Assembly (NCBI GenBank): GCA_020720115.1 | Contig: DYPD01000011.1 | Location: 8,888 to 53,091 of the forward strand | Source of the DNA: Thiomargarita sp. | GTDB lineage: Bacteria > Pseudomonadota > Gammaproteobacteria > Beggiatoales > Beggiatoaceae | Length of the DNA: 44,204 nucleotides | Direction: 5' to 3' | Notes under the pieces: generated by a model | Databases searched by the model: none | What the model saw: only the letters and a program-made list of their open reading frames with translations | Told to the model about the DNA's origin: nothing | Shown: piece after piece, positions 1-44,204 of the stretch | Layout of the letters: each line of letters begins with the position of its first letter | Numbering within the stretch: the stretch's first letter is position 1 | Position numbers and translations under genes: made by a program

Positions 1-190
1 GCTTGCCGCCAGCGGACACTGCACCGCAACCAGCGGCAAAACCCAGTGTGTTCAACCTCAGCCTGGCGCAAGCAGACACAGAAGCACAGCCAGCAACCAA
101 ACCCAGTGTGTTCAATCTCAGCTTGCCGCCAGCGGACACTGCACCGCAACCAGCGGCAAAACCCAGTGTGTTCAATCTCAGCTTGCCGCC
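1..190 (+). repeat. 60-bp in-frame tandem repeat, three copies plus a partial
   Basis: Three consecutive 60-base units begin at 1, 61 and 121, and a partial fourth begins at 181. Units 1 and 3 differ at a single base, while unit 2 is clearly diverged in its first half. The period is a multiple of three, so each unit adds 20 residues ending in KPSVFNLSL. The array lies directly before the carrier-protein domain and probably continues beyond the left edge. Confidence 0.95.
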
Positions 191-512
191 TAGCGCCCCG
201 CCTCCAGCGACAACAGTAGACCCGACAAGTCAGCCGGCGGGGCAAACGCCTTTGCAGGAAAAGACGCAACGGGAACTTCAGAACATCCTGTCCGAGTTAC
301 TGAGAGTCAGCGCCCATGACCTGGCGCCAGAGGTAGCGATTGGCGAATATGGGCTGGATTCCATAGTGATAACGGAATTTATAGGTCACATCAACCGTTT
401 GTATGAACTGAACGTCATGCCGCTGGCTTTGCTGGATTACCCCACGCTGCAAACCTTTGCGGGCTATCTGTGCGAAGCCTACCCAGATGCGCTGGCGTAC
501 TACTATGACTAA
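1..512 (+). CDS. Polyketide synthase, C-terminal carrier-protein domain (5' truncated by window edge)
   Basis: This is the 3' end of a larger gene; the frame is open at the left edge, so the true start lies outside. Residues 1-61 of the visible part are a 20-residue Pro/Ala-rich repeat (core KPSVFNLSL) read from a 60-bp tandem repeat, followed by a Pro/Thr linker. Residues about 90-160 form an acyl/peptidyl carrier domain: helix I, then GLDS with Ser120 as the expected phosphopantetheine site, then a DYPTL segment before the last helix. The protein ends just after the carrier domain with no thioesterase. The next gene starts inside its last codons (8-bp overlap), which implies translational coupling. 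A nonribosomal peptide synthetase end is also possible; a polyketide synthase is favoured because of the neighbouring acyltransferase-fold gene. Confidence 0.8.
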   Translation, partial: LPPADTAPQPAAKPSVFNLSLAQADTEAQPATKPSVFNLSLPPADTAPQPAAKPSVFNLSLPPSAPPPATTVDPTSQPAGQTPLQEKTQRELQNILSELLRVSAHDLAPEVAIGEYGLDSIVITEFIGHINRLYELNVMPLALLDYPTLQTFAGYLCEAYPDALAYYYD

Positions 513-1482
513 GCCCCTTGTATTCATGTTTTCCGGTCAGGGTTCGCAGTATTACCGGATGGGTGAGCAACTATACGCACAGCATCCAGGTTTTAAACGC
601 TGGATGGATCATTGCGCTGCCATCGCAGAGCCGCTGCTTCAGCAAAGCTTGACCGAGATTATTTATCATCCTCTGGATAGAACGCAGGAATTTGACCGCC
701 TCTTGTATACCAATCCGGCGTTGCTGTGCATTGAATACAGTCTGACGCAAGTGTTGCTGGAAATGGGCATACAGCCGGATTATCTGCTGGGTTATAGCTT
801 AGGTGAAATCACCGCTGCACTGGTGTCTGGTAGCCTGTCACTGGAAGACGGCATTCGTCTGAGTATCGAACTGGCGGCATTGCTAGAGCAGGCTTCGCCG
901 CCGGCGGCTATGTTGTCCGTTTTTGATTCGCCAGCCATCTTCACGCAATTTCCTGACATTTTTCAAAACGTCTGGCTAACCGGGCAAAATTTCCCCAAAA
1001 ACTTTGTTGTCACTGGTTTGCCAGAGGACATCAGCCAGCTCCAACACGCCTTAAATCAGCGCAAAATCATCTGTCAACCGCTGCCGGTTAAACAGGCTTT
1101 TCACACACCGCTAATCGAACCCTTGGAAACGCAAATCAAACAGCTTGCGCAAGCGATTGAATTTAAGGCGCTGCGTGTGCCGCTGCTGTCGTCGGTCAAC
1201 GGGCAGTGGCAAGCCCGCCTAGATGCCCAAGCCCTGTGGCGCATCATCCGTCAGCCGGTTAATTTTGCACACAGCCTTCAAACGTTGCTGGCTCAGGGAA
1301 ACTTTGTGTTTATTGATGTGGGACCCAGCGGCACGCTGGCGGCATTTGTCAAATACAGCCTGCCAGCGGGCACGCAGTCGTTGGCGCTACAAACCCTCAA
1401 TCGCTTTGGCAAGGATGTAGAATCTTTGCAAAAGCTCGAATTGACCTTATCAACGCTCAAGCTGGAAAGTCTATCGGCTTAA
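505..1482 (+). CDS. Free-standing acyltransferase-fold protein of a polyketide synthase (AT or acyl hydrolase)
   Basis: This 325-residue protein is related to FabD and trans-acting polyketide acyltransferases. GQGSQY (11-16) is the oxyanion segment, GYSLGE (96-101) carries nucleophile Ser98, and AFHTP holds the catalytic His200. Two positions are odd: the residue before the nucleophile is Tyr rather than the usual His, and the Arg that grips the malonate carboxylate in FabD (in its MRGK segment) aligns with Leu123. In trans-AT systems, relatives that do not load malonate act as acyl hydrolases that clear stalled chains, so that role is plausible (inference). The start was set at ATG 505, inside the last codons of the synthase gene (ATGACTAA overlap), where FabD-like homology begins. 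Confidence 0.82.
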   Translation: MTKPLVFMFSGQGSQYYRMGEQLYAQHPGFKRWMDHCAAIAEPLLQQSLTEIIYHPLDRTQEFDRLLYTNPALLCIEYSLTQVLLEMGIQPDYLLGYSLGEITAALVSGSLSLEDGIRLSIELAALLEQASPPAAMLSVFDSPAIFTQFPDIFQNVWLTGQNFPKNFVVTGLPEDISQLQHALNQRKIICQPLPVKQAFHTPLIEPLETQIKQLAQAIEFKALRVPLLSSVNGQWQARLDAQALWRIIRQPVNFAHSLQTLLAQGNFVFIDVGPSGTLAAFVKYSLPAGTQSLALQTLNRFGKDVESLQKLELTLSTLKLESLSA

Positions 1483-1513
1483 CTGAATGGCGATGAGACA
1501 ATCATAGGATACA

Positions 1514-2131
1514 ATGGAAAAAGTCCTGCTGTTTGAATCCAATTGGCGCACCGCGCCAGGCGCTGCGCCTTCGCAGCCGCATTCAGTTGTCCCTCTGTAT
1601 CGCTTTGCGCTGCAACAAACGCAGTTTCAATTGCGTAGCCGTTGCTTGCTGGCAGCGACTTTGTTAGCCGAATGCCGCAGTTTTTTGTGCTTGCCGGAAA
1701 ACCAGCGCGGTGTCAATCTGCTGCTGTTCAGTACACATGGTGAATGGCTAGAAGATGGGCGGCGCTGTTTGGCAGCAGCGGATCGGTTGCTGTTGCTGGA
1801 AGTGGCGTTACAGCCTTTGCGCCCGCATTTGTCGCGCACGTTGCTGGTGCTGGATGCTTGTCAGGTGGGACGCGAATTACCGCAGCTTTGTCAAACTTTC
1901 GGGTTGCTCGGTGCGGTGGGGTTTGCTGGAACAGTCAACTGGACCGCGTCCAGTGCTTTTATCCTGAGTTTGTTGCGGCAGTGGGTTGCTGCTGAAGTGC
2001 TGCATTTGCGCCGCGCCAGCAGTCGTCGCCCAGCGCAGGTGATGGCACACATGCAAGCAGGCAGCTATGCCCCCTTGATGCAGCAACTTGGGGTGCAGCA
2101 CGCCTGGAAACATCAACCATTAAATCAATAG
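1514..2131 (+). CDS. Small caspase-like (CHAT/C14-type) protein
   Basis: 205 residues with no signal peptide or membrane segment. Two hydrophobic strands each end in a caspase-fold signature: LLLFSTHGEW with His75-Gly76, and LLVLDACQVG with Cys116. The His-Gly and Asp-Ala-Cys spacing of about 40 residues matches the catalytic dyad of CHAT and metacaspase-like cysteine peptidases. The following GAVGFAGTVNWTAS segment fits the strand and loop after the Cys in such proteins. It is the third gene of a tightly spaced plus-strand run (31 bp after the acyltransferase gene, 14 bp before the Wzt-type ATPase gene). The substrate is unknown; a non-peptidase scaffold role cannot be excluded. Confidence 0.55.
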   Translation: MEKVLLFESNWRTAPGAAPSQPHSVVPLYRFALQQTQFQLRSRCLLAATLLAECRSFLCLPENQRGVNLLLFSTHGEWLEDGRRCLAAADRLLLLEVALQPLRPHLSRTLLVLDACQVGRELPQLCQTFGLLGAVGFAGTVNWTASSAFILSLLRQWVAAEVLHLRRASSRRPAQVMAHMQAGSYAPLMQQLGVQHAWKHQPLNQ

Positions 2132-2145
2132 AATAGCGAGTAACC

Positions 2146-3375
2146 ATGTACGCCGTTGAAGTCAAAAACCTGTCTAAAACTTACAAGCTCTACAAACATC
2201 CGTCTGATCGTTTGAAAGAAATTGTCCTGCGCAAATCCTATCATGAGGTTTTTCAACCACTGAAAGACCTGTCTTTTATGCTGCCGCGTGGCGGCATTTT
2301 GGGTATCATCGGTGACAATGGCGCGGGCAAAAGCACGCTGTTGAAATTGCTGGCAGGCACGCTCTTGCCCTCCAGTGGCTCGGTGAAAACGCACGGGCGT
2401 GTCGCGGCGCTGTTGGAATTGGGCGCGGGTTTTCACCCGGAATTGAGTGGACGGGAAAATATTTATCTCAATGCGATGGTGCTGGGCTTAAGCGAAGCCG
2501 AAATCCGCGAACGCGAAGCGGACATTATTGCTTTTTCCGAACTAGAGGATTTCATTGATCGCCCAATCAAAAACTATTCTTCCGGCATGTATGTGCGTTT
2601 GGCGTTTTCCGTTGCCGCCAGCGTTGATCCGGAAATTTTGATTATTGATGAAGCCTTAAGCGTGGGCGATCAGCATTTTCAGAAAAAATGCGTTAATCGC
2701 ATGATGGAATTTAAAAACAGTGGCAAAACCATCTTGTTTTGCAGCCACAGTATGCACATGGTGCAAGAATTGTGTAATGAGGCGCTGTGGCTAAAACAAG
2801 GGGAAATGCAAGCATTTGGCGCCACCAAGGATGTGGTTGGCGCCTACTTGAGCTATCAAGAACTGCGTGAACAGGGCACTTTGAGTGCTGACAGCGATAC
2901 CAGTGTGGCGCCCAGTGAGCATTCACCGCTGACCATTAGCGATTGGCAAATCACTGATGCCAACGGTGCGCTCATCACCGAGTTGCACCAATTCAGCGAC
3001 ATAAGGGTGACTTTAAACCTGCGTTGCACATCACCAGAGCCAATCTTGGCGCATGTGGGCGTGTTGCTGCTGCGTCCTGATGATCAGATGGTAGTGGTTG
3101 CCAGCAGCAAAGAAGCGGGTTTGCCGCCGTTAAAATTACACGGCAAACACCGCATTTGGGTAGATTTCCCGCGTTTTCCCCTGAATTCTGGTGTCTACCG
3201 CTTCTGTGCGCTAATTGCCGATGAGTTTGTCTTGCACCTGTTTGATCAGGTGCATAGCCCGCTCTATGCAGTGGTCAGCAAGCGCCCGGAATATGGTTTG
3301 GTATGGTTGCCGCACACCTGGCATATGCCAGACAGTACAACAGCAGTAGAGGTCAGTTCGCCCCTGTTGGAATAA
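2146..3375 (+). CDS. Polysaccharide/O-antigen ABC exporter ATP-binding protein, Wzt type
   Basis: This 409-residue ATPase powers export of a polysaccharide or lipid-linked glycan across the inner membrane. Walker A is GDNGAGKST (56-64), the ABC signature SSG lies at about 145-147, Walker B is LIIDEA (Asp168-Glu169) and the switch His is 201. The early NAMVLGL segment after GREN is typical of the Wzt/TagH/KpsT branch. After about residue 245 a beta-rich C-terminal domain follows, as in Wzt proteins that recognise the capped glycan end. The permease partner (Wzm) is not in the window and may lie upstream. The context after a polyketide synthase end raises the possibility that a modified lipid or glycan is exported. 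The gene overlaps the convergent lipoprotein gene by 23 bp. Confidence 0.9.
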   Translation: MYAVEVKNLSKTYKLYKHPSDRLKEIVLRKSYHEVFQPLKDLSFMLPRGGILGIIGDNGAGKSTLLKLLAGTLLPSSGSVKTHGRVAALLELGAGFHPELSGRENIYLNAMVLGLSEAEIREREADIIAFSELEDFIDRPIKNYSSGMYVRLAFSVAASVDPEILIIDEALSVGDQHFQKKCVNRMMEFKNSGKTILFCSHSMHMVQELCNEALWLKQGEMQAFGATKDVVGAYLSYQELREQGTLSADSDTSVAPSEHSPLTISDWQITDANGALITELHQFSDIRVTLNLRCTSPEPILAHVGVLLLRPDDQMVVVASSKEAGLPPLKLHGKHRIWVDFPRFPLNSGVYRFCALIADEFVLHLFDQVHSPLYAVVSKRPEYGLVWLPHTWHMPDSTTAVEVSSPLLE

Positions 3376-3937
3376 AGCCTTGGCTATCTTTGTTGTCCAT
3401 CAAAATCTCGAATTCGGCACTCTGCCCCAACACCTCTACGCGGTAAATGCCTGAACTCAAGCCATCTACCTTGAGCGGGACGAAAATATCAAAAGCTTGG
3501 GGTTGTTGCAAAGTGCAATGAGGACGATCCTGAGCCGAGAATTGGAGTTCCAGGCGAAACTTATCCTCTTCTCGGTATTCGGTCATGTTTTCCAGCACTC
3601 GGCAATCACTCTGCAAGTGCCCGCTTAGCAGCACATTAACGCGCAAGGGAAAACCAGCGCGCTGGATAATCTCCAGGTGTTCCAGCGCCATAGGGGTAAA
3701 ATGCGGATAAGCGGCGCTGGGTGACGCGAGTGCGTTTTCGCTTTCCCGCAACGCATCGGCAGGAAAATCTTCGCTGGGGAAACCCAATTCTGGTGGTACT
3801 TGCGCCGGAATGCGCGCAGCCCCTTGCACATCATCCAAGCGTTTTCCGGTGGGAGTACAAGCCGTGAGCCACAGTATCAAACCAACACTGACGCTCATCA
3901 ACGCAAAGCGGCAAGAAAAACTCGTTTTCATATTCAT
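3353..3937 (-). CDS. Predicted outer-membrane or periplasmic lipoprotein, unknown function
   Basis: 194 residues from ATG 3937, chosen because an AGGA lies about 11 bases upstream and the signal peptide then starts correctly; a longer frame to 3997 would run into the opposite gene. A basic start and hydrophobic stretch lead to the lipobox LTAC, so Cys is expected to be lipidated after signal peptidase II cleavage. The mature part has a low-complexity segment, then a compact beta domain with two Cys (SDCR and PHCT), a VPLKVDGL strand and an SGIYRVEV strand. This layout is familiar from many uncharacterised bacterial lipoproteins. It is convergent with the Wzt gene and divergent from the kinase gene (33 bp between starts). 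Confidence 0.75.
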   Translation of the reverse strand: MNMKTSFSCRFALMSVSVGLILWLTACTPTGKRLDDVQGAARIPAQVPPELGFPSEDFPADALRESENALASPSAAYPHFTPMALEHLEIIQRAGFPLRVNVLLSGHLQSDCRVLENMTEYREEDKFRLELQFSAQDRPHCTLQQPQAFDIFVPLKVDGLSSGIYRVEVLGQSAEFEILMDNKDSQGFIPTGAN

Positions 3938-3970
3938 AAATAAATAGTTCCTACAGAGTGAAGTATTCGC

Positions 3971-6598
3971 ATGTTTGCCAAAGCTATTATTAGTCACGCC
4001 GAGTTAGAAGCACGCCTCAGTCATCTGGAAAGCCTGCTACAGGGTCTTCCGCCAAACCAGGATTTACAGTTGCTCTTGCCTGAGTTGCACAGTCTGGTGG
4101 CAGAATTACTCGCGGCTTCAGAAAGCGGACTGTTGGCGCTTAATCCTAAACAATCCTTGCTGCAAGCCATTTTGCACCACACGCCCGCGATCATTTGTGT
4201 CAAGGATAAGCAGGGGCGCTATTTACTCAGTAATAAGCGATTTAATCAAGTGCTAGACACCCCAGGCGCCCAGATAATGGGCAAAAGCGATTATGATTTT
4301 TTCCCGCCTTATGTCGCAGACGCCTACAGTGCCAATGACCAAACCGTGCTCAACACCGGTCATGCCATGCAATTTGAAGAAGCCTATCGGCAAACCGACG
4401 GTATGCACACCTATCTATCGGTCAAATTTCCGCTGCGCGATCAAAGCGGCGCAATCCGTGCGCTGTGCAGCATCAGCACCGACATCACCGAACGCAAACG
4501 CGCCGAAGATGAGATTCGCAAAGCCAAGCTGCGTATGGCAGAAGCACAACGCCTGGCAGGTTTTGGCAACTGGGAAATGGACGTGCGCACCGAGCAAATG
4601 CACTGCTCAGAAGAAATTTTCCATATTTTGGGCGAAAAACCCCCACTCACGCCGATACTATACGACGACTTCCTCCAACGCCTGCATCCGCAAGATCAAC
4701 CAGAATTTCACGCCACCCTACTAACCTGTCAAGAACAGCAGCACATGCTGGAAATTGATTTCCGCATCCTAGACACTCAACAGCAACTCAAATATCTCAA
4801 TGCCCATCTGCATCCCATACGGGATGCACAAGGGCGCGTGATGCGCGTTATTGGCAGCTTGCTCGACATCAGCAAACGCAAGCAAGCGGAACTGGCATTG
4901 CGCGAAAATGAAAGCAAACTCAGCCAGTTACTCGCCTTTTTACCCATCGGCATCGTCATCCACGAAGCCAACGGACAGGTGCATTCAATCAACCAAAGTG
5001 CGCAAAAATTATTAGGCACAGCAGTACAACCCGGCTTACCGCTGAAAGATTTTACCCAAGCCGCACAACTCTACCTCGATGAAGAAAAAACCCTATGCAG
5101 TTTAGAGCACCTACCCGCGTGGCAAGTGCTACAGGGCGCACCTTGTGCCCAGCAAGAATGGGAAATTCGCCAACAGCACCTTTGGCATGTGGTAGAAGCC
5201 AGAGCCGTCCCCGTCTACGATGCCGAAGGGCGCTTATTGCTCGTCAGCGTCGCCTTACAAGACATCAGCGAACGCCGTGCCGCGGAAAGACTCTTGCGCG
5301 AATACAACCGTCGCCTGTCTCAAGAAGTCACTGATCGCACCGATGATTTGTGCCGTGCCAAAGAAGAAGCCGAAGCCGCCACCAAAGCCAAAACCGAATC
5401 CTTAAAACAACTCAGCGCCTCCAACCTAGAATTAGCCAAAGCCAATCAAATGAAAGACGAGTTTCTCGCCGCCATGAGTCACGAATTGCGCACCCCGCTC
5501 AATGCCATTCTCGGCATGTCCGAAGCATTAATGGAAAAAATTTACGGAGAACTCACCGAAAAACAAGAAAAATACCTAAACACCATCAATACCAGCGGTC
5601 GGCATTTACTCTCCCTGATTAACGATATTCTGGATTTATCCAAAATCGAAGCCGGCAAATTTGAACTTAACGCCGAAAATGTAGACCTCAATGCTTTATG
5701 CCAAGCCAGTTTATTATTCGTCAACGAAGCCGCACAAAAGAAAACAATACACCTACATTCTGAAATTCAAATCGGTCGCCGCCGTTTGAATATGGATCAA
5801 CGGCGCTTCAAACAAATCCTCATTAACCTCTTAAACAACGCAGTCAAATTCACCGAAGAAGGCGGCTCAGTCGGCTTAGAAGTCAAAGCAGAACCCGAAT
5901 TGCAAGCCATCCGCTTTCGCGTGTGGGACACCGGCTACGGCATCCCCGCGACCTTAATGCCCAAACTCTTTAAGCCCTTCACCCAACTGGATGGACAACT
6001 CAACCGCCAACACAGCGGCACCGGCTTAGGCTTAGCCCTGGTCAAGCGCCTGGTCGAATTACACGGCGGCAGCATCGCCGTACAAAGCGAAGTCGGTCAG
6101 GGCAGCCAGTTTGACGTGTTCTTACCTTGCGAAATTGAAAGCAGTGCCAGCCTAACGCTTAACAAAATACAGATCACCGCCGCTGCGCCCTTGCTGGTAG
6201 CCGCCGAGCAAACCGCGCTCCATACACAAGATTTGATTCTATTGGTAGAAGATAACAGCATGAATCTGGATTTATACGCCGATTATCTGCGTGCCAAAGG
6301 CTACCAAATCGCCATTGCCCGCACCGGCGAAGAAGCCATCAGAAGCGTGCTAGAACAGCCACCAGCTTTGATTTTGATGGATATTCAAATGCCCGGCATG
6401 GACGGACTCGAAGCCACACGCCACATCCGCACCTATGCGCAATTTCGCCACACCCCCATCATCGCCCTGACCGCCCTCACCATGCCTGGCGACCGCGAAC
6501 GCTGTTTAGCCGCCGGCATGAATGAATACCTGAGCAAACCCGTGCGCCTCCCCGAGTTATTACAAGCCATTGAACGCCAATTTAACCAGCATCACTAA
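3971..6598 (+). CDS. Soluble hybrid sensor histidine kinase with three PAS domains and a receiver
   Basis: 875 residues. An N-terminal helical segment (1-60) is followed by PAS domains at about 65-180, 190-310 and 315-445; the first two end in DITERKRAE- and DISKRKQAE-type linkers and the third in DISERRAAE. A coiled coil (about 445-490) leads to the phosphoacceptor motif SHELRTPLN with His504. The ATPase domain follows, with N-box LLNNAVKF, DTGYGIP, and GTGLGLALV. A C-terminal receiver has LMDIQMPGMDG with Asp804. There is no membrane segment and no HPt domain, so the input is probably cytoplasmic (redox or small ligand) and any onward phosphotransfer partner is encoded elsewhere. It is divergently transcribed from the lipoprotein gene. 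Confidence 0.95.
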   Translation: MFAKAIISHAELEARLSHLESLLQGLPPNQDLQLLLPELHSLVAELLAASESGLLALNPKQSLLQAILHHTPAIICVKDKQGRYLLSNKRFNQVLDTPGAQIMGKSDYDFFPPYVADAYSANDQTVLNTGHAMQFEEAYRQTDGMHTYLSVKFPLRDQSGAIRALCSISTDITERKRAEDEIRKAKLRMAEAQRLAGFGNWEMDVRTEQMHCSEEIFHILGEKPPLTPILYDDFLQRLHPQDQPEFHATLLTCQEQQHMLEIDFRILDTQQQLKYLNAHLHPIRDAQGRVMRVIGSLLDISKRKQAELALRENESKLSQLLAFLPIGIVIHEANGQVHSINQSAQKLLGTAVQPGLPLKDFTQAAQLYLDEEKTLCSLEHLPAWQVLQGAPCAQQEWEIRQQHLWHVVEARAVPVYDAEGRLLLVSVALQDISERRAAERLLREYNRRLSQEVTDRTDDLCRAKEEAEAATKAKTESLKQLSASNLELAKANQMKDEFLAAMSHELRTPLNAILGMSEALMEKIYGELTEKQEKYLNTINTSGRHLLSLINDILDLSKIEAGKFELNAENVDLNALCQASLLFVNEAAQKKTIHLHSEIQIGRRRLNMDQRRFKQILINLLNNAVKFTEEGGSVGLEVKAEPELQAIRFRVWDTGYGIPATLMPKLFKPFTQLDGQLNRQHSGTGLGLALVKRLVELHGGSIAVQSEVGQGSQFDVFLPCEIESSASLTLNKIQITAAAPLLVAAEQTALHTQDLILLVEDNSMNLDLYADYLRAKGYQIAIARTGEEAIRSVLEQPPALILMDIQMPGMDGLEATRHIRTYAQFRHTPIIALTALTMPGDRERCLAAGMNEYLSKPVRLPELLQAIERQFNQHH

Positions 6599-6648
6599 TT
6601 TTATGTATACAAAATCTCCGTAACCGGCTTTAATCAAGGTAAAACATA

Positions 6649-8115
6649 ATGCAATACAAAGATTTGCGTGATTTTATGCAGCAACTCGAAGCACGCCAAC
6701 AACTTAAGCGCATCCACTTAAGCATTGATCCCTATCTAGAAATGACCGAAATCTGCGACCGCACCTTGCGCCGCCAAGGTCCCGCGCTCCTGTTTGAACA
6801 CCCCAAAGCCTCGCAAATCCCCGTGTTAGCCAACCTATTCGGCACGCCAGAGCGGGTCGCGCTGGGCATGGGCGCAGAATCAGTCGAAGCTTTGCGCGAC
6901 ATCGGCAAATTGCTCGCGTTTCTCAAAGAACCCGACCCACCCAAAGGCTTAAAAGACGCTTGGGGGAAATTGCCGATTTTCAAACAAGTGCTGAACATGG
7001 CGCCAAAAATCGTCAGCCGTCCCGCTTGCCAGACACATATTTTGGATAAAAACACAGTAGATTTAAGCCAATTACCGATACAAACCTGCTGGGTAGGCGA
7101 TGTGGCTCCGCTGATCACCTGGGGACTGGTGGTCACCAAAGGACCTCACAAAGAGCGGCAAAATCTCGGCATTTATCGCCAGCAAGTGATTGATAAAAAT
7201 CGTGTTATTATGCGCTGGCTGTCACATCGCGGCGGCGCTTTAGATTTCCGCGAATGGCAACAAGCCCATCCAGGCGAACCCTTCCCCATCGCCGTTGCGC
7301 TGGGCGCAGACCCCGCCACCATTCTCGCCGCCGTCACGCCCGTGCCCGATACCCTATCCGAATACGCCTTTGCTGGCTTGCTGCGTGGCGCACGCACCGA
7401 ACTAGCACAATGCCGCCTGAGCCATTTACAAGTCCCCGCCAGCGCAGAATTTGTGCTCGAAGGCTTCATTTATCCCAACGACACCGCGCCCGAAGGTCCC
7501 TTTGGCGACCACACCGGCTATTACAACGAAGTAGATGATTTTCCAGTATTTACCATCGAAAGCATCACCCACCGCGACGACCCCATCTACCACAGCACCT
7601 ACACCGGACGCCCGCCCGATGAACCCGCCATTTTAGGCGTCGCGCTCAACGAAGTCTTTGTACCCATTTTACAAAAGCAATTCCCTGAAATCATAGACTT
7701 TTATTTGCCGCCCGAAGGCTGCTCTTACCGCATGGCAGTGGTCAGTATGAAAAAACAATACCCCGGACACGCCAAGCGCGTCATGCTCGGCATCTGGTCG
7801 TTTTTACGCCAGTTTATGTACACAAAATTCGTCATAGTCACAGATGATGACGTGAACGTGCGCGACTGGCAGGACGTCATCTGGGCGATGACCACACGCA
7901 TGGACCCCGCACGCGACACAGTGATGATCGAAAACACACCCATTGATTACCTAGATTTCGCCTCGCCAGTGTCCGGTTTAGGCAGCAAAATCGGCTTTGA
8001 CGCCACCAACAAATGGCGCGGCGAAACCAACCGTGAATGGGGGCGACCGATTCAAAAAGACCCCGCAGTAGCGCAGCGGGTGGATGAAATCTGGGCAGAA
8101 CTTGCCATTTTTTAA
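6649..8115 (+). CDS. ubiD: 4-hydroxy-3-polyprenylbenzoate decarboxylase UbiD
   Basis: 488 residues, the normal length for the UbiD family, and nearly colinear with the Escherichia coli enzyme from start to finish. Recognisable blocks are [62 protein letters not shown], and the end block of SPVSGLGSK. It removes the ring carboxylate in ubiquinone synthesis and uses prenylated FMN made by UbiX, which is not in the window. The start ATG is preceded by an AAGGT-type site. It lies 50 bp after the kinase gene in the same direction, without an obvious terminator between them. Confidence 0.97.
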
Positions 8116-8142
8116 AGCAAACTCGACAGACTTTAAAAGCCT

Positions 8143-8230
8143 GTCGGTAGTGGTGCATACGGGATGATATTTATGCTTGGAAGCCGCGTTCTATCGTGAC
8201 AAAACCATTCTTATTGCACCACTACCCGAC
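8143..8230. repeat. 88-bp MITE-like element with imperfect terminal inverted repeats
   Basis: The left end GTCGGTAGTGGTGCA (8143-8157) and the right end TGCACCACTACCCGAC (8215-8230) are inverted copies with one extra base in the right arm. A 45-base internal block (8147-8191) recurs at 43802-43846 with one mismatch. There is no coding capacity. It sits in the ubiD downstream gap. Confidence 0.8.
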
Positions 8231-8348
8231 TGGCTCAATGCGCCGCCAGCCTCCGATGCGTGACAAACTATGAAAAATTGCGCTCACATTCGCTAAACTG
8301 ATGCTGATGGTTGCTGATATTACCCTTACTCTGTTTAGGAGAAATGAA

Positions 8349-11300
8349 TTGAAAACGCTATTTTATCGCTTATTACTGGCTGCATTCGCGCTGATCGCCG
8401 CACAAGCGCAGGCTTCGCTACCACCGCCATTAGAACAGCAGAAAACGCCTGATACGCCCGTGACCAGCGGCGGCGAAGTGCGTGTGCCGCTCCCCGACTA
8501 TACCCATTTGCTGGAGCAGGCAAAGCCGCAAGACAAGCCCGCGCCTGCGCCCTATGCCATAGGGCAAGCCAGCGCCACAGTAACGGTGGAAAACCATGAG
8601 CAGCGGCAGATGGCGCAAGTGGCGATTGAATTGGATGTGCAAGTGCAGGAAGACCAGTGGACACAGATTCCGCTGCTGGCAAGCCACACTGCGCTGAGTA
8701 AGGCGGAGGTGGATGGACAAGCGGTGCAACTGGTCAATGGCGCTGAAGGCTTAAGTTGGGTCAGTCGTCAAGCGGGGCGCTATCATCTGCTGTTGGAATA
8801 TCGCCTAGATGCCAGCGGCAACGAGCGCGGTTGGCAGTTAGCTCTGAGTTTACCGCCAGCGGCGGGCACGGATTTGTTGCTGGAATTGCCTGGCACGCAA
8901 TTGGATGTGGCGGTTGCGCCTGCGGTTGGTGTGACTCAAACCGAGCAGGACAGCAACACCCAGGTAAAGGCGCAAGTGCCCGCTACGCGCTTGGCGCAAA
9001 TCACTTGGCAACAGCCAACGCTGGATGGCTACAGCATCAGTCGCGCTTTTTATCGCGGCGAACTCAAAGAGGATGCGCTGTTTTGGGAAGCGGTGTTACA
9101 AGTCGAGGTGTTTGGTAAGGAACAATTCAAGCTGCCGTTGCTGCCAGCGAATGTGATTTTAAGCGGTGCGCGTGTGGATGGAGAAACCGCAGTGCTGTTG
9201 GTGGAAAAACCAGAAAATCCATCATTTAAGCGCAGCAAAGGTGCTCCCAGCAACAACCAAGAAAACTGGTTAAGCACGCTGGTCAAAGGTGTCGGACAGC
9301 ATCAGGTGCAGTTGCTGTTTCAAACCCCGGTCACGCAAGACAAAGGACCGCCCAGCGCAGTGTTGCACAGCTTGCCCGTGCCCATTTCCAAAATCGAACT
9401 CCAGTTGCCAGGGCGCAAAGAAGTCAGCATCAAACCTGCTGCCAGCGTGCAAGCGCGTTACGAGGGCGAAGGCGAGGCGCTACAGACAGTAGCGGCGGCG
9501 CATGTGCCTTTGAGCGAACAAGTGACTCTGAGTTGGACTGAAGCGGTGCCGGAAGAAGCGCAAGATCAGCTCCGCGCCAACGCCAGCCTGTATCATGCGG
9601 TACATGCTGAGGAAGGTGTGCTCCATGGCCGCGCCTTCATTCACTACGAAATCACCCGCAGCGAAACCAGTGTGCTGCATTTAGAAATGCCGCCCGATGT
9701 GCAAATCAATCGCATCCAAGCCACCGGCGGCGGGGTTGCGGATTGGCGGGCGCAATGTGTCGGCAAAACAACCGCCAAGCCGCAACCGCCAAGCGACAGC
9801 AACGCCGCCGCCCCTGCTGGCGGCAGCGACTCGTGCGAAAAGCAACAGGTCAGCGTGTTTTTAGACCGTCAAGTCAAAGGCGAATTTCAGTTTGAAGTGC
9901 AATATGAACGCTTACTGGGCGGACCTTCTGGCGACACCGCCGCATCCATCAACATCCCACTCCTACGCGCCACACAGGTCCACCGCCAGCGCGGCATGTT
10001 GGCGCTGCTTTCTGGACAAGAACTCGCCTTGCAACCCGTACAAGCCGAGCGCGTCTCCAAAGTCGGCGAAAATCAACTGCCAAGCTTCGTGCGCCAAGCC
10101 CTGCAAATGACCGTCGCCCACACCTACAAATACACCGACAGCAATCCGCAAGTGAATGCCAAAGCCGTTGCCCCAGAACGCAAAGCCGGCAAATTCGACG
10201 CCCAAGTAGACACCCTGATTTCCATCGGCGATGTCACCCTCAAAGGCGCCACCACGCTGGAACTCAACGTCAAATCCGGCAGCCTCATGAGCCTGCAATT
10301 ACAACTGCCCACCTCAGTTAATCTACTCGGTTTAAGCAGCCCCGCATTGCGCACTTACCAAGTCAAAACCAGCGACGCAGTGCAAAATGTACAAGTAGAT
10401 TTTACTCAAGAAATTCAAGGACAATTTCGTATCGAATTGAATTACGAGCAAATTTTACCCGAAGGCGGCGAAGCCTCCGCAGTACCCACGCCCGCCGTAC
10501 CCGACGCCGAAGTTGAATTTGGGCGCATCGCCGTTGAAGCCCTCGCCGCCGTTGAAGTCCAAGCCGCCACACTCGAAAGCCTCTCCACCCTCGATCTCAA
10601 CGAACTACCGCAACAACTGGTGCTCAAAACCACCAACCCCATTTTACTGGCTTACCGCTATGTACATCCGCCCTACAGCCTCAAGCTCAAAATCACCCGC
10701 CATCAAGAAGTCGAAGTCCAGGTCGCCAGCATCGAACAAGCCCAATACGACACCCTGCTCACCCGCGACGGGCTGGAAGTCACCACCGCCAGCTACACAG
10801 TGCGCAATAGCCGCAAACAATTCCTACGCTTACAACTGCCCCAAGGCGCAGAAGTGTGGTCAGCCGAAGTCGGCGGTAAAGGCGAAAAACCCGCCCGCGC
10901 CGACGACGGACGCTCAGTGCTGCTGAAAATGATCAACGCCACCAGCGGCTTCCCGCTACAACTGGTCTACGCCGTACAGCACGACAAAATCACCCAACGC
11001 GGACAAATACAACTACAACTACCGCGCCCCGACATCCTCGTCACTCACACCCGCTGGGACGCCTACCTACCTGCTGGCGTCGAATACCGCCGCCCCGACA
11101 CCAACCTAGAAATCCGCTCTGGCGCATTCATGCAAAACGTCAGCATCCCCGACAGCCTCTCCCGCAAAGCCGCGCCACAATACCAGCAAAACAACAGCCT
11201 ACAGCTCAACCTACAACTCAACGTACCCAAACAAGGCGTACAATTCGCCTTTGAAAAACTCTACGCCAACAAAGCCGCCGAAGACGCCGGTTTCAGCGTC

Positions 11301-11567
11301 AACTACATCAGCAAAGCCACCCGCGCCTGGGGCTTCTGGCTCAACCTATTCGGCACACTACTGCTAGGCTTCTGGCTATTGGTCTGGCGCTTCAAACTAC
11401 TCAACCTACCGCCAGTCACCGGCATAGCAGCACTCGCGTTAGGTTTAGCCAGCCTCACAGCCGCCTTCTTCCTGTTCTACGCCAACCCGCTGCATTTATT
11501 CTGGCAAGCACTCGGCGTTGCCCTGCTGATGGGCATCATTCTGTGGCGTCGGCGGTTTCTAGCCTAA
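8349..11567 (+). CDS. Large exported beta-rich protein with C-terminal membrane anchor, unknown family
   Basis: About 1072 residues. TTG at 8349 is preferred: an AGGAG lies 7 bases upstream and translation then begins with a textbook signal peptide ending near AQAQAS; a longer frame from 8301 would put 16 non-signal residues in front. The body is dominated by amphipathic beta strands and Gln/Ala/Val-rich segments with few Cys (a short Cys-containing loop near residues 475-500), consistent with repeated beta-sandwich domains. The last 80 residues hold about three hydrophobic helices ending in a basic WRRRFLA tail, so the bulk probably faces the periplasm, anchored at the C terminus. I do not recognise the family and propose no function. 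Confidence 0.8.
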   Translation: MKTLFYRLLLAAFALIAAQAQASLPPPLEQQKTPDTPVTSGGEVRVPLPDYTHLLEQAKPQDKPAPAPYAIGQASATVTVENHEQRQMAQVAIELDVQVQEDQWTQIPLLASHTALSKAEVDGQAVQLVNGAEGLSWVSRQAGRYHLLLEYRLDASGNERGWQLALSLPPAAGTDLLLELPGTQLDVAVAPAVGVTQTEQDSNTQVKAQVPATRLAQITWQQPTLDGYSISRAFYRGELKEDALFWEAVLQVEVFGKEQFKLPLLPANVILSGARVDGETAVLLVEKPENPSFKRSKGAPSNNQENWLSTLVKGVGQHQVQLLFQTPVTQDKGPPSAVLHSLPVPISKIELQLPGRKEVSIKPAASVQARYEGEGEALQTVAAAHVPLSEQVTLSWTEAVPEEAQDQLRANASLYHAVHAEEGVLHGRAFIHYEITRSETSVLHLEMPPDVQINRIQATGGGVADWRAQCVGKTTAKPQPPSDSNAAAPAGGSDSCEKQQVSVFLDRQVKGEFQFEVQYERLLGGPSGDTAASINIPLLRATQVHRQRGMLALLSGQELALQPVQAERVSKVGENQLPSFVRQALQMTVAHTYKYTDSNPQVNAKAVAPERKAGKFDAQVDTLISIGDVTLKGATTLELNVKSGSLMSLQLQLPTSVNLLGLSSPALRTYQVKTSDAVQNVQVDFTQEIQGQFRIELNYEQILPEGGEASAVPTPAVPDAEVEFGRIAVEALAAVEVQAATLESLSTLDLNELPQQLVLKTTNPILLAYRYVHPPYSLKLKITRHQEVEVQVASIEQAQYDTLLTRDGLEVTTASYTVRNSRKQFLRLQLPQGAEVWSAEVGGKGEKPARADDGRSVLLKMINATSGFPLQLVYAVQHDKITQRGQIQLQLPRPDILVTHTRWDAYLPAGVEYRRPDTNLEIRSGAFMQNVSIPDSLSRKAAPQYQQNNSLQLNLQLNVPKQGVQFAFEKLYANKAAEDAGFSVNYISKATRAWGFWLNLFGTLLLGFWLLVWRFKLLNLPPVTGIAALALGLASLTAAFFLFYANPLHLFWQALGVALLMGIILWRRRFLA

Positions 11568-11587
11568 TTGTAGAGATATGAGTTTGC

Positions 11588-11628
11588 AGCCTAACCCAAC
11601 AAATAATGACTTAATCTTGGGTTAGGCT
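11588..11628 (+). terminator. Perfect 11-bp stem-loop between the exported-protein and methyltransferase genes
   Basis: AGCCTAACCCA (11588-11598) pairs perfectly with TGGGTTAGGCT (11618-11628) around a 19-base loop. There is no long U-tract after it, so intrinsic termination would be weak. An mRNA-stabilising or repeat-derived hairpin is the alternative. Confidence 0.45.
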
Positions 11629-11664
11629 AAAATGTTTAAAAATAGCACAAGGTATACTGATTAA

Positions 11665-13014
11665 GTGAAACAACTTTCTTTTTTAAAAATGGATGAACCA
11701 AAAATAACAACAGACACTCAAGAATGGGGAACATTTAAGGACAGCCTGCGTGCGCCAATTCATAACTGGTTTACTTATCCGGCGGGGTTTTCCTATAAAG
11801 CCGTTGAATCTAGTATACAAACGCATGGTATCAAAGAAGGGCAGATTATCTATGATCCATTTATGGGATCAGGCACAACCAATTTAGTGGCTAAAAAATT
11901 AGCCATTAGCTCTTATGGTGTTGAAGCCCATCCTTTTGTATTTAGAATTGCTAAAACCAAAATGAACTGGACGATTAGCAACAATGCTATTCACCGTGCT
12001 CTCCGAGTAGTAGAAAGCAACATTAAAGCGCAACAACACAGCTTGAGCCAAACACAGGTATCAGAATTTCTAGCCACAGAATTTCCAGAACTCATTTTGA
12101 AATGCTATGAACACAACACTTTATTAGATTTGTGGTGTATTCGTAATGCCATTACCAATAGCGATTTACCAACAGAAATAAAAGATTTTTTCTTTGTTGG
12201 CTTAACCAGCGTGTTACGCCAGGTTGCAACCGCAGCGACAGGCTGGCCCTACATCGCGCCCAATAAACAAAAAGTATCCTCGCTCAATAAAAATGCTTTT
12301 GTTGAATTTACACAACAAATACATACTATGCTCATAGATGTTCAAGAAACTATTCAAGAAACGCACCCAAATTACTTAAAGCATTCGCATCAATTGTTTA
12401 ATGGCGATTCGCGTTACACCGAACACCTGATTCCGAGTTTATGCGTTGATCATGTTTTCACTTCACCGCCCTATCTCAATAATTTTGATTATGCTGATCG
12501 TACTCGACTAGAACTCTATTTTTGGGGAGAAGCCAAGAATTGGGGAGATATTTCAGAACAGATTCGCACCAAGTTAATTACCTCTGCAACGACACAGATT
12601 TTGCGCACCGACGCAAAATATAACTTAGCCGATGATTTGCAAACAAATTGCCCCTATGTGTTTGATTTTTTGCAAAAATCAATTTCAGAGCTGAGTGCAA
12701 TCAGAGGCACTCGCGGCGGTAAAAAAAGTTACGATTATTTAGTTTCTGGATATTTCAATGATATGTTTAAAATTATTTCTGAGGTCTATAGAGTATTAAA
12801 ACATAATACAAAAGCCATATTTGTCTTGGGAGATTCTGCGCCTTATGGCATACATATTCCCACAGATGAATTAATTGGCAAAATCGGTTTAGGCATAGGT
12901 TTTTCTGATTACCGAATTGATATTTTAAGAGCGCGGGGCGGAAAATGGAAAGCTAATCCACAACGACATAATGTAGAGCTGCGTGAATCAATTGTCACTT
13001 TAACCAAGACATGA
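11665..13014 (+). CDS. DNA methyltransferase of a type II restriction-modification system
   Basis: 449 residues. The SAM-binding motif DPFMGSGTT starts at Asp64 and the catalytic motif TSPPY lies at 266-270, so motif I precedes motif IV as in the beta-class order. SPPY is typical of N4-cytosine methyltransferases, though N6-adenine activity cannot be ruled out. A segment of roughly 160 residues between the two motifs could hold the target-recognition region. The frame opens with GTG at 11665; ATG at 11689 is an alternative. The next gene, three bases downstream, looks like the cognate nuclease. The base composition is more AT-rich than ubiD and the exported-protein gene, consistent with acquisition. 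Confidence 0.88.
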   Translation: MKQLSFLKMDEPKITTDTQEWGTFKDSLRAPIHNWFTYPAGFSYKAVESSIQTHGIKEGQIIYDPFMGSGTTNLVAKKLAISSYGVEAHPFVFRIAKTKMNWTISNNAIHRALRVVESNIKAQQHSLSQTQVSEFLATEFPELILKCYEHNTLLDLWCIRNAITNSDLPTEIKDFFFVGLTSVLRQVATAATGWPYIAPNKQKVSSLNKNAFVEFTQQIHTMLIDVQETIQETHPNYLKHSHQLFNGDSRYTEHLIPSLCVDHVFTSPPYLNNFDYADRTRLELYFWGEAKNWGDISEQIRTKLITSATTQILRTDAKYNLADDLQTNCPYVFDFLQKSISELSAIRGTRGGKKSYDYLVSGYFNDMFKIISEVYRVLKHNTKAIFVLGDSAPYGIHIPTDELIGKIGLGIGFSDYRIDILRARGGKWKANPQRHNVELRESIVTLTKT

Positions 13015-13017
13015 AAA

Positions 13018-13860
13018 ATGATAGATACTATTCAAAACCCAGGCAGTGCGCTGGGAGAAGCCATAGGTGCAGAAATGGAAAATGCACTCAATCTATTTTT
13101 AACTACACTGGTAGAAAATCGTGGCTACCATTTTTTAAGTAAAAGCCCGCTCAAAAATACTCAAGGAAAACCCAAAAAATTATTGATGTATGACAAATTT
13201 GGCACCGCATATAATCTTGATGCAGTGATTGCAAATGAGCGTATGCAGCCGATTATTTTGATTGAATCAAAATATATCCGTTACACAAAACATAATCGGG
13301 ATAAAGGTAGTTGGCTTTGTACTGCACATCCGGCGGTTAGACGGCGTTACAATAGCATTAGAAGCTCAATTGCTGTTTTAGCCGGCAATTGGAGTTCATC
13401 ATCTTTGGCAATGATGAGAAGCTTTGAAATCAATATTTTCCTTATTCCATTTAATCGAATTCGCACTATTTTGCAGACCTATGGCATTGATTTTGATTGG
13501 GATGAAAAAGATAGAAAGGCAGCAATGGTAGCCTGGAATAGCTATTCCAATTTAGCTGATGCGCAAAAATCAGCCATCGGCATGGAGATGGTTAATCTCG
13601 TTAAACATGAGTTAGAAACATTAGTGCTGGGTATTCTTGATGATAATTTAGAACGTGAAGTGGAACGCATTACTATTGATCTGTATTCAAATCTTGGAGA
13701 AGTTAAAGTTTATGAGTTTTCAACGATTGAACACGCAGTGACGTTTTTAAATACCAGTGAACTCCGAACAGTATTTATAACAAGTGATTCACTGACATTA
13801 TTTGATCAGCCCTCTACTTCAGATGAAGAAATTTATCATCTCAACAATAATCCAACATGA
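13018..13860 (+). CDS. Putative type II restriction endonuclease, PD-(D/E)xK type
   Basis: 280 residues, with the start ATG three bases after the methyltransferase stop. The likely active site is NLDAVI (Asp68) on one strand followed by ILIESKYIRY (Glu83-Ser84-Lys85) on the next, the spacing expected for PD-(D/E)xK nucleases. The N terminus is helical and the C-terminal third is acidic. The assignment comes from adjacency to the methyltransferase and this motif; the recognition sequence cannot be read from the sequence. The gene shares the AT-rich composition of its partner. Confidence 0.75.
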   Translation: MIDTIQNPGSALGEAIGAEMENALNLFLTTLVENRGYHFLSKSPLKNTQGKPKKLLMYDKFGTAYNLDAVIANERMQPIILIESKYIRYTKHNRDKGSWLCTAHPAVRRRYNSIRSSIAVLAGNWSSSSLAMMRSFEINIFLIPFNRIRTILQTYGIDFDWDEKDRKAAMVAWNSYSNLADAQKSAIGMEMVNLVKHELETLVLGILDDNLEREVERITIDLYSNLGEVKVYEFSTIEHAVTFLNTSELRTVFITSDSLTLFDQPSTSDEEIYHLNNNPT

Positions 13861-13897
13861 AGCTAAAACTCCAACAACAGGCAACGCAAAGGTGGCG

Positions 13898-14254
13898 CTA
13901 CCCTTGTTTCTTTAAATCCCAGAGTTTCCGTTGAAATAGAAATTCATTGGAAGTCACATAGTTTTCCAAACGCCCCACCCGGTGTTGAAGCTGCTCCAAT
14001 TGACTCTGTAAAGTGTCAAGTTGTTCGTGGACTGCTTGGGTGTTTTGGATACGCTTACTGGTCTGTGAATGCGGGTTTTTGGGTAGCATCACTGCTAACC
14101 CGATATAAACAAAAAATAGCGGAAAAAAGAACAGGTTAGCCCCTACCCAGAATACCCGCACCAGATTGACAGCAAGCCCAAAGCGTTCGGCAAGCCCGGC
14201 ACAGACGCCAAAAATCAGGGCTTTATCTGGCTCGCGGTATAAAGGCTGGGTCAT
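13898..14254 (-). CDS. pspC: PspC-domain inner-membrane envelope-stress protein
   Basis: 118 residues from ATG 14254, which overlaps the pspB stop as ATGA; this start is preferred over an in-frame ATG five codons earlier. The PspC domain covers residues 1-65: LYREPDKALIFGVCAGLAER, then a hydrophobic helix containing NLFFFPLFFVYIGLAVMLP. The C terminus has a coiled coil (LDTLQSQLEQLQHRVGRLEN). In enterobacteria PspC works with PspB as a membrane sensor that relieves PspA inhibition of PspF; neither pspA nor pspF is visible here. It is the last gene of a four-gene minus-strand operon. Confidence 0.88.
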   Translation of the reverse strand: MTQPLYREPDKALIFGVCAGLAERFGLAVNLVRVFWVGANLFFFPLFFVYIGLAVMLPKNPHSQTSKRIQNTQAVHEQLDTLQSQLEQLQHRVGRLENYVTSNEFLFQRKLWDLKKQG

Positions 14255-14481
14255 GGCATTTTCCGCCACTCTGGTGCGCAGTCGTCTAAAATGCTTTCCA
14301 ATGATTCAACGCGCTCTTGTAAGCGTGTCGCAGTCGCTTGTAGGTCTTTAAGACGCCGCACCTCTTCATCGGGTAAGCCGTATTTAACCTGGTTGATTTT
14401 CAGGCGGTAATGCAGAAAGAGCCAGATGGGTAATACAAAAACCAACAGTACACTGCCTAAATCTTTGATGACTTCTTCCAT
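14251..14481 (-). CDS. pspB: Phage shock protein B
   Basis: 76 residues, the normal PspB length, from ATG 14481 (a longer frame to 14511 lacks homology before MEEV). A single N-terminal membrane helix (LGSVLLVFVLPIWLFLHY) is followed by a charged coiled-coil tail with a leucine heptad. PspB binds PspC in the inner membrane and takes part in the envelope-stress response. It starts 10 bp after the peroxiredoxin stop and overlaps pspC by four bases, so the two are translationally coupled. Confidence 0.88.
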   Translation of the reverse strand: MEEVIKDLGSVLLVFVLPIWLFLHYRLKINQVKYGLPDEEVRRLKDLQATATRLQERVESLESILDDCAPEWRKMP

Positions 14482-14491
14482 GTTCAGGTGC

Positions 14492-14956
14492 TCACAGGTT
14501 TTTTGCCGCATTCAAAACAGCTTGTACATGCCCGTCAATTTTGACTTTACGCCATTCTCTTTGTAGCACGCCTGCACAGTCAAACAAAAAAGTGCTACGC
14601 ACAATGCCTCTGACCGGTTTGCCGAACATAGTTTTGGCTTTGATGAGGTCAAACGCATTGCATAGGTTTTCTTCGGTATCTGCGAGTAAATCAAAGGGAA
14701 AGGCGTATTTGGCTTTGAAGCTTTCGTGCTTTTTCAGGGTATCGCGGGAAACTCCGAGAATACGCGCATTCAACGCCTGAAATTCTGCATACTGATCACG
14801 GAAATCTTGTCCTTCTTGCGTGCAGCCAGGCGTGTTGTCACGCGGATAGAAATACAACACTAAAATGTGCCCTTTAAGATCAGGCAAGTGGATGCTTTGC
14901 CCGCCAGTCGCTGGCAGGCTTAAGTCAGGCAGTGAATCACCTATGTGTAGGCTCAT
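14492..14956 (-). CDS. bcp: Thioredoxin-dependent peroxiredoxin, Bcp/PrxQ family
   Basis: 154 residues. The peroxidatic Cys lies in NTPGCTQEG, and blocks LYFYPRDNTPGC, ILGVSRD, FPFDLLAD and RSTFLFD follow in Bcp order. It reduces hydrogen peroxide and organic or lipid hydroperoxides in the cytoplasm. The resolving Cys found five residues after the peroxidatic one in Escherichia coli Bcp is absent (the residues are QEGQ), so it may act as a one-Cys enzyme or use one of the later Cys (LCNAF or FDCAG). It lies 17 bp after the hydrolase and 10 bp before pspB. Confidence 0.93.
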   Translation of the reverse strand: MSLHIGDSLPDLSLPATGGQSIHLPDLKGHILVLYFYPRDNTPGCTQEGQDFRDQYAEFQALNARILGVSRDTLKKHESFKAKYAFPFDLLADTEENLCNAFDLIKAKTMFGKPVRGIVRSTFLFDCAGVLQREWRKVKIDGHVQAVLNAAKNL

Positions 14957-14973
14957 AAAATGTATTCTGTCCT

Positions 14974-15804
14974 CTATGGGGCGGGTAGCATGTCAATCAG
15001 TGCTTGTAATTCTTGCGCAACAGTGTCGGGTTGATCCTGGTGAATGTAATGTCCAGCACCCTTGACATGCAGCACTTTCTGTATTCCCAGTAAGCGCAAC
15101 CAGTCAGTTTCAAGCGTCCGTACCATGCTTTCAAATGCACCCATTTCGATTGGCTGAAATTGGGTTCGAGTGAGCAGGCGTACGGGTACGGTAAGCGGCG
15201 TTTGTAGGTTAAGCGTGGCAAGACAAAGCACCTGCGCATCAAATTCAGCGCGACTTGCAGCATTAAATAGGGTGGCGCGTATAGTTTTCAGCATGGCTGC
15301 CGCGACGGGTACCTCTTGCTGCATAGATTGCCCGTGCTGCGGATGAGTTGGATCAAGCAGTAACAATCCGCTGACTTCTTTTGGATAAAGTTTAGCAAAA
15401 ACAAACTGGTACAATCCACCCAACGAATGCCCAAGCAAAACATAGGGCGGCGCAAGTCCGGCTGCTTGAAGAGTGCTATGTAATTCTGCGGCGATGCTGC
15501 AAGGATCGCGTGTTGAGCGCGTGGGGGAGCTTTCGCCGTAACCGGGTCTATCATAAGCAAAGACCTGATTTGATTGCGCTATTTTGCTATAAATAGAGTG
15601 CCATGCGGCTTTACCATCGCCTAGCCCTGATTGTAGCACCACCACAGGTTTGCCACCCCCCGCCACTGCAAAAGCTATCTGCCCGCTCGGTTGTTTAACT
15701 GTGCCTGTCGTTGGGAGAGAAGCACAACCACCAAGCCCCAAGGCTAACAGCCAACTGCCAAGCCAGCGCCAATAAGGGGTTTTCTTACTTAAGCTGATAT
15801 ACAT
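14974..15804 (-). CDS. Alpha/beta-hydrolase lipoprotein
   Basis: 276 residues. The N terminus is a lipoprotein signal: basic residues, WLGSWLLALG, then the lipobox LGGC. The hydrolase core has strand VVVLQSGLG, YDRPGYGES, the nucleophile elbow GHSLGG, and GAGHYIH with the likely catalytic His; LLLDPTH carries a candidate acid. It is probably anchored in the inner or outer membrane facing the periplasm, acting on an ester, acyl or amide substrate that cannot be named from sequence. It is the first gene of the operon with bcp, pspB and pspC, which suggests a link to envelope damage or repair. Confidence 0.85.
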   Translation of the reverse strand: MYISLSKKTPYWRWLGSWLLALGLGGCASLPTTGTVKQPSGQIAFAVAGGGKPVVVLQSGLGDGKAAWHSIYSKIAQSNQVFAYDRPGYGESSPTRSTRDPCSIAAELHSTLQAAGLAPPYVLLGHSLGGLYQFVFAKLYPKEVSGLLLLDPTHPQHGQSMQQEVPVAAAMLKTIRATLFNAASRAEFDAQVLCLATLNLQTPLTVPVRLLTRTQFQPIEMGAFESMVRTLETDWLRLLGIQKVLHVKGAGHYIHQDQPDTVAQELQALIDMLPAP

Positions 15805-15954
15805 TCTGTTTGAACTCCGCCTAATTTCTTAAATTCACTTGACAAAAAACTAATCTCATTAGTTATTATAGTCGGATTACTGAATATTTAAAATAAAAGA
15901 TATATAAAATCATATGCTTAATAATTATAAAAATATAATTATTGAGTAATCCTA

Positions 15955-16443
15955 CTATACTTTATTTGTTTTAAATATATTTCCCATGTGGGTTTCAAGA
16001 TCGAATTTGTCTGTTGTTTTACTGAAATGCGGCTTATATTTTCCATAGTTACTTGGCGGTGAGTCTTTATATACAACGCAAAATAGGAAATGATAATCCG
16101 CCTTTGATACTGAATTATCGTTAAATAACTGTTTTAGTGTCTCCTGGCTTTGTTTTAGTTTTTCTCGTAATTTTTCCTTTTTAATATCACTGGCTGACTG
16201 ATTTTTAAATTCTATGCAATACAAAAAACATTCATTGTTTGTCTGCATAATAACCAACGCATCTGATGAACTCGGAGTTTTCTCAGGGTAGATGATTCTA
16301 GTCATACAATCAAAATCATACACTTTTTGCTCGCTACGGCACAAATATTGATTATTTTCCTTATCATGACTTGTTTGTTTTAACGTCTTACAGCAAGATA
16401 CATATTTATTTGACTCATTTAGTTTGAACGATAGGTTATCCAT
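15955..16443 (-). CDS. Small PD-(D/E)xK-like protein coupled to the GTPase/ATPase gene
   Basis: 162 residues from ATG 16443, which overlaps the upstream ATPase gene stop by eight bases (ATGGATAA), so the two are almost certainly co-translated. Residues 57-80 read as a PD-(D/E)xK core: SSSDALVIM with Asp61, a short turn, then CIEFKNQ with Glu78-Phe79-Lys80. A long basic helix follows, as in many Holliday-resolvase or Mrr-like folds. Length fits a stand-alone nuclease subunit. I do not recognise a named family. The AT-rich composition matches its partner. Nuclease activity is an inference from this motif and the pairing. Confidence 0.55.
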   Translation of the reverse strand: MDNLSFKLNESNKYVSCCKTLKQTSHDKENNQYLCRSEQKVYDFDCMTRIIYPEKTPSSSDALVIMQTNNECFLYCIEFKNQSASDIKKEKLREKLKQSQETLKQLFNDNSVSKADYHFLFCVVYKDSPPSNYGKYKPHFSKTTDKFDLETHMGNIFKTNKV

Positions 16444-18985
16444 GAGTAGCTTCCTCAAGGTCAAGCCGATTAAACTCATTGAATGGCTCTGATAGTTTGT
16501 CAAAAATCTTACTAATATCATGTGTAACGCATTGAACATTAGATTGATTATTTTCCTTTTCTGTCAAATAAAGTTCAATATTATCAACTTTTTCACGCCG
16601 ACTATAGCGGACTAATGCCTCTATCATGTAGGGGCTGTGCGAGCTAAGCATGACCCTAACTCCATTTTTTACCAGGGCAATGATTAACTCAGCATATTTT
16701 AACTGCCAGTTAGGATGAATATGCACCTCTGGCTCATCCAGGATAAGTACGCTCCCAGGTCTAATAGTTTGATTCTGAATTAACATTTGTAGAATACCAA
16801 ACATTTTTATGCCGGTTGAAGTATCCAATATAGGAATAGGTCCAGTAATAGATTCTTTTTCATATACAAGATCATCTACTGTTGCTTGTTTGTAACGAAT
16901 TTCACCACCAATAATCTCATGAATACTTTGTAATAGTTCATGGTGTTTATCTAAAGGAATAGGGGAAGAGGGCTTGGATGCTAAGCGTAAAACAAGATCA
17001 GTTACCCATTCTGGCAATTCATAATTTAGATCGTTTTGTTTTGCTAGTAATTGGGTATTTTTGATATAAGAAAATTTGTCCAGCACATCAGGGGTATCTA
17101 TAAAAACAGGATAATTAGGATACAGTTTCAGGTCAGGATAAGCCAAGCTATTTCTATATAAAATGAGTTTCCGCACTTCCTTAAATAGCATCTTGCTAAT
17201 CGTGCTTTTTCCCGTATCGTTTTCTCCTGCAATAATGGTTAAACTTGTCAGTTTTATTTCCGCATCTTTGATTATTTTATATCCTCTTATGCGCAGTTGT
17301 ATGCCGTTTTTAGCGCTAATTTTGATTCTTGGATCAGCCGCGCAAATAGCATTAAAACTATTCTTAACCCGCTCTTCGAAGTCTGAGGAATTTATGCTCT
17401 GGGCAACACCAGAAAATATCTCACTGATAGCCACTGCTCTTTGATTTTTAGAACCTTGCCCTGAGATGCTTAATACTGCCTCCCAAGCAGCATGTTGATT
17501 AGTTAATATTGTCCAACGGCTATAATCTAATAGGCGCTGAAACAACTCTTGTTTTACTTGATTGATGCGTTTTCCTTGTTCGCCAAGTGTAATTTTTTCT
17601 GGAAATTTTATTATTTGCTGAAAGTTAAATTCTCTAAATACGGCATTGCATAAGTCTGAAATTGGCGTTATGTCGTTATATTGATCTTCAGAATTAACCA
17701 TACGGCGGTTGAACGCATATACCGTTTTCCAATGCCCCTCATTTATTTGCTTGTTCAATTTTTCTAGAAAAGGTTTAAGGAAATTCCCCGATAAAAAATC
17801 AATCAAATCACAGTTGCAACTGATAGCAAAGAATTTTTTAGACTCTGCTTGAAGATGATCTAGAAATTTTTTAATTTCAGCTTCAGCATCTTCAGCATCT
17901 TCAGCATCTTTAGCATCTATAGTGGATAAATAAAAACACATGTCTTCTTTAATATCTACACTGTTGCTTTCCTGCCGCCCGTGTACTCTCCCGTTAAGAT
18001 TACGAAGTGCAACGCTTATGGCGTCTTTGTCGCCAGCAATTGATAGAGGATTAAGTTTATTAAATATAACTTTTAATTTATTAGCATAACCTTTTTCAAA
18101 TATATCTTTTAGCTGTTTTTCTGAAGAAGTAAAGAGCGTGGTGTCCGACATGCCTTCCACAAACAGGATGTAGTCGGAGAAATGGAAGAAATCGAAATGC
18201 CTGATTGGGGGTGCATTCAGGTTGTGCCCAATGCCTTCACTATCTATTAATACAAGCGGGTAATCTTTAAATTGCGGATTAAGAAATTCTCCTTCAACTC
18301 TTGCATAAGATAGCACAGACGCAAGAGAACCCTGTGCATTTGATAGTAATTTCTTACTTTCTTTTATAAAAATAGTTTCATCATCTCTTTCGTAAGAATA
18401 GTATTTTTCTGATAACTCATGTGTGCAAATTGTTTTGACTGCAGAATCTATCAAAAGATAAATTTCTTCTTTCTTGCTTTTTACAAACTCTGATGTAGCT
18501 TCAGTTTCCAATACATCCTCATGCTTCTTGTCTTTTGCAAATTGAAGTATCTCTTGTGCTATTTCTTCTAGTTGTTGTGAAGTTAAAATAAATTTGAATC
18601 GAACAGTTTGGTCTGGTGTCTCAGACAGACTGTTCTTAACAAGATTTTCTATAAGCGTATCATCGTTTTGTTGTGCTTTATTTTGAAAAACGCTGTCAAT
18701 TGCATCGAATAAAATATCCTCAATTGCTGATAATATTTCATCTTGAGTCTTAAATACCAAGGTTGCTTTAAATGGCAGACCTTTACGCAAAACATATTCT
18801 GTTGTGACAGTTGTTGTTCTGCCATTCCCTATATTTGGAAAAGCATGTTTTTCAGTCCCCATTATTTTTCTAATAATGGTTGTTTTTCCTGCTCCGGTGT
18901 TACCTAGAACATAGACCTTCAGCAAATCTCTTGGAAGCGGATGAACTGGTTCTAAAATATCTTGAGTATCAGAAAAATTTGGCAT
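16436..18985 (-). CDS. Fused dynamin/GTPase-like and ABC/OLD-type ATPase, candidate defence protein
   Basis: 849 residues, preceded by AAGGA. The N-terminal half has a P-loop GNTGAGKT (28-35), then a switch-like DSEGIG (Asp248) and FNKLN (Asn309-Lys310), an order resembling G1, G3 and G4 of GTPases. The insert between G1 and G3 is long, helical and acidic. A second nucleotide-binding domain starts near residue 570: Walker A GENDTGKST (587-595), Walker B LILDEPEVHIHP (Asp750-Glu751), then SSHSPYMIE as the switch. That C-terminal pattern is the RecF/OLD-like ATPase family (AAA_21-type) common in anti-phage systems. Joining both NTPases in one chain, with a nuclease-like partner, is unusual. Function is inferred, not shown. 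Confidence 0.8.
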   Translation of the reverse strand: MPNFSDTQDILEPVHPLPRDLLKVYVLGNTGAGKTTIIRKIMGTEKHAFPNIGNGRTTTVTTEYVLRKGLPFKATLVFKTQDEILSAIEDILFDAIDSVFQNKAQQNDDTLIENLVKNSLSETPDQTVRFKFILTSQQLEEIAQEILQFAKDKKHEDVLETEATSEFVKSKKEEIYLLIDSAVKTICTHELSEKYYSYERDDETIFIKESKKLLSNAQGSLASVLSYARVEGEFLNPQFKDYPLVLIDSEGIGHNLNAPPIRHFDFFHFSDYILFVEGMSDTTLFTSSEKQLKDIFEKGYANKLKVIFNKLNPLSIAGDKDAISVALRNLNGRVHGRQESNSVDIKEDMCFYLSTIDAKDAEDAEDAEAEIKKFLDHLQAESKKFFAISCNCDLIDFLSGNFLKPFLEKLNKQINEGHWKTVYAFNRRMVNSEDQYNDITPISDLCNAVFREFNFQQIIKFPEKITLGEQGKRINQVKQELFQRLLDYSRWTILTNQHAAWEAVLSISGQGSKNQRAVAISEIFSGVAQSINSSDFEERVKNSFNAICAADPRIKISAKNGIQLRIRGYKIIKDAEIKLTSLTIIAGENDTGKSTISKMLFKEVRKLILYRNSLAYPDLKLYPNYPVFIDTPDVLDKFSYIKNTQLLAKQNDLNYELPEWVTDLVLRLASKPSSPIPLDKHHELLQSIHEIIGGEIRYKQATVDDLVYEKESITGPIPILDTSTGIKMFGILQMLIQNQTIRPGSVLILDEPEVHIHPNWQLKYAELIIALVKNGVRVMLSSHSPYMIEALVRYSRREKVDNIELYLTEKENNQSNVQCVTHDISKIFDKLSEPFNEFNRLDLEEATHG
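17881..17916. repeat. 9-bp tandem repeat inside the GTPase/ATPase gene
   Basis: A nine-base unit (CTTCAGCAT on the plus strand) repeats about four times, the last copy with one change. On the coding strand it yields an Asp-Ala-Glu repeat near residues 357-368 between the two NTPase domains. Unit gain or loss would change linker length without a frameshift. Confidence 0.85.
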
Positions 18986-19079
18986 AATAAATTCCTTGTA
19001 AATTTATTTTTTGAAAATAGCAGCAAACCCAATTCTATGCTTGATATGTGCAAACACTGGTTGCTAAGCGGCTTTGTTT

Positions 19080-19141
19080 GCGGTTGTTTAAACAAATCCC
19101 CCGCAGATGTACTGCTGTTTGGGGGGGGCACAAACAACCGC
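19080..19141. terminator. Inverted repeat between gcvR and the ATPase gene, possible terminator
   Basis: GCGGTTGTTT (19080-19089) and AAACAACCGC (19132-19141) are perfect 10-bp arms. Inside them a C5/G-rich pair and GCAG/CTGC can extend the fold. An eight-G run (19121-19128) lies in the structure. It follows gcvR and precedes the ATPase gene on the minus strand, with no clear U-tract, so its role in termination is uncertain. Confidence 0.4.
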
Positions 19142-19165
19142 TTGGTGTGAACTGATGCGTATGCT

Positions 19166-19705
19166 TTATTTCATTGGCGCTAACATGGCGTCGAGATTCA
19201 GCGCATCGCACATGTCCATAAACTCGCCGCGTAAGGTGGCGATGGAGAGGTCGCCTGGAATGCTGATGGTCATATTCATGGAAAACATCGGCGTGCCTGT
19301 GTGTGCGGCGGCGTAGCTGCTGGTTTGTAGTTCTTCGATGTTGATGTTGCGCACGGCGAAGAATTTGGCGATGTCGCGGACGATGCCGGGGTGATCCATT
19401 GATACGACTTCAACCATATAACTTAATAGCTTGGCTTCGGTGCTACGGGGTTCGGTGCGCTTGATGGTGAGCAGTAATCCAAGCTTTTCGGCGGCGTGTG
19501 GCAGGCTGTTTTCTAAACGCGCTACCGCATCCCAGGTGCCGGCAATCAGCATGATGATGGCGAATTCGCCGCCGAGTACGGTCATGCGGCTTTCCATGAC
19601 GTTGCAGCTATAGTCGGCAATGGTTTCGGATAAAGCGTCAACAATGCCGGGGCGGTCGCGCCCTAGGGCGGAAATGACGAGTAAGTTGTGCATGATTTTT
19701 TTCAT
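19166..19705 (-). CDS. gcvR: Glycine cleavage system regulator GcvR-like, two ACT domains
   Basis: 179 residues. The first ACT domain covers about 6-80 (SALGRDRPGIVDALSETIAD) and the second about 93-170 (VEVVSMDHPGIVRDIAKFFA, then NIEELQT). Length and the two GRDRPG/DHPG loops match GcvR, which binds GcvA and represses the glycine cleavage genes in Escherichia coli. No gcv genes are nearby. ATG 19705 is used; ATG 19693 is an alternative and neither has a strong ribosome-binding site. The gene lies downstream of the LuxO-type regulator on the same strand with a 78-bp gap. Confidence 0.85.
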   Translation of the reverse strand: MKKIMHNLLVISALGRDRPGIVDALSETIADYSCNVMESRMTVLGGEFAIIMLIAGTWDAVARLENSLPHAAEKLGLLLTIKRTEPRSTEAKLLSYMVEVVSMDHPGIVRDIAKFFAVRNINIEELQTSSYAAAHTGTPMFSMNMTISIPGDLSIATLRGEFMDMCDALNLDAMLAPMK

Positions 19706-19783
19706 CTCAGTGAGTGCGTAAAGTGGGGTAAGGATTGAGTAGGGCGTGCGTAAAACAACAACGCTTGACAGCTTGTTTATGGC

Positions 19784-21214
19784 TTATTTGGGTGACGGGC
19801 TATGCTCCTGATTTTCCCAGGTTTGTTTTTTACGGTAAATAGTCGAGGCGCTGATGCCTAAATGAATGGCGGCTTTGGGAATGTTGCCGTCGCATAGGCT
19901 GATGGCGCGTTCAATGACTTCTTTTTCTATTTCTGCCAACGGACGAATCAGCGTACCCAGATCGCCAGATAGCGGGTCACCGGCGGCGTAAGCTTTGGGT
20001 GTTTGCGGGAGTATGACGTTGGCTTTAGGGCTGTCTAGGACATGATTGTTGAGGGGCGGCGGCAGCATGTCTGCGGTGACATAGTCGCTGTCATTGAGTA
20101 CCGCTATGTTGCGCATGACGTTTTGCAGTTGTCTGACATTGCCGGGCCAGCTGTAATCCAGAAAAATGGCTTCGGTTTTTTTATCTAAGCCGACAAAATG
20201 CTTGTGTTCTTCTTTGGCATATTCGCGCAAAAAACTGTTGGCAATCAATAATACATCCTCGTCTCGCTTGCGCAATGGCGGTAGCGCGATGGGAATGACA
20301 TGTAGACGATAATAAAGGTCTTCGCGGAAACGCCCTTCTTCCACTTCTTTGAGCGGATCGCGGTTGGTTGCGCAAACAAAGCGAATGTCCGCTTTTTGCA
20401 AATCATTGGCGCCAACGGGTTGAAAAGCGCCGCTTTGAATAAAGCGTAACAATTTGGTTTGTAAGTCCAAATCCATTTCACAGATTTCGTCGAGAAATAA
20501 TGTGCCCTTATCTGCGCGTGCTGCTGCGCCTTGGCGCGAGGCATATGCGCCAGTAAATGCGCCTTTGACATGTCCAAAAATTTCGCTTTCAATCAAATCT
20601 TTAGGAATGGCAGCACAGTTAATGGCAATAAACGGTTGGTCACGGCGGTCGCTTTCTTGGTGAATGGCTTCAGCACATAATTCTTTACCCGTACCGCTTT
20701 CGCCGGTGATAAACACAGTGGCTTTGCTCGGTGCGGCGCTTTCGATAATGTGGTAAACCCCGCGCATAGTCGGCGAAGCGCCTAAAAAGCTATGAAAACG
20801 TTCGCGGGATTCATCTTCATAGGTTTCTAATAAGGCGCTCATGCGCTGCCGCTCTAGGGCATTGCGCAAGGTAATAATCAGGCGCTCAGGGGTAAAGGGT
20901 TTTTCAATAAAATCAAAAGCGCCAGCCCGCATCGCTTCCACTGCAACATTCACCGAACCCTGCCCGGTGACAACCACCACCGCAGTGGGTAATTGATGCG
21001 CCACTACATGCTTCAGAATATCCATGCCATCCATATCGGGTAAGCCTAAATCCAGCATCATCACATGCGGCGGCGTCTTAGCAATAAGGCGCAAGGCTTC
21101 TGTACCTGTTGTCACCAACTGGGTCTGAATCGGTTCAGCGCGTAAATATTCCCGGTATAGTATGGCTAAGGCTTGGCTATCTTCGACAATGAGTAAGTTC
21201 GGTTTTTCAGACAT
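19784..21214 (-). CDS. Sigma-54-dependent response regulator, LuxO/NtrC type
   Basis: 476 residues. The receiver domain has LIVEDSQ, phosphoacceptor Asp55 in MMLDLGLPDMDG, and KP at 105-106. The AAA+ domain has GESGTGKE (171-178), the sigma-54 contact loop GAFTGA (218-223), LFLDEI Walker B, and YSWPGNVRQLQN. A Fis-type helix-turn-helix ends the protein (IPKAAIHLGISASTIYRKKQ). The LPDMDG receiver and DNA-binding helix resemble LuxO, the quorum-sensing activator of Qrr small RNAs in vibrios, but no LuxU, LuxQ or Qrr-like gene is visible. It should activate sigma-54 promoters after phosphorylation by an unlinked kinase. Confidence 0.92.
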   Translation of the reverse strand: MSEKPNLLIVEDSQALAILYREYLRAEPIQTQLVTTGTEALRLIAKTPPHVMMLDLGLPDMDGMDILKHVVAHQLPTAVVVVTGQGSVNVAVEAMRAGAFDFIEKPFTPERLIITLRNALERQRMSALLETYEDESRERFHSFLGASPTMRGVYHIIESAAPSKATVFITGESGTGKELCAEAIHQESDRRDQPFIAINCAAIPKDLIESEIFGHVKGAFTGAYASRQGAAARADKGTLFLDEICEMDLDLQTKLLRFIQSGAFQPVGANDLQKADIRFVCATNRDPLKEVEEGRFREDLYYRLHVIPIALPPLRKRDEDVLLIANSFLREYAKEEHKHFVGLDKKTEAIFLDYSWPGNVRQLQNVMRNIAVLNDSDYVTADMLPPPLNNHVLDSPKANVILPQTPKAYAAGDPLSGDLGTLIRPLAEIEKEVIERAISLCDGNIPKAAIHLGISASTIYRKKQTWENQEHSPSPK

Positions 21215-21410
21215 AAATAGTTCGCTGTTATTTCACACAAGTGAGTTATACGTCAATGCTGATGGCATTTGGGCGCTACTGAGCACATCAAGACAATCCA
21301 AATAGACTGGCTAAAAACATTCAAAGCTTAAGTTACTCCCAAAGGGAGTGCAAACCTTTCGATAAATTCAAAGCTGCCGGTTTTTTTCTGGGGGTATTCA
21401 GTGTTCACTG

Positions 21411-22523
21411 TCAGTTTGATGAATGCTGACAGGCGGGGCAGTGTGCTTGGTTGCGGCAACGTTGCTGTAACAAATTGGGCAGCTTGTCTTTAATCTGATA
21501 GGTCAACACCGCGCATTCGTGTTCTTCTAAGGTGGCGGAGAAGTAATGCTGTCCGCCGCCGCTGGCAACAAAATACAGGCTGCTACCAGCGGCGGGGGCG
21601 ACAGCTGCTAACAGTGCGCCGCGCCCTGGTAAGGCAATGGGGGTGGGCGGCAAGCCGGCGCGTGTGTAGCTGTTGTAAGGGGTGTCGCGCTCTAGGTCGG
21701 CTTTGCGCAAATTGCCATCAAAGGTTTCGCCTAAGCCGTAAATGACTGTTGGGTCGGTTTGTAATCTCATGCCTTTTTGCAAACGGCGGGAAAAAACCCC
21801 CGCAATTTCCGGGCGTTCGTCTGCTACGCCGGTTTCTTTTTCAATGATGGAAGCGAGAATCAGCGTTTCTTCGGCACTTTTGAGTGGGCTGTCTGGGCTT
21901 TTTTGTCCCCAAGCGGCGGCTAATTCTTGCTGCATCCGCGCATAAGCACGGCGTAAAATTTCGACATCTTTAGTATTTTTTTCAAACAGATAGGTGTCAG
22001 GAAAAAAATTGCCTTCAGGATTTTTTTCGGCTGCGCCTAGCGCCTGCATGACTGCCTGCAAACTGATGTCTGTGAGTGTATGTTGCAGCTTAGGATGCGC
22101 CTGCACTGCCTGTAACATTTGGCGTACTGTCCAGCCTTCTACAATCAGTAACTCATGTTGGATGGGTTTACCAGAAATCAGCACTTCTAGGATTTGCTCG
22201 GCGCTACTGGCGGGTGGAATGGCGTATTCTCCCGCTTTGATCAGGGTCGCGCGTTTTTGCCAACGGGCTTTGAGTTGCCATGCTACAGCGGTTGGATAAT
22301 CCAGTACCTGCTGTTCCAACAGGTCTTTTGCCACTTGACGCAAATGACTGCCTGGCTTAAGTGTGTATTGAAAATTGTCCGGGATGGGCAGCGGGCGTTG
22401 CAAGCCTTTGGTGAATAATTCATAGCCCGCGCCAATGGCAAGACCGCCAAGCAACAATACCCCTAGCAGAGTACGCCACAAAAAAGTCGAAAATAAACGC
22501 ACTATCACCCGTATAATCCCCAT
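21411..22523 (-). CDS. mltG: Endolytic murein transglycosylase MltG
   Basis: 370 residues. One membrane helix near 14-34 anchors the protein in the inner membrane. A LysM-like domain follows (LKPGSHLRQVAKDLLEQ). The YceG/MltG catalytic domain has EGNFFPDTY and ASIIEKET, with Glu228 as the catalytic residue, then MRLQTDPTVIYGL and PYNSYTRAGLPPTPI. It cleaves nascent glycan strands and may set their length. The C terminus is odd: after the usual YFSATLEEH end there is a tail of about 30 residues with four Cys including a CxxxxxCxxC pattern. No pabC, tmk or holB, the frequent gammaproteobacterial neighbours, are present. Confidence 0.93.
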   Translation of the reverse strand: MGIIRVIVRLFSTFLWRTLLGVLLLGGLAIGAGYELFTKGLQRPLPIPDNFQYTLKPGSHLRQVAKDLLEQQVLDYPTAVAWQLKARWQKRATLIKAGEYAIPPASSAEQILEVLISGKPIQHELLIVEGWTVRQMLQAVQAHPKLQHTLTDISLQAVMQALGAAEKNPEGNFFPDTYLFEKNTKDVEILRRAYARMQQELAAAWGQKSPDSPLKSAEETLILASIIEKETGVADERPEIAGVFSRRLQKGMRLQTDPTVIYGLGETFDGNLRKADLERDTPYNSYTRAGLPPTPIALPGRGALLAAVAPAAGSSLYFVASGGGQHYFSATLEEHECAVLTYQIKDKLPNLLQQRCRNQAHCPACQHSSN

Positions 22524-22588
22524 TTTTAAGACACTTGAGACAGCCGCTGGTGCGGAAAAATAGCTTCTCTAACACACTCTCGATTTCT

Positions 22589-23323
22589 ATGTCAAAGCCA
22601 GCTTCAGATACCCTTTACGCTCAACCCCGCGAGCATATCGCAGATTTCGCCTTTGACGCTGGCGTTGCCAGCGTTTTTCAGGACATGATTCAACGCTCAG
22701 TGCCAGGTTATGCCACTATCACACACACGCTGGGCGCGATTGCTGAACGCTATGCTCAACCCAACAGCCACATTTATGACCTGGGCTGTTCGCTGGGTAG
22801 CGGCACACTGGCAATGCGTCGCCAGGTGCGTGTGCCCAACTGCACGCTGGTTGCCGTAGACCAAGCGCCCGCGATGCTGGAACAGTGCCGTGTGGCGGTG
22901 CAAGCAGAGCCTCATCCAGTGCCCATCGTCATGCTCTGTGCTGACATCAGGGAAGTGGCATTGCAACAGGCTTCTCTGGTGGTGTTGAATTTTACCCTGC
23001 AATTTGTGCCTTTGGCGGATCGCTTGCCATTGCTGCAAAAAATTCATCAAGCTTTGTTGCCGGGTGGCGTGTTGGTCTTATCAGAAAAAATCGCTTTTAG
23101 CGAAAACCAATTAAATGAGCGTTTTATCGCTTTGTATCATGCTTTTAAGCGCACCAACGGCTACAGCGATCTGGAAATTAGTCAAAAACGCACCGCCCTG
23201 GAAAAAGTCTTGATTCCCGATACGCTCGCCCAGCACCAGCAGCGTTTAGCCGCCGCTGGCTTTCAATCGAGCAGCCTGTGGTTTCAATGCTTTAACTTTG
23301 CTTCTTTGTTGGCATGGAAATAA
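22589..23323 (+). CDS. cmoA: Carboxy-S-adenosylmethionine synthase CmoA
   Basis: 244 residues, closely matching Escherichia coli CmoA. MIQRSVPGY, YDLGCSLGSGTLAMRR, VAVDQAPAMLEQC, VVLNFTLQFVPL, VLSEKIAF, KRTNGYSDLEISQKR and LWFQCFNFASLLA appear in family order. It converts S-adenosylmethionine and prephenate to carboxy-SAM, used by CmoB to make the wobble base cmo5U34 of tRNAs. The start was set at ATG 22589; an upstream in-frame ATG (22535) adds 18 residues with no counterpart and abuts the mltG start. cmoB is not in the window. Divergent from mltG and convergent with the glycosyltransferase gene. Confidence 0.96.
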   Translation: MSKPASDTLYAQPREHIADFAFDAGVASVFQDMIQRSVPGYATITHTLGAIAERYAQPNSHIYDLGCSLGSGTLAMRRQVRVPNCTLVAVDQAPAMLEQCRVAVQAEPHPVPIVMLCADIREVALQQASLVVLNFTLQFVPLADRLPLLQKIHQALLPGGVLVLSEKIAFSENQLNERFIALYHAFKRTNGYSDLEISQKRTALEKVLIPDTLAQHQQRLAAAGFQSSSLWFQCFNFASLLAWK

Positions 23324-23377
23324 ACCTTAGCCAATACCCGCCCGCAAAAGCCGCCAAATTAAGCAACAGGCTGCTGT

Positions 23378-25015
23378 TTAAGGAATTTGCAATTCTAAAC
23401 CCATGTCGTTGGTGCTTAAACTGAGCCAAGGGTTGTAATAGGGGTCGCCTTGCGCTAACCACTCCCGCCATTCGTCAGCAAAACGCGCTTGATCCTGCGC
23501 CAGCCAGCACAGGGGTTCGCTGCTCTGAAAGCGTGCAAAAGGCGTATAAACAATGCGGTAGCCGGCTTGCAAGGCGCGTAGGCTGAAATCCAATAGCGCA
23601 TGAGCGCCCTGGTAAGCGGGATTTAAGCCGCCTAATTGTGCCCAAACCGCGCCGCTAATTGCGCAGCAAGCCGGGTGTACGCTGCTGACATTACGCACGC
23701 TGGCAGTGACTGCCATGTAACCAGGCGTGCTGTCTGGATGTCCGGCGTAGAGCGCCAGCGGTTCGCCGCTGGGACGTTGCACTAAGCCCGCATGTACCAG
23801 CGTATCGCCGTGCAGTAATTTGCCCGTCACCAAACCAACGCCCGGCACCTGCAACCAGCGGCGCAGTTCTAACAGACTTTCTTCAGTGTCAGCTTCGACC
23901 CCAGCGCCTAAAATAATTTTGTCTTCGGCAAGCTCGTGTGCGGCGCTGGCTTGCTGGAGAGTGGCTTGGCAGTGCGCAGCTTCAGTCCAGCGCAATACCT
24001 GTGCAGGCTTGGCAGAATCAGTGAGCTTGACGCGATAATTACCGCGCCACAGGTGAGGATTTTCCGTGACTTCGCCGCTCAAGCCACGCCTGTACAGGCT
24101 GTCTTCTAGTGCCTGCATACCTGCTGCATAGGCGTAGGCTTTGGCGTTATGTTCGAGTGCGACTGAGTTGGCGTGTTGTCGCCATTGGTAGAGCATATGC
24201 GGCACATGCTGAATTTTTGCACCCGCATCTGCTGCCCGCAAAATCAAATCATAATCTTGCGAACCTTCAAAAGCCTGGCGCACGCCGCCCAGTTGTTGCA
24301 GGAAATCGCGGCGGTAGATTAATAGATGAAACAAGTAGTTGCCTGATAGCAGAGTTTCTGGCGACCAGCCTGGCTTGAACAGGTGCATAAAGCGTTTGTT
24401 GTGTGGCGAGAGCATATCGCGGTCAGAATACAGGACTTGCACATCGGGCTGTTCTCTAATAGTTTTCGCCATGATAAACAAGGCGTTAGGCGCAATTCGG
24501 TCGTCATGATCCAAAAACCCGACATAATCGCCCTGCGCCATTGCCAATCCCGCATTGGTTGCCGCACAAATGCCTTGATTTTGTTGCAAATGCAGCAGAC
24601 GCACACGCGGATCATCTTGAGTCATGGCTTCCAACAACGCCAGCATCGCTTTGCGCGTGCTGCCATCGTCTACCAAACACAGCTCCCAATGCGGATAGGC
24701 TTGAGTTTGTACGCTATAAATGCACTCGTACAAGAGTTTTAATGGGGTGTTAAATACCGGCGTGATGAGGCTAAATAGCGGTTTGTCTTGCCAAGCTTGG
24801 GCTTGCGCACGCAATGCTTGCCAATCATGCAAAGAAACAAAGGCGTGATGAAATAGCCAGGCTTGATATTCGATCCAATCGCTGCTTACCCAACGTTTGA
24901 GTTCTTTTTCGTCAGGAATGAATGCCGCAGGCAAGGCGGGTGTGCGGTATAGCCAATTGAGGGGGTTGTAGCGTTTCAAATAGTGACACACCTGAGAATG
25001 AAAAAACCCCGCCAC
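23378..25015 (-). CDS. Family 2 glycosyltransferase
   Basis: About 545 residues. After a helical N terminus of about 75 residues, the GT2 domain begins LFSLITPVFNTP, continues WELCLVDDGST and GDYVGFLDHDD (the metal-binding Asp-x-Asp region), and has FEGSQDYDLILRA and an acceptor-site WR. A second, weaker glycosyltransferase-like half follows (about 330-545) with GLVTGKLLHGD and a SGAVWAQLGGLN block but without a clear DxD. It probably builds cell-surface glycan in the cytoplasm. The annotated GTG at 25015 lies inside the terminator hairpin of rbcS and has no ribosome-binding site, so the real start may be GTG 24991 or a nearby downstream codon. Confidence 0.87.
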   Translation of the reverse strand: MAGFFHSQVCHYLKRYNPLNWLYRTPALPAAFIPDEKELKRWVSSDWIEYQAWLFHHAFVSLHDWQALRAQAQAWQDKPLFSLITPVFNTPLKLLYECIYSVQTQAYPHWELCLVDDGSTRKAMLALLEAMTQDDPRVRLLHLQQNQGICAATNAGLAMAQGDYVGFLDHDDRIAPNALFIMAKTIREQPDVQVLYSDRDMLSPHNKRFMHLFKPGWSPETLLSGNYLFHLLIYRRDFLQQLGGVRQAFEGSQDYDLILRAADAGAKIQHVPHMLYQWRQHANSVALEHNAKAYAYAAGMQALEDSLYRRGLSGEVTENPHLWRGNYRVKLTDSAKPAQVLRWTEAAHCQATLQQASAAHELAEDKIILGAGVEADTEESLLELRRWLQVPGVGLVTGKLLHGDTLVHAGLVQRPSGEPLALYAGHPDSTPGYMAVTASVRNVSSVHPACCAISGAVWAQLGGLNPAYQGAHALLDFSLRALQAGYRIVYTPFARFQSSEPLCWLAQDQARFADEWREWLAQGDPYYNPWLSLSTNDMGLELQIP

Positions 25016-25028
25016 GCTAAAAGCGGGA
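25001..25028 (-). terminator. Rho-independent terminator of rbcL-rbcS
   Basis: Read on the minus strand, CCCGC (25028-25024) and GCGGG (25012-25008) form the stem, followed by a T-rich tract (25006-25001). An alternative inner AGCG/CGCT pairing exists. It lies 39 bp after the rbcS stop. The first codons of the glycosyltransferase frame overlap it. Confidence 0.75.
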
Positions 25029-25066
25029 CAGGGTCTTTAGCCTAAAAAATCAGCGAGGTTGATTTT

Positions 25067-25444
25067 TTACACGGGTTTACCACGAAATACAACCATTTCT
25101 GCACCTTTAGACTGTGCATAGTTGTCAAAGCCAATCAGACGTACATGATTGTCAGGATGGGCTTTGTGGCAAGCTTCGGCTTCTGCCAAGATTTTAGCAA
25201 TGTCGGTTTCACCGAACATCGGCAGTTTCCACATATACCAGTAATGATCAAAGGCATTTTCTGGCTCAGTGTGTTCAATAGCAGGATTCCAGCCTTTAGA
25301 AATAATGTACTCTACCTGTTTGCGAATGCGATCTTCATCCATTTCGCTCAAGTAAGAGAAGGTTTCAAATTTACGGCTGGTCACATCGCTTAAGCTGGAG
25401 CGGTAATCTTGCATATCACCAGCATTTTCTTTTTTCTTTCCCAT
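25067..25444 (-). CDS. rbcS: RuBisCO small subunit, form I
   Basis: 125 residues. [20 protein letters not shown] at the start, [26 protein letters not shown] and [10 protein letters not shown] are form I small-subunit blocks. It caps the L8 core to give the L8S8 enzyme. A GGAG lies seven bases before the ATG. The 10-residue lead ([10 protein letters not shown]) is lysine-rich and slightly longer than the commonest form. It follows rbcL by 77 bp and ends at a strong hairpin, so the two form a unit. No cbbQ, cbbO or carboxysome shell gene follows. Confidence 0.97.
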
Positions 25445-25521
25445 TGTGATCTCCTAAAACAGTCAGTTGAATTCGGTTTGTGCAAGAATGCGCCGCGTTG
25501 ACGCATTCTAGTGATACAGTT

Positions 25522-26943
25522 TTATTTGTGGGCTACGTCTAATTTGTCCACAGTATCGAATTCAAATTTGATTTCTTTCCAGGTTTCCATTGCCATTTTG
25601 AGTTCTGGGCTATGTGACGCTGCTTTAGTCAGCACCTCTTTGCCTTCTTTCTCAATCGCAATACCTTGATTACGCGCTTCAACGCAAGCTTCCAGTGCCA
25701 CACGATTGGCTGCTGCGCCTGCGGCGTTGCCCCAGGGATGACCCAAAGTACCGCCACCGAATTGCAACACTGCGTCGTCGCCAAAGATGGTAACTAACGC
25801 GGGCATGTGCCATACATGGATACCACCCGAAGCAACGGCGAATGCGCCAGGCATTGAACCCCAGTCTTGATCGAAGAAAATACCGCGTGAGCGGTCTTCT
25901 TTGATGTATTTTTCGCGCAGTAAATCAATCCAGCCCAAGGTAGATTGACGGTCGCCTTCCAATTTACCCACCACAGTGCCGGTATGCAGATGGTCGCCGC
26001 CAGACAGACGTAAGATTTTGGTCAGTACGCGGAAGTGGATACCATGATGCGGGTTGCGGTCTAATACAGCGTGCATAGCGCGGTGGATGTGCAGTAATAC
26101 GCCGTTGTCACGACACCATTGCGCCAGACCCGTGTTCGCGCAGAAACCGCCGGTAATGTAGTCGTGCATAATGATGGGTGCGCCAATTTCTTTAGCATAT
26201 TCAGCGCGTTTGTACATTTCTTCTGGGGTGGGTGCAGTCACGTTCAAATAGTGACCTTTGCGCTCGCCGGTTTCGCGTTCCGATTTGTCAATGGCTTCCA
26301 TCACGAAATCAAAGCGTTGACGCCAGCGCATGAAAGGTTGTGAGTTGACGTTTTCGTCGTCTTTGGTGAAATCCAAACCACCGCGCAAGCATTCATACAC
26401 AGCGCGACCGTAGTTTTTCGCGGACAGACCCAGTTTAGGTTTAATCGTGCAACCTAACATGGGACGACCGTATTTGTTCATGATGTCGCGTTCAACTTGA
26501 ATGCCATGCGGAGGACCATTACAGGTCATCACATAAGCTATCGGGAAACGCACGTCTTCTAAACGCAGGGCGCGCACGGCTTTGAAGCCAAACACGTTAC
26601 CTACTAAAGAAGTGAATACGTTGACAACAGAACCTTCTTCAAATAAATCAATAGGATAAGCGATGAAGGCATAGAAACAGGTATCGTCGCCAGGCACATC
26701 TTCAATCGCGTAAGCGCGACCTTTGTAATAATCCAGGTCGGTCAGCAGGTCAGTCCAGACCGTAGTCCAGGTGCCAGTAGAAGATTCCGCAGCCACCGCA
26801 GCCGCCGCTTCTTCGCGCGGCACACCAGATTGTGGGGTAATTTTGAATACAGCCAAAAGATCGGTGTCTTTCGGGGTATAGTCGGGCATCCAATAGGTTT
26901 CGCGGTAGTCTTTTACGCCCGCTTGATAGGTTTTTACAGCCAT
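25522..26943 (-). CDS. rbcL: RuBisCO large subunit, form I (IA-like)
   Basis: 473 residues, full length. The active-site lysine is in [11 protein letters not shown] (Lys168) and the carbamylated lysine in [11 protein letters not shown] (Lys194, flanked by the metal ligands). [12 protein letters not shown], the mobile-loop [11 protein letters not shown] and the C-terminal [15 protein letters not shown] are intact. It fixes CO2 onto ribulose-1,5-bisphosphate in the Calvin cycle. AAGGAG lies upstream of the ATG. The sequence looks like the proteobacterial form IA branch, which includes both carboxysomal and cbbQ-linked types; with no shell genes next to it the latter is likelier. Its upstream region now borders an IS607-type element. 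Confidence 0.98.
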
Positions 26944-27110
26944 TGATGTCTCCTTAACTCCTGAATAAGAGTGAATAATTTTTAGATAGGTCTGAAAACG
27001 TCAGGCTTTATTGAGGCGATAGCTATGAGTTTCTGACTATCTCTTGTGTGTAGCAGGCGTCATTTAGCTGTGTTACAAAGCAATTGACCTCCGACTACAG
27101 CAACAGGAGG

Positions 27111-27165
27111 ATTATAAACAGAGTAAATATAAATAACTAGCTTAATAAATGATGGTTATCATAAG
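27111..27165 (-). promoter_or_regulatory. Possible rbcL promoter with LysR-type (CbbR) palindrome
   Basis: On the minus strand TATAAT (27116-27111) is a good -10 but no good -35 is found at 16-18 bp, as expected of an activated promoter. Just upstream, 27141-27165 is an imperfect palindrome with CTTA and TAAG ends and AT-rich spacing, of the kind bound by LysR regulators such as CbbR. No cbbR gene is adjacent. Position suits rbcL, about 170 bp before its start. Confidence 0.35.
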
Positions 27166-27359
27166 GATAGACTTATGCACTTAAGGCTCAGTGTAATATC
27201 CTTGGAAACTGTTGGTAAACTGTGCCCTCGCGCAAGCGATTCGCGCCGCATGAGCCGTCTAAGCCGTGTCGCGTAGAACGCTGGCACGAGGAGAAAAATG
27301 TAGCCAAGGGTAAGTAACTGCTTGATATAATCTATGATTATCTGTGATAATCTCTGCTT
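27166..27359. other. Gap between the rbcL control region and the IS607 recombinase gene
   Basis: This stretch holds an imperfect inverted repeat, CCTCGCGCAAGCG (27226-27238) against CGCTGGCACGAGG (27279-27291), with the 13-base core TGAGCCGTCTAAG (27251-27263) that recurs at 35891-35903. From about 27318 it is AT-rich with short reiterations of GATTATC/GATAATC, which probably form the left end of the IS607 element. Confidence 0.5.
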
Positions 27360-28001
27360 ATGGAGAAAAAATTAGTAAAGATAGGCGAAGCGGCAAAACT
27401 ACTTGGAACATCCCCTGATACCTTACGAAAATGGGAGGTGACAGGAGAATTACTGCCAAAACGCAAAACCAAAGGCGGAACACGTTATTATGACGTTGCC
27501 GAACTGCAAAACTTAGGTGATAGCGATGCGCCGACGGTTTGTTACGCACGGGTTTCAAGCCACGACCAGAAAGAAGACTTGCAACGTCAGCAAGATATGC
27601 TCGAAGCTTACTGTGCGGCAAAAGGCTGGCGAACCGAAGTCATAACCGATTTAGGTTCGGGCATGAACTATCGCAAAAAAGGACTGAACAAACTGCTAGA
27701 AATGATTTTGCGCAAACAGGTCAAGCGTTTAGTTCTTACCCACAAAGACCGTTTATTGCGCTTTGGAGCAGAACTCGTTTTTGCCTTATGTGAAGTGCAA
27801 GACATTGAAATAATTATTATTCATAAAGGCGAACAGCCACGTTTTGAAGAAGAATTGGCAAAAGATGTACTCGAAATCATCACCGAGTTTAGCGCACGGC
27901 TTTATGGCAGTCGCAGTCATAAAAGCAAGCAATTCATGGACAAACTGAATGAAGCGGCTAACGAATTGAGCAAACAAGATGCTCCTCGCCCACAAGATTG
28001 A
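27360..28001 (+). CDS. tnpA: IS607-family serine recombinase TnpA
   Basis: 213 residues. A MerR-like DNA-binding domain opens the protein (IGEAAKLLGTSPDTLRKWE). The resolvase catalytic domain follows, with the nucleophile Ser in CYARVSSHDQ, then LQRQQDML, LTHKDRLLRFG and a final basic helix. This is the N-terminal DNA-binding, C-terminal catalytic order characteristic of IS607 recombinases, which excise and insert a circular intermediate with little target specificity. It looks intact. Its last 23 bp overlap tnpB in another frame. Confidence 0.95.
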   Translation: MEKKLVKIGEAAKLLGTSPDTLRKWEVTGELLPKRKTKGGTRYYDVAELQNLGDSDAPTVCYARVSSHDQKEDLQRQQDMLEAYCAAKGWRTEVITDLGSGMNYRKKGLNKLLEMILRKQVKRLVLTHKDRLLRFGAELVFALCEVQDIEIIIIHKGEQPRFEEELAKDVLEIITEFSARLYGSRSHKSKQFMDKLNEAANELSKQDAPRPQD

Positions 28002-29142
28002 ATTGCGCCCCACGCCTGAACAGGCGATTTATTTAGACAAAGCCTGTGGCTCAAAACGACATTGCTTTAATCAATTGTTAGCGCATTTTTCCAAACCAGA
28101 AAATAAATGGTCGAAAAGTCTGGCATATCAATACTATATCAACGTCATTCGCAAAGAATTTCAATGGTATAGCGAAGTATCAAGCCGCATCACCCGTAAT
28201 GCCATTGACGATTTAGACAACGCATTTTCTCATTTTTTCAGACGACTCAAACTCAAACAAAAGTGCGGTTTTCCGCGTTTCAAAAAGAAAGCTATTAACG
28301 ACAGCTTTGCCCTGCGCGAATCGGCAAAATTTGATTGTATAGGACGAGAATTAAGACTTGAAAAGCTCAAAACTCGAATTGAAATGCGTCAAGCCTTACG
28401 CTTTCAAGGCACAACAAAACAAGTCACGATTTCAAAACGGGCAGGTAAATATTTTGCTTCGATTTTGGTCGAAACAGAAGATTACAACCCAAACGATAAC
28501 GACAGAAAACAATCAGTTGGTGTTGATTTTGGCATAAAAGAATTGGCTGTATTAAGCGCGGGCGTAGTGTTTGCGGCAAATCAAAAGCTGAAAGCGAATC
28601 TTAAAAAGTTGGCAAAACTTACAAGCACTCTTGCAAAGAAAATCAAAGGTTCAAATCATCGAGCGAAAGCCAAGCTCAAGATTTCCAAGTTACATTTTCG
28701 TATTGCAAATCAGCGACAAGCCTTGCTACATGAGCTTTCTGATTATTTAACCAAGACTTTCGATGTGATAACCATTGAAGATTTGAACGTCAAAGGCATG
28801 GTGAAAAATAGGAAACTGAGCCGCGCCATCAGTGATGCGGGTTTTGGCACTTTGCGGCAACTTATTGAATACAAAGCAAAGTTAAGGAATTGCGTGGTGG
28901 TGGTTGCCAACCGATTTTATCCCAGTAGCAAAACTTGCTCTTGTTGTGGAAAAATCAAGGAAAACTTAACACTCGCCGAGCGTATTTTTGCTTGCGAGTG
29001 CGGTCTTTGTGTGGATAGAGATTTGAATGCAGCACTAAATCTTGATAAATACGGTCAGGACAGGTTACAGCCAGACCTTAAATGCGCATCAGAGCAGAGT
29101 CAGACTGTGGATTTATTCACAGCGTCTGTGTTGACGGTGTGA
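27979..29142 (+). CDS. tnpB: TnpB, RNA-guided nuclease of IS607
   Basis: 387 residues, full length. The RuvC-like active site looks complete: Asp in GVDFGIK, Glu in TIEDLNVKG, and Asp in CVDRDLNAALNL. The zinc finger is CSCCG followed by CECG. The N terminus (HKIELRPTPEQ) is the standard TnpB helix-turn start. TnpB proteins are programmable nucleases guided by a transposon-end RNA (omega RNA) whose scaffold overlaps the tnpB 3' end and whose guide comes from the flanking DNA. Here the guide would be the sequence just after the right end, near 29180-29200. Confidence 0.95.
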   Translation: MLLAHKIELRPTPEQAIYLDKACGSKRHCFNQLLAHFSKPENKWSKSLAYQYYINVIRKEFQWYSEVSSRITRNAIDDLDNAFSHFFRRLKLKQKCGFPRFKKKAINDSFALRESAKFDCIGRELRLEKLKTRIEMRQALRFQGTTKQVTISKRAGKYFASILVETEDYNPNDNDRKQSVGVDFGIKELAVLSAGVVFAANQKLKANLKKLAKLTSTLAKKIKGSNHRAKAKLKISKLHFRIANQRQALLHELSDYLTKTFDVITIEDLNVKGMVKNRKLSRAISDAGFGTLRQLIEYKAKLRNCVVVVANRFYPSSKTCSCCGKIKENLTLAERIFACECGLCVDRDLNAALNLDKYGQDRLQPDLKCASEQSQTVDLFTASVLTV

Positions 29143-29200
29143 ATATATCAAAAGCATAGATTTTATTAGATTATGCTAGATATTTAGTAGCGGCAACCTG
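29050..29200 (+). ncRNA. Predicted omega RNA region at the IS607 right end
   Basis: Location only: in characterised TnpB systems the guide RNA is transcribed across the last part of tnpB and the element's right end, with the guide in flanking DNA. The hairpin at 29153-29177 fits a right-end structure. No promoter or exact processing site can be read, so boundaries are rough. Confidence 0.4.
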
Positions 29201-29302
29201 TATGCGTTTTCATCAAACTATCGGAACCCTGTCGGTCTGGGTCTCTAAGACGCCAGGCAAACACCTAAATTATCTGGGCTTAAACTATCTAAAGGATTGA
29301 GG

Positions 29303-30925
29303 ATGTCAGTTTTACATAATATGTCCATCGCTAGAAAACTCACGTTAGTCATTCTACTCATTTGTGGTAGTGTGCTGCTCCTCGCCTCTGGAGCTTTTGT
29401 TGTCAATGATTTATTAAAATTCCGTGCTAATTTAATCACCCGCCTATTCACAATGGCTGATCTGGCTTCTTTCACCAGCGATGTTGGGCTGGTATTTCAA
29501 GATGCCAAAACTGTCAAAGAAAATATTAGCTTGCTCCAGGCTGATCGGCATATACGCTTAGCCCATGTGTTCGCCGAAGATGGCAGTATCTTCGCAACTT
29601 ATAGGCGCAAAGAAGACGACCAAACAGGCGATGGGCTACCTTATAACACTTTAGATGAATATTACTTTGATCGCCCAGCACAGGCTTCTGTCGCCCTTAA
29701 TACCCCCAAGGCAGAAGCTCAGTTAGATATAGCGAACCATGATGCCTATTTTTTTCGATCGGGTCGCTTAGAAGTCTTTAAACGGGTGTTCTATCACGAA
29801 AAACCCATTGGTACAGTTTATATCCAGTCTGATCTAGGCGAATTTTTGGAAAACTTAATTGCCATGGGGATTATTCTTGCAGGGGTGTTGGCCGTCTCTC
29901 TTCTGCTCACCTTGTTGCTGGGTAGACAATTACAAAAAATTATTACCACCCCGATTTATTGCTTAGTGCGCGTAATGGATAGAGTCTGCGAAACCGGCGA
30001 TTACTCGCCGCGTGCGGAAAAAATTGGCAATGACGAACTAGGCAGTTTAGCGGAAGGTTTCAACCTAATGCTCGATAAAATAGAAGTCAATAACAGCGAA
30101 ATTACCAAACTCAACACCAGGCTTACTGCCGAAAATCTGCGCATGGGCGCAGAATTAGACGTAACCCGCCGATTACAGCGCATGGTATTGCCTGATGAAG
30201 ATGAATTACAGCAGATCAGAGGTTTGGAAATTGCGGGCTTTATGCAACCGGCAGAAGAAGTGGGCGGAGATTATTACGACGTATTGCAATGCAATGGCAT
30301 GACTAAAATTGGTATTGGCGACGTGACTGGTCACGGTTTGGAGAGTGGCGTGTTGATGCTCATGGTACAAACTGCTGTACGCACCTTGCAGGAATATGGG
30401 GTTACCGATCCTAAAGTCTTTATGAACGCCCTAAACCGCACCCTGTATAACAATGTACAACGGATGAATAGTGACAAAAACCTCACCTTATCCTTGCTTG
30501 ATTATCGAGAAGATGGCTGCTTGCACCTGGTAGGGCAGCACGAAGATGTCGTGGTAGTACGTCAAGGTGGCAAAATTGAACGCATTGATACTATTGACTT
30601 AGGCTTTATGGTAGGGCTACAAGCAGACATCAGCGCCTTCGTGGCTCGCAAGAAAGTGCAGCTAGAAGAAGGCGATGTCGTCGTGTTATACACTGACGGA
30701 CTGACTGAATCGCGCGATCTAGGCATGCGACTATACGGTTTAAATCGCTTGTGTGAAGTGGTCAGCCAACACTGGCAAAAATCTGCCCTAGATATTCAGC
30801 GTGCATTGATCGCCGATGTTAGACGGCATATAGGCACGCAAAAAGTCTATGACGACATCACCTTACTGGTGCTTAAACGGGTCCCTCTGGATACACAAAC
30901 CGCTAATCAAACCACAGGACTATAG
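29303..30925 (+). CDS. Membrane PP2C-type (RsbU/SpoIIE) phosphatase with HAMP domain
   Basis: 540 residues. ATG 29303 is preferred, six bases after AAAGGA; a TTG two codons earlier also fits the frame. TM1 is at about 11-35, a periplasmic sensor domain covers about 36-185, and TM2 lies near 188-208. HAMP (about 209-262) and a coiled coil lead to the PP2C domain, with metal-binding Asp in VGGDYYDV and GIGDVTGHG, and with LYTDGLTES and YDDITLLVL. Such proteins dephosphorylate anti-sigma antagonists (STAS proteins) in response to an external signal. No STAS or anti-sigma kinase gene is adjacent. Probably signals to an unlinked partner-switch module. Confidence 0.92.
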   Translation: MSVLHNMSIARKLTLVILLICGSVLLLASGAFVVNDLLKFRANLITRLFTMADLASFTSDVGLVFQDAKTVKENISLLQADRHIRLAHVFAEDGSIFATYRRKEDDQTGDGLPYNTLDEYYFDRPAQASVALNTPKAEAQLDIANHDAYFFRSGRLEVFKRVFYHEKPIGTVYIQSDLGEFLENLIAMGIILAGVLAVSLLLTLLLGRQLQKIITTPIYCLVRVMDRVCETGDYSPRAEKIGNDELGSLAEGFNLMLDKIEVNNSEITKLNTRLTAENLRMGAELDVTRRLQRMVLPDEDELQQIRGLEIAGFMQPAEEVGGDYYDVLQCNGMTKIGIGDVTGHGLESGVLMLMVQTAVRTLQEYGVTDPKVFMNALNRTLYNNVQRMNSDKNLTLSLLDYREDGCLHLVGQHEDVVVVRQGGKIERIDTIDLGFMVGLQADISAFVARKKVQLEEGDVVVLYTDGLTESRDLGMRLYGLNRLCEVVSQHWQKSALDIQRALIADVRRHIGTQKVYDDITLLVLKRVPLDTQTANQTTGL

Positions 30926-30955
30926 CGAAACCCTATCAAACATAAAATACACCAT

Positions 30956-31018
30956 GCAAAAGCATTATATGTTTCAATTACTTATAAGCATTTATTCCTG
31001 AAAATGATGTGCTTTTGC
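30956..31018. repeat. Inverted repeat in the phosphatase to ThDP-enzyme gap
   Basis: GCAAAAGCA (30956-30964) and TGCTTTTGC (31010-31018) are perfect 9-bp arms. Just outside, CTATAGC (30920-30926) and GCTATAG (31017-31023) extend the symmetry. It could be a terminator-like hairpin after the phosphatase gene or a small mobile palindrome. The rest of the gap to 31175 holds no recognised site. Confidence 0.5.
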
Positions 31019-31175
31019 TATAGATTGTTCAGAACGTGCCGAACACTCTTAGTTGCATTGCAGTGAATTAAAACCCCTGCTGCTAGTCAGGAAAAGGTGC
31101 GCAATAATTGCGACGCTTGGAAACGTGAAACTGAAACATGCTGCCTGGTGAATGCGGGGCAAGGAAAGTAAGAAA

Positions 31176-32972
31176 ATGTCCGGTGATATTATTCGTCCGC
31201 CAGGAGAACTGGGAGATTTGCTTGTTTGTTACCTAGAACGCCTAGAAATTGATCATGTTTTTGGGATACCTGGCGGCGCAATTGAGCCGTTATATGATGC
31301 GCTTGCCCGCAGCGAAAGATGCCATAAAATTAAAGTGATTACCGCCCGTCACGAGGCAGGTGCCGCTTTTATGGCTGACGGCTATGCACGAGAAACCGGC
31401 AAAATCGGTGTATGTTGCACCACAACCGGTCCTGGTGCGACCAATCTCATCACGGGCGTAGCTTCGGCTTATGTGGACAATATTCCCCTGTTGGTTATTA
31501 CCGCCCAAACAACGCTGTCAAACTTTGGGCGGGGCGCCTTCCAAGAATCTTCTTATGATGCCGTCAACACGGTCGGTATGTTTGAAAGTTGCACTGTTTA
31601 CAACAGCCTGGTTACTCACCCAGGACAATTTGAAGTCAAGCTCACTTCTGCGCTGATGAGCGCTTTACGCGAACCCCGTGGACCTGCCCATATCAGTGTG
31701 CCAAGTGATATTTTTCGCATGTCAGCCCCAGCATTTCCAACTTACCCAGATTTTGAAACCCTGGTAAGAAAACCCCCAGCATTAGTGGATTTTGACGCGC
31801 TGGAAGTGCTTTGCAGACACTTGCAAAATTCCAAACGGATTGCGTTATTGTTGGGGCGACGTTGTTGTGGTGCCCATGAGATTGTGCTTGAATTTGCCGA
31901 GTTACTCGGTGCGCCTTTTGTTACCACCCCCCAAGGCAAAACTTGTGTCACGCCTTACCATGATTTGAACTATGGCGTGTTTGGTTTTGCTGGACACCGT
32001 AGTGCTCAACAACTGCTCGCCGAGCCAGAATTGGATTTGATTATTTCTATAGGCAGCAACTTAGGCGAATGGGCTACCAATGGTTGGGACAGTAGCTCCA
32101 TTATGAATAATAAACTGGTGGTGATTGACAGCTTTCAGCAAAGCTTCCAACGCGCACCGATGGCGCGTCTACATGTGTGTGGAGATATTGGAACCATACT
32201 TGAAGTCCTCAGCGCCCGCATCAAGGTAACCCAACAATCTGGACGCGCTTATCTAAGCGATACTCCCCCTCAGGAAGAATCCGTCCAAGAAATCTTTATA
32301 CCTGATCGGCGAGAGTCAGAAAAATACCGTTGTGCGCCTCGCCACATAACCATTGATTCCCCAGAGAAATATCGTTATGCCGAAAACAAAACCGGCTTGA
32401 TTAAGCCGCAACGTTTAATATGCGAACTTAATCAACGCTTCCCCCCCGAAACACGATTTCTCGCCGATACCGGCAACAGTTTTTCTTGGACAACTCACTA
32501 TTTGTTTCGAGGAAATTTAGGCGCTTACCGCCTAGCAATGGGCTTTGCCGCGATGGGCTGGGCGATAGGTGCAGGAGTCGGCACCGCTTTTGGCGCACCA
32601 GAACGCCCTGTGGTAGTGATTACTGGCGATGGTAGTTTTTTAATGAATGGTCAAGAAATTACCGTTGCGGTAGAACACAATTTACCCGTGATTTATGTCA
32701 TTCTCAATGACCGTGCCCTAGGCATGGTCATGCACGGACAACGTTTGACTGGCGCCGAGCGCATTGCTTATCAACTGCCTGCTGTTGACTTTGCAGCCAT
32801 GGCAAGAGCAATGGGCGCACGCGGTTACAACGTTTATGAATTAACAGATTTCGATAAAATTGATTACAAAGATTTATGCACCTGCGGACAACCCAGCTTG
32901 ATCGATGTCCATATTGATCCCAACGAAGTACCCCCTATGAGCCTACGGGCACGCACGCTTAAGTCGGTATAA
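31176..32972 (+). CDS. Thiamine-diphosphate-dependent enzyme, acetolactate synthase-like
   Basis: 598 residues. ATG 31176 follows AAGGAA by about 10 bases and is preferred to ATG 31152. The N-terminal pyrimidine-binding domain has FGIPGGAIEPLYDAL and ARHEAGAAFMADGYAR, with Glu60 as the cofactor-activating residue. The central domain is degenerate. The C-terminal domain has GDG (484-486) and, about 30 residues on, ILNDRALGM, the magnesium-diphosphate motif. A roughly 60-residue Ser/Arg/Glu-rich insert (about 360-420) lies before the last domain. No small regulatory subunit (IlvH/IlvN) is adjacent, so this is unlikely to be the branched-chain synthase. Position before a ketosynthase locus suggests a C2- or C3-unit ligation in secondary metabolism. 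Confidence 0.88.
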   Translation: MSGDIIRPPGELGDLLVCYLERLEIDHVFGIPGGAIEPLYDALARSERCHKIKVITARHEAGAAFMADGYARETGKIGVCCTTTGPGATNLITGVASAYVDNIPLLVITAQTTLSNFGRGAFQESSYDAVNTVGMFESCTVYNSLVTHPGQFEVKLTSALMSALREPRGPAHISVPSDIFRMSAPAFPTYPDFETLVRKPPALVDFDALEVLCRHLQNSKRIALLLGRRCCGAHEIVLEFAELLGAPFVTTPQGKTCVTPYHDLNYGVFGFAGHRSAQQLLAEPELDLIISIGSNLGEWATNGWDSSSIMNNKLVVIDSFQQSFQRAPMARLHVCGDIGTILEVLSARIKVTQQSGRAYLSDTPPQEESVQEIFIPDRRESEKYRCAPRHITIDSPEKYRYAENKTGLIKPQRLICELNQRFPPETRFLADTGNSFSWTTHYLFRGNLGAYRLAMGFAAMGWAIGAGVGTAFGAPERPVVVITGDGSFLMNGQEITVAVEHNLPVIYVILNDRALGMVMHGQRLTGAERIAYQLPAVDFAAMARAMGARGYNVYELTDFDKIDYKDLCTCGQPSLIDVHIDPNEVPPMSLRARTLKSV

Positions 32973-33030
32973 AGCACAGCTAGTCAGTTACTAGAGACAA
33001 TCATATTTTTACCAAAGGAGAACACACCTA

Positions 33031-33615
33031 ATGCGTCAAATCCCCCCCAGCTTGCGGCGGGAGCGTGCGGGAAAACACTTAGTAGCCGCACTACTTGCCT
33101 TGGGCTTTACTGCTTACAGTTTACCGGCTGCTCACGCAGACACCATCACAGCCAAGGAATACCAGATCAAAGCAGTCTATCTATTCAATCTGACTACCTT
33201 TGTAAATTGGCCGGAGGAATTGCTTCATAAAAATTCAGATGCGCCTTTTCGCTTATGTATTTTGGGTGACGACCCCTTTGGCGAAAGAATTGACATTGTA
33301 GCCCGCGGTGAAGACGTAGAGGGTCACGCTATTGCCGTACAGCGCATTCGTACAGTAACAGAAGCACGCGCCTGCCATATCGCCTTCATCAGTCAATCGG
33401 AAAGCCGCCAAGTACCCTATATTATTGACAGCCTGCCCAAAGGCGTGCTGACGGTCAGTGATAACGACACCTTCGTCAAACAGGGTGGCATGGTCGAATT
33501 CTACACCAACCGCGACCGCCAAGTGCGCTTGGCGGTTGACCCCAATACATTACAGGAAGGCGGATTGAAAGCCAGCGCCAAGCTGCTGAAAATCTCCTCT
33601 CTCAAGGATAACTAA
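33031..33615 (+). CDS. YfiR-like periplasmic protein (DUF4154)
   Basis: 194 residues, preceded by AAAGGAG. A signal peptide ends near PAAHADT. The rest is colinear with the YfiR/DUF4154 family: YQIKAVYLFNLTTFVNWP, LCILGDDPFG, ACHIAFISQSE, GVLTVSDNDTFVKQGGMVEF, and the final GLKASAKLLKIS. In Pseudomonas, YfiR restrains the diguanylate cyclase YfiN from the periplasm. No diguanylate cyclase is adjacent, but pairs of this family with a TonB-dependent receptor, as here, are common in environmental proteobacteria. The gap to the receptor gene is 36 bp. Confidence 0.9.
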   Translation: MRQIPPSLRRERAGKHLVAALLALGFTAYSLPAAHADTITAKEYQIKAVYLFNLTTFVNWPEELLHKNSDAPFRLCILGDDPFGERIDIVARGEDVEGHAIAVQRIRTVTEARACHIAFISQSESRQVPYIIDSLPKGVLTVSDNDTFVKQGGMVEFYTNRDRQVRLAVDPNTLQEGGLKASAKLLKISSLKDN

Positions 33616-33651
33616 CGGGCCGTGCGGAAAAGGAAACGGAGGATAAATAGG

Positions 33652-35850
33652 ATGAACAAATATACCAGATACCAGGCGGGCGCGATCTTTACCTCGGCCT
33701 GTATGCTCCTGACCTGCAACACAGCCTGGGCCAGCCTCAGCGAAGAAGAAGCCAAGCTCGCCGAACTCAAAGCGATGGGCATGGAAGAATTAGGCGAAGT
33801 GGTAGTGCAGTTGGACGACGTATTTGACGTATTTGATGGTCTAATTAAAGGTAATAAGGTTAAAGTCGCCACTGGCGAGACCCAGGATGCTGCTAAGGCT
33901 CCCTCTGTCGCTAGCGTGATCACTGCGCAGGACATAGAGGCGATGGGGGCGCGGGATTTGGATGAGATTTTAGAGTCTGTGCCGGGTTTGCATGTGGGCA
34001 GAAGTTATTTACTCAATGCTCCGGTTTATTCTGTTCGCGGCATTTCTTCCGATGTTAATCCAGAAACTTTGTTTTTGGTGAATGGTATCCCGATCACCTC
34101 GCTGTATACAGGTAGCAGAAGCCTGCAATGGGGTGGGATGTCGGTAAATAACATTGCTCGTGTAGAAGTGATTCGCGGGCCAGGTTCAGCGGTATTCGGT
34201 GCCGATGCCTTTTCTGGCGTTATCAATATCATCACCAAGACCAAAGATGATATTGCGGGTACCGAAACCGGTGTGCGCGCTGGGAGTTTCGATACTTACG
34301 AAGCTTGGGCGCTGCACGGTGCCAACTACGGTGGTTTTGACGTGGCCCTGAGTCTGGAACACCAGACCACGGGCGGTTATAAGGAAATTATACAAGAAGA
34401 TGCCCAAACCCAGTATGACAAGGTATTTGGCACCCGCGCCTCATTGGCACCGGGATCAGTCGATGCCGAGCGTGATATTACCCAACTACGTGCCGACGTA
34501 TCCCGTGGTAACTGGCGCTTACGAACCGGCTATCACGGCGTGGATAATCTTGGTAATGGCGCGGGCTTGGCGCAGGCACTAGACCCTTCGGGACATTGGG
34601 CCTCCGACCGTTTCAATACGGATATAACCTGGCATGATCCACACTTGACCTCTTACTGGGACGTGACCGCACAAGCCAGTTATTTTTATGACGACCAACA
34701 ATCTATTGGAAATCAACTGTTGTTTCCGCCAGGCGCGTTCGGCGGTGCTTTCCCGCTCGGCTATATTGGTAACCCGGGATTTAAAGAGGAGCAGGCTCGT
34801 TTCGATTTGTTTGGCTTTTATTCTGGATTTAAAGGTCACTTATTACGCTTGGGAACTGGTTATTATTACGGAGATATGTATGAAGTGACAGAAATCAAGA
34901 ATTTTGGAACCAATCCAGACGGTGGTTTGATTTTACCCACGGAACTGGTAGATGTCAGTGATACGCCGTTTGTTTATACTCAGGAAGAAATGCGCAAAGC
35001 CTGGTACGCCAATATTCAGGACATTTGGCATATCAATGATGCCTGGGAACTCACCGCTGGTGTGCGTTATGACAGGTATTCCGATTTCGGCGGCACCCTC
35101 AATCCACGTGCGGCCTTGGTCTGGCAAATACAGCCGAAACTCACCGCTAAACTTTTGTACGGATCTGCATTTCGTTCCCCTTCTTTACAAGAGTCATACA
35201 ATATCAATAATCCAGTGGGGTTAGGTAACCCAAATCTTAAACCAGAAACCATCAAAACATGGGAGCTGGCGTTTGATTACTTGTTTCTGGAAAATTTGCA
35301 TGGGGAAATCAACTTTTTCCACTATGATATTAAAGATAAAATTCTATTAGAGTCTAATGCAAATGCTGGCACAGCCACCTTTTCTAACATAGGAGCGCAG
35401 ACTGGTGATGGCGTGGAACTAGAGCTGCGCTGGAAACCAACACTGCGCTCTAGTGTCCTGTTTAACTATGCTTTCCAGAAATCCACCGACCAGTTAAATA
35501 ACCACGATGTGGGTAATACGCCGACCCATCAGGTGTATTTGCGTGGCGATTACTTGCTGGCACCTAACTGGTTTCTGGATACTCAGGTAAATTGGGTAAT
35601 GGGACGTAAACGTTCTTTTGGCGATACGCGCCTAGCAATTGCTGATTACACCACGTTGGACTTAACTCTGCGCTACAAAGATATCAAGGATAAGCGTTGG
35701 AATGTGGCTTTCGGTGTGCGCAATCTGTTTGATGCTGACGTGCGCGAGCCGAGTTCGGGACCGGATTCTACGGGAATGATTAGTATTCCCTATGACATCC
35801 CAATGGCTGGGCGGAGCCTCTTTGTGGAAATGCGGTATCGGTTCAATTGA
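33652..35850 (+). CDS. TonB-dependent outer-membrane receptor
   Basis: 732 residues. ATG 33652 with a nearby GGAGGA is preferred over GTG 33622. A signal peptide ends near NTAWAS. An extra segment (MEELGEVVVQL) may hold a TonB box. The plug domain follows (PSVASVITAQDIEAMGARDLDEILESV in parts, then RGPGSAVFGADAFSGVINI). The beta barrel runs to the end, finishing with strand FVEMRYRFN and the terminal aromatic residue expected of outer-membrane barrels. Barrel motifs such as YGSAFRSPS and NPNLKPETIKTWELAFDY are typical. It takes up a siderophore, cobalamin or other ligand; specificity is unknown. Operon with the YfiR-like gene. Confidence 0.95.
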   Translation: MNKYTRYQAGAIFTSACMLLTCNTAWASLSEEEAKLAELKAMGMEELGEVVVQLDDVFDVFDGLIKGNKVKVATGETQDAAKAPSVASVITAQDIEAMGARDLDEILESVPGLHVGRSYLLNAPVYSVRGISSDVNPETLFLVNGIPITSLYTGSRSLQWGGMSVNNIARVEVIRGPGSAVFGADAFSGVINIITKTKDDIAGTETGVRAGSFDTYEAWALHGANYGGFDVALSLEHQTTGGYKEIIQEDAQTQYDKVFGTRASLAPGSVDAERDITQLRADVSRGNWRLRTGYHGVDNLGNGAGLAQALDPSGHWASDRFNTDITWHDPHLTSYWDVTAQASYFYDDQQSIGNQLLFPPGAFGGAFPLGYIGNPGFKEEQARFDLFGFYSGFKGHLLRLGTGYYYGDMYEVTEIKNFGTNPDGGLILPTELVDVSDTPFVYTQEEMRKAWYANIQDIWHINDAWELTAGVRYDRYSDFGGTLNPRAALVWQIQPKLTAKLLYGSAFRSPSLQESYNINNPVGLGNPNLKPETIKTWELAFDYLFLENLHGEINFFHYDIKDKILLESNANAGTATFSNIGAQTGDGVELELRWKPTLRSSVLFNYAFQKSTDQLNNHDVGNTPTHQVYLRGDYLLAPNWFLDTQVNWVMGRKRSFGDTRLAIADYTTLDLTLRYKDIKDKRWNVAFGVRNLFDADVREPSSGPDSTGMISIPYDIPMAGRSLFVEMRYRFN

Positions 35851-35861
35851 ACCGGGTGCTG

Positions 35862-35926
35862 GGTAGAGTGCGTTAGGCACGCACGTCTGTTGAGCCGTCT
35901 AAGTATTGCGCCGTACGCACTCTACC
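35862..35926. repeat. Palindromic element after the TonB receptor gene
   Basis: GGTAGAGTGCGT (35862-35873) and ACGCACTCTACC (35915-35926) are perfect 12-bp arms. The interior contains TGAGCCGTCTAAG (35891-35903), also present at 27251-27263 inside another imperfect palindrome. It may act as a terminator for the receptor gene, but there is no long U-tract; a dispersed palindromic repeat is likelier. Confidence 0.65.
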
Positions 35927-35980
35927 TGGTTTTATTGCCTCTTACTCATCCTCATTTTTGTTTAAACTTAGGGAATTTTT

Positions 35981-37006
35981 ATGTCACAAAAATCAGTCGG
36001 TATTATTGGAACGGGGCTTTATGTACCCGATGAAATTAGAACCAATGACTGGTTTAATAAACTAAGTCCACGGTCTCTGGATAGAATTTTTGATCAAGCA
36101 GGCGTAAAGGAGAGAAGAGTTTGCGCGCAAAATGAACTTGCTTCAGATATGGAGGCTAAGGCGTTATTAGCCGCCGTGGAAAACGCGGGTATCAGCATTG
36201 GTGATGTAGAAATGATGTTTGCTGGCTCAACCCTCAATGATCAACCTCAACCAGGTAATGCCTCTGCTTTACATCATAAAGTTGGCGCCAATAAAAATAC
36301 TGGCTCTATGAATGTAGAAACCGCCTGCGCTTCTTTACTTTCGCAGATCACTGTTGCCTATAGTATGATTGCCGCTGGGTTGTATAAAACCGTCGCTTGT
36401 GTTGTTTCTGTAAATTGGACTAAAACAGCAGATCTCACAGACAGAAGTTGTATGTTTATGGGTGATGGAGCAGCCGCTGTCATTATGCAGCCAGTGAGCG
36501 CAGGAAAAGGCATATTGGGAATACATTTAGAAACGCATGGACAACATCATCTTGGGGTAGGCATTAATTTTCGTCTGCCTAGAGCCTATATTGAGGAATA
36601 TCAAGCGGCAGACTATCTACATGGTGGACGGGAGCAAATGTATTTTTATATGGACAAGAATCATGAAGGCTTTAGAGAAATTGGCGCTGCGGGACCTACT
36701 ATAATGCCAGAAATCTCTAAAAAAGCTTTGGCAAAAGCAGGTTACACTACGGCAGACATTGATTTTTTCATACCGCATAATCCCTCTAAAATTTTGACGA
36801 ATGCATGGCGGGAAGGTTTAGGCGTTGCTCCTGAAAAAATGCACACTACCATTGAAAAATATGGCAATATGAGTGCAGCTTCCATTGGGGCCAATCTGCA
36901 TGAGTGCAATATTTATAATAAACTGAAGGATGGCGACCTTGTGGTAATGTGCGCCCCAGGGGCTGGTTATCAGTATGCAGCAGTTGTATTAAGATGGGGC
37001 AAATAG
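35981..37006 (+). CDS. Beta-ketoacyl-ACP synthase III-like condensing enzyme
   Basis: 341 residues. The KAS III catalytic triad is complete: Cys116 in VETACASLL, His266 in IPHNPSK and Asn296 in YGNMSAASIG. GDGAAAV and the end GAGYQYAAVVLRWGK also match the family. FabH primes fatty acid synthesis with acetyl-CoA, while relatives such as DarB, PqsD and CerJ act in secondary metabolism. The adjacent dehydrogenase and O-methyltransferase, and the lack of fabD, fabG or acpP, favour a secondary role. AGGGAA lies upstream of the ATG. More AT-rich than the receptor gene. Confidence 0.9.
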   Translation: MSQKSVGIIGTGLYVPDEIRTNDWFNKLSPRSLDRIFDQAGVKERRVCAQNELASDMEAKALLAAVENAGISIGDVEMMFAGSTLNDQPQPGNASALHHKVGANKNTGSMNVETACASLLSQITVAYSMIAAGLYKTVACVVSVNWTKTADLTDRSCMFMGDGAAAVIMQPVSAGKGILGIHLETHGQHHLGVGINFRLPRAYIEEYQAADYLHGGREQMYFYMDKNHEGFREIGAAGPTIMPEISKKALAKAGYTTADIDFFIPHNPSKILTNAWREGLGVAPEKMHTTIEKYGNMSAASIGANLHECNIYNKLKDGDLVVMCAPGAGYQYAAVVLRWGK

Positions 37007-37088
37007 CGATGAGCGCATCTTTATTATTGCGCCTACGCGCTATTCCGACTCACGCATTCTGTACCCCGTAACAAGTAGAGAGGAGATT

Positions 37089-37814
37089 ATGGAAAAAGTC
37101 GCATTAGTAACAGGTGGAAATTCTGGTATTGGTTACGCAACAGCCAAACTCTTGAAAGCGAAGGGGTATGATGTCTATATTTCCGGTCGCAATGCAGATA
37201 GAGTCCAACAAGCTGCTGTAGAGTTAGATGTTAAATCGGTAGTAGCTGATATGTCTAATTCAAGTGATGTTGAACAGTTGTCAGCCATTTTTTTAGAAGA
37301 TGGCTTGGATATACTTGTGAACAATGCAGGTATCGCAAATCTTGCCCCTCTAGAAAGAATTACGCATGAGGTATTTCTTGAAATTTTTAATACAAATGTC
37401 TGGGGAGTACTGCAATTAATTAAGGAACTGCTTCCTGCCTTAGAAAGGAGAGCAGGTAGCAGCATAACAAATATTTCTTCCGCTATTACCTGTAAAGGTG
37501 TTCCTGGTTTATCTCTGTATGCTGCTACAAAGGGTTCAGTAGAGGCATTAACTAAAACACTTGCTATTGAGTTGGCACCTAAGAATATTCGGGTTAATGC
37601 GGTCACTCCAGGTGCCATTGACACACCAATTTTTGGTAAGTTGGGTATAAAACCAGAGAATTTCCCAGAAGAACTTAAACAAGCATTTGCGGGGATACCA
37701 TTAAAGCGCACAGGAACCTCTGAAGAAGTTGCTCAGGTTATTGTAGCCCAGCTTGAATCCACTTATGTGACAGGCGCTATTTGGGCGGTAGATGGTGGTG
37801 TCAGTATTGCGTAA
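37089..37814 (+). CDS. Short-chain dehydrogenase/reductase, FabG-like
   Basis: 241 residues, classical SDR. The nucleotide-binding motif is TGGNSGIG (8-15), NNAG lies at 78-81, the catalytic Ser is at about 130-131, and Tyr144 with Lys148 form YAATK. The C-terminal PGAIDTP and AIWAVDGGVS are typical. It probably reduces a keto group of the ketosynthase product with NAD(P)H. GAGAGGAG lies before the ATG. It follows the ketosynthase gene by 82 bp and precedes the methyltransferase by 25 bp in the same direction. Confidence 0.93.
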   Translation: MEKVALVTGGNSGIGYATAKLLKAKGYDVYISGRNADRVQQAAVELDVKSVVADMSNSSDVEQLSAIFLEDGLDILVNNAGIANLAPLERITHEVFLEIFNTNVWGVLQLIKELLPALERRAGSSITNISSAITCKGVPGLSLYAATKGSVEALTKTLAIELAPKNIRVNAVTPGAIDTPIFGKLGIKPENFPEELKQAFAGIPLKRTGTSEEVAQVIVAQLESTYVTGAIWAVDGGVSIA

Positions 37815-37839
37815 TTTTAGAAAAAATGGAGTATAACGA

Positions 37840-38823
37840 ATGCTAATTCCCAATAAAACCACAGACAAAATGCTCAGAGCTTTTAATGACACCTTGGCAT
37901 TATTATTTGCTCATGAGGCGGGATTTTTTAAGGTCTTGAGTGAACACAGTGCGTTATCAGAAGCTGATCTGTCAAAACAGATACTCGTTCCACAACGTAG
38001 TGTTTCTGCGTTAGTTTCTCTGTTTGCTGCTCAATTGCCCCCCTCTCGTTGAAAAAGATGAAAACGGCAAAGTGTCTTTGGCGGAAGAAGCCAGAATATA
38101 CCTGACCCCTGACAGTCCGTTGTTTATGGGTGGTTTTATTGATTTTATCAATAAAAACAAAGACGCCTTTCAGCCAGATGCTTTTTCTATACAAATGCGG
38201 GAAGATGAACCGCACCGCCCGATGTTCGCAGAAGATAAAATTTTCAATCGACAAATGATTGCTGCCATGAATGCAAAAAGCATCGGCCCTGCTTCTGTTT
38301 GGGCAAACAATATTGACCTTAGTGGTTATACACATTTTCTGGATATTGGTGGTGGCTCTGGGGTCTTCTCGAAAAACCTGTTAAATGTACATCCTCACAT
38401 GAAAGCAACTGTGTTTGAATTGCCTTACATCCTGAAATAACACAGGAATTCATCAAAGATACGGCAGTTAAAACGATTTCTGGTAGTTTTTGGAATGATA
38501 ACTACCCTACTGCGGATGTTCATTTTTATTCGGATATTTTTCACGATTATGCAGATGACGATTGTGCCACGCTTGCAAACAAGAGTTTCAACTCGTTACC
38601 GAAAGGTGGGCGTGTTATTCTGCATGAATTAACTTTTAATAATCCAAAAACTGCGCCTCTCAGTGCGGCTGTTTATAACTTTTCGGTGATTCGCTGGACG
38701 CATGGTAGACAGTATTCACAAAGTGAATTAACCGATTTTCTAAAAAATGCGGGCTTTTCCCAAGTAGAATGTATTGCCACAGGCTATTTGGATTGGATGT
38801 TAGTGACGGGTGTAAAATTATAG
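37840..38823 (+). pseudogene. O-methyltransferase (Methyltransf_2 type) split by two compensating frameshifts
   Basis: Three pieces in frames 1, 2 and 1 read as one protein of about 327 residues, the normal length for this family. Piece 1 (from ATG 37840) is the winged-helix dimerisation domain. The frame changes at a six-C run (38039-38044), where one C fewer restores QLPPLVEKD. Piece 2 has the SAM motif FLDIGGGSGVFSK. The frame shifts back near 38430, where one missing base interrupts FELPYI and PEITQEF. Piece 3 has FHDYADDDC with the likely catalytic His, then LPKGGRVILHE, and ends at 38823. The two changes cancel in phase. Either the gene is recently broken or the assembly has two indel errors. 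Confidence 0.88.
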
Positions 38824-38892
38824 CCTACTATTAAATTACACAGCAGGTATGTGCTCATGCTAGGGATACTTTCTCCAGAGGGGTATAATATG

Positions 38893-39022
38893 CTTGTTGC
38901 GGTCAATAAAATCAATGACTTGCTCAATATCCCGCTACCAATAAAATCAACAAGTTAAATAAAAATAAATATGACATTAAATCATAAGATGCTGTTTTTA
39001 ATGTTTTTATAGTTGCAACAAG
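38893..39022. repeat. Diverged short inverted-repeat element, related to the one at 40526-40687
   Basis: CTTGTTGC (38893-38900) and GCAACAAG (39015-39022) bound about 130 bp of AT-rich non-coding DNA. The left end continues as GGTCAATAAAA, similar to the left end of the 40526 element (CCTATAAAA). The sequence before (38824-38892) and after (39023-39119) it shows no gene; the short reading frames there are not supported. Confidence 0.5.
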
Positions 39023-39119
39023 TTTAATTCTCTTGGATTGAGCTATATAGTGGATGCCCGTGTAACCGATGTAGTAGGATGCCCTTGCTTTGGTTAGGAT
39101 ACCTATAAAGGAAAACAGC

Positions 39120-39560
39120 ATGAATGCAACAATCGCACAACACGATCAGGACTTTTATACCTGGGCTAAGCAGAACGCGCAGCTCTTGCGTAGCGGCCAA
39201 GTGGAAAGAGCCGACTGGAAGCATATCGCAGAGGAGCTGGAGGACATGAGCGGAAGCCGAGAAAGCGAACTGGAAAGTCGGTTAGGTGTCCTACTGGCTC
39301 ACCTGTTGAAGTGGGTCTATCAGCGCGACTACCGAGGTAAAAGCTGGATAGCGACAATCAGGGAACAGCGCCGCAGAGTCAAGCGACTGCTCAAGAAAAA
39401 CCCTGGGATAAAAAACTATCTGCAAGAGGCTTTTGAGAATGCATACGGAGACGGCAGACTGATAGCTATGCGCGAAACAGGAATGGAAGAAGAAACTTTC
39501 CCAGAAGAAAGTCCCTTCAGTATACAACAAACCCTGGACGATGACTTCTGGCCGGAGTGA
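39120..39560 (+). CDS. DUF29 family protein
   Basis: 146 residues from ATG 39120, seven bases after AAAGGA. The family blocks are DFYTWAKQNAQLLRSG at the start, DWKHIAEELEDM, and LLAHLLKWVYQ followed by a basic helix RRVKRLLKKNP; it ends PFSIQQTLDDDFWPE. DUF29 proteins are common in cyanobacteria and in filamentous sulfur bacteria, often in many copies, with no established function. Mostly helical, no signal peptide. It stands alone between two repeat elements. Confidence 0.9.
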   Translation: MNATIAQHDQDFYTWAKQNAQLLRSGQVERADWKHIAEELEDMSGSRESELESRLGVLLAHLLKWVYQRDYRGKSWIATIREQRRRVKRLLKKNPGIKNYLQEAFENAYGDGRLIAMRETGMEEETFPEESPFSIQQTLDDDFWPE

Positions 39561-39604
39561 AGCGGACTGAGTAGCCACCCCGCTATAAACGGTATATAGC
39601 AAGC

Positions 39605-39744
39605 GTAGGGTGCGCTGAGCGTCTTTTTGCGAAGCGCATCAATTGAGAAATGCAATAGCTGGGGAATAACTCGAATGACGCGCTTCGTACCTCAGCGCAT
39701 CCTGCAATTAGCCCGCGTAGTTTCTTTATCGTCCCCACGCTCCA
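39605..39744. repeat. Dispersed inverted-repeat element, copy 1 (complete)
   Basis: GTAGGGTGCGCTGAG (39605-39619) and CTCAGCGCATCCTGC (39691-39705) are inverted ends. Between them lies GTCTTTTTGCGAAGCGCATC and AATAGCTGGGGAATAAC, shared with copies at 40709, 41523 and (partly) 43736. A tail AATTAGCCCGCGTAG to 39744 is also shared with copy 2. It is non-coding and lies after the DUF29 gene. Confidence 0.9.
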
Positions 39745-39770
39745 TATACCGTGAAAGACCAGTAGGGTGG

Positions 39771-39796
39771 GTGGGCAACATCTTTTCGTTGTCCAC
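39771..39796. repeat. REP-like hairpin
   Basis: GTGGGCAAC (39771-39779) and GTTGTCCAC (39788-39796) pair with one G-T, around loop ATCTTTTC. Isolated palindromes of this type are dispersed in many proteobacterial genomes. The rest of the gap 39561-39874 is copy 1 of the dispersed element and shows no gene. Confidence 0.6.
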
Positions 39797-39874
39797 CATT
39801 TCTATTTTTCCTCTGACACCGATCCAGCGGTGTCACGCATCCGGCGGCGAGTCGTTTCCGCTGGTTCCCAAGTT

Positions 39875-40102
39875 ATGGAACACACAAGCATGTTACAGAC
39901 ATTAGAAGCAACCATAGACAGCCGTGGAAGACTTAAATTTCACGAACATGTCAGCCTGTGCGATAATCAACGAGTGTTGGTGACATTCCTCAAGGATGCG
40001 CCACATATTCCTATCGCGCAAGATTATGCACAACTGATGCAACGTCTCGCCTATGTCAAAGTCGGTAAACGCTTCAGCCGGGACGAATTGAATGAACGAT
40101 AA
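39875..40102 (+). CDS. Antitoxin of a VapBC-like module
   Basis: About 70-75 residues, starting at ATG 39875 or 39890. It reads MLQTLEATIDSRGRLKFHE, a swapped-hairpin-like N terminus that resembles small antitoxins, followed by a short helical C terminus (DYAQLMQRLAYVKVGKRF). The stop overlaps the start of the PIN toxin gene (ATG 40091), the normal coupling in toxin-antitoxin pairs. A DNA-binding and toxin-neutralising role is inferred from this pairing; I do not recognise a finer family. Confidence 0.65.
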   Translation: MEHTSMLQTLEATIDSRGRLKFHEHVSLCDNQRVLVTFLKDAPHIPIAQDYAQLMQRLAYVKVGKRFSRDELNER

Positions 40103-40527
40103 AATATTCCTTGATACCAATGTGCTGATTTACTCTTTCGACAAAGATGCGCCGGGCAAACAGGCAATCGTGCGACATTATTCAGGCAGCACTGGCTGAC
40201 GGCAACTGCGTCATCAGTTCGCAAGTGGTACAGGAGTTTCTGAATGTCGCTACACGGAAATTCGCTGAACCCTTATCGGTGGATGATTGCCTGGTTTACT
40301 TAAATTCCGTTTTGGCGCTACTTTGCCAGATATTTGCAAGTATCCCGCTGTACAAAAGAACTTTAGAACTAAGAAAGCAATACAATTACAGTTTATATGA
40401 CTCATTGGTTATAGCCGCCGCGCTTGAAGCACAGTGTACACTGTTGTATTCGGAAGATTTGCAGGATTGGCAGAAAATCGGTGAATTGAGGATTGTGAAT
40501 CCGTTTAATGGACGTAATAATCAATAG
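40091..40527 (+). pseudogene. PIN-domain toxin VapC, frameshifted
   Basis: The gene starts at ATG 40091 with IFLDTNVLIYSFDKD, carrying the first PIN acidic residue. After about 25 codons the frame meets a stop, while the rest of the domain continues in another frame from about 40165: DIIQAALADGNCVISSQ, VQEFLNVA (acidic Glu), and YDSLVIAAAL with LYSEDLQDW (the last acidic pair). A one-base loss near 40165-40175 would explain this. PIN toxins are ribonucleases; the broken gene should be inactive unless this is a sequencing error. The stop codon TAG lies on the edge of an inverted-repeat element. Confidence 0.85.
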
Positions 40528-40687
40528 ACTTGTTGCGCCTATAAAACAAGAAAAATCAATGTCTTATAAAAAGTGCTTTGGCTTGATGACTATGAAAAAT
40601 CAATGGCTTAGCTGAAATCTGAAAAATTTGGAGTCAGCTATATTCTCGAACTCCGCATTTTTACTGGATTTATGTCGCAACAAGTCT
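40526..40687. repeat. 162-bp MITE-like element with perfect 12-bp terminal inverted repeats
   Basis: AGACTTGTTGCG (40526-40537) and CGCAACAAGTCT (40676-40687) are exact inverted copies, each preceded or followed by the T/A of a TA dinucleotide. No coding capacity. The element supplies the TAG stop of the broken vapC gene. A diverged relative is at 38893-39022. Confidence 0.8.
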
Positions 40688-40708
40688 AATAGCCAAACCG
40701 AAGAGTCC

Positions 40709-40827
40709 GTAGGATGTGCTGAGCGTCTTTTTGGGAAGCGCATCAATCGAGAAGTGTAATAGCTGGGGAATAACCTCAGCGCATCCTACAATTAGCCCGC
40801 GTAGCTTCTTTTTCGTCCCACGCTCCA
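40709..40827. repeat. Dispersed inverted-repeat element, copy 2 (complete)
   Basis: GTAGGATGTGCTGAG (40709-40723) and CTCAGCGCATCCTAC (40775-40789) are inverted ends with one mismatch. The interior and the tail AATTAGCCCGCGTAG match copy 1; copy 2 lacks a short stretch found before the right end of copy 1. The rest of the gap to 40918 holds only a small hairpin. Confidence 0.9.
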
Positions 40828-40849
40828 GTTCACTCCCCCCATGCAAAAA

Positions 40850-40875
40850 CCTGACAGGTCTTGAAGACCTGCCAG
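40850..40875 (+). repeat. Palindromic hairpin upstream of the second VapBC module
   Basis: CTGACAGGTCT (40851-40861) pairs with AGACCTGCCAG (40865-40875) with one mismatch and a tiny loop. It is followed by ATTTGGGGCGGGG and lies about 45 bp before the antitoxin start. Part of it (CCTGCCAGATTT) resembles the terminator stem at 43671. It may be a dispersed palindrome rather than a control element. Confidence 0.5.
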
Positions 40876-40918
40876 ATTTGGGGCGGGGTCTGAACGCTTA
40901 CGAATGAGGATGACCGTT

Positions 40919-41140
40919 ATGCACTCCAACATGCAAGCTATCAGTCAACTGGCACGCCACCTGCCGCCGCTGGCGCAAGCGGAATTATTGGATTTCGCGC
41001 AATTTCTTGCTGCCAAATACCGTACCGAGCCATGGCAACCAAACGCACGGGTTTTGCAAGCCGGGAAACGCCTCGCCGAACTGGGCGGCACACAGCCGCA
41101 ACTCGAACCTGTTCCGCGCCGCCGGGAGGAAACCGCATGA
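40919..41140 (+). CDS. vapB: VapB-like antitoxin (DUF2281 type)
   Basis: 73 residues. ATG 40919 is preferred because AGGA lies eight bases upstream; in-frame ATGs at 40904 and 40910 are alternatives. The N terminus (ARHLPPLAQAELLDFAQFLA) is the leucine/alanine-rich helix of DUF2281-type antitoxins, and the C terminus is a flexible Pro/Arg-rich tail that would wrap the toxin. Its stop overlaps the toxin start (ATGA). Expected to bind and neutralise the VapC next to it and to repress its own promoter. Confidence 0.75.
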   Translation: MHSNMQAISQLARHLPPLAQAELLDFAQFLAAKYRTEPWQPNARVLQAGKRLAELGGTQPQLEPVPRRREETA

Positions 41141-41526
41141 TCCTGGTGGATACTTCGGTGTGGATAGACCATTTTCGCGAGCATCTTCCACCGCTGGCCG
41201 GATTGCTGCAAACCGGTCAGGTTTTGTCGCATCCGCTGATTATCGGTGAGCTTGCTTGTGGCAACCTCCACGACTGGCAAGCCGTGCTGGAATTGCTGGA
41301 CGAATTGCCGACCACCGCCGAAGTGGAACATCCCGAGGTACTGGCTTTTATCGAACAACATCGGCTGATGGGGCGCGGCGTCGGCATCGTGGATGTCACT
41401 TTGTTGGCCTCGGCGCGGCAGGTCGGCGTGCCGTTATGGACGCGGGACAAGCGCCTATGTGCTGTCGCGCAAGGACTCGGTTTGCTGGCTACGCTGGAAT
41501 ATCCCGGCACGATTGAGCAAGCGTAG
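41137..41526 (+). CDS. vapC: PIN-domain ribonuclease toxin VapC
   Basis: 129 residues, intact. ATG 41137 overlaps the antitoxin stop and has GGGAGG upstream. PIN acidic residues are Asp5 in ILVDTSVWIDHF, Glu in IIGELACGN, Asp in GIVDVTLLAS and Asp in LWTRDKRL. VapC toxins cut RNA, often initiator tRNA or rRNA. Much more GC-rich than the neighbouring broken module, which suggests separate acquisition. The stop codon TAG is contributed by the first bases of dispersed repeat copy 3. Confidence 0.92.
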   Translation: MILVDTSVWIDHFREHLPPLAGLLQTGQVLSHPLIIGELACGNLHDWQAVLELLDELPTTAEVEHPEVLAFIEQHRLMGRGVGIVDVTLLASARQVGVPLWTRDKRLCAVAQGLGLLATLEYPGTIEQA

Positions 41527-41611
41527 GATGCGCTGAGCGTCTTTTTGCGGCACGTCCTGAGCCTGTCTAATGAAGCGCATCAATCGAGAAATGTAATAGC
41601 TGGGGAATAAG
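41523..41611. repeat. Dispersed inverted-repeat element, copy 3 (right end missing)
   Basis: It begins GTAGGATGCGCTGAG at 41523, inside the vapC stop codon, and continues to AATAGCTGGGGAATAA. About 22 bases, GCACGTCCTGAGCCTGTCTA and two more, are inserted in the middle relative to copies 1 and 2. The right inverted end is absent. The rest of the gap 41612-41859 holds the palindrome at 41647-41680 and no other recognised feature. Confidence 0.85.
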
Positions 41612-41646
41612 CTCTTGGTAGAAACCAATCTGGCATGACCTTTTGC

Positions 41647-41680
41647 CCTCACCTCCTCCGTGCGAGGGAGTGGGGTGAGG
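41647..41680. repeat. CCTCACC/GGTGAGG palindromic repeat
   Basis: CCTCACC (41647-41653) pairs with GGTGAGG (41674-41680), with an inner CTCC/GGAG pair. Palindromes of this CCTCACC...GGTGAGG type are dispersed in many proteobacterial genomes. Confidence 0.55.
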
Positions 41681-41859
41681 ACTGAAGTACCAGATTTGTT
41701 TTGCTCACAAACTTAACTCGAATGTGGACAATGGATAGTTGCGTTTGCTTTAACTAGACTCATTTCACTACCCGTCCAACAGCATGCCCTAAAAATCCAG
41801 TTTTACTGGCGCATAACTCCGAAGCACATTAAACAGATTGACAACTAAGGAAGATTTAT

Positions 41860-43482
41860 ATGAAACACACTGTCTATTTTTGTTTAGCTATGGCTGGTTT
41901 ATCTGGTATAAGCGGCTGTTCTAGTGATGGTGAAGTCGAGCAATATACAACAAAAGTATGGAGCCGGGGAGCAGCGCTGAATGCTGCGGTATCACTCAAT
42001 TTTAATCCAAACGGAGAAATGTTTGCGATTGATGCTTTTTCTAGCAGAATTTTGAAGATGGATCAAAATTCAGGACAAGTACTGGATATTATTACCGACA
42101 GTGTAGATGGGGCTGCTGATTTTGATTTTGCCATAGATGGTACGATGTATTGGGTACTGCCATTTTCAGGCAAAGTCTATAGAAGAACCACGAGTGGTGT
42201 GGTAAGTCTGGTTGCAAATTTGAATACAGTGATTGACGGTGTTACAGTCAACGCTGAAAACCGGGTTTTTACCGCCAGTTTTGCATCTAGCAAGGATGCG
42301 CTTTGGGAGCTTGATCCTTTTGGTATTATTCCTCCGCGTGTGGTTGTTCAGTTAGGTGGCTTTGATGCTTTTGATTTTGGTCCAGATGGTTATTTGTATG
42401 CGCCGGATTACTCAAACGGCACAGGACAGATTTATAAAATCAATGTAGACACAGGAGAGGTTAAGGTAATTGCAGATGGTTTCTGCCAACCGATTTCAGC
42501 CAAGTTTAATTCTATTGGTGAACTCTACATACTGGATGCTTTATGCCCGCAGATGGTAAAAGTGAATATCTACACAGGTGAAAAAACACTTGTCGCTAAT
42601 CTGGAACCAGGTGTGGATAATTTTGATTTTAACCCACAAGATGAAATGTTTGTCGCTTTTAATGCGAATTCTTATATTGGCAAACTCAATCCAGATGGTT
42701 CAGTGACAAAAATAACTCGTTCAGGATTTGCTTCTCCCGGCGGCGTCGTGATACGGGCGGATGATTCGTTGTTTGTTTCAGGCGTGTTTGCAATGCGCCG
42801 TTTTGATTTAGTCAGTGGCGAATCGAAGAAAACTGTTTATACAAATGATGGCATGATTCCAGCCCTCAGCTTATCTGGTGACGGTCAGAACCTGATTATT
42901 ACTTCCAACCTATTTGGCGGCATGGTGCAAATTTGGAATCCAGACACGGGTGTGGCCGTGGAAACACATGCAAACTTTAAGCAGCCAACCAATGCCATTC
43001 GTTTTCAGGATAACATCGTAGTGGCAGATATGGGGATCGGCAGCGTGGTGAAATTAACCGACCGCACACCGTTGATTGAAGGTCTTAAAGTACCGGCGGG
43101 TTTAGCCGCTAAAGGTAATGACTTGTATGTGGGTGACTGGAAAACCGGGATTATCTGGAAGGTTGTAGAAGCGGGTGTAGTACTCAATCCAGCGCGCATT
43201 GCCACACAAAACCTAGTGCAACCTGAAGGGATTGCCTTTGATAACGAAGGAAAATTATTAGTCGTTGAGGTAGGTAAAAAACGTCTGTTGCGCATTGATT
43301 TAGAAACCAATACCAGCTTTGTTGTGGCACAAGATTTGGAAATCGGTTTGACGGCACCTGAGGGCGCTACGCCGACTTGGGTTGCCATGAGCAGTGTCGC
43401 CGTGTCTAAATCAGGAACACTTTATGTGACAGGCGATGTTGGTAATGTCATTTATGAAATCAAACCAGGTGTGCTGTACTAG
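41860..43482 (+). CDS. Beta-propeller (NHL/SMP-30-like) lipoprotein, ended by an in-frame UAG
   Basis: 540 residues. The signal peptide ends in the lipobox ISGC, so it should be a periplasmic or outer-membrane lipoprotein. The body is a repeated motif of about 45 residues with PNGEMFAIDAF, PDGYLYAPDYSNG, PQDEMFVAFNANS and NEGKLLVVEVGKKR strands, as in NHL/gluconolactonase-like propellers. No enzyme active site is evident. It has its own promoter region after repeat copy 3. The frame stays open for 60 more codons after the TAG at 43480-43482 and encodes a recognisable small domain (see the next feature), so the gene is probably truncated. Confidence 0.85.
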   Translation: MKHTVYFCLAMAGLSGISGCSSDGEVEQYTTKVWSRGAALNAAVSLNFNPNGEMFAIDAFSSRILKMDQNSGQVLDIITDSVDGAADFDFAIDGTMYWVLPFSGKVYRRTTSGVVSLVANLNTVIDGVTVNAENRVFTASFASSKDALWELDPFGIIPPRVVVQLGGFDAFDFGPDGYLYAPDYSNGTGQIYKINVDTGEVKVIADGFCQPISAKFNSIGELYILDALCPQMVKVNIYTGEKTLVANLEPGVDNFDFNPQDEMFVAFNANSYIGKLNPDGSVTKITRSGFASPGGVVIRADDSLFVSGVFAMRRFDLVSGESKKTVYTNDGMIPALSLSGDGQNLIITSNLFGGMVQIWNPDTGVAVETHANFKQPTNAIRFQDNIVVADMGIGSVVKLTDRTPLIEGLKVPAGLAAKGNDLYVGDWKTGIIWKVVEAGVVLNPARIATQNLVQPEGIAFDNEGKLLVVEVGKKRLLRIDLETNTSFVVAQDLEIGLTAPEGATPTWVAMSSVAVSKSGTLYVTGDVGNVIYEIKPGVLY

Positions 43483-43665
43483 CCCCCAGGTGAAAGCGTA
43501 GACATTACCATCACTGATGGTCGTCCTGATTGTGGCTATGATTTCAAAGCCGTATTTGATGATGATTCAGAATTAGTGCATGATGCTATTTCTGTGTGCG
43601 GTGGCGAATCCTACGTTTATCAAAAAATTGTTTGTGTTTGTAGGTTTGCAGAGTTTCTTAAATAA
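43483..43665 (+). pseudogene. C-terminal domain of the propeller lipoprotein, separated by an in-frame UAG
   Basis: In the same frame as the lipoprotein gene, directly after TAG, 60 codons run to TAA 43663-43665. They begin PPGESVDITITDG and contain DCGYDFKAVFDDDSELVHD then a VCGGESYVY segment. The pattern DC-x-YD-xxx-VF-x-D-x-x-EL with a later VC is one I recall as a small C-terminal domain of exported proteins in environmental proteobacteria. There is no start codon with a ribosome-binding site, so it is read only if the UAG is suppressed or if the stop is an error. The last 10 residues look unlike the usual end and may be frame-altered. Confidence 0.6.
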
Positions 43666-43670
43666 AAAAA

Positions 43671-43705
43671 CCTGGCAGATTTGGAAAAATCTGCCAGGTT
43701 TTTTT
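43671..43705 (+). terminator. Strong bidirectional rho-independent terminator
   Basis: CCTGGCAGATT (43671-43681) pairs perfectly with AATCTGCCAGG (43688-43698) around a six-base loop. Seven T follow (43699-43705) and an A-tract precedes it, so it can act in both directions. It lies six bases after the distal stop of the propeller frame at 43665, not after the UAG at 43482, which supports the longer frame as the original gene. Confidence 0.9.
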
Positions 43706-43735
43706 ATTGTATGATTGAATTGTACTTAAGCAAGC

Positions 43736-43792
43736 CTAGGATGTGCTGAGCATCTTTTTGCGAAGCGCGTCAAGCGCGGTAAACGATGCGTT
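43736..43792. repeat. Dispersed inverted-repeat element, copy 4 (left half only)
   Basis: CTAGGATGTGCTGAG at 43736, then CATCTTTTTGCGAAGCGC, matches the left half of copies 1-3 with a few changes. It stops being similar near 43775 and is followed directly by the MITE-like end at 43797. Confidence 0.7.
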
Positions 43793-43796
43793 TCCT

Positions 43797-43873
43797 GTCG
43801 GGTAGTGGTGCATACAGGATGATATTTATGCTTGGAAGCCGCGTTCAGCCCTGTTAAGGTGGTTCAATTGCAC
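43797..43873. repeat. Second copy of the 8143-8230 MITE-like element, right arm decayed
   Basis: GTCGGGTAGTGGTGCA at 43797, then a block identical to 8147-8191 except for one base (43802-43846). The right arm keeps only ATTGCAC (43867-43873). The transposase-like remnant stops exactly at this point, so the copy may be the terminal end of a former IS. Confidence 0.75.
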
Positions 43874-44133
43874 TAAGAAAGTAATAGTGCTGTAGAAACA
43901 TGAGGCTTGCCTTTGTATTTATTTTTTGGAGCTGGCGTTTTTTTAACACCGCGTTTATTTTTCTTGAATTTTTTAAGTTCTATTTTGTTAGCCAATGCTA
44001 ATAGCCATCGACTAAATTCACCGCCGTTACATATAACAAAAGGTGTCCAGTCCTCTTCTTCTAAAATCAGGTTCATGCCATTGAATGTGGTTGCTATTTC
44101 TTCTGCAATATAATAGACATTATCAGAAAACAA
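43873..44133 (-). pseudogene. Probable C-terminal remnant of a DDE (IS4-like) transposase
   Basis: About 86 residues, minus strand, opening with TTG and with a stop shortly upstream in frame. The end KNKYKGKPHVSTALLL is a tail I associate with IS4-type DDE transposases, and the WTPFVICNGGEFSRWLLALA segment is compatible. No DDE residues are present, so it is a fragment at best. It ends next to the MITE-like terminal sequence at 43797-43873. A free-standing small gene is the alternative. The last 71 bases of the window are AT-rich with no recognised feature. Confidence 0.45.
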
Positions 44134-44204
44134 GGTTTTATAACCGCATAAAAATACTTATATCGAAAGATAAACCACCCCATTTTTTCAAAAAATGTGA
44201 AAAA

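Follow-up and report, generated by a model that had tools for sequence, protein, structure and literature searches.

An 849-residue protein of Thiomargarita sp. joins two nucleotide-binding domains in a single chain, which raises the question of what a GTPase contributes to an ABC ATPase of a type also found in phage defence, and whether the protein acts alone. The gene lies in a 44,204-nt stretch of DNA, hereafter the window (GCA_020720115.1, contig DYPD01000011.1, forward-strand positions 8,888-53,091). We lean towards an immune module of two genes, acquired horizontally, whose dynamin-like GTPase would gate an ATPase-nuclease effector. A fusion of a GTPase with an OLD/ABC ATPase was not found described in the open-access literature searched.

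Table 1 Features of the locus in window coordinates
Feature	Position	Strand	Basis
Fusion gene, dynamin-like GTPase and OLD/PtuA-type ABC ATPase, 849 aa	16436..18985	-	ORF, Pfam, PADLOC, structure match
GTPase-fold domain, residues 19-384, helices between G2 and G3	17834..18931	-	model, dynamin matches, motif spacing
G1 P-loop GNTGAGKT, residues 28-35	18881..18904	-	sequence
G3 DSEGIGH, residues 248-254	18224..18244	-	sequence
G4 NKLN, residues 309-312, Asn in place of consensus Asp	18050..18061	-	sequence
Helical, neck-like region after GTPase domain, residues 385-549	17339..17833	-	model secondary structure; inside IniA/BDLP alignment ranges
ABC ATPase domain, residues 556-849	16439..17320	-	Pfam, PADLOC, alignments
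Walker A GENDTGKS, residues 587-594	17204..17227	-	sequence
Walker B, residues 747-751, ending D750-E751	16733..16747	-	sequence
PD-(D/E)xK-like nuclease gene, overlapping, downstream; maximal ORF 194 aa	15955..16539	-	family alignment
Catalytic-type Asp, D93 of 194-aa ORF	16261..16263	-	invariant in 14/14 rows
E-F-K, E110-x-K112	16204..16212	-	E and K invariant in 14/14 rows
Segment missing from same-genus genome; module and alpha/beta hydrolase gene	14957..19166	.	genome comparison
Type II restriction-modification pair, nearby, not part of module	11665..13860	+	sequence scans

A GTPase half and an ATPase half

The 849-residue reading frame claimed by the earlier note is present on the minus strand as a single unbroken frame, and the plus strand is stop-rich over the same interval. 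All motif positions that it named were verified (P-loop 28-35, DSEG 248, NK 309-310, Walker A from 587, Walker B D750-E751), and its central claim of GTPase-like and OLD/ABC-like domains in one chain is borne out by Pfam for the C-terminal half and by a dynamin-fold model for the N-terminal half.

On its predicted structure, the N-terminal half (residues 1-549) is a dynamin-superfamily GTPase fold, with matches at Z 15-18 to Fzo1 (Z 18.1, 230 residues aligned, 3.7 A), SynDLP (Z 17.7, 273 aligned, 3.9 A), the mitofusin MFN2 (Z 17.3), IniA (Z 17.0), and BDLP (Z 15.3); VIA coverage was residues 12-552, and the absence of other folds from the VIA list carries no weight. The model predicts the nucleotide-binding fold that, by the earlier note, might have been lacking, and it places helices at residues 403-549. 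Pfam MMR_HSR1 matches residues 23-65 barely over its curated cut-off (1.2e-4). Residues G28, T30, G31, A32, G33, and K34 of the P-loop are invariant in a 22-row alignment, and G3 follows G1 by 220 residues. Both GNTGAGKT and DSEG agree with the dynamin G1 and G3 motifs, the latter as DxEG where classical dynamins have DxPG. The fourth motif departs from the dynamin T/NKxD, reading NKLN in the window and NKAN in the closest relative, from genome G019. Because G4 is NKxN and not NKxD, GTP specificity is uncertain, and by their motifs guanine specificity, possibly also hydrolysis, may have been lost or changed in these two proteins.

It is accordingly possible, though unlikely, that this half is no longer switched by GTP, with NKxN accommodating a different nucleotide, or no nucleotide at all, and the domain serving only for oligomerisation. 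The Asp-to-Asn change in both proteins favours such a loss; the retained P-loop, switch Thr, and G3 residues argue against it, as does the G4 Asp kept as S-K/R-x-D in all 11 HNH-fused relatives described below. The genome scan for GTPase relatives, of which 80 of 137 were kept, used patterns containing the G3 motif, so that the presence of G3 in 94/94 rows is partly by construction. Near-copies were retained among these rows, and truncated or split sequences were omitted (L053, L054, L056, L089, L105, L137). In the viral scan the patterns contained the P-loop as well as G3. Phage records gave no match to the GTPase half.

By sequence, the C-terminal half belongs with the ABC ATPases of OLD/PtuA/AriA type, and no TOPRIM domain is recognisable in it. 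It matches Pfam AAA_15 (PF13175) at 1.4e-14, over the curated cut-off, and AAA_21 at 9.5e-12. In PADLOC its best match is HEC-02A (8.7e-26); PD-T4-4_A scores 2e-24 and AriA 5e-15, and AriA is matched at 7e-21 by profile A4, half of which are HNH-fused proteins. PtuA models reach no better than 1.4e-11, behind several other families of OLD type. Since PADLOC holds defence proteins only, its hits alone cannot show defence. A full-length match to a named system, which would have undercut the earlier note, is absent among the best 25 of 93 PADLOC matches. NCBIfam returned mostly transporter ATPases over short stretches, none approaching its cut-off. TOPRIM was absent from the best 25 of 27 Pfam families at E 1, and the protein ends 66 residues beyond the ABC histidine 783. 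The ABC/OLD-like label given earlier stands and is narrowed as to kind, which is that of PtuA, AriA, and PD-T4-4 and not that of OLD nucleases. No relative of this half was found in viral contigs. A single-protein scan of genome contigs gave no relative. The ATPase half is of poor quality in the predicted structure model.

A nuclease-like partner and the relatives of the pair

The earlier reading took in the fusion gene only; an overlapping nuclease-like gene makes the module a two-gene one. This gene likely starts at 16443, encoding 162 aa and overlapping the fusion gene by 8 bases. In a 14-row alignment (A6, which omits the near-copy L159 and the fragments or remnant L033, L030, and L026), the sole invariant columns are D, D, E, and K, and the family of the small protein keeps in its sequence the PD-(D/E)xK signature. 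Profile matches are weak: PDDEXK_9 is below cut-off (0.0066, 2/14 members), and the commonest Pfam family on these rows is a GST domain (4/14, best E 0.0063). No PADLOC model matched the window protein at E 0.1, and Pfam and PADLOC scans gave no HNH, PtuB, or AriB (DUF4435/TOPRIM) match. The nuclease profile had a single hit among PDB sequences (E 1.4), viral contigs held no relative of the protein, and a single-sequence fold model was uninformative (pLDDT 45). Its C-terminus is ~20-24 residues shorter than in the closest relatives, and by this measure the window copy could be decaying.

The full-length fusion occurs in 2/57 genomes, the window's included. The second, G019, belongs to the same taxonomic family and encodes both proteins, each 50% identical to its counterpart, at another genomic site among other genes; in this single full-length relative the two overlapping genes remain paired. 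Of 14 stand-alone ATPases of the same taxonomic family, 11 are followed directly by a D...ExK ORF, which in one case (L029) is cut short. The other three comprise a remnant lacking D...ExK (L026), a fragment with ExK only (L030), and a locus with none before the contig end (L028). These 14 are chosen rows whose surroundings were fetched, and many further ATPase places are uncounted; the stop-broken ATPases L033, L034, L038, and L159 and the second, more distant ATPases in L160 and L163 were left out. A close ATPase-nuclease pair without the GTPase is also found on one Klebsiella and one Acinetobacter plasmid.

Outside the taxonomic family, 11 genomes encode GTPase relatives joined to another ATPase, which is longer, and in 11/11 intact loci the next gene downstream is of HNH type; Methylomonas and Pseudoalteromonas each have such a locus. 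Together with the 50% identical relative, these rule against a fusion unique to the window's genome. The HNH-type ATPase was not found in 274 class genomes, in a search run without a positive control. Trees suggest two independent fusion events, and AU tests holding both fused groups together (p-AU 0.187 and 0.318) do not reject a single one. One tree used 39 hand-chosen rows; the second has long branches for L080, H19, H26, and the Klebsiella row, the first three of which were omitted from the AU test.

The dynamin-like half could itself be the effector, stabilising or reshaping membranes in infection as reported for DynA, with sensing or tuning left to the ATPase and nuclease, a reading that we consider distinctly unlikely. 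It draws on the predicted dynamin fold, on the delay of phage lysis by DynA reported in PMC8844932, and on a weak PADLOC match to LeoA (0.0028 on the window protein's N-terminal half; 3.3e-6 on a stand-alone relative, the best among proteins scanned). Against it, the fusion protein has no membrane-inserting hydrophobic stretch in its sequence, a close ATPase-nuclease pair occurs without any GTPase, and both fused lineages keep a nuclease-type partner, though its type differs. Eleos (LeoA/LeoBC) is a further system in which a dynamin-like GTPase is linked to phage resistance. Eleos and DynA have a dynamin-like GTPase in common with the window fusion; we know of neither a fused ABC ATPase nor a nuclease gene in them.

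Genomic setting

In a same-genus genome a 4.2-kb segment containing the module is absent, and 14 bp separate the ends of the prxQ and gcvR matches there. G+C content is 35.6%, against 47.1% for the window. Mobility is indicated by this empty site, the low G+C, the different neighbours in G019, and the presence of the GTPase half in only 3/42 genomes of the taxonomic family (3/398 of the phylum, the window's included in both), and the two-gene module is best read as horizontally acquired. The repeat search gave no clear insertion-site repeat, the window contains no tRNA, and its promoter and terminator counts are not above those of shuffles.

The restriction-modification pair that the earlier note placed in the same stretch as the gene is real (type II methylase 11665-13014, restriction enzyme 13018-13860) but lies 2.1 kb off, beyond pspC-pspB-prxQ and the hydrolase gene and outside the inserted segment. 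Support for the defence role proposed there is circumstantial: it comes from the empty site, from type I restriction genes upstream of two relatives, and from the type II pair in the window, and the window's immediate neighbours are mainly core genes. In these relatives, 2 of 9 HNH-fused loci, the pair lies downstream of the type I restriction-modification genes on the same strand. The neighbour scan covered 75 of 78 listed ORFs in ten loci, namely nine HNH fusions and the stand-alone L043, with L046 and L049 excluded; the type I genes were counted without a random-gene control.

A housekeeping or DNA-repair role of SMC/RecF/SbcC-like kind, in place of defence, is very unlikely. This type of ABC ATPase does resemble Rad50/SMC, and the core-gene neighbours would suit such a role, but the rarity and patchiness of the GTPase half, the empty site in the same genus, the low G+C, and the two relatives behind type I genes all argue against it. 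That an assembly or annotation artefact fused two genes can be dismissed with near certainty, given the open frame, the independent homologue with the same fusion, and the 11 analogous fusions elsewhere, with nothing found in its favour.

Candidate mechanism and comparison with known systems

For the immune module that we favour, a defence role is likely and the nuclease is probably the effector; that the GTPase is the trigger and not the effector is an even call. The ATPase would oligomerise into a scaffold to which the nuclease is bound and by which it is kept under control, the part that PtuA plays for PtuB and AriA for AriB. Added to this, the GTPase domain would act as a trigger, switching through nucleotide-dependent dimerisation or assembly when infection alters its cue, which might be membrane damage, a phage assembly, or nucleotide pools. 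The helical region could relay the switch to the ATPase, whereupon the nuclease would be released or activated and would cut tRNA or DNA, halting infection, probably at the cell's expense.

ATPase-nuclease pairs such as Septu, PARIS, and PD-T4-4 are common, and the fusion with its nuclease partner is best read as a variant on them. Since the relatives repeat the fusion with a different nuclease, a swappable trigger module of immunity is suggested; we propose only tentatively that one GTPase clade, with two ABC ATPases each having its own nuclease, constitutes a transferable dynamin-like GTP switch linking an infection cue to an effector. No such module was found described in the open-access literature searched, and we know of no immune system in which a dynamin was demonstrated to control a nuclease. 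A GTP-binding switch covalently joined in two lineages whose nucleases differ offers a handle on how ATPase-nuclease pairs sense infection, as sensing and killing can be told apart by point mutations confined to a single domain. If the proposal is true, the part of dynamin-like proteins in bacterial immunity extends from membrane support to nuclease control.

The ATPase half matches best the PADLOC candidate HEC-02, over residues 628-817 only; HEC-02 was not found by name in the literature searched. PD-T4-4, which like the window fusion has an OLD-type ATPase, scores below it. That system is tabulated under AAA ATPase PF13175 and under PD-(D/E)xK nuclease, and the available part of the source mentions no GTPase half (PMC10952713), unlike the window fusion. 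A PD-(D/E)xK-like motif is also present in the window partner, which may be of the same nuclease family as that of PD-T4-4, though it matched no PADLOC model at E 0.1. OLD nucleases (class 1-3, Gabija GajA) carry a C-terminal TOPRIM in the ATPase protein; membership was rejected, none being recognised in the window protein. PARIS, like the window, pairs an OLD-type ATPase with a separate gene, there encoding the effector (PMC10568477, available text). Its effector AriB is of TOPRIM/DUF4435 type whereas the window partner is PD-(D/E)xK-like, and membership was likewise rejected. We know of no GTPase in PARIS.

In Septu (PtuA/PtuB) and retron I-A effectors, as in the window, an ABC ATPase and a small nuclease are encoded together, and the Foldseek list for the window protein includes PtuA chains at E above 0.001. 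In the literature searched, the one paper found for a GTPase together with PtuA and Septu concerns toxin-antitoxin networks. According to the available texts, Septu immunity is abolished by Walker and HNH mutants and Septu cuts tRNA-Tyr (PMC13096335), which retron-Eco7 PtuAB depletes (PMC11555353). The Septu partner PtuB is an HNH protein; the window partner, PD-(D/E)xK-like and lacking an HNH or PtuB match, led us to reject membership. It is the HNH-fused relatives, and not the window, that have a PtuB-like gene, the one HNH-type partner scanned matching PADLOC PtuB at 4.9e-20. The HNH ORF at locus L050 is short, at 179 aa.

A dynamin-like domain joined to an ABC ATPase

The fusion gene is a single uninterrupted reading frame (see table), as the earlier note had described it, with all of the nucleotide-binding motifs at the positions that the note gave; the gene is also AT-rich as claimed (35.6% G+C vs. 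47.1% for the window). Sequence searches with the N-terminal half uncovered weak similarity to GTPases and other P-loop proteins (Pfam MMR_HSR1, 1.2e-4, barely above the cut-off; among solved structures, LRRK2 Roc at 0.037). Modelling from a 22-sequence alignment gave a structure that is confident over most of residues 1–550 and that matches the dynamin-superfamily fold: Fzo1 (Z 18.1), SynDLP (17.7), mitofusin-2 (17.3), IniA (17.0), and BDLP (15.3), with SynDLP (5.9e-7) and IniA (1.5e-5) as the top Foldseek matches. The GTPase-like domain proposed from motifs is therefore borne out at the level of the predicted fold.

The P-loop and G3 motifs are present in 94/94 family rows, although G3 belonged to the search pattern that collected these rows. 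In the window protein, 220 residues separate G1 from G3, and the part of this interval that follows switch I contains helices. The G4 aspartate of GTPases determines guanine specificity; it is replaced by asparagine here (NKLN) and in the closest relative (NKAN), while the 11 HNH-fused proteins, in which a GTPase relative is joined to a longer ATPase, carry S-K/R-x-D, and two shorter stand-alone GTPases carry TKLD. For this reason the domain is called GTPase-like by its predicted fold only. No membrane-spanning stretch was evident in the fusion protein (19-residue hydropathy maximum 1.18).

Because its structural model is poor, the C-terminal half was assigned from sequence, to the OLD/PtuA/AriA group of ABC ATPases. 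Matches to Pfam AAA_15 (1.4e-14) and AAA_21 (9.5e-12), and to HEC-02A (8.7e-26), PD-T4-4_A (2e-24), AriA (5e-15), and PtuA (1.4e-11) in PADLOC, a library of defence proteins only, agree with the OLD/ABC-like ATPase proposed earlier. NCBIfam matches were chiefly to transporter ATPases, covered short stretches, and did not come near a cut-off, and the best 25 of 27 Pfam families gave no sign of a TOPRIM domain.

The downstream gene and its pairing with the ATPase

A downstream gene, which the earlier note did not mention, overlaps the fusion gene (31.8% G+C in its non-overlapping part). Starts in homologues suggest translation from 16443, giving 162 residues and an 8-base overlap. The product shares 50% identity over 176 aligned residues with that of the gene behind the full-length relative in the Beggiatoaceae genome G019, and its C-terminus is about 20–24 residues short of its closest relatives. 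Relatives encoded behind related ATPases were collected by their position or with a profile; in their 14-row alignment only four columns are invariant (D, D, E, and K; 14/14 rows), the last three running D...ExK, which corresponds to the PD-(D/E)xK signature. Pfam PDDEXK_9 was matched below the cut-off (0.0066) by 2/14 members, and a GST domain weakly by 4/14.

Some match was recovered from 25 of 57 genomes searched, and the full-length fusion from two, the window genome and G019. Within the family, the GTPase half occurs in 3/42 genomes (once as a contig-edge piece with no ATPase behind it) and the nuclease gene in 13/42. A D...ExK reading frame lies directly downstream of 11 of the 14 stand-alone family ATPases examined, and these loci yielded no match to the GTPase; the same kind of pair is present on one Klebsiella and one Acinetobacter plasmid. 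The tree of ATPases places the window and G019 sequences with seven of these stand-alone ATPases (support 96/95), nested in a clade of ATPase-D...ExK pairs (100/100). The architecture, gene pairing, and modularity of the module are shown by sequence or model.

GTPase relatives and proposed mode of action

The GTPase alignment, scanned against genomes from 84,980 species, found 137 relatives, and 80 of them were retained. Most of those retained are stand-alone proteins of about 750 residues, and two are shorter (587 and 611 residues). The stand-alone proteins (L042–L137, e.g. L124–L134) form a large family of about 755 residues that extends across many phyla and also occurs in 16 viral contigs; those few that were scanned gave only weak PADLOC matches (LeoA, mad8, PtuA). 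At five loci (L061, L063, L066, L068, and L075), a reading frame of 487–490 residues, likely a partner gene, shares 4 bases with the gene for the stand-alone GTPase.

The 11 intact HNH-type fusions (944–993 residues; Campylobacterota, Pseudomonadota, and Bacteroidota) contain a different, longer ATPase (AriA 5.7e-40 and PtuA 2.1e-22 in L044, the sole one scanned), and related genes follow directly downstream in 11/11. The one such gene scanned with PADLOC matches PtuB (4.9e-20), and of three scanned with the Pfam HNH model, one scored above the cut-off and two below; shared cysteines and histidines indicate the HNH nature of the remainder. The window and G019 proteins, the two short stand-alone proteins, the 11 fusions, and two truncated relatives form a single GTPase clade (100/100). 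A single GTPase clade is thus attached to two kinds of ATPase, and each kind comes with a different type of nuclease. Tests did not reject a single fusion (p-AU 0.187 and 0.318), so that either one fusion with later exchange or two fusions may have given rise to this arrangement.

Both PtuA and AriA assemble into oligomers that hold their nucleases. By analogy, the ATPase would be a scaffold that controls the PD-(D/E)xK protein, and the dynamin-like domain would act as its built-in switch. Septu requires the PtuA Walker motifs and the PtuB HNH motif and cleaves tRNA-Tyr (PMC13096335), PtuAB of a retron brings about depletion of tRNA-Tyr and abortive infection (PMC11555353), PARIS encodes its ATPase and TOPRIM proteins in separate genes (PMC10568477), and DynA delays phage lysis (PMC8844932). 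For the module itself, we infer switch, cue, target, and defence role. We class it as a variant within the ATPase-nuclease kind of defence system, because no PADLOC 2.0 model matched the N-terminal half better than 6.1e-4 and none of the open-access papers listed in the literature searches announced an ATPase of this type with a GTPase or dynamin domain attached, consistent with the earlier view that no such system is known to have been described.

Genomic setting

In a same-genus genome, only 14 bp separate the ends of the prxQ and gcvR matches, whereas the window has 4.2 kb between these genes, comprising the module and an alpha/beta-hydrolase gene and flanked on either side by 1-kb blocks of ~47–53% G+C. 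Other genes surround the G019 module. The restriction-modification pair noted earlier near the fusion gene is present (type II, 2.1 kb from the module, dipping to 37–39% G+C) but lies outside the extra segment. It too is unmatched in the part of the same-genus genome that was compared, a stretch ending ~5 kb past pspC. Two low-G+C segments flank pspC-pspB-prxQ, and since neither was matched in that stretch, insertions may occur preferentially at this site.

Features of the window and of related loci (L-numbers)
Feature	Position	Remarks
Fusion gene	16436–18985, minus strand	849 residues
Downstream nuclease-like ORF	15955–16539	
Tandem repeat in fusion gene	17878–17922	five 9-base units, Ala-Glu-Asp repeat (residues ~355–369); none seen in G019 relative
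Low-G+C segment	11665–13860	restriction-modification pair
Low-G+C segment	14957–19166	fusion module
1088-residue ORF	8301–11567	no Pfam or PADLOC match at 1e-5
IS607-type element	27360–29142	MerR/resolvase gene, then TnpB (OrfB_IS605/Cas12f-like) gene
Two PIN-domain genes	40147–41526	near DUF29 gene; possible toxin-antitoxin remnants
Nuclease remnant	L026:7591–7848	lacks D...ExK part; behind intact ATPase
PtuA-like ATPase and HNH-cluster gene	L080:4362–6440	~1.2 kb from stand-alone GTPase, opposite strand
HEPN-like gene (0.0053)	L042:2065–3066	beside one of the two short stand-alone GTPases closest to the window's
HipA-like kinase (3.9e-5) and unknown gene	L043:6208–7859	beside the other of the two short stand-alone GTPases closest to the window's

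A scan of 75 neighbours at ten loci (nine HNH fusions and one stand-alone GTPase) matched, among the best 25 of 85 PADLOC families, chiefly type I restriction genes, with two members each as raw counts rather than enrichment. In Methylomonas (L052), hsdR, hsdM, and a gene matching the specificity subunit precede the fusion gene, which begins 42 bases after the last of these; in Pseudoalteromonas (L059), it follows hsdR, hsdM, and two more reading frames, the last unnamed and 369 aa long.
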